Below are positions 1 to 34,331 of a stretch of DNA of 34,331 nucleotides, one piece after another. The notes beneath the pieces were generated by a model, which did no database searches, was not told where the DNA came from, and was given only the letters and a program-made list of their open reading frames with translations. Within the stretch, counting starts at the first letter, position 1; the number at the start of each line of letters is the position of its first letter. Source of the stretch: a virus. A program made the translations under genes and the position numbers. The DNA is taken from positions 1 through 34,331 of the IMG/VR virus record IMGVR_UViG_3300037104_000092; one strand, 5' to 3'.

Positions 1-148
1 CAACCGCAGCTCCTACTGGTCCAGTAGCACCACCAAGAGTAGCACCTAATCCAGTTAAAGTTCCACTTCCACCACCAAATCCTCCAAGATTTTGAGGTTG
101 AGGGCTTTCATCTGTTTGAGGTTGAAGGCTTTCATCTGTTGGAGCTGG
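1..148. repeat. Left copy of terminal redundancy (circle junction)
   Basis: Bases 1-148 match 34169-34331 except that the right copy carries one extra 15-bp unit (agcaccaccaagagt), which adds five residues (TLGGA) in frame. The repeat lies inside a coding sequence and keeps its frame across the junction, so the contig closes to a circle of about 34.17 kb. It could reflect assembly of a circularly permuted genome or, less likely, a short physical terminal repeat. Confidence 0.9.
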
Positions 149-265
149 CTGTGATGGGGCAGCTACATCACCGCCTTCGGCCATTTTTAATGGTTTTTTA
201 GTAAATTTAGGATTTTTTCTAATATAATCCAATAAGGATTCTACATATTCATTTTCTTTGTTCAT
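1..265 (-). CDS. Junction-spanning virion-associated protein, N-terminal part
   Basis: A gene starts at 265 (MNKENEYVESLLDYIRK...) and runs off the left edge in frame. Joined to 34168-33366 it gives 356 codons including stop, an exact multiple of three. The N-terminus is short and charged, followed by a KMAEGGDV motif that recurs in other proteins of this locus. Next come two tandem TDES-QPQ repeats and a Gly-rich segment (GGFGGGSGT, then GATLGGATG) that looks able to insert in or cross membranes. It follows two Gly/Ala-rich ejection-like genes, so an internal virion or ejection role is inferred. No family is recognised. The ribosome binding site is weak (AGGTT). The Gly-rich part overlaps the variable 15-bp repeat, so its length differs between the two terminal copies. 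Confidence 0.75.
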   Translation of the reverse strand, partial: MNKENEYVESLLDYIRKNPKFTKKPLKMAEGGDVAAPSQPAPTDESLQPQTDESPQPQNLGGFGGGSGTLTGLGATLGGATGPVGAAV

Positions 266-277
266 ATTTTTAACCTA

Positions 278-1279
278 TTATTGTGACCTATTTCCATAAC
301 GCCCATCTCTTCCAGAATTATATTTAGCAAGCCATTGCTCTTGCAATGCTTGCATTTGATACATGTCCATATTATTGCTATAACCTCTATAAGCGATATC
401 TCTTTGTTTCTGTCTCTCTGCTGCATTTTGTGTGCCTTGAAATTTCTGGTCTATGTTTTGCAGTTTAAGTTGTAAATCTTTATAAATATTAGTTTGTTTT
501 TCAGCCCAATATAAACTTCTGCTTTGCAAAGTTTTTTGTAAGTCAATATCTCTTTGCTGTAACAAAAGTGCTTGTCTATATCCTGCTTTTGTTTGACTTA
601 TAGAAGGTTGTCCCATATAAATCAATCCAGTATTTCCTAATATCTCTCCTACACCCTTACCTAACATTCCTGCTATACCTAAAATATTATCCCAGAAGTT
701 AGGTTGTGCTTTCGCTGTTTGAGTTTCACCACCAAGAGTGGCTGCACTTACAGAATCTCCTTCTGGTCCTGTATGACCTGCTACTGCGGTAGTATTTAGG
801 GGAGTTTCCATTGTTCCATCGCCCATTCCAGAAGGATTACTATCTCCAGTTCCACTACCTCCACCACCACCAGGAGTAGCATTTGAGTTATCAGGAGAGT
901 TAGTAGGAGACATATCTTGTCCTGCACCCTCTCCTTCTCCTTGCCCCACATTTGCAACTTGTCCTTGTCCTACCATTCCCTTACCCATAGCAGGAGTATC
1001 TGCTCCTGCAAGACCACTTACGCCAGTTTTAATAGGAGTAGTTGAATCGGTTGGAGTTGAGTTTGGAGCAACAGGGCTTTGTGCAAATGGAGGTCCATTA
1101 TAGTTAAATACACTTTTTACCCCATCAATTCCTTGTTGGACTATATTTTGTATAGCATTAAGGTGAGGAGGCATCTTAAATTGTGTATTTGCTGCTTTTT
1201 GGGCAGTAGAATCAAATCCACCACTCTGTTGAGCTTGGTTATTACTTGCATTATTAGCTGTGTTATCAACATTACCCAT
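278..1279 (-). CDS. Gln/Gly-rich probable ejection (internal virion) protein, 333 aa
   Basis: Not assigned to a named family. The first 190 residues are low complexity, rich in Asn, Gln, Gly, Ser and Pro. A hydrophobic Gly-rich helix follows (WDNILGIAGMLGKGVGEILG, near residues 196-215), then a long Gln- and Lys-rich predicted helix to the C-terminus (LLQQRDIDLQKTL..., NAAERQKQRDIAYRG). Disordered region, amphipathic glycine helix and coiled helix together are typical of podovirus DNA-ejection proteins. It starts directly after the 680-aa gene, with GGAGA upstream, and is followed by the junction-spanning gene, so the three form a translationally linked set. The ejection role is inferred from composition and position between the nozzle and fibre genes. 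Confidence 0.72.
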   Translation of the reverse strand: MGNVDNTANNASNNQAQQSGGFDSTAQKAANTQFKMPPHLNAIQNIVQQGIDGVKSVFNYNGPPFAQSPVAPNSTPTDSTTPIKTGVSGLAGADTPAMGKGMVGQGQVANVGQGEGEGAGQDMSPTNSPDNSNATPGGGGGSGTGDSNPSGMGDGTMETPLNTTAVAGHTGPEGDSVSAATLGGETQTAKAQPNFWDNILGIAGMLGKGVGEILGNTGLIYMGQPSISQTKAGYRQALLLQQRDIDLQKTLQSRSLYWAEKQTNIYKDLQLKLQNIDQKFQGTQNAAERQKQRDIAYRGYSNNMDMYQMQALQEQWLAKYNSGRDGRYGNRSQ

Positions 1280-3322
1280 TTACTTTTCTCCTAAAACTCT
1301 TGATAAAAGAGTAAGAAACTCTGGTGAGGCATTATTTTGATGCTGTGGAGCTTCTTCAACTGGCTTCTTCATTTTGCTTAATAATGCTTTCTTTTTCAAT
1401 AGCTTATTTGCTTCTTCAACTTTATTTCTTGGTGTAACTTTAACATGTGTTCCAGGTTCTACCATTAGAGGATAAGTATCATTATCATATCCAGGAGGAA
1501 CAATAAAACTTCCACCTTTGTGTGCAACAGCAGCTAATAGAGCTAAATCACCTATTCCTGCATCTACTGCTGCTCCACCCGCTAATGAACCAGCACCCAA
1601 AGCAGCACCCGCAGCAGCACCCGCAGCACCAAGTCCAGCTACACCAGCAGCACCAAGTCCAGCAGCGCCAGCGCCCATTGCTTCGGTAGCACCCGCCCCA
1701 GCGCCAGCACCTGCATCAGCAGCGGCACCACCCATAGCACCCGCAGCACCTATATCAGCAGCGGAATCAGCACCAGCAGCAGCACTCGCAGCACCTACAT
1801 CAGCAGCGGAATCAGCACCAGCAGCAGCACCACCAACGCCAGATGCGGGATTTACTACAATACCAGAATCAGGAGCGGTGCCACCAGGAGATGCTCCTTG
1901 TCCTTTAAACTGACCCATTATTTTGTCATACATTTTTCCCAATTTAGAACCAGAAAGATTGCTTGAAGTAAGTGGTTTATTGGCGAATGATTTTCCGCCA
2001 GTATAATCCAAATTTTGTCCCATACTTTGAACGTCAATTCCATTTGCGGCTCTTAATGGTCTTATTCCACTTCCATTAACTATTGCTCCTCCTTGTGGAG
2101 GAATACTAACATTTCCACCCTTTTTTAATAACATAGGAAGAACTGATAATCCAACTTTAAGTCCAAGTTGAAGTATATCTCCTAACTCTGGCCCTTTATT
2201 TTCTTCTTTTGGTTCTTCCGTTTTTTCATCAACTATTAACTCTCCTCCTTCGGCCATTTGTTCTGGTGTAATTCCATATTTATCCCACTTGCCTCTTAAT
2301 TCAGCTGGGTCTTGGTCTATATCAGGGTCAGCATAATGATGCATCTTTCTTCTTGCGAATTCTTCTTCTTCTTTTGTTTTAGCATTTTTAAATGCTTCAT
2401 AATATTTAGAATGTAATTCTGCTCTTGTTCTTGCTTCCTTTTTTGCTTGTGTATCATTATGAGTTTTTGTATTTTCAGCAATAGTTCTATTTGTATCTAT
2501 TCTATTTTCTACGTTTTTTGCAACACCAACTACTCCAAGAGTTTCTAAAATTCCTTTTGCTCTATCCCATATTCCACCTATATCTGGTTTATATGGTTCT
2601 GATTCAACTAATTCACCGCTTTCTACAAGTAGAGGAAATGCTTTTCCTTGTGTAGCAACATCTCCACCTTTAGCCATTCCAGGAGGACCATTAAGCCCAA
2701 GCAAACTTCCAACACCACCCATAAAGGAGTTCATCTGTTGCTGACCTGACTGCTGTTGTGCTACACCAAGATTTCCCAAAGTTCCAGAAGCACCAGCTTG
2801 GGTTTGTGCTGCTCCAAGTTGCTGTTGTGTAGATTGAAGATATCTATTAGATACATTCTGTGCCTGATTACCAATCATACCAGTTCCCTGTTGATACTGG
2901 TTTATTCCTTGGGATACACCAGGAGCATAAGTTTGAGCATAAGTATTGGCTGCTTGTTGTCCTGCTCCTAATCCTGCTTGTCCCGCATTAACACCACTTG
3001 CTCTTGCGGCAGATGCGGCATTAGCAGCACCTTGTCCTGCTGATGTTTGGGCTACTTGTGATGCCTGATTTTGAGCTGTTTGTAATGCTTGTTTTTGGAA
3101 GTCAGCAGCATTATTGCCAACTGATTGCTGAAATCCTTGGTCTAAACCAGCACCCATACCAGCTTGTCCTGCTCCATATTGCTGTGCTTGACTACCAACT
3201 CCACCAGCAGTTCCAATAGCATTTTGCAACCCTGTTTTAGAGGCATCCATATTACCAGAAGCATTACCTTGTTGTGTAGAACCAGTTATAGCACCCAAAA
3301 AATCTGAAAACCAATCACCCAT
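1280..3322 (-). CDS. Ala/Gly-rich ejection-like virion protein, 680 aa
   Basis: The N-terminal 210 residues are Gln/Ala/Gly-rich (GNMDASKTGLQNAIG, AQQYGAGQAG) with helical periodicity. The middle (about 225-390) is charged and helical. Residues about 520-640 are an Ala/Gly block with repeats of AGADSAADVGAAS type followed by a glycine-zipper-like hydrophobic stretch. The C-terminus is basic. KGG-type motifs recur (MAKGGDV, AEGGELIV, KKGGNV, HKGGSF), two with a FPLLVESGELVE or YPLMVEPGTHVKV continuation. The start at 3322 has a good site (TAGGAG). It sits between the nozzle gene and the 333-aa gene, where podoviruses keep ejection proteins. The Ala block makes coding bases 1518-1913 locally GC-rich. 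Confidence 0.75.
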   Translation of the reverse strand: MGDWFSDFLGAITGSTQQGNASGNMDASKTGLQNAIGTAGGVGSQAQQYGAGQAGMGAGLDQGFQQSVGNNAADFQKQALQTAQNQASQVAQTSAGQGAANAASAARASGVNAGQAGLGAGQQAANTYAQTYAPGVSQGINQYQQGTGMIGNQAQNVSNRYLQSTQQQLGAAQTQAGASGTLGNLGVAQQQSGQQQMNSFMGGVGSLLGLNGPPGMAKGGDVATQGKAFPLLVESGELVESEPYKPDIGGIWDRAKGILETLGVVGVAKNVENRIDTNRTIAENTKTHNDTQAKKEARTRAELHSKYYEAFKNAKTKEEEEFARRKMHHYADPDIDQDPAELRGKWDKYGITPEQMAEGGELIVDEKTEEPKEENKGPELGDILQLGLKVGLSVLPMLLKKGGNVSIPPQGGAIVNGSGIRPLRAANGIDVQSMGQNLDYTGGKSFANKPLTSSNLSGSKLGKMYDKIMGQFKGQGASPGGTAPDSGIVVNPASGVGGAAAGADSAADVGAASAAAGADSAADIGAAGAMGGAAADAGAGAGAGATEAMGAGAAGLGAAGVAGLGAAGAAAGAALGAGSLAGGAAVDAGIGDLALLAAVAHKGGSFIVPPGYDNDTYPLMVEPGTHVKVTPRNKVEEANKLLKKKALLSKMKKPVEEAPQHQNNASPEFLTLLSRVLGEK

Positions 3323-3332
3323 ATCATATCTC

Positions 3333-6300
3333 CTAACTACTCATTCCAAATTCGGGAATGGCAAGCGTATCATCCACAGTTTCAAACTCTACTGATTTTA
3401 TTATTACATAACTACTACAAAATAACTCTACTGAAATACCTAATGACCTTTGGGTAGTAGGTTGTATTCTTACAACCCTCTGTCCATTTACAGACCAATC
3501 TTGTGGTTTTATTACTCTACTAAAATTCTGTTGTAGTTCATTATAAGAACCACCAGCACCAGTATTTATAGTTGTTATATTACCTGTAAGTGTAGTTACT
3601 GTTTTAGCTGGATTATGAAGATAAATAGCTATTGAATTAACTATTGATTTTTCATTTCCCTGCTGACCGAAATAACCACTCTTCCAATCCAAAGGAATTA
3701 TTACTGAACTACTTGTAGGAGCAAAAGTATATTGCCAAGTATACCAATTACTACCGTCATTACCAAGTATAAAAATACCTTTGACTGTATTAAATAATTG
3801 TAAATTCTGCTGTGTCGGAAGAAGAGAGTTTTCTGTGAAAATACTATCTCTCATCCATACTAAATTACCAGAGTTAAGCATTAATAAAGTATTTTCACCA
3901 TCTCCAAATACTCCACTTGTTATTGGTAGTAGTTCATTTAATAGAACTACTTTGTTTAATTGATAATCTCCACTAAAAACGAATAATGAATTATCAAATG
4001 GAGAGATAAAGAAAGCTAATTTTGGTGATTGTGCTATAAATTGTAAGTCAAATGCTTCTGCTCTTCTTGTTTTATTTTGCACTACATTATTTTGTATATC
4101 TACACTCCAAATGTATTGTCCATCAAAAATGTAGTTTTGTCCGTATAACAAGAAATTATTAAATATACCTGTAAGTTGATTACCAACTCCATAACCAGCA
4201 TAAAGATTTACTACACCATTTATCTGTCCACTATTGTAGTTTTGTAGTAAGAAAATAGTTTCAATAGGAGTAGTTACTGCCTTCTGTTTATAAATATAAC
4301 CCTGTGCTATTGGAATAACTGGTGTAGTTCCCCCACCTGAGTTAAGAACTATTGCTGCTGAATAACTCATTCCAGTAGTTCCTGCTATTGAGGAAACAAG
4401 CAAGTTTGGATTTACAAAATTAGAACCATTACTAAATACACTTGATATATAAATATTATCATAGAAAGCATCTATTTCATAATTTTGTGGTATTTGTGTA
4501 GTATTAGGTAGAGTAATTCCTATTGGAGTAAAATTTGATGAAGTAAAAGGATTTATGTAAATAAACTTATTTCCGGGGTCTACTGAATTAGAGTATAATC
4601 CTTGATAAAGAGCTACAAAGAAATGTGTTATTGCAGAAGGTGCTGCTGTTGAACTAAATAATACTCTGCCATTATAATCACAACTATCAATTACTAATTG
4701 ACTTGCTCCTGTATCCAAAAGATTTAATGGAGAAATTGTATTTATTTTGTATAAATTTCCATACATTTCTTGTATAACATTAGGAGGAGTTAAAGTTATA
4801 TCAATAATATAGAATACATTATTGTATTTATACAATATTCTATTATTAGATATAGTTTTAGGAATAAAGTTAGCATCAAATTCACCATAGTTAGTAATCA
4901 ATACTCCAAGATTATCATTAGTAGTTCCAGTTAATGCTACTGAAAGTGCTGTCTGTGAGTTATTAGTCCAAATAGTCCTAAACTCAAATGGAACTGATGG
5001 AGCTAATCCATATCCATTAGTAAGTTTTCCATAAGCATTTATAGGTGTATTAGTATTACACTGATTAGTATTTACTAATGTAGTTTGAGTAGAATTGAAT
5101 TGTGGAGCATAAAGATTATAATAATTTTGTGTATCTCCACCTTTTCTAAATACTATATCTACCGCTCCCATTCCTATATTATTTTGATAAACAATAGCAG
5201 AAGGAATAGAAATATTTGGATAGGCTACTGAATTAGTGAAAGTAGAAAAATCATTGTATCCATAAGTTCCAAAAGCTGTTAAATTGTTATTTATAGTTTG
5301 AGGAATTCCAGATACTAATGCCCTTGATTTTGCTCCATTATATTGAATAACAGCATAACGAGCGTTAACAACATCTATTTCACTATTTATATTTAATGAA
5401 TACCAATTGCTTTCCAAACAATTAGTAACTCCGTATAAATATACACCATTTTCAAATCTATAAGCGAATATGGGGGCTAATCTTGCTTGTGGTAAATCAA
5501 CTATGTTACTACCAGATGCGTGTAGAAATAAAATATTATTATTTATTAGATTATATGGTGAAATTGTGCCTGTATTTATTATATTATTATTGAATATAAA
5601 GAACGAAGGAAGAGATACATTTCCTGTCTGTATCAATCCATTATTATAAGCACCAGTTCCTGTTCCTGTTCCATTATACTTCTTCCAATTTCCCTTTGAA
5701 CCATCGAAAGGAGTTACAGATACTCCATCCCAAGATGCTAATCTTCCTTTATTACCTGATAATGCGTATAAATATCCACCATTAGAAATTAACTGCCATA
5801 TGCTATCAGCACCAGTTATAGAACTATCAGCATAAGGAGCATAAGATGTAGCACCAGCATTTAGAACAGTTCCATTTGGATTAACCCAAGTAGAAAGATT
5901 AGTTGTAGCAGAAATATATGGATAAGGGTCAAAAGACGCTATTGTTCCTCTACTAAATCCAACTACTAAATAGTTTCCATGTTGAGTTAAGGACTTTATA
6001 TCTTGTGTTATTTGAGCATTCATTGCCAGAGCATAAACACCAGTTCCTGTTGCATTATAAGGCGTCCAAGATGTTCCATTCCAAGATGCTAAATAAGCAT
6101 CTGTTCCAGTTCCATTTCCACCACCTATTACTAATGTATTATTTGTTTCATAAGAATAATTAGTCATAGCAGTAATATTAGTAGCACCTATTGGAATACT
6201 TCCATTTCCAGCTAATATAGTATTACCAGTTCCTGTTGCGTTATAGTTAGTAGCAGTATTTCCAGTAAAAGATGCTAAATACCCACCATTACAACCAAAA

Positions 6301-9300
6301 GCTAATGAGTTTCCATAAATAGTAGCACAGTTAATTTTAGCAGAGTTAATCCAAGTAGTTCCAGCACCAGAGTAAATACCTGTTCCTGCTTGTAGCCCGT
6401 TCCAAGTTTTCCAATTACTACCATCATAAGAAGCCATTACTCCACTATCACCTGCTATTACAAGCCAGTTATTATATTGAAGAGCAACATTGATATTTTT
6501 TGTTCCTGTGGCAGTTCCAAGATTAAATGGACCAGTTCCAGAACCAGAACTATCTCCAAATCTCCATGCTAATCCATCAAAAGAATTAACATATTTTCCT
6601 ATACAATAAACTAAATAGCTCTTGTATTGAGTTACTATTGGATTTCCTACTTGATTAAAGAAAGATGAAGGAACATTTTTGTTATTATAAACAATTTCCC
6701 AAGTGGCAGTTAGTTTATTATAATTAAATATTCCATTACAACCACCAGAAAATATCCAGTTAGGTCCCCAAATCTTAACTATTGTAGAAGCACCAAAATC
6801 TAATGCTTTATAATTCCATTTATGAGGATTACTTACTCCACCAGTTCCTATATTATTATAATTATTCCAAGTTGTATTATTCCAATTTCCAACATAATAT
6901 CCACCAGCAACTATTAAATATTTAATAGCACCAACAGTGAATATAGTTAGAGCTGATGTTGCAGAACTATTTATTACACTTCCATTATTAGAAGTTCCAG
7001 TTCCATCTCCTCCCCCATCAACATTCTTCCAATTACTTCCATTCCAAGAAGCTATTCCTGTAGTTGCATTACTACCAACTATCATATAGTGAGTAGCAGC
7101 AGGAAGATAATCTGTAATTACAGTAATAGGATAATCACCAGCTAATATAGCAGTTCCAGTATAATAAGGACCAGTTCCACTTCCTGTCCCATCACTATTC
7201 TTATAATTAGCTCCATCCCAAGATGCTATTCTTGTATTTCCATTGAAAGTATCTGTGAAAATAAGAAATCCATTCCAACTTGCAATAGTTCCTTGGACTG
7301 GATAAGTAGAAACAGAAGTTCCACTTCCTAATCCAAGTGGTTGATTTTCAAGACTACTTGAAAATCTTGGACCAGTTCCAGTCCCTGTCCCATCACTATA
7401 TTTCCAATTACTTCCATCCCAAGAAGACATACCATTAAAATAATAATAATTACCTGAAAAACTATAAGCAGTAACAGCATATACAAGAAGATAAGTTGAA
7501 TAAACAGCTAATCTTACACTATGATATGAAGGAGCACTACCAAGATTGTTTCTATTACATTCCAATCCATCTGCTTTTGTATTTGTAACATAAGGACCAG
7601 TTCCACCTCCTGTCCCATCAACTTTTCTCCAATTACTTCCATCCCAAGAAGCTATATTTGAATTTGTTGATGAACCAGCTAATACTAAATTATTATTTAT
7701 TATTAGAAAAGTTGAATAAACACACATATCATTGAAAGAATTAGCTGGCATTCCAAGTGAAACACAACTTCCTACATAAGGACCAGTTCCACTTCCAGAA
7801 CCATTATAATTTTTCCAATTAGTTCCATCATAAGATGCAATATAAGATTGTGTTAAGAAAACTAATTTAGTTGCTGCCCCAGTTCCATATGAAAGAATTT
7901 TTATTATAGTTTGCCCGTTAAATGCTGTTCCATTATTGTAAGGACCAGTTGAAGTTCCATTAGAACCACCATCAAAATTCTTCCAGAATCCTTTTCCTAT
8001 ATCAAATGAGCCAACTAAACCATTAACTCCGCCTACTACATAGTAGCTATCACTACCATAAACATAGTAAGTAGAAGCAGTAATGGCATTATTTCCTAAT
8101 ACTTTTGCATTATTCCATAAACCTTCAACAGCAGTTCCATTATATGCAGACCAAGTTCCATTAGCATAAGTTCCCATTCTTCCGGGTCCTTCTGCTATGA
8201 GATAACTATCACTTGTATTTAGATAGGTAATGTTCCAAACACCAACAGCATTTTGATTAGAGTAAGGGCCAGTTCCAGTTCCAGTTCCTCCACTTTTTTT
8301 CCAATTAGCACCATCAAAAGATGCAACATATCCACTATCACCACCTACCACATAGGAACCATAATAAGTAGTAGCAGACCTAATAGTACTTGACATTGCC
8401 TCACCAGCATTAGATACAACAAATGAAGCACCGTGTCCTGTTGAAACATTAGAGAACCAGCTATCACCTCTAAATGCTGTAACTACTCCACTATCACTAC
8501 CACACATTAGATAACGAGTAGTTCCTAATTTGTAATAAGTTAGGGTTCTTATAGTTTTATTGACATTTACTAATTTAGAGGTAGTAAAAGAGTTTAGCCC
8601 AAGCCAAGGTCCTTTACCACTTGAATAAGAGGTATGCCAGCCATCTGTTAAAGAATAACTTCCAACATATCCGCTGTCTCCACCAAATACTAATAAAGAA
8701 GCTGTATCACCATAAGTAGCTAATGCGTTTACATTACGAGCAGTAAATCCAGAACCTAATACTAATTGATTATCATAGATACCAGAACCAAATCCAGAAC
8801 CATCATAATTCTTCCAAGTAGTTCCATCAAAACTTCCAGTTCTTCCTGTATTACCACTTACTATTAACCACTTATTAAAAGTAGTCATAGCTGAAATTTG
8901 TCCTGAACCTATTACACTTCCATTATTGTAAGGGCCAATACCCAATCCAGTTCCATCTGGGTATTTATAGTTACCTAACCTATCAACAGAAAGAACTTTT
9001 CCATCAATAGTTCCAAATATAGCATAACTATCACTTGCTCCTATATAAATAGTTGAGTTAGTAATATAATAAGAAGTTAGATTAGAATAGCGAAGAATGG
9101 TTGATGTTGGGTTACTTTCTTTTAAGAAATAAGCAACTTTACCAGTCCTTAATATAAATTCTTGTTGTTGAGCGTAAGTAGCAGAACTATTTCCTATAAT
9201 ACTTATTGATGTAAATGAAGAAGTTATGTTATTTAAGATAGTGAAAGTGATATTTCTTGTATTTAATAGTATATTACTTAAACTATATTCACTTAATGTA

Positions 9301-9689
9301 ATAGTAGAACCAGAAATTTTAGCAGTTAGATAAGTTCCAGATGTAGTAAGGACTATATCATCAGGTCCTACTATTGGATTATAGTGAGAAACTCCATATG
9401 AGGAAACAGAACCAATAGTTTTGTTATTTAGAGTAATAGTATTAGTTAATCCATTTACATAGGACTGGATTATACCACCAGAATCACTTACATAAAAAGT
9501 ATTATTTAACACTGGACCCAGAGTATCTGCTATCATAGAAACAGGTATAATACCAGCTCTTCTTACTAAACCATTATTATTTTGATGGTTAGTATTGGTA
9601 TCGTCAAAACTATGGATGTTTGGGTTTGCCTCATCAGTGCATATAGGACGATTAAGGTTAATGCGTTTTTTCGATGCTTTATATGCCAT
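3333..9689 (-). CDS. Giant nozzle-like tail protein with about 20 propeller-like repeats, 2118 aa
   Basis: The largest gene, about 19% of the genome. The N-terminus (KKRINLNRPICTDEANPN, then GLVRRAGIIP) and C-terminus (IVNSIAIYLHN, WSVNGQRVVRIQP, SVEFETVDDTLAIPEFG) resemble P22 gp10/T7 gp12-type tail nozzle proteins, which bind below the adaptor and usually have several hundred residues. Between about residues 220 and 1400 lie some 20 repeats of 50-75 residues built on SWDGSNWK-x3-DGTGTGTGPY followed by a YLVVGG-SG strand. These look like beta-propeller blades with a glycine-rich loop. The next gene upstream is the adaptor. Site TAGGA precedes the start. The repeats could bind glycans or form a wide lower-tail ring. 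The nozzle assignment is inferred from order and terminal segments; a fibre or tailspike is the alternative. Confidence 0.72.
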   Translation of the reverse strand: MAYKASKKRINLNRPICTDEANPNIHSFDDTNTNHQNNNGLVRRAGIIPVSMIADTLGPVLNNTFYVSDSGGIIQSYVNGLTNTITLNNKTIGSVSSYGVSHYNPIVGPDDIVLTTSGTYLTAKISGSTITLSEYSLSNILLNTRNITFTILNNITSSFTSISIIGNSSATYAQQQEFILRTGKVAYFLKESNPTSTILRYSNLTSYYITNSTIYIGASDSYAIFGTIDGKVLSVDRLGNYKYPDGTGLGIGPYNNGSVIGSGQISAMTTFNKWLIVSGNTGRTGSFDGTTWKNYDGSGFGSGIYDNQLVLGSGFTARNVNALATYGDTASLLVFGGDSGYVGSYSLTDGWHTSYSSGKGPWLGLNSFTTSKLVNVNKTIRTLTYYKLGTTRYLMCGSDSGVVTAFRGDSWFSNVSTGHGASFVVSNAGEAMSSTIRSATTYYGSYVVGGDSGYVASFDGANWKKSGGTGTGTGPYSNQNAVGVWNITYLNTSDSYLIAEGPGRMGTYANGTWSAYNGTAVEGLWNNAKVLGNNAITASTYYVYGSDSYYVVGGVNGLVGSFDIGKGFWKNFDGGSNGTSTGPYNNGTAFNGQTIIKILSYGTGAATKLVFLTQSYIASYDGTNWKNYNGSGSGTGPYVGSCVSLGMPANSFNDMCVYSTFLIINNNLVLAGSSTNSNIASWDGSNWRKVDGTGGGTGPYVTNTKADGLECNRNNLGSAPSYHSVRLAVYSTYLLVYAVTAYSFSGNYYYFNGMSSWDGSNWKYSDGTGTGTGPRFSSSLENQPLGLGSGTSVSTYPVQGTIASWNGFLIFTDTFNGNTRIASWDGANYKNSDGTGSGTGPYYTGTAILAGDYPITVITDYLPAATHYMIVGSNATTGIASWNGSNWKNVDGGGDGTGTSNNGSVINSSATSALTIFTVGAIKYLIVAGGYYVGNWNNTTWNNYNNIGTGGVSNPHKWNYKALDFGASTIVKIWGPNWIFSGGCNGIFNYNKLTATWEIVYNNKNVPSSFFNQVGNPIVTQYKSYLVYCIGKYVNSFDGLAWRFGDSSGSGTGPFNLGTATGTKNINVALQYNNWLVIAGDSGVMASYDGSNWKTWNGLQAGTGIYSGAGTTWINSAKINCATIYGNSLAFGCNGGYLASFTGNTATNYNATGTGNTILAGNGSIPIGATNITAMTNYSYETNNTLVIGGGNGTGTDAYLASWNGTSWTPYNATGTGVYALAMNAQITQDIKSLTQHGNYLVVGFSRGTIASFDPYPYISATTNLSTWVNPNGTVLNAGATSYAPYADSSITGADSIWQLISNGGYLYALSGNKGRLASWDGVSVTPFDGSKGNWKKYNGTGTGTGAYNNGLIQTGNVSLPSFFIFNNNIINTGTISPYNLINNNILFLHASGSNIVDLPQARLAPIFAYRFENGVYLYGVTNCLESNWYSLNINSEIDVVNARYAVIQYNGAKSRALVSGIPQTINNNLTAFGTYGYNDFSTFTNSVAYPNISIPSAIVYQNNIGMGAVDIVFRKGGDTQNYYNLYAPQFNSTQTTLVNTNQCNTNTPINAYGKLTNGYGLAPSVPFEFRTIWTNNSQTALSVALTGTTNDNLGVLITNYGEFDANFIPKTISNNRILYKYNNVFYIIDITLTPPNVIQEMYGNLYKINTISPLNLLDTGASQLVIDSCDYNGRVLFSSTAAPSAITHFFVALYQGLYSNSVDPGNKFIYINPFTSSNFTPIGITLPNTTQIPQNYEIDAFYDNIYISSVFSNGSNFVNPNLLVSSIAGTTGMSYSAAIVLNSGGGTTPVIPIAQGYIYKQKAVTTPIETIFLLQNYNSGQINGVVNLYAGYGVGNQLTGIFNNFLLYGQNYIFDGQYIWSVDIQNNVVQNKTRRAEAFDLQFIAQSPKLAFFISPFDNSLFVFSGDYQLNKVVLLNELLPITSGVFGDGENTLLMLNSGNLVWMRDSIFTENSLLPTQQNLQLFNTVKGIFILGNDGSNWYTWQYTFAPTSSSVIIPLDWKSGYFGQQGNEKSIVNSIAIYLHNPAKTVTTLTGNITTINTGAGGSYNELQQNFSRVIKPQDWSVNGQRVVRIQPTTQRSLGISVELFCSSYVIIKSVEFETVDDTLAIPEFGMSS

Positions 9690-9730
9690 AATTTATCCTA
9701 TGCGTATGCCATTTCCAATACATACCTTTA

Positions 9731-11173
9731 TTAAATGAATACAGAAGAGGTAAAATTACGATAATAGTTTTGGACGCGTTCATACTTATACTCATCGCGT
9801 TTAATCATATTTCTAAATCTTACCCACAATTCATTTAATCTTAATTGTTGTTGAGTAACATCTCTACCTTGCTTAATACCAAAATCTATTGCTGCTCTAT
9901 AAGCCATAATCTCTGGCACTATATTATTCATAAGTGAAAAATCATAACTAACATAAGCGGAAAATGCTGATAAGGTTTGCCCTTCTTGTGTAAGGATAGG
10001 TAATCTTCCATTTTCCCATAAACCTATTTGAGTAGAAACATCAGTGGTAATTATAGTTCCAATTCCTAATACACCAAAGGATACAATAGGTAATAGCCAA
10101 AGATTTTTGGAGGTATCTAATGCGTATAAATTAGTCCCATCATTAGCTATATCTAAAATGCCATTCATTAGCACTGTGGGAATAGCAGTATTAGCTACAA
10201 GTGTATCTCCATTTCCTAAATAATAAAGATTTCCATTTGGAAATACTTGTGTAGTTAGTGTAGGAAATGATAGAATAGCGTTAGGAGTTCCATAAGAACC
10301 TGGAGCGGTAATAGCTATTGTGTTAGTAGCAGTAGAAGTAGATTCGTATATGTTATTTCCGTTAATTGTAAAATTTAGAATAGTAGGTGAAGGACCTGAA
10401 ATGTTTATAGGTGAAGTAATAACTGCTGGATTAGTTATATCTACTGCAGCAGACCTTAATACTCCATTAGCATTACTCCAATACAAATAACCTTTGTAAT
10501 AATTGATTCCAGTTATATTAGCAGAATCAGCATACAAAGTAAAAGGAACTGTAGCAGTTTGAGGAGGAGTAGTTTGATTAACTTCAATATTTATAGTTTT
10601 TCCATTATACGCATAAAACATTACATCATAAGGAGTTATTCCATTGTAATGAAAAAAGAAAACAGTAGCAGGATTTATCAAAGAAAAATTAGCTACTGTG
10701 TAGGATAGCCCATATGATATGGGACTATCTTGAAGGGTAATAGCAAAAGGAGGAGGATAGTATCCTACTTTAATAGTGAAAGGAACAGAGGCGGTTGGAG
10801 TTCCTGTAATAATCCAAAGGTTATTATTTGCTATTCTATATTCAGGTTCAGTTAGTAAATCATCCTTGGTTCCCATATTCCATTTCTTCATTGGAACCCA
10901 ACCCTGTTGTGAGTGATAATCTATATAGCGAAGTTGAAAGAAATTAGTTGGTAATGGCACTTGATACTCATAAGGACCAGTTCCAGCCATAGCAGATGTA
11001 ACTACAATTGATACTTCTGTAAGGAAGTAATCATCATTACTCTGTAACATCAAATTGTAAATGTCTTTAAAGCTTTCATTTACAGAGTTAAGTTTATCGT
11101 TATAGGTAATGAATTGTGTATTAGGAAGGTCTATTAGACCAAGAGAACGGATTATTACATCGTTACTATTCAT
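9731..11173 (-). CDS. gp4-like head-to-tail adaptor with inserted beta domain, 480 aa
   Basis: The N-terminus (ITYNDKLNSVNESFKDIYNL, then VPLPTNFFQLRYIDY) and helical C-terminus (NNIVPEIMAYRAAIDFGIKQG, LWVRFRNMIKRDEYKYERV) have the form of podovirus portal-binding adaptors of the P22 gp4/T7 gp11 type. Those are about 170-200 residues. Here the middle (about 150-390) is occupied by a beta-rich stretch with short propeller-like repeats, apparently an insertion. The frame is open back to 11236, but that earlier ATG lies inside the terminator at 11222-11255, so the start is placed at 11173 (MNSNDVIIRSLG). No clear Shine-Dalgarno precedes it. Located between capsid and nozzle genes, as expected. 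Confidence 0.68.
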   Translation of the reverse strand: MNSNDVIIRSLGLIDLPNTQFITYNDKLNSVNESFKDIYNLMLQSNDDYFLTEVSIVVTSAMAGTGPYEYQVPLPTNFFQLRYIDYHSQQGWVPMKKWNMGTKDDLLTEPEYRIANNNLWIITGTPTASVPFTIKVGYYPPPFAITLQDSPISYGLSYTVANFSLINPATVFFFHYNGITPYDVMFYAYNGKTINIEVNQTTPPQTATVPFTLYADSANITGINYYKGYLYWSNANGVLRSAAVDITNPAVITSPINISGPSPTILNFTINGNNIYESTSTATNTIAITAPGSYGTPNAILSFPTLTTQVFPNGNLYYLGNGDTLVANTAIPTVLMNGILDIANDGTNLYALDTSKNLWLLPIVSFGVLGIGTIITTDVSTQIGLWENGRLPILTQEGQTLSAFSAYVSYDFSLMNNIVPEIMAYRAAIDFGIKQGRDVTQQQLRLNELWVRFRNMIKRDEYKYERVQNYYRNFTSSVFI

Positions 11174-11179
11174 ACACAA

Positions 11180-11194
11180 CAATAAGTCGTAAAA
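11180..11194 (-). promoter_or_regulatory. Degenerate copy of the TACGACT promoter-like motif
   Basis: The minus strand reads TTTTACGACTTATTG, sharing TACGACT and a following AT-rich run with the motif before the capsid and other structural genes. It lies just downstream of the terminator at 11222-11255 and only a few bases from the adaptor start, which is close for an ordinary promoter. Weakest member of the set. Confidence 0.35.
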
Positions 11195-11221
11195 GTTAGT
11201 GTGTATGAAATCTATGCGTAT

Positions 11222-11255
11222 AAAAAAAGCCAGCATTTAGCTGGCCTTTTTTTTT
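11222..11255 (-). terminator. Bidirectional intrinsic terminator at the end of the GIY-YIG gene
   Basis: The stem GCCAGC/GCTGGC with a 5-nt loop is flanked by seven A on one side and nine or more T on the other, so it can act on either strand. On the minus strand it overlaps the stop codon of the GIY-YIG gene and separates that gene from the adaptor gene. Confidence 0.82.
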
Positions 11256-11971
11256 CCTTTATTCCAAGGAATTTGTCCTTTATGACTTTCACTCATATGT
11301 TTTCTTGCTTCTTCATCAAATACAGTTCCTATCCTAGGTTTTCTACTTTTTGGATAACTTATTTTCTTTCCTAATTTAGAAGCACTAATTCTATTTTTGG
11401 TTTCTTCGCTCATAGAAAGTCCTTCATTCCACGCTTTCTGTCCCTTATGTGCTTCACTTAAATTCTTACACCATTCTTCTGATAATTTAGTGCCTTTTCT
11501 ACTAGTTGATTTACCTATTCTAGCATCACTTAACTTTTTAATATGCTCTTCTGAATAAGCACCTTCTAATCCTTTATTCCAAGGAATTCTTCCTTTATTT
11601 GCTTCTCCAACCTTCTTTCTTATTTCTAGGTCTTTCATTGGATTATTTTCTATCATATGTTTTGACATTTTCTTTTTAGTTTCTTCGTGATGATGCTTAT
11701 TTAGGTTTCCTCCACTATCTAAATTATATCCATTAGGAACCAAACTATTATATTCAATTATTTTTTTCTTTTCTAATTCATCTAACTCGTCATCAGGGAC
11801 ATTTTCTATAATAATTCTCTCAAAGTTCTCTTCTCCATACATTCTTAAAGCATTTCCAATATAAGATTTTGCTTTTCTATGGTCTCTTAATCTATTATAA
11901 ACTTTTTGTATTGTCTGACCTATATAACATTTACCATCTAACTTGTTTTTAAGTATATAAATTGTTCCCAT
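11237..11971 (-). CDS. Free-standing GIY-YIG homing endonuclease with NUMOD3 repeats, 244 aa
   Basis: The N-terminal GIY-YIG nuclease domain is clear: GTIYILKNKLDGKCYIGQT (residues 2-20), a following arginine in NRLRDHRK, and the acidic helix-strand end IIEYNSLVPNGYNLDSGG near residues 69-86. The C-terminal part carries DNA-binding NUMOD3-type repeats (NKGRIPWNKGL, HKGQKAWNEGL, HKGQIPWNKGK) and many Lys. This is the architecture of I-TevI-like and Seg-like enzymes, which cut a target DNA so that their own gene or a neighbouring intron is copied in. Hairpin terminators lie on both sides, so it looks like a cassette placed between capsid and adaptor genes. Start supported by AAGAGG. The nearby capsid intron lacks its own ORF. 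Confidence 0.92.
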   Translation of the reverse strand: MGTIYILKNKLDGKCYIGQTIQKVYNRLRDHRKAKSYIGNALRMYGEENFERIIIENVPDDELDELEKKKIIEYNSLVPNGYNLDSGGNLNKHHHEETKKKMSKHMIENNPMKDLEIRKKVGEANKGRIPWNKGLEGAYSEEHIKKLSDARIGKSTSRKGTKLSEEWCKNLSEAHKGQKAWNEGLSMSEETKNRISASKLGKKISYPKSRKPRIGTVFDEEARKHMSESHKGQIPWNKGKKKAS

Positions 11972-12019
11972 ATAATACCTCTTGAATTGAATATTACAGA
12001 AATTATTGATTTTCTGAAA

Positions 12020-12048
12020 ATAAAAAGGACCTATTTTTATAGGTCCTT
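12020..12048 (-). terminator. Intrinsic terminator after the major capsid gene
   Basis: The perfect 10-bp stem AAGGACCTAT/ATAGGTCCTT with a 4-nt loop is followed on the minus strand by a T-rich tract. It lies 34 bases past the capsid stop codon and would isolate the abundant capsid transcript from the endonuclease gene. Confidence 0.82.
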
Positions 12049-12081
12049 AATTTTATTCAACTCTATCTATGAGGTGAAATC

Positions 12082-13776
12082 CTAAAATTGTGAAGCGTTG
12101 ATATCTGTTGTCTTCACAACAGCGCAGTTTGCAGGATTAGTAACAGCCCAGTTTCCATAAAGAGAAAGATTGACTTGTGCCGCAGGACCATCACTGGTAG
12201 ATGCGGGTTGAATGTTAATCAACTCATCAATCATCAACTTAAATGTGAAATCAGGAGCACCTTCACGACCAATCTGCTCCCTACCTGGTTCATTAGCACC
12301 AACTCCATCATCAGCAGGTTTTTCAGCATTACTCATGTGGATGAACTCAAAGGCATCTCTATCAAGAATGTAGATAATACCAGTTGGACAGTATGGGTCT
12401 TCAATTACTTCTTTTAGCCAAGAAGTTGAGAACTGGAAGTCCATCTGTTGTAGTCCAACTACCATTTCATTAGCAGAGCCCTTATCTGGGGATGCGTTGA
12501 TAGCTTGGAAGTAAGTAGTATTAGCACGAATTTCTTCAAGGATAGCAGCGAATGTTACATCATTCATTACTATCATATTAGGAACTCCACCTTGCCTTCT
12601 TGCATACTGAACACCATACTTAACTGCGGCAATTCTTGGTTCTCCACCAGTTACAGTTCCTTGTAGATAGAAAGCACCTGCTAATCTATCAGGAACCAAG
12701 TTTCTGGAAAGATTGAAGAAAGAAGTTCCAATATAGGTAGTCCAGTTACCACCAGTCCTATTGTAATGAGATGGTAGCCATCCTCTAAATCCTGTCTGCA
12801 TATTTCCAACACCAGTAGCATCTCTTCCACCCAATAGTTCAAGCCAAGCATACTGTGCGAAACCACCAGCGGGGGCTTGTGGAGTGAAAGTTACAGTTGT
12901 TCCAACTATATTTGTTACTGTGAAAGCAGTTGCAGTTGACTGAACATTTCCAACTGTTCCAGTAGAACCAATAAGAGCTGAACTTGGGTCAGCAGATGTG
13001 GTTGCGTAGAACATAGTTCCAATATCCATCTTAACAATAGTATCAAAGTTAAGTGTCATAGTAGTAGCAGCAGCGTTAACTACCACTGGGAGCTGTCCTA
13101 ATTCACCATAGGAAAGTCCATAAGCACCAGCAGCAAAGGTTTTACGCATTGCGTCTGTTGCAGCCATCATCTTGATTACTGCTGGGGGATCAAAAGCACC
13201 TTTTGTAGATGCACCAGCAAGAATTTCTGCTTCGTTGATGTAGAAAGAGGAGAAGAGTTTTCCGTAAGGAACTCTTGCCTGCTGTGTAGCAGCACCCATT
13301 CCACCTACGTTTAGGATATTCTGTGCCTGAAGAAGGTCACCAGATACCTGACCACCACGAGTATACATCATTGGCCATACATAGTATTTTCCACCAACCT
13401 TCATTTTCTTTGCCATTTTTAGCATAGGTGAATTTCTATATAGAAGGTTTTCAGTTGAATGGTCTCTATACCCAAATATATTCCACAGTAATCGCTAATT
13501 CTGTGCGTTCTTTTATGAACTGCTATATGTTACCATATAGTTTAGACTATATCTTCATCTTTTTTTAAGATGCCTTCCATTTCGGGATTGCTTAATCCCT
13601 ACGTCTTTCGACTAGTCGTTGAACGTTCCCTTTCGGGCTTCGCTGCTGATTGTCCCATTGGGAGTTCCCAGCAATTAAGAAGGTTTAACTATCGAATTAC
13701 TTCGATAGTGAGCAGTTTTAGTTTACTCTTTGTAAATTGTGAATAGGTCAGTATTCGCATTAGGGAATAACGCCAT
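12082..13776 (-). CDS. Major capsid protein, split by a group I intron (480 aa after splicing)
   Basis: Exon 1 is 13776-13725 (MALFPNANTDLFTIYKE plus one base of the next codon) and exon 2 is 13472-12082. Joining them across the intron at 13473-13724 gives TGG (Trp) at the junction and a continuous 481-codon frame: ...IYKE-W-YRDHSTENLLYRNSP-MLKMAKKMKVGGKYYV. The product follows the scaffold-like gene and is followed by a strong terminator, the usual capsid position. Motifs such as VGGKYYVWPMMYTRGG at the N-terminus, and an Ala/Gly/Thr-rich body, fit an HK97-fold phage capsid protein of usual size. Exon 1 has its own site (AAAGGAG) and a promoter-like motif upstream. Read without splicing, translation would stop one codon after KE, so splicing is needed for the full protein. 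Confidence 0.88.
13473..13724 (-). ncRNA. Group I self-splicing intron (IA type), ORF-less, in the capsid gene
   Basis: On the minus strand the core elements appear in order. P1 is exon GAGU with GCUC, giving the U.G pair at the 5' splice site. P2 is ACTATCGAA/TTCGATAGT; P3 is CCTTC/GAAGG; P4 and P5 surround TTGCTGGGAACTCCC; P6 is CCC-GAAA-GGG. The R element GTTCAACGACTAGTCG starts P7. The P7.2-like hairpin GGGATT-AAGC-AATCCC, typical of IA introns, follows. P8 is CATCTT/AAGATG; the S element AAGATATAGTCT closes P7; then come P9 (CTATATG-GTAA-CATATAG) and two small P9 extensions. The last base is G, and exon GGU can pair with ACU next to the guide as P10. Length 252 nt, with no endonuclease ORF inside. 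Confidence 0.93.
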
Positions 13777-13810
13777 AATTGTCTCCTTTAAGGTTTATTT
13801 TAGTATCCTT

Positions 13811-13828
13811 TAATAATAGTCGTATTTA
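13811..13828 (-). promoter_or_regulatory. TACGACT promoter-like motif upstream of the capsid gene
   Basis: The minus strand reads TAAATACGACTATTATTA. It lies between the terminator at 13831-13861 and the capsid start, about 35 bases upstream of it, where a late promoter would be expected. It shares TACGACTAT with copies at 17321, 18348 and 30313. There is no evident -35 element. Confidence 0.6.
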
Positions 13829-13830
13829 CT

Positions 13831-13861
13831 AAAAAACCCCTCTTTTGAGGGGCTTTTTTTT
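13831..13861 (-). terminator. Intrinsic terminator between scaffold-like and capsid genes
   Basis: The stem CCCCTC/GAGGGG with a 4-base A loop (minus strand) is followed by six T; the other flank is eight A, so it could also work on the plus strand. It directly precedes the promoter-like motif for the capsid gene. Confidence 0.85.
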
Positions 13862-13866
13862 ATTAA

Positions 13867-14499
13867 CTAACCTTTTTTGGCTTTTGCTACTCCCTCTTTA
13901 AATCTTCTAACATAATCTATTGCATTTTGTCTTGCTTTTTCATCATCACTTAATTCTGCACCTGGAGCCACTTCTGGAGCTACTGGCTGTCCTACCTGTG
14001 GGAAGGCTGTCTTAAACTGACCAAGTAATCCTTCAACTACTTCATCATCTTTACCTTCCACATATTCAGGGGATATCTTTATTTCATCCAAAATGTCAGT
14101 AAGTTGTTCGTAGATATCAGGAGCACCTTCTTCTCCCCAATCGGCAGATTTATATGGTTCTTCATAATCTTTGAACTTATCGTGGTATTTAGTCATTACC
14201 TCACCCACCTTCATTTTATGTCCAGTGGCTTGGGCAACTTTTCTTGCGCTTTCAATCAAATCAACATCAACAGTATGAGCTACTCTCTCTATACTTTCAT
14301 CTAACTGACCAACTTTAATAACCAATGCCTCTATTACAGTAGCAAGGGCTATAATCTTATGACCAGCTTCTTCGTGTTTAGCATCACATTCTTCGTGCCC
14401 TTCACCCATCATTGGTGCTGGTGTTGGTTCATCGTTAGCATGCAATTCTGCATATGCCTCTTCAATAAGAGCTTTTTCTTCTTCGTTATAGGAACCCAT
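13867..14499 (-). CDS. Putative scaffolding protein, 210 aa
   Basis: An acidic, mostly helical protein between the portal gene and the capsid gene, where scaffold genes lie. Residues 1-45 are very acidic with a His/Glu/Cys cluster (GEGHEECDAKHEEAGH). Residues 45-75 form a heptad-like helix (IIALATVIEALVIKVGQLDES). A Pro/Ala linker (QPVAPEVAPGAEL) precedes a basic C-terminal helix (NAIDYVRRFKEGVAKAKKG) that would suit capsid binding, as known for P22-like scaffolds. The start follows the portal stop by two bases. The role is inferred from position and composition; no diagnostic motif was seen. Confidence 0.68.
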   Translation of the reverse strand: MGSYNEEEKALIEEAYAELHANDEPTPAPMMGEGHEECDAKHEEAGHKIIALATVIEALVIKVGQLDESIERVAHTVDVDLIESARKVAQATGHKMKVGEVMTKYHDKFKDYEEPYKSADWGEEGAPDIYEQLTDILDEIKISPEYVEGKDDEVVEGLLGQFKTAFPQVGQPVAPEVAPGAELSDDEKARQNAIDYVRRFKEGVAKAKKG

Positions 14500-14501
14500 T
14501 A

Positions 14502-16298
14502 TTATTGCCCTCCTTGTTGTGGCATTTGTGGTGATTGTTGCGGAGCAGTTAAAGGAAGATTACCCTGACCTGAAGGCCCAGGCACCTGGGGTGGCTGTCC
14601 TCCATTAACTTGTAGTGGAGGAAGATTAGCCTGAACATTCTGTTGCACATCACCAATCTTCTCTGTTATTATTTCTATTAGTTGTTTTAGGTTATTTAAA
14701 ACCTTTTCGTTTTCATCATTAGCATCTAATCTCAAAAGAGTTTTTGCAGTTTCACTAAATAGTTGTTGTAGATTAACTACTTCATAGAAATTGAAATCAC
14801 CCTTTTCTGCTGCTTTTTCTATAATATGCTGACAGTCATCATAAGATGCAGATGCGACTGAATATGCCTTCTCCAAATCCGGGAATTGAAGTAAGTTAGC
14901 AGCCATATCAGGTGATATAATCTGCATTGAGATAAGATTTTGAACCTGACCTAACTTTGTAGCTGGGTCTTTTGATAAAGCAGAAGCATCACTAAATTGA
15001 ACCGAGAAAGTATCTTTCTCTTCTTTAATGTCGCTCCATTTAATCTTTGCTCTACCCATTTTCTTTGGTAGAACATCTGCGTCTCTTGGGAAGATGTTTA
15101 TTACAGATGTAGCAATCTTCATACAGAATTTCTTATATCTCTCTTCTAAATCTTGAAATCTTTCACTCTCTACATCTTCAAGTGTTTCAATTGCCTTACC
15201 AGAATTCAATCCAACTGGTTTTTTTGATTGAGCGGATAGTTGAGATACACCTTCAAGGTTGTAAATCTTCTGCTCCATCCAATCTACATACTCTCTATAC
15301 TCTGGAGAGATAGGAGCAGGAGTTCCAATCCTTACTGGGTCTCCTCCACCTGTCAAAGAGTTATCATATCTAATAACTATACCTGCTTGAGTGGTTAATT
15401 TACTCTCTTTTACAGGAGAATTTGACTTATCAGCATTTTCTGGGATGAAAATAAGGTTAAAAGGTGAAACTTCTAATGCATCACTGATTTTTTGGACTGT
15501 TTGGTCTATTTTTTGCTGAATTGTATAAGAAGTATCCTCCAAAGATACTGAATAACCACCTTTTAGTGGCTCATTAGCATAAAAAGTGATTACAGGAGGA
15601 CAATCATACTCAATAGGGGTCTTTTTTATGATGTCTTGACCTATAAGTTCATATTTCATCTTATTTTTTAAGTCATAATACACTTTATACCAGCAATTTA
15701 ACTGACTTCTATCCTCTAAATAACGCTCAAATTTAGTTCCCTTAATCTTTTCTTCAAGGTAAGTGATTGGATAATACTGAAATTCCAATAAGCACCTTGT
15801 TATTTTACCATATTGGTATTCAGCAGCATCTTCAAAGTATTGCCAAGGTCTAATAAGTTTAACAGAAAGAGTTTCATCATCAATCCATAGTCCGCCATAT
15901 TCAATAGCAAGGGCATAACGAAGAGACATAATCGCTTTTGCATATATTTCTTGTTCGTCAAAGAACTCATTAAAGAAAACTTGTGCTTGCCTACATACTT
16001 TTTGTGTCTTCCAAGTGCCATTAACAGGGTCAAAGAAAGGCATTACTTTAAGTTGAGCCATCTTTGATGTTATAGTTTCAATAGCAGACCTGATTACATT
16101 GAATTGAGGTATAATTCCAGTATCATCATCTGTCATTACATAGAAGTAAGCCAAAGGATTACCATAGGGATTATATACATCTTCTGTTCTTCTACCATTA
16201 TTTACATAACGATTAAAATTTCTTCTATATTTAAAATCTCTGTTTTGTTTCTTTTGAGATAAAAATGCTATATCAGTTAATACTTGTGCGTCTATCAT
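14502..16298 (-). CDS. Portal protein, 598 aa
   Basis: The portal ring forms the DNA entry vertex and docks terminase and adaptor. The size and pattern fit: N-terminal helix and basic segment (FLSQKKQNRDFKYRRNFNRY), the wing-start region YFYVMTDDDTGIIPQFNVIRSAIETITSKM, a long helix with KPVGLNSGKAIETLEDVESERFQDLEERY (about 385-415), and a Pro/Gln-rich disordered tail. The frame is open to 16418, but that stretch overlaps the 130-aa gene; the start is taken at 16298 (MIDAQVLTDIAF), just after the upstream stop. Followed directly by the scaffold-like gene, in normal head-gene order. Confidence 0.85.
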   Translation of the reverse strand: MIDAQVLTDIAFLSQKKQNRDFKYRRNFNRYVNNGRRTEDVYNPYGNPLAYFYVMTDDDTGIIPQFNVIRSAIETITSKMAQLKVMPFFDPVNGTWKTQKVCRQAQVFFNEFFDEQEIYAKAIMSLRYALAIEYGGLWIDDETLSVKLIRPWQYFEDAAEYQYGKITRCLLEFQYYPITYLEEKIKGTKFERYLEDRSQLNCWYKVYYDLKNKMKYELIGQDIIKKTPIEYDCPPVITFYANEPLKGGYSVSLEDTSYTIQQKIDQTVQKISDALEVSPFNLIFIPENADKSNSPVKESKLTTQAGIVIRYDNSLTGGGDPVRIGTPAPISPEYREYVDWMEQKIYNLEGVSQLSAQSKKPVGLNSGKAIETLEDVESERFQDLEERYKKFCMKIATSVINIFPRDADVLPKKMGRAKIKWSDIKEEKDTFSVQFSDASALSKDPATKLGQVQNLISMQIISPDMAANLLQFPDLEKAYSVASASYDDCQHIIEKAAEKGDFNFYEVVNLQQLFSETAKTLLRLDANDENEKVLNNLKQLIEIITEKIGDVQQNVQANLPPLQVNGGQPPQVPGPSGQGNLPLTAPQQSPQMPQQGGQ

Positions 16299-16302
16299 AT
16301 TA

Positions 16303-16695
16303 TTACCAAACGATGTAGCAGTTTCCACCACCACCTGTAGGAGAACCACTATCTGTGGAGTAAAGCATATTCCCATTTGGAGCATAACCATAAATAAATA
16401 TACCTGCTCCGCTATCAACTGTTACAGTAGTAACACTATCACCTATTCTTACTAAATTACCAACTCCTACTAATGGTCTTGCACCAGCAGTAGTTACTAT
16501 TGTTGAGGTAGCAGCAAAAGCTGGATAAGGAGCAGTAGTATCACCTCTGTAAGAAGTATCTCCACCTGTTCCTTTAACTGTTCCAATTCTGTTACTAGTA
16601 ATAGAGTTATCAATGTAAGTATTTTTGCATCCCGGACAAGTAATAGTAACCTGTCCTGTGACTGTTTGTGTAATTGTAGGATATAATATAGCCAT
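16303..16695 (-). CDS. Small beta-rich protein, 130 aa, paralogue in a tandem set
   Basis: Not recognised. It opens MAILYPTITQTVTGQVTITC and is predicted all-beta with CPGC near residues 20-23. A GVGNLVRIGDSVTTVTVDSG segment is followed by GYAPNGNML and a GGGG-Cys end. The opening and the GVGNL motif recur in the neighbours at 17046-17306 and 17307-17512, so the three appear to be paralogues. The position before the portal suggests a minor head or decoration protein (inference). Strong site (TAGGAG) upstream. Confidence 0.6.
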   Translation of the reverse strand: MAILYPTITQTVTGQVTITCPGCKNTYIDNSITSNRIGTVKGTGGDTSYRGDTTAPYPAFAATSTIVTTAGARPLVGVGNLVRIGDSVTTVTVDSGAGIFIYGYAPNGNMLYSTDSGSPTGGGGNCYIVW

Positions 16696-16704
16696 AATAA
16701 ACTC

Positions 16705-17037
16705 CTAGTAAAGCTGTGGCTGGGCAGTATCAAATCTCTTTGCTGCCTCATAAGCTGAATGTGGAAGGATTTCTAATTTAGTTCCATCCTTAAAAGTAAT
16801 GATAGCAGCAGTTTGAGTTTGACTAACTACATTTTCTGCTAAATCTCTTAATATAGGTGCTTCCATATTCATAGTCGTTAATTCATACAATTGCCTTTGT
16901 TTTTCTTTCTTAACAACTTCAACTGTGTAAATCTTAAATAATTCCTTTATATCTTGAAAGAAATAACCTCTCTGCTTAACAGGTATCTCCTTGTAGAAAT
17001 TCTTAATCTCTAAAAAAAACTTTATTACTTCAAACAT
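16705..17037 (-). CDS. Hypothetical protein, 110 aa
   Basis: Not recognised. The N-terminal half is helical and basic (MFEVIKFFLEIKNFYKEIPVKQRGYF, ELFKIYTVEVVKKEKQRQLYEL); the C-terminal half looks like a small alpha/beta fold (AAIITFKDGTKLEILPHSAYEAAKRF). No signal peptide or membrane segment. It sits between two small beta-rich paralogues in the head cluster with only a few bases between genes, so co-expression with head genes is likely. Confidence 0.6.
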   Translation of the reverse strand: MFEVIKFFLEIKNFYKEIPVKQRGYFFQDIKELFKIYTVEVVKKEKQRQLYELTTMNMEAPILRDLAENVVSQTQTAAIITFKDGTKLEILPHSAYEAAKRFDTAQPQLY

Positions 17038-17045
17038 AATTATCC

Positions 17046-17306
17046 TTAATATGTTACAACAGAAGTAGAAGGACTTAAATTACCAGCTCCATCAACTCCA
17101 TAAGCAGTAATTCCTATTCCTCTGGCTGGAAGTTTAATTCCTGTAAGAGTGCTATCTCCAAGTGTTGATAGGAGTTGAGCAGGATACCTATCAGACCAAA
17201 GAGAACTATTGATATAAATTGTTGAAGCACCAGAGCAGTAAACAAAAAGTTTTCCACCATTGGCGAATGAATCAGATTGAGTAATTGTTGGGGCTAATAG
17301 AGCCAT
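17046..17306 (-). CDS. Small beta-rich protein, 86 aa, paralogue
   Basis: The start is set at 17306 because TAGGAGG lies seven bases upstream and the product opens MALLAPTITQ, matching MAILYPTITQ of the gene at 16303-16695. The frame is also open further upstream (to 17459) through the remains of another paralogue. The body has beta-type segments (GKLFVYCSGASTIYINSS, RGIGITAYGVDGAGNL). Function unknown; a minor head or decoration role is inferred from position. Confidence 0.55.
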   Translation of the reverse strand: MALLAPTITQSDSFANGGKLFVYCSGASTIYINSSLWSDRYPAQLLSTLGDSTLTGIKLPARGIGITAYGVDGAGNLSPSTSVVTY

Positions 17307-17512
17307 AGTTTTGCCTCCTATAAATATAGTCGTAAGTTCTGGGTTAAAATATTGATATTTGGCTGTGTTAGTTATTCTTAAATTACCCACACCAACATAG
17401 TTAGGTGGATATTTAGCAGCAGCACCAATTATGAATAAATTTCCATTTCCTGAATACATATAATTCTTCTTAATGTTTCTCTATTTCCCTGTAAAGGTTG
17501 AATTAAAGCCAT
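17307..17512 (-). pseudogene. Frameshifted third paralogue of the small beta-rich family
   Basis: A start at 17512 with TAGGAG upstream gives MALIQPLQGNRETLRRI..., matching the MAxxxP opening of the two neighbours, but the frame stops at 17429. In the -1 frame MYSGNGNLFIIGAAAKYPP...VGVGNLRIT continues with the family's GVGNL motif and runs without a stop into the next gene. The simplest reading is one gene damaged by a frameshift near 17450-17470. Two short overlapping genes, or programmed frameshifting, are alternatives. Confidence 0.45.
17321..17335 (-). promoter_or_regulatory. TACGACT promoter-like motif upstream of the 86-aa gene
   Basis: The minus strand reads TTACGACTATATTTA, the best match to the shared motif, placed 15-29 bases before the 17306 start and overlapping the upstream open frame. 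It could drive the 86-aa gene and the portal cluster. Confidence 0.5.
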
Positions 17513-17525
17513 AATAATCTCCTAT

Positions 17526-18320
17526 TTATTGACGAACTACTTCTATACCACTTTCAAGGAAAGTATTAGCAGAAGAGGCGTTATTAGAGTTGTATGTAAT
17601 TTGAACTAAATTAGCAACAGTAGTGTTGATAGTTCCAAGAGTAGTAGAGTTAATCTTACCAAACTTAATACCAGAGAAATAATTAGTATCTCCCCATACA
17701 GAACCTAACCCCATAAATGTTGCGGAAGCACCAGCGGTTCTAATGGTAATAATACCTTCAAACCAGAAAGGTGCAACTTGTGCCCCAGCGCAACAAGAAG
17801 GTGATACTACACAAACAGGAGTTCCTGCTAATGCAGTAGTTCCAATTCTAACTCTAAAAGTATCTCCGGCAGCTACGGTAGATGTTTTGGTTCCAATTGC
17901 CCAAACTCTCAATACTGTTCCTGCTTGTAATCTATTAGCAGGAAAACTATCTGCTCCAATTAAAGTTTCAGAATTAGCAATTGATGCAGAGGATGTCATC
18001 ATAGATTGATGCGAACCAATTGGTAGAGAACCATATACATTCTTTGCTATTAAACTATTAGTAGCTATTACGCTATCAGCAATCAATTGATTTGTTACAT
18101 AAACACTATCAGCAGATACTAAACCAGTAAAACTTCCAGTAGCTCCAACGTGAGCACTTCCAACTATGGTTCTTGTAGCATAGAAACTATCAGCAGATAC
18201 TAAACCAGTAGAACTTGTATTTGGCGCTGTAAGAAGACCTGTTGCTGTAATATTTACTGCTGTAATAGTATTAGCGGTTATTACATCATTAGCTGGAGCA
18301 GGAACTATTGTATTAGGCAT
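17526..18320 (-). CDS. Repeat-containing structural protein, 264 aa
   Basis: The N-terminal 100 residues carry short Ala/Ser/Thr-rich beta repeats (STGLVSADSFYATRTIVGS, SFTGLVSADSVYVTNQLIADS, VIATNSLIAKNV) like those in phage fibre shafts and head fibres. The C-terminal part (about 110-264) is a beta-rich globular domain with CVVSPSCCAGAQ, resembling the phage tail/head-fibre jelly-roll domains that follow such shafts. It is the first gene after a terminator and a promoter-like motif and heads the portal-scaffold cluster. A head fibre or decoration protein is inferred. Strong site (AAGGAG). Confidence 0.6.
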   Translation of the reverse strand: MPNTIVPAPANDVITANTITAVNITATGLLTAPNTSSTGLVSADSFYATRTIVGSAHVGATGSFTGLVSADSVYVTNQLIADSVIATNSLIAKNVYGSLPIGSHQSMMTSSASIANSETLIGADSFPANRLQAGTVLRVWAIGTKTSTVAAGDTFRVRIGTTALAGTPVCVVSPSCCAGAQVAPFWFEGIITIRTAGASATFMGLGSVWGDTNYFSGIKFGKINSTTLGTINTTVANLVQITYNSNNASSANTFLESGIEVVRQ

Positions 18321-18347
18321 ATTATTTTCTCCTTAATAAGAACTACT

Positions 18348-18366
18348 TAAATATAGTCGTATTATA
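18348..18366 (-). promoter_or_regulatory. TACGACT promoter-like motif at the head-gene operon
   Basis: The minus strand reads TATAATACGACTATATTTA, between the terminator at 18372-18400 and the 264-aa gene. It shares TAATACGACTATAT with the copy at 30313-30329. Its placement after a terminator and before a ribosome binding site makes a promoter the best explanation. Confidence 0.65.
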
Positions 18367-18371
18367 TCTAT

Positions 18372-18400
18372 TAAAAAAGGCATACAGATTTGTATGCCTT
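18372..18400 (-). terminator. Intrinsic terminator before the head operon
   Basis: The 10-bp stem AAGGCATACA/TGTATGCCTT with loop AATC (minus strand) is followed by a T run. It overlaps the stop codon of the chimeric methyltransferase fragment. Confidence 0.82.
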
Positions 18401-18587
18401 AAAAGTTTTCTAACCTTTCTTTACCAAGTTCATAATACTCTTTATTTTTTTCAATTCCTATGAAATTTCTATTAAGCCCCTTACAAGCTATACCAGTAGT
18501 ATTAGAACCACTAAAGGGGTCCAGCTTCATGCTGTGCTCGTGAGTCTGCTTGTGGCCGCATACAGGGCAGCGATAGGTGTAGGTCAT
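18399..18587 (-). pseudogene. Chimera: FmdB-like zinc-ribbon start joined to the methyltransferase C-terminus
   Basis: Residues 1-21 (MTYTYRCPVCGHKQTHEHSM) look like the start of an FmdB-type zinc ribbon and are encoded by GC-rich DNA. From residue 22 the sequence is LDPFSGSNTTGIACKGLNRN FIGIE..., the S-adenosylmethionine-binding motif I (DPFxGxxTT) end of a beta-class DNA methyltransferase, in AT-rich native DNA. The matching N-terminal half with the catalytic SPPY is at 18797-18991. The central, target-recognising part is missing. As it stands this is unlikely to be an active enzyme. Confidence 0.65.
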
Positions 18588-18790
18588 GTGGTAGCCTCGA
18601 ACAGATTATCCCTGTCGGCCATTGGTAGTCTGTCAACGGTTAGCATTCGTATCGTACCCTTTGCCTGCCGAGGGTCATCATAGATTCGTTCCAGAAAGTA
18701 CGGACGGTCAGTACTTGAGGGCAGGGGTCCATACTTCTGCATATCCGACAGCAAATCCATGAAGTCCTCATCATTCATCACGAACACCAT
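18584..18790 (-). CDS. Hypothetical 68-aa ORF in a GC-rich insert
   Basis: Not recognised. The sequence MVFVMNDEDFMDLLSDMQKYG... is acidic and probably helical; MNDEDF is an alternative start. Its DNA is clearly more GC-rich than the phage average and uses codons rare in neighbouring genes. Its stop overlaps the start of the zinc-ribbon chimera, a normal phage gene junction, so this piece probably came as a unit from another phage or element. It interrupts the methyltransferase. Confidence 0.5.
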   Translation of the reverse strand: MVFVMNDEDFMDLLSDMQKYGPLPSSTDRPYFLERIYDDPRQAKGTIRMLTVDRLPMADRDNLFEATT

Positions 18791-18796
18791 GTCAGT

Positions 18797-18991
18797 TCAG
18801 GCTCCCCTTCTTGTTTCACTGAAGACAGCAATAAGCTTATCTAAATACTCTTTGTAGGTTTCTTCTCTACCAAGTTGTTCATTTATTCCATAATCTCTAC
18901 AACTCCAATAAGGAGGTGAGGTTATAGCCATATCAACAGAACCAGATGGTAGAGTAGGAAGTATATTAAAAGCATCACCACAGATAATCAT
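18797..18991 (-). pseudogene. N-terminal fragment of a beta-class DNA methyltransferase
   Basis: Residues 1-62 hold the start of an SPPY-type DNA methyltransferase: MIICGDAFNILPTLPSGSVD (substrate-binding motif region), AITSPPYWSCRDYG (motif IV, catalytic SPPY) and a helix ending LIAVFSETRR. A stop follows two residues later, where base composition changes to GC-rich. Intact members have about 250-350 residues and end in DPFxGxGTT, which here lies about 280 bases downstream in 18399-18587. The fragment alone lacks the cofactor site. Its start overlaps the preceding gene by four bases. Confidence 0.7.
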
Positions 18992-19188
18992 TGTTTATCT
19001 CTATTAATATAACCATCTAAAACATTAAATCCCAAATACATTCCAGTTAAACTTCCACAAATTATTACTATCTCTTTTAGTGGTAGAGGAACCTGTGTCT
19101 TTGATTGCCAGTAGAAAGAGCCTATCATAAATGCTAACCAAAAGATTGTGAATAAGAACTTACGGCTACTCCATCTTGGCTTACTCAT
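18988..19188 (-). CDS. Small membrane protein, possible holin, 66 aa
   Basis: Two hydrophobic segments are visible (about residues 10-28, FLFTIFWLAFMIGSFYW, and 38-56, EIVIICGSLTGMYLGFNVL), with a basic N-terminus (MSKPRWSSRK) and charged C-terminus (NRDKQ). The size and topology match small phage holins, which make membrane holes at lysis, but no endolysin is recognised beside it. The start overlaps the terminase stop and its stop overlaps the methyltransferase start. Confidence 0.55.
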   Translation of the reverse strand: MSKPRWSSRKFLFTIFWLAFMIGSFYWQSKTQVPLPLKEIVIICGSLTGMYLGFNVLDGYINRDKQ

Positions 19189-20948
19189 TTTATCCCCTTT
19201 GATGCGAATATAGGATGATAGGCATAAAGCAAACTATCGCAGAGGTCAGGATGAAATACCAAATCATCTATCTCTCGTGTTAGCTGGTCTTGTTCATCCC
19301 TTGAAAATACTGTGTATAATGCTTCTTCGGCAAAGATGCTATCTGTCTTTAAACTTCCATCTGGTTGCCTTACTGCATGACACTTTAAGTTCCTACTCAA
19401 TACTTCTTCCCTTAATAGTTCTACCTTCTGCTGTTTATTTGTCTTAATAGCATCTACTATGGGTATACCTTCTTTACGGAAATCAATAGCAGTTTTCTGT
19501 CCACCAGTAGCATATTCAGCCCAGACAGCAAAATTCTTACCTATTGTTACCAGCTGTGGTTTAGCATATTGCATTTGAGTAGTGTTTAATGTAGCTGTCA
19601 TTTCCCATCCTGGGTCATTAGGGGCTACTAACTCTTTTCTATCAAATACAGGATTCTTAACTATCTCATTTATTTTATTCTTAATAGCATCTATTAACTC
19701 ATTCCATCCAGTTCTGCTTTTCTTGTATTCACTTATAATAAACCTTAATGGTGAGGAAATACTCCACATTACCATTACGAAAGCATCAGCAGATACAAAT
19801 CCATAGTCCAGTCCAGCAGTAAATCTTATGTCAGTTATAGGTTGAGCATTAACCCAAGCTATTAACTCTTCATTAGTATAATAGTTCTTATCACTTAATC
19901 TATATACCAAAGCATCATCATCATAGGATACTTTACCTAAATACTCTCTTACATAGGCATTACTATTTTCAGTCCAGTTATGTTCTCTTAATACTTGTTC
20001 TAATACAAGTTGATGGTCATTGATATGAGGATTAGAGAAGAGATTCCAATTTAACCTCAATCCAGGCCATCTATTATCTACATTCTCCCAAATCTGTCCC
20101 CAAAGCATACCTCTGGTTCTGGGGCCAGTTCCACTCATCATTAGTGTTCCTTTGGTATCTATTAAGGTAGGCTCTAATATGGATTCAAGGTAGTATTTTA
20201 GAGTTGCGTTATCGTGTGATTGCACTTCATCTATTATTACTAAATCCCAATATGGACCTCTTGCCTTCTCTCTTTCAGCAGAAGAAGCATTACCAGCAAT
20301 GAATAGCTCACTTCCATTAGCCATCTTCATATAACCTTCATTTCTTCTAAATGTCTCTACTGGTATTTTAAGCTTCCAACATAAATCTTTCATATGGTCA
20401 TAAATCAAATCTATTGCTTTTGTTATGGTCAATCCAATATAAAGAACTTTTACTGGCTTTTCACTTATCCTTCTTACTGGTGTATCACTTGCTAACTCTA
20501 CCATAGTGTATATTAGTTTCAACTCATTTACTATGGTTTTACCAGCTCTACGACCACACATTAAATAAATTCTCTTTTCTTTACTTAATAATACCTGCTG
20601 TTGTATATCAAATGCTCTTTTATAGATGCGGAATAATCTATAATCTAAATCATCATCCTTACCTCTATTGAGCCAGTCATCATAATCACTTAAAGTATTT
20701 TGTTGGAATAATAAACCAGATACTAACTCTTGTGCTCTACCCTTACCCTTTGCAGCATCATCTAATAGATTTTCTACTATTGCATCAAATCGGGTTTGGT
20801 CCTTGCCCTTATTATTAGTTCTTTCCTTTAATGCTTGAATTAAACCTTCTTGTATTTGTCTTTTAGCTGATTCTGTGCCAGGTGGTCTTCCATGAGGATT
20901 ACTAACAACACCAGGTTGAAATCTCCAAGGTTTTTTTACTTCTTCCAT
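19185..20948 (-). CDS. terL: Terminase large subunit with N-terminal DUF5681-like segment, 587 aa
   Basis: ATPase-nuclease that packages DNA through the portal. Walker A is GRRAGKT (residues 132-138), Walker B LVIIDE (236-241), coupling motif SGTG (272-275), and the nuclease domain starts at GLDYG (D381), with further acidic residues near the C-terminus (IDDLVFHPDLCDSLLYAY). Residues 9-30 (RFQPGVVSNPHGRPPGTESAKR) match the start of DUF5681-type segments, often found in small terminase-like proteins. No separate small subunit is obvious, so its DNA-recognition role may be fused here. Length is above the typical 450-550, consistent with the extension. Confidence 0.93.
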   Translation of the reverse strand: MEEVKKPWRFQPGVVSNPHGRPPGTESAKRQIQEGLIQALKERTNNKGKDQTRFDAIVENLLDDAAKGKGRAQELVSGLLFQQNTLSDYDDWLNRGKDDDLDYRLFRIYKRAFDIQQQVLLSKEKRIYLMCGRRAGKTIVNELKLIYTMVELASDTPVRRISEKPVKVLYIGLTITKAIDLIYDHMKDLCWKLKIPVETFRRNEGYMKMANGSELFIAGNASSAEREKARGPYWDLVIIDEVQSHDNATLKYYLESILEPTLIDTKGTLMMSGTGPRTRGMLWGQIWENVDNRWPGLRLNWNLFSNPHINDHQLVLEQVLREHNWTENSNAYVREYLGKVSYDDDALVYRLSDKNYYTNEELIAWVNAQPITDIRFTAGLDYGFVSADAFVMVMWSISSPLRFIISEYKKSRTGWNELIDAIKNKINEIVKNPVFDRKELVAPNDPGWEMTATLNTTQMQYAKPQLVTIGKNFAVWAEYATGGQKTAIDFRKEGIPIVDAIKTNKQQKVELLREEVLSRNLKCHAVRQPDGSLKTDSIFAEEALYTVFSRDEQDQLTREIDDLVFHPDLCDSLLYAYHPIFASKGIK

Positions 20949-20963
20949 ATATATTTCCCTTTA

Positions 20964-21110
20964 TTACTTATCAAAAATATCAGTTTCTAATGCTAATTTG
21001 ATTAAAGCTTGAATAAATGCTGATATATTAAAATCATTAGAGATATTAGATATTTCGTGTAGTTGGTCATAAAGGTAGTCATCAATAGTTATATTTAACC
21101 GCTTCTTCAT
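20964..21110 (-). CDS. Ribbon-helix-helix (CopG-like) DNA-binding protein, 48 aa
   Basis: A short ORF, ATG at 21110 and TAA at 20964. MKKRLNITIDDYLYDQLHEI has the beta-strand (RLNITID) and first helix of a ribbon-helix-helix protein, and NISAFIQALIKLALE is the second helix with the turn at ISNDFN. Such proteins are dimeric repressors or terminase small-subunit-like DNA binders. It is translationally coupled to the preceding gene by an ATGA overlap and lies just before terL, so a role as small terminase or as a regulator of packaging genes is possible. Confidence 0.72.
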   Translation of the reverse strand: MKKRLNITIDDYLYDQLHEISNISNDFNISAFIQALIKLALETDIFDK

Positions 21111-21304
21111 TTCCAATAACTCAATTTAACATTACAAATATAGTTATTTCTACTTGATGCTATACCCATACAGGATATAACAAAATTCCTATCTATTTTT
21201 CTTTTTTCATTAAAATACCTATACGTAAATGGTATATTATTAGTAGAATCTAATAAAACCTGATGATTTTTAGTATGAATTGCTATCTTTCTTTTTATTA
21301 CCAT
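21107..21304 (-). CDS. Hypothetical protein, 65 aa
   Basis: Not recognised. The sequence is basic (MVIKRKIAIHTKNHQVLLD..., YFNEKRKIDRNF) and predicted mostly beta, with CMGIASSRNNYICNVKLSYW at the end. It overlaps the stop of the preceding gene and the start of the ribbon-helix-helix gene by a few bases, so it belongs to the same tightly coupled leftward operon. Confidence 0.55.
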   Translation of the reverse strand: MVIKRKIAIHTKNHQVLLDSTNNIPFTYRYFNEKRKIDRNFVISCMGIASSRNNYICNVKLSYWK

Positions 21305-21594
21305 TTAGATATACCTCTAAATAATCCACCTGACATTCCAACGTTTTGATGTTGAGTTTGACCAGTATTTTTATATTGATTTTGACCAGCTATTTGATTA
21401 GCTATTGAAGAGTTTCTAAATATAATATTACAACCAGTAGATGCATAATACGCTTTATAGAAATTCAATAGATTACTATTTTCTGGCCATAACTCATTAA
21501 ATACTTCATTTTGTATTTCTCCTGCCCTTAATGGACCAGGAGCAAATAATTTAGCTAAAATATATATTCTGTTTAATGTATAAAACTTTTTCAT
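21298..21594 (-). CDS. Hypothetical protein, 98 aa
   Basis: Not recognised. The N-terminal half is helical (YTLNRIYILAKLFAPGPLRAGEI, NEVFNELWPENSNLLNFYKAYY). The C-terminal 40 residues are Gln/Asn/Gly-rich (AGQNQYKNTGQTQHQNVGM), likely disordered. It overlaps its neighbours on both sides by four and seven bases. Confidence 0.55.
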   Translation of the reverse strand: MKKFYTLNRIYILAKLFAPGPLRAGEIQNEVFNELWPENSNLLNFYKAYYASTGCNIIFRNSSIANQIAGQNQYKNTGQTQHQNVGMSGGLFRGISKW

Positions 21595-21815
21595 TGTATC
21601 CCCATTACATCCTTAAATCTCTCCCAACCCTTCTTCTCTATCTGCTTCTCTGCTTCCTCTGTTGTTAGGTTGTAATCTGGGACAGGAATATTAGTTGGTT
21701 TTTTTACACCAGTTAACATATAAGATTGATATTTGTATATAAATTTTTTATATTTTGGAAATTTCTTTGCTAACTTTGTTAAAAAGTGATATACTTTTAG
21801 TGTATATTTATTCAT
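21591..21815 (-). CDS. Basic helical hypothetical protein, 74 aa
   Basis: Not recognised. The start at 21815 (MNKYTLKVYHFLTKLAKKF) is preferred over 21848 because GGAAGGA lies about ten bases upstream and the ATG overlaps the previous stop. The N-terminal half is Lys/Tyr-rich and helical; the C-terminal half is acidic-amphipathic (TTEEAEKQIEKKGWERFKDVM). Confidence 0.55.
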   Translation of the reverse strand: MNKYTLKVYHFLTKLAKKFPKYKKFIYKYQSYMLTGVKKPTNIPVPDYNLTTEEAEKQIEKKGWERFKDVMGIQ

Positions 21816-21933
21816 TGAATATAAATCCTTCCATAAATTTTTTATCATAATTACTTAATGCTGAACCTAACATAAATGAAGAATACATAATAGAAAATTG
21901 TGTAGGATCATGAAATAGAGTTATTAAATCCAT
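21808..21933 (-). CDS. Hypothetical short protein, 41 aa
   Basis: Starts at 21933 (MDLITLFHDPTQFSIMYSSF), where ATG shares one base with the stop of the sigma-like gene. A longer open frame to 22014 is possible but would overlap that gene by about 80 bases. The sequence has a moderately hydrophobic middle (FSIMYSSFMLGSAL). No family recognised. Confidence 0.45.
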   Translation of the reverse strand: MDLITLFHDPTQFSIMYSSFMLGSALSNYDKKFMEGFIFNE

Positions 21934-22541
21934 TATTTTACTTTTCTCATTAGATATTCTGGGTGTAGAAGTTTGTAAATCCTGTGTAATAGCACTGCTC
22001 TGTCGTATATCCATCTTTTTCCTTTTATTTTCTCTATTCTCTTAATAGCTATTCCGTAGCTTTTGTATCTATTTAATATAAAAATAATAGTTTTTTCCTC
22101 TTTGCTTAACTCCTCAAACTCTTCCATTATCTCTATTTTATCTAATAACTCTTTATTAGGTAATTCCTCTATAATTTCTGTGGATACCTCTATAAACTCT
22201 TTTCTATTTCTAACATATCTCTTGTCTCCATTATAAAATAAGGACTTCTTTGCTTGGTAATCTAAAATTTTGTTAAAATTCTTAATTACATAAATGCTAT
22301 CTCCTCCTCTACTAATTCTTCTATTCTTCTTATCACCTTTATATCTCTCTAATAAATCCATTACTCCATCATTACATCTATCATTTAAGTCATTTTGATA
22401 AAGCACTCTGTAATTTTTTATTAGTTTACATAACCTAATACGCATAATATGATAACAAACTTGATAAAGTTGTGTAAATGCCTTACTATCTCCTCCTAGA
22501 TACCTCCTTTGGGCGTCTCTTGCCTCTTCCTCTAATAACAT
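21933..22541 (-). CDS. Putative sigma-like transcription factor, 202 aa
   Basis: The protein is helical and basic. Residues 17-70 (GDSKAFTQLYQVCYHIMRIR, then DLNDRCNDGVMDLLERYKGDK) resemble sigma-70 region 2.1-2.2, including the acidic-then-hydrophobic helix DLND..NDGVMDLLERY that in sigma factors contacts RNA polymerase. Residues 82-105 (SIYVIKNFNKILDYQAKKSL) fit regions 2.3-2.4. The C-terminal part (about 140-195) has a helix-turn-helix-like arrangement (LSKEEKTIIFILNRYKSYGI, IKRIEKIKGKRWIYDRAVLL) in the place of region 4. Similarity is by pattern, not identity. If correct, it could direct host polymerase to the TACGACT motifs before structural genes. A phage DNA-binding or recombination protein is the alternative. 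Confidence 0.5.
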   Translation of the reverse strand: MLLEEEARDAQRRYLGGDSKAFTQLYQVCYHIMRIRLCKLIKNYRVLYQNDLNDRCNDGVMDLLERYKGDKKNRRISRGGDSIYVIKNFNKILDYQAKKSLFYNGDKRYVRNRKEFIEVSTEIIEELPNKELLDKIEIMEEFEELSKEEKTIIFILNRYKSYGIAIKRIEKIKGKRWIYDRAVLLHRIYKLLHPEYLMRKVK

Positions 22542-22547
22542 TACTTT

Positions 22548-22865
22548 TTAACATTCACTCTTATCTATTTTTCTATTACAAGGTAATGGATTATTAGAAA
22601 ATTCAATTGGCCTATCATCACCTAATCTTTTAGATATAAAACACCATTTTCCTGTAGGTGTATGGGCGAATAAAGAAATTCTTATCTTAAATCCTACTCT
22701 ATCCAAAGGTAAATCTACTACACTCCAATGAAATCCTGTAGCATCAGGCCATCTCTCTAATAAAACTTTTTCCATATATTTAGCATCTGGTAGTTCATAC
22801 TTCTTTAATAAGGCATAAACATGCTGACAATTAGCAGAATTACTATTTGATTTTGGGACTGGCAT
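22548..22865 (-). CDS. Hypothetical protein, 105 aa
   Basis: Not recognised. Probably alpha/beta: N-terminal helices (CQHVYALLKKYELPDAKYMEKVLLERW), then beta strands (FHWSVVDLPLDRVGFKIRISLFAHTP, KWCFISKRLG) and a Cys-containing tail (LPCNRKIDKSEC). Good site (AAGGAG) before the start, which overlaps the preceding gene. Confidence 0.55.
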   Translation of the reverse strand: MPVPKSNSNSANCQHVYALLKKYELPDAKYMEKVLLERWPDATGFHWSVVDLPLDRVGFKIRISLFAHTPTGKWCFISKRLGDDRPIEFSNNPLPCNRKIDKSEC

Positions 22866-23055
22866 TCTTTATTCTCCTTGGAATACGAACTTCCTTTGCA
22901 TAGTAAAGAAAGTCAAGCAAATCTGCTGAAATTTCTTCCTTAACCTTTTCCTCATCACCAAATAGAATTTTATACCTTTTTTCTGTGAAAACCTTGGAAA
23001 TGAGGAAAATCTTTAACTTACTTAATAAATATTCTTCTGTTAAATGTTTATGCAT
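22843..23055 (-). CDS. Hypothetical basic protein, 70 aa
   Basis: Not recognised. Helical, Lys/Glu-rich (LTEEYLLSKLKIFLISKVFT, GDEEKVKEEISADLLDFLYY) with a basic tail (RIPRRIKNASPKIK). It overlaps the preceding 55-aa ORF by eight bases and the following gene by 23. Confidence 0.55.
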   Translation of the reverse strand: MHKHLTEEYLLSKLKIFLISKVFTEKRYKILFGDEEKVKEEISADLLDFLYYAKEVRIPRRIKNASPKIK

Positions 23056-23215
23056 CTGCTAATAATCTTTTACCTAAAGAATACTCCGTAAAAACCTTTT
23101 GAATAACATTTTCTAATGTTGCCTGTCCTTGTAGTTTAGCACCATACTCAAAGAACTTTTGTATCTCTGACATGATTTTTTCTTCAACTCCAGGTTTGTA
23201 TCTCAATGATTTCAT
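23048..23215 (-). CDS. Small hypothetical protein, 55 aa
   Basis: A short gene with ATG at 23215, TAA at 23048 and AAAGGA upstream. The product (MKSLRYKPGVEEKIMSEIQK...) is amphipathic helical with LENVIQKVFTEYSLGKRLL near the end. It fills an otherwise empty gap in a tightly packed operon and its stop overlaps the next start, which supports it as real. Function unknown. Confidence 0.6.
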   Translation of the reverse strand: MKSLRYKPGVEEKIMSEIQKFFEYGAKLQGQATLENVIQKVFTEYSLGKRLLADA

Positions 23216-23232
23216 AATAATTTCATATCCTT

Positions 23233-23871
23233 TTACGGAATTGGTTGATTGCGTTTGACTACAACCCGTTTTGGCTTGTCTACGGGCAATTTAGCAGGCA
23301 CTTCTTCTATTGAAATTCCTTTTTGTTTTGGCTTTCTTATGCTTCTTATCTCTTGGTTATTAGCCATCTTTTCATTGTTTAAAGCAACAGGATGCTTACC
23401 ACAGGTGGGACACGCCACTATGGTTTCTTCTTCTGGGATATCAAATTCCCATACATGTCCATTCTTACACTCAAATACTACTTTTGGCATTATTTCTGCC
23501 TCCTTCAATTTTTCATAAAATCTTTTATCATTTTCTATCTCATACTTTTTTATCAAATAAACCATTTCCTCTTTAATCAGTTGTTCTACCAATATCCCTT
23601 CTTTTTTAGCCCAATAGAATAAATTCCAGTATTCATCATAACTAAAACCTAATTTAAAGTTAGTTCTTGGAACACCTCTATGGCTAAGATTAAGTATATC
23701 AATTTTTTTTTCTTTATTTATCTCATCTAACCTCTTCTGTTGTTCAAGGGATTTACTATATTTGTAATTACAAATTTTACATACCCCAGCATAACCATCT
23801 AAACTATCATTTCTTTTGTAAAAAAAAGTAATTTCTTTTTCTATTTTGCATTTACTACAAATCTTCTTCAT
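23233..23871 (-). CDS. Protein with two zinc-binding clusters, about 212 aa
   Basis: Residues 4-41 have CSKCKIEKEITFFYKRNDSLDGYAGVCKIC-type spacing (C-x2-C, Phe-Tyr, DG, C-x2-C), the zinc module seen beside endonuclease VII-like and HNH proteins. A second cluster near 135-160 (FECKNGHVWEFDIPEEE, then CPTCGK) is a zinc ribbon. The middle is helical and charged; the C-terminus is Pro/Lys-rich and basic. MKKICSK at 23871 is chosen; 23880 is an in-frame alternative. Catalytic residues of an HNH nuclease are not evident, so a nucleic acid-binding role is the safest call. Confidence 0.6.
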   Translation of the reverse strand: MKKICSKCKIEKEITFFYKRNDSLDGYAGVCKICNYKYSKSLEQQKRLDEINKEKKIDILNLSHRGVPRTNFKLGFSYDEYWNLFYWAKKEGILVEQLIKEEMVYLIKKYEIENDKRFYEKLKEAEIMPKVVFECKNGHVWEFDIPEEETIVACPTCGKHPVALNNEKMANNQEIRSIRKPKQKGISIEEVPAKLPVDKPKRVVVKRNQPIP

Positions 23872-24376
23872 AACTATCATTTATGTAGAATACTGGAAAT
23901 GCTCTCATTATTTCTACTTCTTTCATTGGAACTATAACACTTGTGGTTGAAAAGTTTTTATCCTTGCTTACTTCTGTATGAAAGAAATGAGGAAGGAGAT
24001 TACCTGTATTCACCCACCAACTCTTTAATTGCTGTAAATAGAAGGTATTAACTTCCATCCTGTTCTCTAATACAAATACCTGTATAAGAAGAGTTGCTGA
24101 ACTCTTTAATAACCATCCCTCTGTTTCTTTTTCGTTATCAAATATTTTTATATTGGAATGAAGTTCAAGTAGGAGATTAGATGTTAATCTTCTACCAAAT
24201 ATAATCTTTGTTTTTACTATTTCACCCTTATCTGTATAGCAAACTCTGTTAAATTGTTGCATATACTTTAATGCCTCTGGTGGTTCCCAAGTTTCTATAA
24301 AGTATTTCTCCAAAAACGGAGTTAATCTAATCATTTGTTTTTGGTGCCAATTCATATCCTTCCTAATATCATTCAT
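23855..24376 (-). CDS. Hypothetical protein, 173 aa, first gene of the leftward arm
   Basis: Not recognised. It is mixed alpha/beta with an aromatic-rich opening (MNWHQKQMIRLTPFLEKYFI) and segments such as KTKIIFGRRLTSNLLLELHS and FYLQQLKSWWVNTGNLLPHFF; no signal peptide or membrane segment. AGGAG lies just upstream of ATG at 24376. As the first gene leftward from the divergent control region it is probably expressed early. Confidence 0.6.
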   Translation of the reverse strand: MNDIRKDMNWHQKQMIRLTPFLEKYFIETWEPPEALKYMQQFNRVCYTDKGEIVKTKIIFGRRLTSNLLLELHSNIKIFDNEKETEGWLLKSSATLLIQVFVLENRMEVNTFYLQQLKSWWVNTGNLLPHFFHTEVSKDKNFSTTSVIVPMKEVEIMRAFPVFYINDSYEEDL

Positions 24377-24481
24377 TTTATTACTCCTGATATTATCTTT
24401 CCATAACCCAAAAATGACACTTTTTATTGATTTTTATGTAAAAATAACGCATATATTTTATTGAGAGTTGTAAAGATACAT

Positions 24482-24591
24482 TTGATTGTTTGTGCGGCAA
24501 TCAAGACAAGATGGAGTGATAAGGGGGATAAAACCCCCATAAAACTAGGACGCCTTGAATAGAACGCACTACTATTCAGGGCGTTTTTTTT
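24482..24591 (+). ncRNA. Structured leader RNA with attenuator before the initiator gene
   Basis: Three consecutive hairpins are visible on the plus strand: TTGATTG/CAATCAA (24482-24504), GGGGG/CCCCC (24523-24538), and a long terminator stem (24550-24591). The last ends immediately before the ribosome binding site of the initiator gene. This could be a short regulatory RNA or an attenuated leader that controls replication-gene expression. No riboswitch class is recognised. Confidence 0.45.
24550..24591 (+). terminator. Intrinsic terminator/attenuator just upstream of the initiator gene
   Basis: The 13-bp stem ACGCCTTGAATAG/CTATTCAGGGCGT, with one wobble pair and a 9-nt loop, is followed by eight T. 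The ribosome binding site TGGAG starts right after the T run, so transcription from any upstream promoter must pass this hairpin to express 24605-25387. Confidence 0.85.
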
Positions 24592-24604
24592 GGAGATAAA
24601 GTAA

Positions 24605-25387
24605 ATGATAAAACGAGCACATTACGAAGTAAATTATACTCAAATATTAAATGAAGTAATAATTGATGAACAACTTGACCCTTATGCTTTTAGAATATTT
24701 GCCTATTTAATTGGAAAACCATCTGACTGGACAACTATACATTCTGATGTGGCAAAAAAACTACATATGAATGTAAAAACAGTTAGTAGATGTATGGAAG
24801 ATTTGGTTAAAGCAGGATATGCAACCAGAGGAAATAGAATAATGAAAGATGGTCATCTAGCGGAATATGATTATACTGTATTCTCTTCCAAGAATGAAAA
24901 GGATGTAGACATCCGTCCGGCGGACTTCCATCAAACGGATGCTACAAATAAACATAAGAGCGAAAATCCCCTCGCTTACGCTACGGGGGATTTCGCTACA
25001 AATAAAGAAGAAACTCCTTACAGAAAATTCATAATACAGCAAAAAGTAAATGAGAGTAAAAATTATCAATCTAGAAAAGAAATAGAAGATATTGAAAGAA
25101 TTGACGTAGAATTACTCTTACAGGAAGAAAAAATATTAGAAGTAAATAAAGTAGAAATATTAAAGAAAAGAATTAAAGACTATAGTCAGTATGAAAAATG
25201 GTTAGCCAGTAAAGATGGATTTTTAATTTCTAGAAATTGTTGCGAATCAAATTGTTTAGAAAGCTGGATTAAAAATAATCCAACAAATGTATTTAAAGAA
25301 GGAGTAGACAGGCAAATGGCTGATGAGTTAGAAATTTATCAGGAATTAAAAATGAATGATTTATCCCCCTCAAAAAATAAGGGGTAA
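24605..25387 (+). CDS. Winged-helix replication initiator-like protein, 260 aa
   Basis: Residues 1-90 form a winged helix: MIKRAHYEVNYTQILNEVII, then DPYAFRIFAYLIGKPSDWTT, AKKLHMNVKTVSRCMEDLVKAGY (recognition helix), and a beta wing (RIMKDGHLAEYDYTVF). This is the layout of phage replication initiators of the DnaD/replisome-organiser type. Residues 95-140 are a polar linker encoded by repeat-rich, locally GC-rich DNA, a possible origin. The C-terminal part is Lys/Glu-rich and helical. It is the first gene rightward of the divergent region, normal for an initiator. A transcription regulator is the alternative. Confidence 0.65.
   Translation: MIKRAHYEVNYTQILNEVIIDEQLDPYAFRIFAYLIGKPSDWTTIHSDVAKKLHMNVKTVSRCMEDLVKAGYATRGNRIMKDGHLAEYDYTVFSSKNEKDVDIRPADFHQTDATNKHKSENPLAYATGDFATNKEETPYRKFIIQQKVNESKNYQSRKEIEDIERIDVELLLQEEKILEVNKVEILKKRIKDYSQYEKWLASKDGFLISRNCCESNCLESWIKNNPTNVFKEGVDRQMADELEIYQELKMNDLSPSKNKG
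24910..25006 (+). other. Candidate replication origin inside the initiator gene
   Basis: In the linker-coding part several repeats cluster: inverted CATCCGT/ACGGATG (24910-24916, 24935-24941), palindrome GTCCGGCGGAC (24915-24925), stem AAATCCCC/GGGGATTT (24964-24971, 24986-24993), and the direct 12-mer GCTACAAATAAA at 24941-24952 and 24995-25006. Lambda-like phages keep their origin inside the initiator gene in the same manner. Confidence 0.4.
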
Positions 25388-25425
25388 ATCTGGGTTTGGT
25401 AAAGTTATATTATAGGAGAAATAAT

Positions 25426-25821
25426 ATGGTAGATAGATTTGATTTTTTACATTCTTACAATGAAAAAACTTTAAAAGAAAGTTTTCTAAATGAAAAAGAT
25501 GCTATGGATAATCAAAGTGTAGAACTAGAAATAGACCATAGAATAACTCCATATAGGTATAATGGCATTGAACCAGTGATGCCAGAAAATCCGACTGATG
25601 AGTATCTAAAAAAGAACTATATGCTCTTGACAAAAAAGAATAATAATATTAAAAGAGAAGCATGTAAAAAATGTATAGATACTAATGTAAGACAAACTTC
25701 TCTCATTGGAATAAAATTTTTTTATTCTGGCAATGAAAGATTTGAAGGAACTTGCGAAGGATGCTGGTGGGCCTATCCTGAAAAATGGAAAGAAGAAGTT
25801 GGAAGGAAACTGAATAGTTGA
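25426..25821 (+). CDS. HNH endonuclease, putative restriction enzyme partner, 131 aa
   Basis: Residues 34-50 (ELEIDHRITPYRYNG) hold the D-H of an HNH nuclease. KKNNNIKREAC (70-80) supplies the N and following Lys. Cysteine pairs C80-x2-C83 and C110-x2-C113 would bind zinc, as in Cys4 HNH restriction enzymes such as PacI. The end (EGCWWAYPEKWKEEV) matches the GCxWxxPxxW pattern seen beside such domains. The start is 25426, with AGGAG upstream, rather than an earlier TTG at 25396. The stop overlaps the start of the adenine methyltransferase gene, so the two are translationally coupled, the usual arrangement of a type II restriction-modification pair. A homing or packaging HNH enzyme is possible, but its partner argues for restriction. 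Confidence 0.72.
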   Translation: MVDRFDFLHSYNEKTLKESFLNEKDAMDNQSVELEIDHRITPYRYNGIEPVMPENPTDEYLKKNYMLLTKKNNNIKREACKKCIDTNVRQTSLIGIKFFYSGNERFEGTCEGCWWAYPEKWKEEVGRKLNS

Positions 25822-26783
25822 ACTATATAGGAAGTAAGCTTTCTCTTTTAGATTTTATCTACTCAACAATAAAGGATACTGCTCCTCATTTAGAGGAAGC
25901 AGTTTTTTTTGATTTATTTGCTGGAACTGGAATAGTTGGTAGATTTTTTAAAAATAAAGTAAAATCTGTAATAGCAAATGATTTAGAATATTATAGTTAT
26001 GTTCTTAATAGATATTACATACAAAACTCTAAAAAAATAGATTTTGATTTTTCAACACTAAATAATCTAAAAGGTATAAAAGGATTTATTTACAATAACT
26101 ATTGTCCTACCATAAGTGATAGAAAATATTTTACTGATGAAAATGGAAAAATAATAGATGCCATAAGAATAGAAATAGAAAAATATAGAGAAGATGACAA
26201 TCTTTATTTTTTTCTACTTTGTTCTTTGCTGGAAAACGCAGATAAAGTTGCTAATACCGCTTCTGTCTATGGTGCCTATCTTAAAAAGTTCAAAACAACA
26301 GCAAGCAGAAAACTTGAAATCAAAGCATCTCCTATTATAGAAACAGATAATAAAAATCTTGTGTTTAATGAAGATGCTAATACCATTATAAAAAAAATAG
26401 AAGGAGATATTTTATATCTAGACCCACCATATAATGAAAGACAATATGGAGCAAACTATCACTTGTTAAATACGATTGCTAAATATGAAGTATTTGAACC
26501 AAAAGGAAAAACTGGATTACCAGAATATAATAAATCTTCTTATTGTAAGAAGAATGAAGTAATAAATATATTTGAAGATTTAATACAAAATGCTAGATTT
26601 AGATATATATTTCTATCATATAATAATGAAGGTATTATGCCAATGAAAGAAATAAAAAAGATAATGAGTAAATATGGAAAATATGAAATAGCAGAAATGG
26701 ATTACAAAAGATATAAAGCAGACAATGGAAGAATGTATAGCGCCAACGCCACAAAAGAATATATTCACATTTTACAAAAATAA
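25818..26783 (+). CDS. D12-class adenine-specific DNA methyltransferase, 321 aa
   Basis: Transfers a methyl group from S-adenosylmethionine to adenine N6 in DNA. The N-terminus MNYIGSKLSLLDFI is characteristic; motif I is DLFAGTG (32-38), and motif IV DPPYNERQYGANYHLL starts at 202. The latter is the extended signature of FokI/D12-like adenine methyltransferases. The start codon is TTG, overlapping the stop (TGA) of the HNH gene, with GGAAGGA about a dozen bases upstream. No other start gives the conserved N-terminus. Length is normal, so the enzyme should be intact, unlike the broken methyltransferase at 18399-18991. The recognition sequence cannot be told from sequence alone. Confidence 0.88.
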   Translation: MNYIGSKLSLLDFIYSTIKDTAPHLEEAVFFDLFAGTGIVGRFFKNKVKSVIANDLEYYSYVLNRYYIQNSKKIDFDFSTLNNLKGIKGFIYNNYCPTISDRKYFTDENGKIIDAIRIEIEKYREDDNLYFFLLCSLLENADKVANTASVYGAYLKKFKTTASRKLEIKASPIIETDNKNLVFNEDANTIIKKIEGDILYLDPPYNERQYGANYHLLNTIAKYEVFEPKGKTGLPEYNKSSYCKKNEVINIFEDLIQNARFRYIFLSYNNEGIMPMKEIKKIMSKYGKYEIAEMDYKRYKADNGRMYSANATKEYIHILQK

Positions 26784-26840
26784 ACCACCAGTAATACGCA
26801 GAGATCAAGATTCTGGAGCAAATTGTAGGTATTAAAAATA

Positions 26841-26869
26841 TTTACAAAAATCAATCTTTGTATTATACT
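26841..26869 (+). promoter_or_regulatory. Sigma-70 promoter for the SHOCT/KTSC genes
   Basis: TTTACA (26841-26846), a 17-base spacer and TATACT (26864-26869) match the sigma-70 consensus closely. It lies just upstream of the AAGGAG and ATG of the gene at 26890, separating these two genes from the methyltransferase. Confidence 0.8.
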
Positions 26870-26889
26870 TATCCATAAGGAGTAATGAA

Positions 26890-27261
26890 ATGTTGGATGG
26901 AATAGGTTATCTTGCTGGAGCATTCATAGCTACTCGTATGATGGTAAAAGATAGAGAAAGAGACGAAATAATTAACGAAAAAATTAGGAAACGGAATGCT
27001 ATTAACGACCAGATGAAAACCATTACAAAAATGTATCACGAGGGAGAAATTAGCGATAAATACTACGATAGAAAGTTTTATGAACTTAAAGCAGAACGGG
27101 ATAATATAAATGTGGAATACGAAAAAATTAACGAAAAAGATTCTATTACCCGCGAGAAACTGGTCCTTGGAAAAATGTATGAAAAGAAAGAAATTAGCTG
27201 GGAATACTACGATAGAAAGTATAAAGAACTTACAGCAAAATGGAATAATGCAAGCTGGTAA
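26890..27261 (+). CDS. SHOCT-like repeat protein, 123 aa
   Basis: It begins with a hydrophobic glycine-containing stretch (MLDGIGYLAGAFIATRMMV). Two similar charged helical units follow: ITKMYHEGEISDKYYDRKFYELKAE and, about 45 residues later, LGKMYEKKEISWEYYDRKYK. Each fits the short C-terminal SHOCT pattern (LxxLxxxGxIxxxEYexkKxxLL) found in many bacterial and phage proteins, so the gene seems to carry a duplicated SHOCT motif. Function of SHOCT is unclear (possibly oligomerisation). It has its own promoter, and its codons (CGG, CGC, CTG, GTC) differ somewhat from the AT-rich neighbours, hinting at recent gain. Confidence 0.6.
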   Translation: MLDGIGYLAGAFIATRMMVKDRERDEIINEKIRKRNAINDQMKTITKMYHEGEISDKYYDRKFYELKAERDNINVEYEKINEKDSITREKLVLGKMYEKKEISWEYYDRKYKELTAKWNNASW

Positions 27262-27272
27262 AGGAAAAAAGT

Positions 27273-27566
27273 ATGAGCGATACAATTAAAAATTTAGAGA
27301 AAGAAAAAGCAGAAATTGGAACTGAACTAGCTAGAAAAGAAGTAAAAGGACTTGGCGTGCAAATGCAAGCTGTTACATCTTCTAATGTAGCTTCAATAGG
27401 TTACGATTATGATAAAAAAATTCTTTATGTTAGATTTAAGGACGGATCCCTTTATGAGTATCCTAATAAATCAGCTCAAACTTATTCTTCATTTTTAGAT
27501 TCTTCCTCAAAAGGAAAATTTGTGTGGAAGTTTCTTCGTGGAACTGGAGAAAAGAAGATTTCTTAA
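27273..27566 (+). CDS. KTSC-domain protein, 97 aa
   Basis: Residues 36-92 (VTSSNVASIGYDYDKKILYV, RFKDGSLYEYPN, YSSFLDSSSKGKFVWKFLRG) match the KTSC domain, a small beta-rich domain first seen at the C-terminus of lysyl-tRNA synthetases and common in phages and plasmids. The role is unknown; it may bind nucleic acid or protein. The N-terminal 30 residues are a charged helix. Start preceded by AAGGAA, eleven bases after the SHOCT gene, with which it shares the 26841 promoter. Confidence 0.82.
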   Translation: MSDTIKNLEKEKAEIGTELARKEVKGLGVQMQAVTSSNVASIGYDYDKKILYVRFKDGSLYEYPNKSAQTYSSFLDSSSKGKFVWKFLRGTGEKKIS

Positions 27567-27611
27567 TATAATATAAGCTATTTCTCATAAGATAGCTCCT
27601 TATTTCGTGGA

Positions 27612-27640
27612 GAGCCAGCGTTGCTGGCTCTTTTATTTTG
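27612..27640 (+). terminator. Terminator of the rightward arm (first of three)
   Basis: The stem GAGCCAGC/GCTGGCTC with a 3-nt loop is followed by TTTTATTTT, 46 bases after the KTSC stop. Confidence 0.85.
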
Positions 27641-27651
27641 GTAATAAATAG

Positions 27652-27680
27652 GAAGCCCCCAAATTTGGGGGCTTCTTTTA
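27652..27680. terminator. Palindromic hairpin terminator (second of three)
   Basis: A perfect 24-bp palindrome (GAAGCCCCCAAATTTGGGGGCTTC) is followed by TTTTA on the plus strand. It could also stop the long leftward transcript arriving from 27757. Confidence 0.75.
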
Positions 27681-27708
27681 GAAGGAATAAAATGAAGAGA
27701 AAAGATAT

Positions 27709-27735
27709 ACCTGTGGAGGAACACAGGTTTTTTTT
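27709..27735 (+). terminator. Third terminator hairpin at the convergent end
   Basis: The stem ACCTGTG/CACAGGT with a 6-nt loop is followed by eight T on the plus strand. It lies just before the stop of the convergent 836-aa gene, guarding it against opposing transcription. Confidence 0.78.
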
Positions 27736-27756
27736 GTCTAAAAACTATCTATGCTA

Positions 27757-30267
27757 CTAATATGGGGTGCCACTTGTAGTATAATGTCCGTAGAAATGTG
27801 CGTAGAAGTTAGGAGTGATACCAGTAGTATCTGACATCTTAACATTTAATCTTTGCTTTCTTGTTCCATCAATAGGAAGCTCTCCAAAAGCATCTCCACC
27901 ATACAAATCTGTAAAATTCAAGTAAATACTCATTCTATTAGAATCAAAGGTAGCATTACCTAATGTAGCAAGTTGAGCATTTGTCTTAATTACTGGGGTT
28001 AATAGTTTAACTACTGCACCAGTATCACCTTCAACTTGGATGACTAATCCATTTGTTAATGGAATAGTGTTATATCCAAAGCTAGACATTGCACCAGCAG
28101 TATCACCTTTAAGTGAGATTTCTATAATACCCTTACGCAAGAATATAATTTGGTCTTGTGTTGGTTTGATATAATAGTTAAATGTCTTTCCTTTACCACC
28201 CATATTAGTTGAGGTAGAATCAGAACCAGCAATAGAAGTTACAAACTTCCATCCTGTTCCAAAAGGAGCACTTCCATCAGCAGGAGCCGATACTGTTCCT
28301 TTCCATCTATTAGCAATGGATACTGTATCTCCACTTGTTAGAATACTTGGAGTGATTAGATAATTAAAAAGATACTGATTATTATTTAAGGCATTGTAAA
28401 TGTCCTGTGCGATAGTCCATTTACTATCACCTTTATTTATTACTATTGGGAATGATACCCCACTATCACCACCAGTAAATACTGGGTCAAGAGGAGCAAG
28501 TGCTCCACCCTTCTTATTGAAATACCAACCAATAGGCATAGTTCCATTAGCAATACCAGTTGCAGGATTACCCTTACTCTTATGAGTTAGAGATACCACA
28601 GCACCTATTCTTGAGCTACTCCATCCAGCCAAGTTAAGCGCTTGTGCTAATCTATTAGCCACTGTTCCATTACTATCACCTTGATTTACTACTACGCCTG
28701 CTATAAGGGCAGCATTAGCTAACGCTGCTACTTTAGCAACACCAGCTTGATTAGTTACAAACTTAAAGCTTGTAGCACCAAGTCCAGCTCCATCAGCAGG
28801 AATAGTTGGAGCACCACCTACATCATTCATCAAGCTAACAGTATCTCCACTTGGTAGAAGAGAAGTAGTAAAAATAGATGGGAAGTTTTGATTAAATGCT
28901 ATACTTGTAGCTGATGCAACCGCAGTAGCAGGAGCATTTGTATAAATATGCACAGGAATTTGGTTCTTTAAGCCATTTACAACATTAAAACCTTTTTTAG
29001 TAGAGCCAACACTAAATCCTGTTGGATAAATACCATCAGTTGATAATGTAGCATTTCCCTTTACAGAGTTAGTCCAAGAAATATACTTTGATAAACTATC
29101 TGCGGTTGTAACTATTACAGTTCCAGGTATAGCATTCATAGTAGTTAAGGTTTTATTCCAAATAGCACGCACACTATCACCATTAACATATCTAACACTA
29201 TCACCAGCTCCAACAGCACTATCACCACCAAGAGTTTGGTCTCTTGGTATTCCGGGAGTAGTTATTGTAGCAGTATAATTAGTAGTTCCACCATTAAATA
29301 CAACAGAAGTTGCTAATGGTTTAACATTTGTAATAGTAAGTGTATTTGCTATTCTTGTAATACCAAAGTGAATTGAGTCAGCAACCAAAACAGCAGTTTT
29401 TGTCTTTAATGCTACTGTTCCAGAGCTATCTCCACTTGCTAGTGATGTTAGAATACCAGAATAACCTGCTAATGAAGGGTTAGCTCCACCACCACCTACC
29501 TGATACCAAACATAGAATCTAGCAGCAGAATCACCAATTAGCCAATATTTACCTGCGGCATTACCAGAGGTATCACCAGTGCAAGCCAAGGTTTGAATTT
29601 GTGCTCTACCTACTTTTGGATTTACTCCATTTCCATTATTATACCAAGTATAATAACCAGAAGCAGGAGTTCCCCACTTAAAGTAGTTTCCATTAAGAGT
29701 AGTATCACCAGCTCTATTAACTGTTAGAGTAGATACCTGTGCTTGCCCTAATCTTGGGTCTGCAGAATAACCAGGGTTATCATCAATAATGTAATAAGCA
29801 TAGTAACTATCACCAGCGCCAGCGGCACCATTTGCTTTAAAGTATTTACCACCAAGGTTAGCATTTGTATCACCTATAACACTAATAGAGGTTATTAAGT
29901 ATTGTCCGCTTCTTGGGTCATAACCAGTGTAAGTTCCACTATTATTTACAATGAAATATGTATAATAGGAAGTAGCGCTTGTTGAAGTTCCATCATAAAT
30001 CCTAAAATACTTACTTGCAGTAGTTCCACCAGAATCGCCATAAACGATAATACTATCGCCTTCTGCTATTCCCAGTGTTGGGTCAGCACCTACTCCACCT
30101 GATACTACATAAGGATAAAATTTCCTCATATTAGCAGAGGCATCTTTGGCATAAAAAGTAAAATACTTACCTGCTAAACTACCAGCTGTATCACCATAGG
30201 GGGTAACAACGAACTGATTATCAAATTCTTGAGTTGCAAAACCCTGAAATGTTTTTTGTAAATCCAT
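27757..30267 (-). CDS. Repeat-rich virion structural protein, 836 aa
   Basis: The N-terminal 260 residues contain five beta repeats of about 45-50 residues with pattern GKYF-x6-YYxWY-x5-DPxxG followed by an I-x-T-L strand (for example GKYFTFYAKD, SYYAYYIIDD-x4-DPRLGQ, YYTWYNNGNGVNPKVGRAQI). Repeats of this kind occur in phage and prophage surface proteins. The middle has GDSNGTVANRLAQALN-type segments (GDSxxTVAxxLxxAL) repeated at least twice. The C-terminus is beta-rich and ends TPNFYAHFYGHYTTSGTPY. It is the last gene of the leftward transcript and has its own promoter-like motif at 30313-30329, so high late expression is likely. Surface decoration or fibre role inferred. Good site (AGGAG). 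Confidence 0.65.
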   Translation of the reverse strand: MDLQKTFQGFATQEFDNQFVVTPYGDTAGSLAGKYFTFYAKDASANMRKFYPYVVSGGVGADPTLGIAEGDSIIVYGDSGGTTASKYFRIYDGTSTSATSYYTYFIVNNSGTYTGYDPRSGQYLITSISVIGDTNANLGGKYFKANGAAGAGDSYYAYYIIDDNPGYSADPRLGQAQVSTLTVNRAGDTTLNGNYFKWGTPASGYYTWYNNGNGVNPKVGRAQIQTLACTGDTSGNAAGKYWLIGDSAARFYVWYQVGGGGANPSLAGYSGILTSLASGDSSGTVALKTKTAVLVADSIHFGITRIANTLTITNVKPLATSVVFNGGTTNYTATITTPGIPRDQTLGGDSAVGAGDSVRYVNGDSVRAIWNKTLTTMNAIPGTVIVTTADSLSKYISWTNSVKGNATLSTDGIYPTGFSVGSTKKGFNVVNGLKNQIPVHIYTNAPATAVASATSIAFNQNFPSIFTTSLLPSGDTVSLMNDVGGAPTIPADGAGLGATSFKFVTNQAGVAKVAALANAALIAGVVVNQGDSNGTVANRLAQALNLAGWSSSRIGAVVSLTHKSKGNPATGIANGTMPIGWYFNKKGGALAPLDPVFTGGDSGVSFPIVINKGDSKWTIAQDIYNALNNNQYLFNYLITPSILTSGDTVSIANRWKGTVSAPADGSAPFGTGWKFVTSIAGSDSTSTNMGGKGKTFNYYIKPTQDQIIFLRKGIIEISLKGDTAGAMSSFGYNTIPLTNGLVIQVEGDTGAVVKLLTPVIKTNAQLATLGNATFDSNRMSIYLNFTDLYGGDAFGELPIDGTRKQRLNVKMSDTTGITPNFYAHFYGHYTTSGTPY

Positions 30268-30312
30268 ATTAAACTCCTGTTACTTATCTATTTATCTACT
30301 AACGCGTAACAT

Positions 30313-30329
30313 TAGATATAGTCGTATTA
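30313..30329 (-). promoter_or_regulatory. TACGACT promoter-like motif upstream of the 836-aa gene
   Basis: The minus strand reads TAATACGACTATATCTA, nearly identical to the copy at 18348-18366. It overlaps the stop of the preceding gene and is about 45 bases upstream of the 30267 start. Its first nine bases also begin the T7 RNA polymerase promoter, but the CACTATAG part is absent. Confidence 0.6.
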
Positions 30330-30725
30330 CCCAATAGCATTACTTTTTTGTGCTTGTCTATCCTCATAGTGCTTAATTCTGGCTTTATATTCTATTTCAT
30401 TAGCAATACGGTGTGCTTTTTCATAAGTATAGCCCAAATCTCTCATTATTATGGATTCACTGATTTCGTGTATCATTACAAATACCAAATCATCTTTGGC
30501 TACCATTCTATCAATCCAAATCTCATTTTCTGGGATATATTTTTTTGCATAGGGATTTCCTGCAATTACAAAATCCATATCCATTTTTAGCATAACATAG
30601 TCCCCATAAACGCTCCATACTTTCCAGTTGTCTATCTTAATAATAGGTTTTTCGTATATTTGGGCTATATCTACTGTTCCTTCTTTCCAGGCTTTATCTG
30701 AATTTACTACACTTTGGAAGTTCAT
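30327..30725 (-). CDS. Zincin-like protein with HExxE motif, 132 aa
   Basis: Residues 80-112 hold VFVMIHEISESIIMRDLGYT, then YEKAHRIANEIEYKA. The HEISE motif followed by an AH..A..E helix resembles small zinc-binding phage proteins with HExxE/HExxH helices and a C-terminal His ligand. N-terminal strands (IDNWKVWSVYGDYVMLKMDM, YIPENEIWIDRM) complete a small alpha/beta fold. A protease or peptidoglycan activity is possible but not shown; it may be a structural metal site. The start overlaps the stop of the MORN-type gene (ATGA). Confidence 0.55.
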   Translation of the reverse strand: MNFQSVVNSDKAWKEGTVDIAQIYEKPIIKIDNWKVWSVYGDYVMLKMDMDFVIAGNPYAKKYIPENEIWIDRMVAKDDLVFVMIHEISESIIMRDLGYTYEKAHRIANEIEYKARIKHYEDRQAQKSNAIG

Positions 30726-31507
30726 TTCTTTGTAACCTTATCTTTTTCTACAATATATTCTCCACCCTTACAATTACTTTCTGGGTATCCTTCTGTTAGG
30801 TTTTGGTTGTCCTCTAACTTATTTACTACCTCTTCTTGTAATGCTCTTTCTTTTTCTTCTTGGTGGGTTTCATCTTCTACTGCTTTATTAGAAGCCCATC
30901 CATGATGAGGATAATGTTTTTCATTAGCAAGAATATGCCCTGATTGAGTATTTTTAGGAAATTCTACTGGTAATCCACTTACTTCATCGTGAAATACGTG
31001 CATTAGCATTTTACCATTTTCATCCCAAGTTTTTGCTTCTCCTATTGGGTGATTCTCCAACCAGAAAGCGTGTGATTCAAGTTTTCCATTTGGATGCCAA
31101 GATTTACTTTCACCATTTCTATTACTACCAATCCAGTGAGATTGTTCCTTCATTTGTTTATTTTGATGAAATCTTATTAAAGGACCCTCTCCAGGAGTTC
31201 CTAATAGCCAATTTTCTGGTATTGATAATTCACCAGGAAGATTTACCTCTCCACCTTTAGCCATACCAGCACCAGAGGGACTTTCTAATTGCTTATTTTT
31301 ATCAGTTAGATTTCTACTTTGCACATCTAACTCTCCACCCTCTTCCATTTTTTTACCTTTTTTAGCTTCTGAAAGGGCAATTGCAATTCCTTGTTTTGGA
31401 TTAGTAACTACTGGTCCTTTTTTACTACCAGAATGAAGTTCGCCTTCCTTAAATTCGTGCATTACTTTCTCTACTTTTTTCTGTGGCATCTTTATGTTTT
31501 TACTCAT
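30722..31507 (-). CDS. DUF6496/MORN-like repeat protein, 261 aa
   Basis: Residues 10-50 (VEKVMHEFKEGELHSGSKKG, then PVVTNPKQGIAIALSEAKKG) match the DUF6496 pattern common in phages. KMEEGGELDV and MAKGGEV repeat the KGG motif of the ejection-like genes. Residues about 115-175 carry MORN/YwqK-type repeats (RNGESKSWHPNGKLESHAFW, IGEAKTWDENGKMLMHVFH). The C-terminus is acidic with CKGGEYIVEKDKV. MORN-like repeats form beta-meanders; in phages they often sit in minor virion or host-interaction proteins. The function here is unknown. Confidence 0.65.
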   Translation of the reverse strand: MSKNIKMPQKKVEKVMHEFKEGELHSGSKKGPVVTNPKQGIAIALSEAKKGKKMEEGGELDVQSRNLTDKNKQLESPSGAGMAKGGEVNLPGELSIPENWLLGTPGEGPLIRFHQNKQMKEQSHWIGSNRNGESKSWHPNGKLESHAFWLENHPIGEAKTWDENGKMLMHVFHDEVSGLPVEFPKNTQSGHILANEKHYPHHGWASNKAVEDETHQEEKERALQEEVVNKLEDNQNLTEGYPESNCKGGEYIVEKDKVTKK

Positions 31508-31518
31508 ATTTTTATCCT

Positions 31519-31920
31519 TTATTTAAACACAAAACGAAACAATATTTCTAAAAGAAATAACACAAATCCAATTGTTGATGTTATACCAATCCATCTACCT
31601 TTAAGATTAGCTAATGTTCTTTCTATTGCGCTTATGCGTCTTTCATTTGATTGATAATGGTTATCCAACAATCTTTCAAGCATTTCCATTTTTGCCTCAA
31701 ATTTTTCCATAGTTATGAAGCTTCCTCGTTCATTATTTATTTGATTACGAAATTGGTTCATAGTTTCAAGCCTAAACTCTAAATTTTCTTTTGTGTGTGA
31801 TACATTTTCGGCAAGTAATTCGTGTTCTCTTTTGTGTGCCTCTTTATATTCTTTTATTAAGATTTCAATATAACGCCTTAAACTTATATTATCTCTTTCT
31901 TCCATAATATTATTTTCCAT
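31519..31920 (-). CDS. Coiled-coil protein with C-terminal membrane anchor, 133 aa
   Basis: The start at 31920 (MENNIMEERDN) shares one base with the preceding stop; an earlier start at 31944 would overlap more. Residues 10-105 are a long charged coiled coil (RRYIEILIKEYKEAHKREHE, AKMEMLERLLDNHYQSNERR). The C-terminal 25 residues are hydrophobic (WIGITSTIGFVLFLLEILFRF). A coiled coil plus single C-terminal anchor fits membrane-bound phage proteins such as lysis (holin or spanin-like) factors, but no specific family is recognised. Confidence 0.58.
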   Translation of the reverse strand: MENNIMEERDNISLRRYIEILIKEYKEAHKREHELLAENVSHTKENLEFRLETMNQFRNQINNERGSFITMEKFEAKMEMLERLLDNHYQSNERRISAIERTLANLKGRWIGITSTIGFVLFLLEILFRFVFK

Positions 31921-32339
31921 TAAGAAACATAAGTAGAGTTCCAATTATCTATTAAGTCTTGGGAAATACTTTGACTATTTACTAAACAATTAACTATTTG
32001 TTGAATTAGAATATTGATGTCTGTAGTTGTGGTTGTGGTTCCCCCTGTTTTGTTTCCACTATTCTTACCCGCTTTCAGAGCTATCGCCCTGTCCTGCCAC
32101 TTTTTCGTGGCCTTCTGCGTGTCGATGTAGTCGGCCATAATCTCGGCGGTGAGCTGTACGTCAGGGTCAATCGGCTTCGCTTCGGGCGGCTTGTAAGCAT
32201 CCGCCATATTCCCCGCCGCAAGCCAGTCCTGTATGCTCTGCCACATGGGGTCGCCGGGGAGTGCTGTATAAATGTTGTTTACGATGTACGCCGTTGAACC
32301 GTCAGGCTGGGGGAGTGACTGAAGGTCTTTTATCGTCAT
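31920..32339 (-). CDS. Fibre-associated protein, possible fibre-assembly role, 139 aa
   Basis: The N-terminal 75 residues (DGSTAYIVNNIYTALPGDPM, WQSIQDWLAAGNMADAYKPP) resemble the conserved N-terminal part of phage tail-fibre assembly or fibre-associated proteins (PxDPxWxxxQxWLAxGNxxxxxxPPE). The DNA for this part is GC-rich. The remainder (Thr tract TTTTTT, then DINILIQQIVNCLVNSQSIS) is AT-rich like the rest of the phage, so the gene is a composite. The start overlaps the receptor-binding-like gene upstream, its expected partner. Confidence 0.6.
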   Translation of the reverse strand: MTIKDLQSLPQPDGSTAYIVNNIYTALPGDPMWQSIQDWLAAGNMADAYKPPEAKPIDPDVQLTAEIMADYIDTQKATKKWQDRAIALKAGKNSGNKTGGTTTTTTDINILIQQIVNCLVNSQSISQDLIDNWNSTYVS

Positions 32340-32938
32340 GTTATTCTCTCCATAGATGCTTGAATAAAAAATCCTGCCCCGGGAGCCGGAGCTATTTGAG
32401 TTCCACCTGCCGCAATTCCAACAAAGTCATTTGTGATATTTCCTACCAAATAATTAGTTGTGTTGGAGGTTTGCACATGATAGTACCATGTTCCCGGGAG
32501 AGCGACTCCCCCGACTAACCCATTGGACGTGAGATAAAATGCAGTATTGGCTGCAATCTGCATGGTTAGTATCTGCCCCACCCCCGCCGCCGTCTGGGGA
32601 AGGGGGGCATTCTTCACACTCTGGTAGCTGAGAGAAGTCCACGCAGTAGTACCGTCGCCAAACTTGAAAAACTTGGTGTCTATCTCGTAACCAAGTTGAC
32701 CGGCTACCAGCACAGGATTCTTCGACGTGAAGTTTGCCGCCGTCTGGGTAAGGGGAGCCCGACCACTTATAGCACTTACAGAAATAGATGTAGTAGTAGT
32801 AGAAGATGATACTTTATTTATTTTTGATAGTATATCATTAAGGGCAATATTCACATCTTTGGAATAACTATCTAATGTAGTGTCATCTTTTACTTGAGGT
32901 AATGATGTGCTTGAATAAAAAGTAGTATTAGTAGCCAT
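32336..32938 (-). CDS. Tail fibre/receptor-binding-like protein, 200 aa
   Basis: Residues about 72-105 (KNPVLVAGQLGYEIDTKFFK, then FGDGTTAWTSLSYQ) match the short N-terminal domain shared by Mtd-type tropism determinants and hyaluronidase-like tail fibres, where it connects to the virion. The first 60 residues are a coiled segment (NIALNDILSKINKVSS). The C-terminal half (about 110-200) is a Gly/Ala-rich beta domain (LPGTWYYHVQTSNTTNYLVG), probably the outer part. The domain-coding DNA from about 32760 to the stop is GC-rich, suggesting it was acquired by recombination. Function inferred: host attachment. Confidence 0.68.
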   Translation of the reverse strand: MATNTTFYSSTSLPQVKDDTTLDSYSKDVNIALNDILSKINKVSSSTTTTSISVSAISGRAPLTQTAANFTSKNPVLVAGQLGYEIDTKFFKFGDGTTAWTSLSYQSVKNAPLPQTAAGVGQILTMQIAANTAFYLTSNGLVGGVALPGTWYYHVQTSNTTNYLVGNITNDFVGIAAGGTQIAPAPGAGFFIQASMERIT

Positions 32939-32940
32939 AT

Positions 32941-33357
32941 TTATTTAGTTTGAGGTTTTCCCCAAGGGGTTTTATTGTTACTCATAACTGGGGCTACACC
33001 AGTATTTATTGCTTGATTAGTAATCGGTCTAATAGGAGGCAAACTCATCATAGATGGAGTGTATAAAGATTGTGCCAAAGTAACTACATCTGGTTTCAAT
33101 TCCTTTGATTGTTTTTCTACTAAACTACCATCAGGTTTTACTTTTACTCCGTGTGCTCCTAAAAGTGCCTCTGCGTGTGCTCTCCAATTTATTGGAGAAA
33201 TAGGTAGAGTTGATGTATCAAGAGGAGTATTTGGAACTGGGGTAGTTGGGGGAACACCAGGAGGAAGAGCACCAGCAGGAATTAAAGCTGGTGGTGGAGT
33301 TCCAAAGGGACTAGGAGGAGGTGGTTGTTGAGTAGGAAGTTTTAGATTTTTAGCCAT
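32941..33357 (-). CDS. Proline-rich hypothetical virion-associated protein, 138 aa
   Basis: The N-terminal 50 residues are a Pro-rich disordered segment (LPTQQPPPPSPFGTPPPALI). The middle has one predicted helix (NWRAHAEALLGAHGVKVKPD), and the end is again Pro/Asn-rich. No family recognised. It lies between the junction-spanning protein and the fibre gene with short spacers, so a linker or minor tail role is likely. Site TAGGA upstream. Confidence 0.55.
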   Translation of the reverse strand: MAKNLKLPTQQPPPPSPFGTPPPALIPAGALPPGVPPTTPVPNTPLDTSTLPISPINWRAHAEALLGAHGVKVKPDGSLVEKQSKELKPDVVTLAQSLYTPSMMSLPPIRPITNQAINTGVAPVMSNNKTPWGKPQTK

Positions 33358-33365
33358 ATTAAGTC

Positions 33366-34331
33366 CTATTTGTAGTTGATGTTTTTCTTGAAATACGCAT
33401 CTGTAAGCCCCATATTATCTAATCCAGATAGAGGAACACCCATACGAGTTTCAAGTGTATTAAACAACTGACTCTTCATTTGAGTTTTATTCATACCAGA
33501 GGTTCTTAATTCCATTAGCATATTTTCCACTGCTGGAGTAGATGCTTTTGTGTTTGTTCCTTGTGGAGTAACTGCTGCTGCTATTGTATCTACTAATCTT
33601 TCATAGTTATATCTTGCTGCTTGAAGTTTAGGAGAACCACCAGTAATTCCAAGGGTATTTTGTAGATTTGCCCATCCCTTTAATCCACTTCCAAGTAATC
33701 CAGGTTGATTAGCCCATCCACCAATACCATAATCCATTGCCTTACTAAAATCAATTTGTGACATTGACCTTACTAAATCAATTCCCTTATTATAGGCATC
33801 AGCACCAGCAGGGTCTCCATAATTAAGAATTCCACCTGTATTTATTGGCTTAAATCCTTTTGTTTCTTGCATCAATTGATTATAAAAATCTTTATATGAA
33901 ACTGGGGGACTAGGCATCCAACCATATTCTTCTTTATACATTCTCTGCACGTTAGTTTCAATGATTTTTTTATAGTTATCGGGGGTTGCTGCATAAATTT
34001 CCTTAAAGGTTTTTATAGGTTGTGAAATATCCCCAGCTGGTTGTCCTAATGTAGAGCGTGTCTCATTCTGTGTTGGAGGAGTTAAATTAGTGTTTGGTGC
34101 TTTTTCTCCTGCTATATAATTTTTAAGTGTATCAACTACGCTTGGAATTGCTCCTCCAACCATTCCTCCAACCGCAGCTCCTACTGGTCCAGTAGCACCA
34201 CCAAGAGTAGCACCACCAAGAGTAGCACCTAATCCAGTTAAAGTTCCACTTCCACCACCAAATCCTCCAAGATTTTGAGGTTGAGGGCTTTCATCTGTTT
34301 GAGGTTGAAGGCTTTCATCTGTTGGAGCTGG
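33366..34331 (-). CDS. Junction-spanning virion-associated protein, C-terminal part
   Basis: Continues the gene that starts at 265; the frame is open from the right window edge to the stop at 33366. After the Gly-rich hydrophobic segment (GAAVGGMVGGAIPSVVDTLK) the protein is helical and polar (TFKEIYAATPDNYKKIIETN, YNYERLVDTIAAAVTP) and ends MGLTDAYFKKNINYK. The full joined length is 355 residues (360 if the right-hand repeat count is used). The ATG at 34163 is internal and not the true start. Ejection or minor tail function is inferred from the order: ejection-like genes, this gene, then fibre genes. Confidence 0.72.
   Translation of the reverse strand, partial: PAPTDESLQPQTDESPQPQNLGGFGGGSGTLTGLGATLGGATLGGATGPVGAAVGGMVGGAIPSVVDTLKNYIAGEKAPNTNLTPPTQNETRSTLGQPAGDISQPIKTFKEIYAATPDNYKKIIETNVQRMYKEEYGWMPSPPVSYKDFYNQLMQETKGFKPINTGGILNYGDPAGADAYNKGIDLVRSMSQIDFSKAMDYGIGGWANQPGLLGSGLKGWANLQNTLGITGGSPKLQAARYNYERLVDTIAAAVTPQGTNTKASTPAVENMLMELRTSGMNKTQMKSQLFNTLETRMGVPLSGLDNMGLTDAYFKKNINYK
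34169..34331. repeat. Right copy of terminal redundancy
   Basis: Corresponds to 1-148 with one extra 15-bp unit (two agcaccaccaagagt units instead of one). The variation is in frame, so it may be real repeat-number polymorphism in the phage population or an assembly error in a tandem repeat. Confidence 0.9.

Follow-up and report, generated by a model that had tools for sequence, protein, structure and literature searches.

The td, nrdB and nrdD introns of phage T4 lie in genes of nucleotide metabolism. The locus described here shares with this class the core helices, the P7.1/P7.2 stems, a U.G pair at the 5' splice site, a terminal G and an early in-frame stop, whereas it differs in the absence of an internal open reading frame (ORF) and in its host gene, which is the capsid gene of a small phage. 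Phages with an intron in a capsid gene have been described before. For mycobacteriophage LittleE, splicing of an intron in the major capsid gene has been shown by RT-PCR and N-terminal sequencing (PMC3706429), and the lactococcal phage Tuc2009 is cited in the same paper as a precedent for a capsid-gene intron. LittleE resembles our case in the split major capsid gene, in an exon 1 that ends with U and in an intron that ends with G, but its intron is 819 bp long, has an ORF for an endonuclease on the other strand and interrupts another capsid protein in another host. Group I introns have also been observed in the major capsid protein (MCP) genes of crAss-like phages, in their Delta and Zeta groups (PMC7886860); these phages are likewise uncultivated, but have several introns per gene, endonuclease domains and much larger genomes. 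In Jug phages, terL, nrdD and other genes harbor numerous group I introns (PMC12363816). Matching intron DNA has been found in 742 phage records. The present locus clearly adds another capsid-gene intron to those known; new here are a compact and well-supported example in an otherwise unmatched small phage, the correct start of its capsid protein, an independent parallel case and a testable pairing with an endonuclease.

The DNA analysed, referred to as the window, comprises all 34,331 bases of an IMG/VR virus record. Its ends overlap (1-148 against 34169-34331, 148 vs 163 bases) with a 15-base gap inside a coding region, and the record is therefore probably a near-complete genome, circularly assembled and with an imperfect end repeat. 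Most of its genes lie on the minus strand, where those for TerL, the portal, a probable scaffold, the capsid, a GIY-YIG endonuclease and the tail follow one another in this order (Table 1).

Table 1. Coordinates of the features discussed in the text; the last row refers to positions of contig L048
Feature	Position	Strand	Remarks
Group I intron, IA type, without ORF	13473..13724	-	252 nt
Exon 1, major capsid gene	13725..13776	-	52 nt; MALFPNANTDLFTIYKE and the first base of Trp18
Exon 2, major capsid gene, HK97-fold coat protein (predicted)	12082..13472	-	family HMM, AF2, Foldseek
P1	13728-13725/13713-13710	-	exon GAGU with internal guide GCUC
P2	13709-13701/13696-13688	-	located by coordinate
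P3	13683-13679/13577-13573	-	located by coordinate
P4	13673-13669/13648-13644	-	located by coordinate
P5	13663-13659/13657-13653	-	located by coordinate
P6a	13637-13635/13630-13628	-	located by coordinate
P7	13617-13613/13549-13545	-	located by coordinate
P7.1 (GUC/GAC)	13612-13610/13605-13603	-	located by coordinate
P7.2 (GGGAUU/AAUCCC)	13599-13594/13589-13584	-	located by coordinate
P8	13572-13567/13561-13556	-	located by coordinate
P9	13540-13534/13529-13523	-	located by coordinate
TerL	19185-20948	-	terminase gene
Portal	14502..16418	-	tblastn, 97 capsid-family loci; true start probably internal to the ORF
Probable scaffolding gene	13867..14499	-	position and acidic composition; same order in L102
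GIY-YIG + NUMOD3 homing endonuclease, free-standing	11237..11971	-	Pfam, PHROG
Capsid intron of L048	6563-6813	+	ends with the G of an ATG

Structure of the Intron

A preliminary description of this DNA had proposed that a compact group IA intron splits the major capsid gene, with all core pairings in order, a P7.2-type hairpin and a U.G pair at the 5' splice site, and it had suggested the Rfam group I model as a check. In an Rfam cmscan of the window, RF00028 has been matched by 13730-13523(-) with 111.2 bits (E 2.5e-28; gathering score 50) over all model positions 1-253, and besides this match neither a tRNA nor another RNA family has been detected in the window. Helices P1 to P9 have been located in order, with U13725 opposite G13713 in P1 as the anticipated U.G pair. 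The stems P7.1 and P7.2 (13584..13612), which show up as inserted sequence when aligned with the Rfam model, follow the 5' strand of P7 and precede the 3' strand of P3, a position characteristic of the IA type. When seven introns were aligned, substitutions on both sides that keep the pairing were observed in P3, P5, P7.1, P8 and P9 in most of the sequences, while P4 is almost unvaried and P7 invariant; the columns of P1, P2 and part of P7.2 are uncertainly aligned, and for this reason nothing is deduced from them. Read from the sequence, the 3' tail of the intron (13522-13473) holds two more hairpins, GUUCAUAAAAGAAC and CACAG...CUGUG. Together, the full-length model match, the core helices with their covariation, the U.G pair and the terminal G identify the element as a group I intron. 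The position of P7.1 and P7.2 supports its placement in group IA, and the two stems suggest the subtype IA2.

Splice Sites and Reading Frames

Upon removal of the intron, which is inserted after base 1 of codon 18, the exons join in frame 0 to give 480 amino acids and a stop, with TGG (Trp18) spanning the junction. Among the 14 candidate G's between 13520 and 13464, G13473 alone gives frame 0 together with a P10 of 3 bp, one of them being G.U. The intron borders proposed beforehand have proved exact to the base, and the 481-codon frame that had been predicted corresponds to these 480 codons plus the stop. A Shine-Dalgarno sequence, AAAGGAGAC, lies upstream of exon 1, with the strong ribosome binding site AAAGGAGACAATT in front of its ATG 13776. 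Without splicing, the ribosome would read 17 codons and a UAA composed of the U of exon 1 and the first AA of the intron, which is the 18-codon peptide foreseen earlier, and the remaining downstream ORF, the N-truncated capsid, would comprise 447 amino acids from ATG 13425.

The presence of this open 447-aa frame could indicate a decayed or bypassed intron and a functional capsid protein that is translated from ATG 13425 on unspliced RNA, which we regard as very improbable, as the conserved helices are all intact, the sequence upstream of ATG 13425 (AGAAATTCACCT) contains no Shine-Dalgarno or other ribosome binding site, and the 16 residues preceding it (WYRDHSTENLLYRNSP) hold a conserved motif of the capsid family described below, contributing 21.5 bits of the family score. 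Annotation that disregards the intron yields a wrong capsid start, as had been pointed out, with a loss of 33 residues including the conserved NLLYRNSP motif.

Hence, with high confidence, we favor an ORF-less group IA intron, predicted to be self-splicing, that interrupts the MCP gene of an uncultivated tailed phage and whose removal restores a 480-aa HK97-fold capsid protein. Once transcribed, the intron would fold as P1-P9, the 5' splice site at U13725 would dock on the guide sequence via the U.G pair and be attacked by guanosine, and exon 1 would then be joined to exon 2 after G13473. The in-frame UAA across the 5' splice site would halt ribosomes before they reach the ribozyme and should protect its folding; early in-frame stops in group I introns have been seen in this way, as halting ribosomes and allowing folding (review PMC3984707). 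We infer that splicing occurs in vivo, and, the capsid protein usually being the most abundant protein of a phage, the intron would have to splice very efficiently or the phage would pay for it.

Identity of the Split Gene

Regarding the protein encoded by the split gene, no direct match has been found in Pfam, PHROGs or PDB sequences, and tblastn against phage genomes has given none at E 1e-5 and two chance matches up to E 10. No real relative has been recovered from IMG/VR when searched directly with the capsid, terminase and portal proteins, nor from GTDB genomes when searched with the capsid protein. Matches to antibody light chains in the PDB have been taken as chance, and a weak portal match in L002/L003 has been discarded, falling in L002 inside an AAA-ATPase-like ORF. 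A consensus sequence has matched no phage record, but has indicated two PHROGs annotated as 'major head protein' (9953 and 14242, to neither of which the window protein itself shows a direct match), and has led to a scan of IMG/VR with a degenerate DNA pattern encoding N-L-x-Y-[KR]-N-[NS]-P-x-[LF] and a downstream K. The scan has returned 106 stretches, all coding for one protein type, and the relatives tested (3 of 3) match PHROG 14242 or 9953.

A profile of this family, built from 26 non-redundant relatives, has scored the spliced 480-aa protein with 113.0 bits, exon 2 from Trp18 with 108.0 bits and the unspliced 447-aa ORF with 86.5 bits, the best of 500 shuffles reaching 7.9. As exon 1 adds only ~5 bits, its assignment also needs the frame, the ribosome binding site and the position. 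The collecting motif is itself part of the similarity between the window protein and the family; the match covers profile positions 11-367, however, and the similarity is therefore not dependent on this motif. The alignment crosses the junction, with aalKelYpdkkvkNLvYkNNPl in the family facing TIYKEWYRDHSTENLLYRNSPM in the window, and the family motif K-x-x-Y...N-L-x-Y-K-N-N-P matches KEWY...NLLYRNSP across the proposed splice junction. Relatives that lack the segment and begin differently had been named as evidence that would speak against the intron; in 106 of 106 relatives the N-terminus is uninterrupted and its motif agrees with that of the spliced protein. Since the K-x-x-Y part is uninterrupted in all 106, all represent empty sites, at the protein level; their identity to the window capsid protein is only 20-26%, and none of the relatives found is close enough for an empty site at the nucleotide level.

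An AlphaFold2 model of the spliced protein, computed with 57 relatives, has reached pTM 0.74 and pLDDT 69 (pLDDT 29.5 without an alignment). The Foldseek matches listed for it are phage capsids, GTA capsids and encapsulin-like shells, including the capsids of SU10, of the cyanophages A-1(L) and Mic1, of GTA and of HK97 (best E 3.3e-9), with query-normalised TM-scores of only 0.23-0.47, and the model points to a predicted HK97 fold. Homologues of the window portal (tblastn, best E 1e-37) and of its TerL have been found in 97 and 48 of the capsid-family loci, respectively. The order TerL-portal-scaffold-capsid of the window recurs in L102, where PHROGs have confirmed the portal (PHROG 156) and TerL; the probable scaffolding protein of the window has no family match in PHROGs. 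The missing Pfam, PHROG and PDB sequence matches of the window protein itself might suggest that the intron interrupts some other structural gene and not that of the major capsid protein. This appears extremely improbable in view of the 113 bits scored against a family with matches to 'major head protein' PHROGs among its members, the HK97-fold model and the gene order. We consider the major capsid assignment secure on the basis of the family profile, the PHROG-matching relatives, the fold model and the portal and TerL neighbours, and the preliminary reading of a group I intron of the IA type in a capsid gene with a corrected start has been supported in all its parts.

A Second Capsid Intron in HTVC010P-Like Phages

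Scanning IMG/VR with an intron-core pattern has yielded 45 stretches. Two of these, the HTVC010P-like phages L048 and L019, contain a compact group I intron in the capsid gene (RF00028, 108.7 and 106.2 bits). If the last intron base in L048 is taken as the G of the ATG before GCAAGA, the length of the HTVC010P capsid gene is restored, with a frame of 285 codons including the stop and with TPHARRMVTL corresponding to TPHARRRVSL. Gene callers will therefore start the capsid protein falsely at this ATG. In the window phage as well as in HTVC010P-like contigs such as L048, the N-terminus of the capsid protein is lost upon automatic annotation. The introns of L048 and L019 resemble that of the window in the absence of an ORF, in their location in the 5' part of the MCP gene and in the in-frame UAA with which they open, whereas the capsid protein is different and the insertion site lies after ...TPH, at codon 69. 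They represent an independent insertion, and two capsid-gene sites have been invaded in small phages. The occurrence of compact, ORF-less introns in the 5' part of the capsid gene in two unrelated lineages of small phages suggests that capsid genes are a recurrent target. On another viral contig, of 14 kb, three group I introns have been observed within ~1 kb (L023:9138-10191(+)) and a fourth at 2330-2585(-).

A Neighbouring Homing Endonuclease Gene

The endonuclease gene of the window is separated from the capsid stop by 110 bp and from the intron by ~1.5 kb, and it is flanked by two terminator-like hairpins. Its product matches PF01541 (E 1.5e-10), PF07460 (E 1.4e-13) and the homing endonuclease family phrog_314 (E 4.2e-27). 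Collaborative homing, the spread of an ORF-less intron by means of a free-standing endonuclease, has been documented in two other systems of phages (review PMC3984707), and the neighbouring gene offers a testable case of it: the GIY-YIG enzyme would cut intronless capsid alleles, and the repair would copy both the intron and the endonuclease gene. The two elements lie close together, and neither the group I intron nor the GIY-YIG gene has been found in any of 50 related contigs (0/50 for each), so that both look foreign to the lineage and like later arrivals, although these contigs are mostly fragments, which makes the absence suggestive only. The endonuclease may, however, home alone into an intergenic site, and no GIY-YIG gene has been found on G001, the HTVC010P-like contig containing L019, despite its capsid intron, for which reason collaborative homing is treated here as a working hypothesis, and as one that is rather unlikely to be correct. 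Such homing would be compatible with splicing of the intron, to which a link with the endonuclease would be an addition. With the same reserve, the intron and the GIY-YIG gene might be viewed as a collaborative homing pair aimed at the capsid gene of this small phage and as a possible intermediate toward an intron that carries its own endonuclease.

Elsewhere in the genome, a D12-class adenine DNA methyltransferase is encoded at 25818-26783(+) (PF02086, E 8e-48), and a 2118-aa protein encoded at 3333-9689(-) contains many repeats of the GTGTGPY type and is possibly a repeat-built tail or fibre protein.
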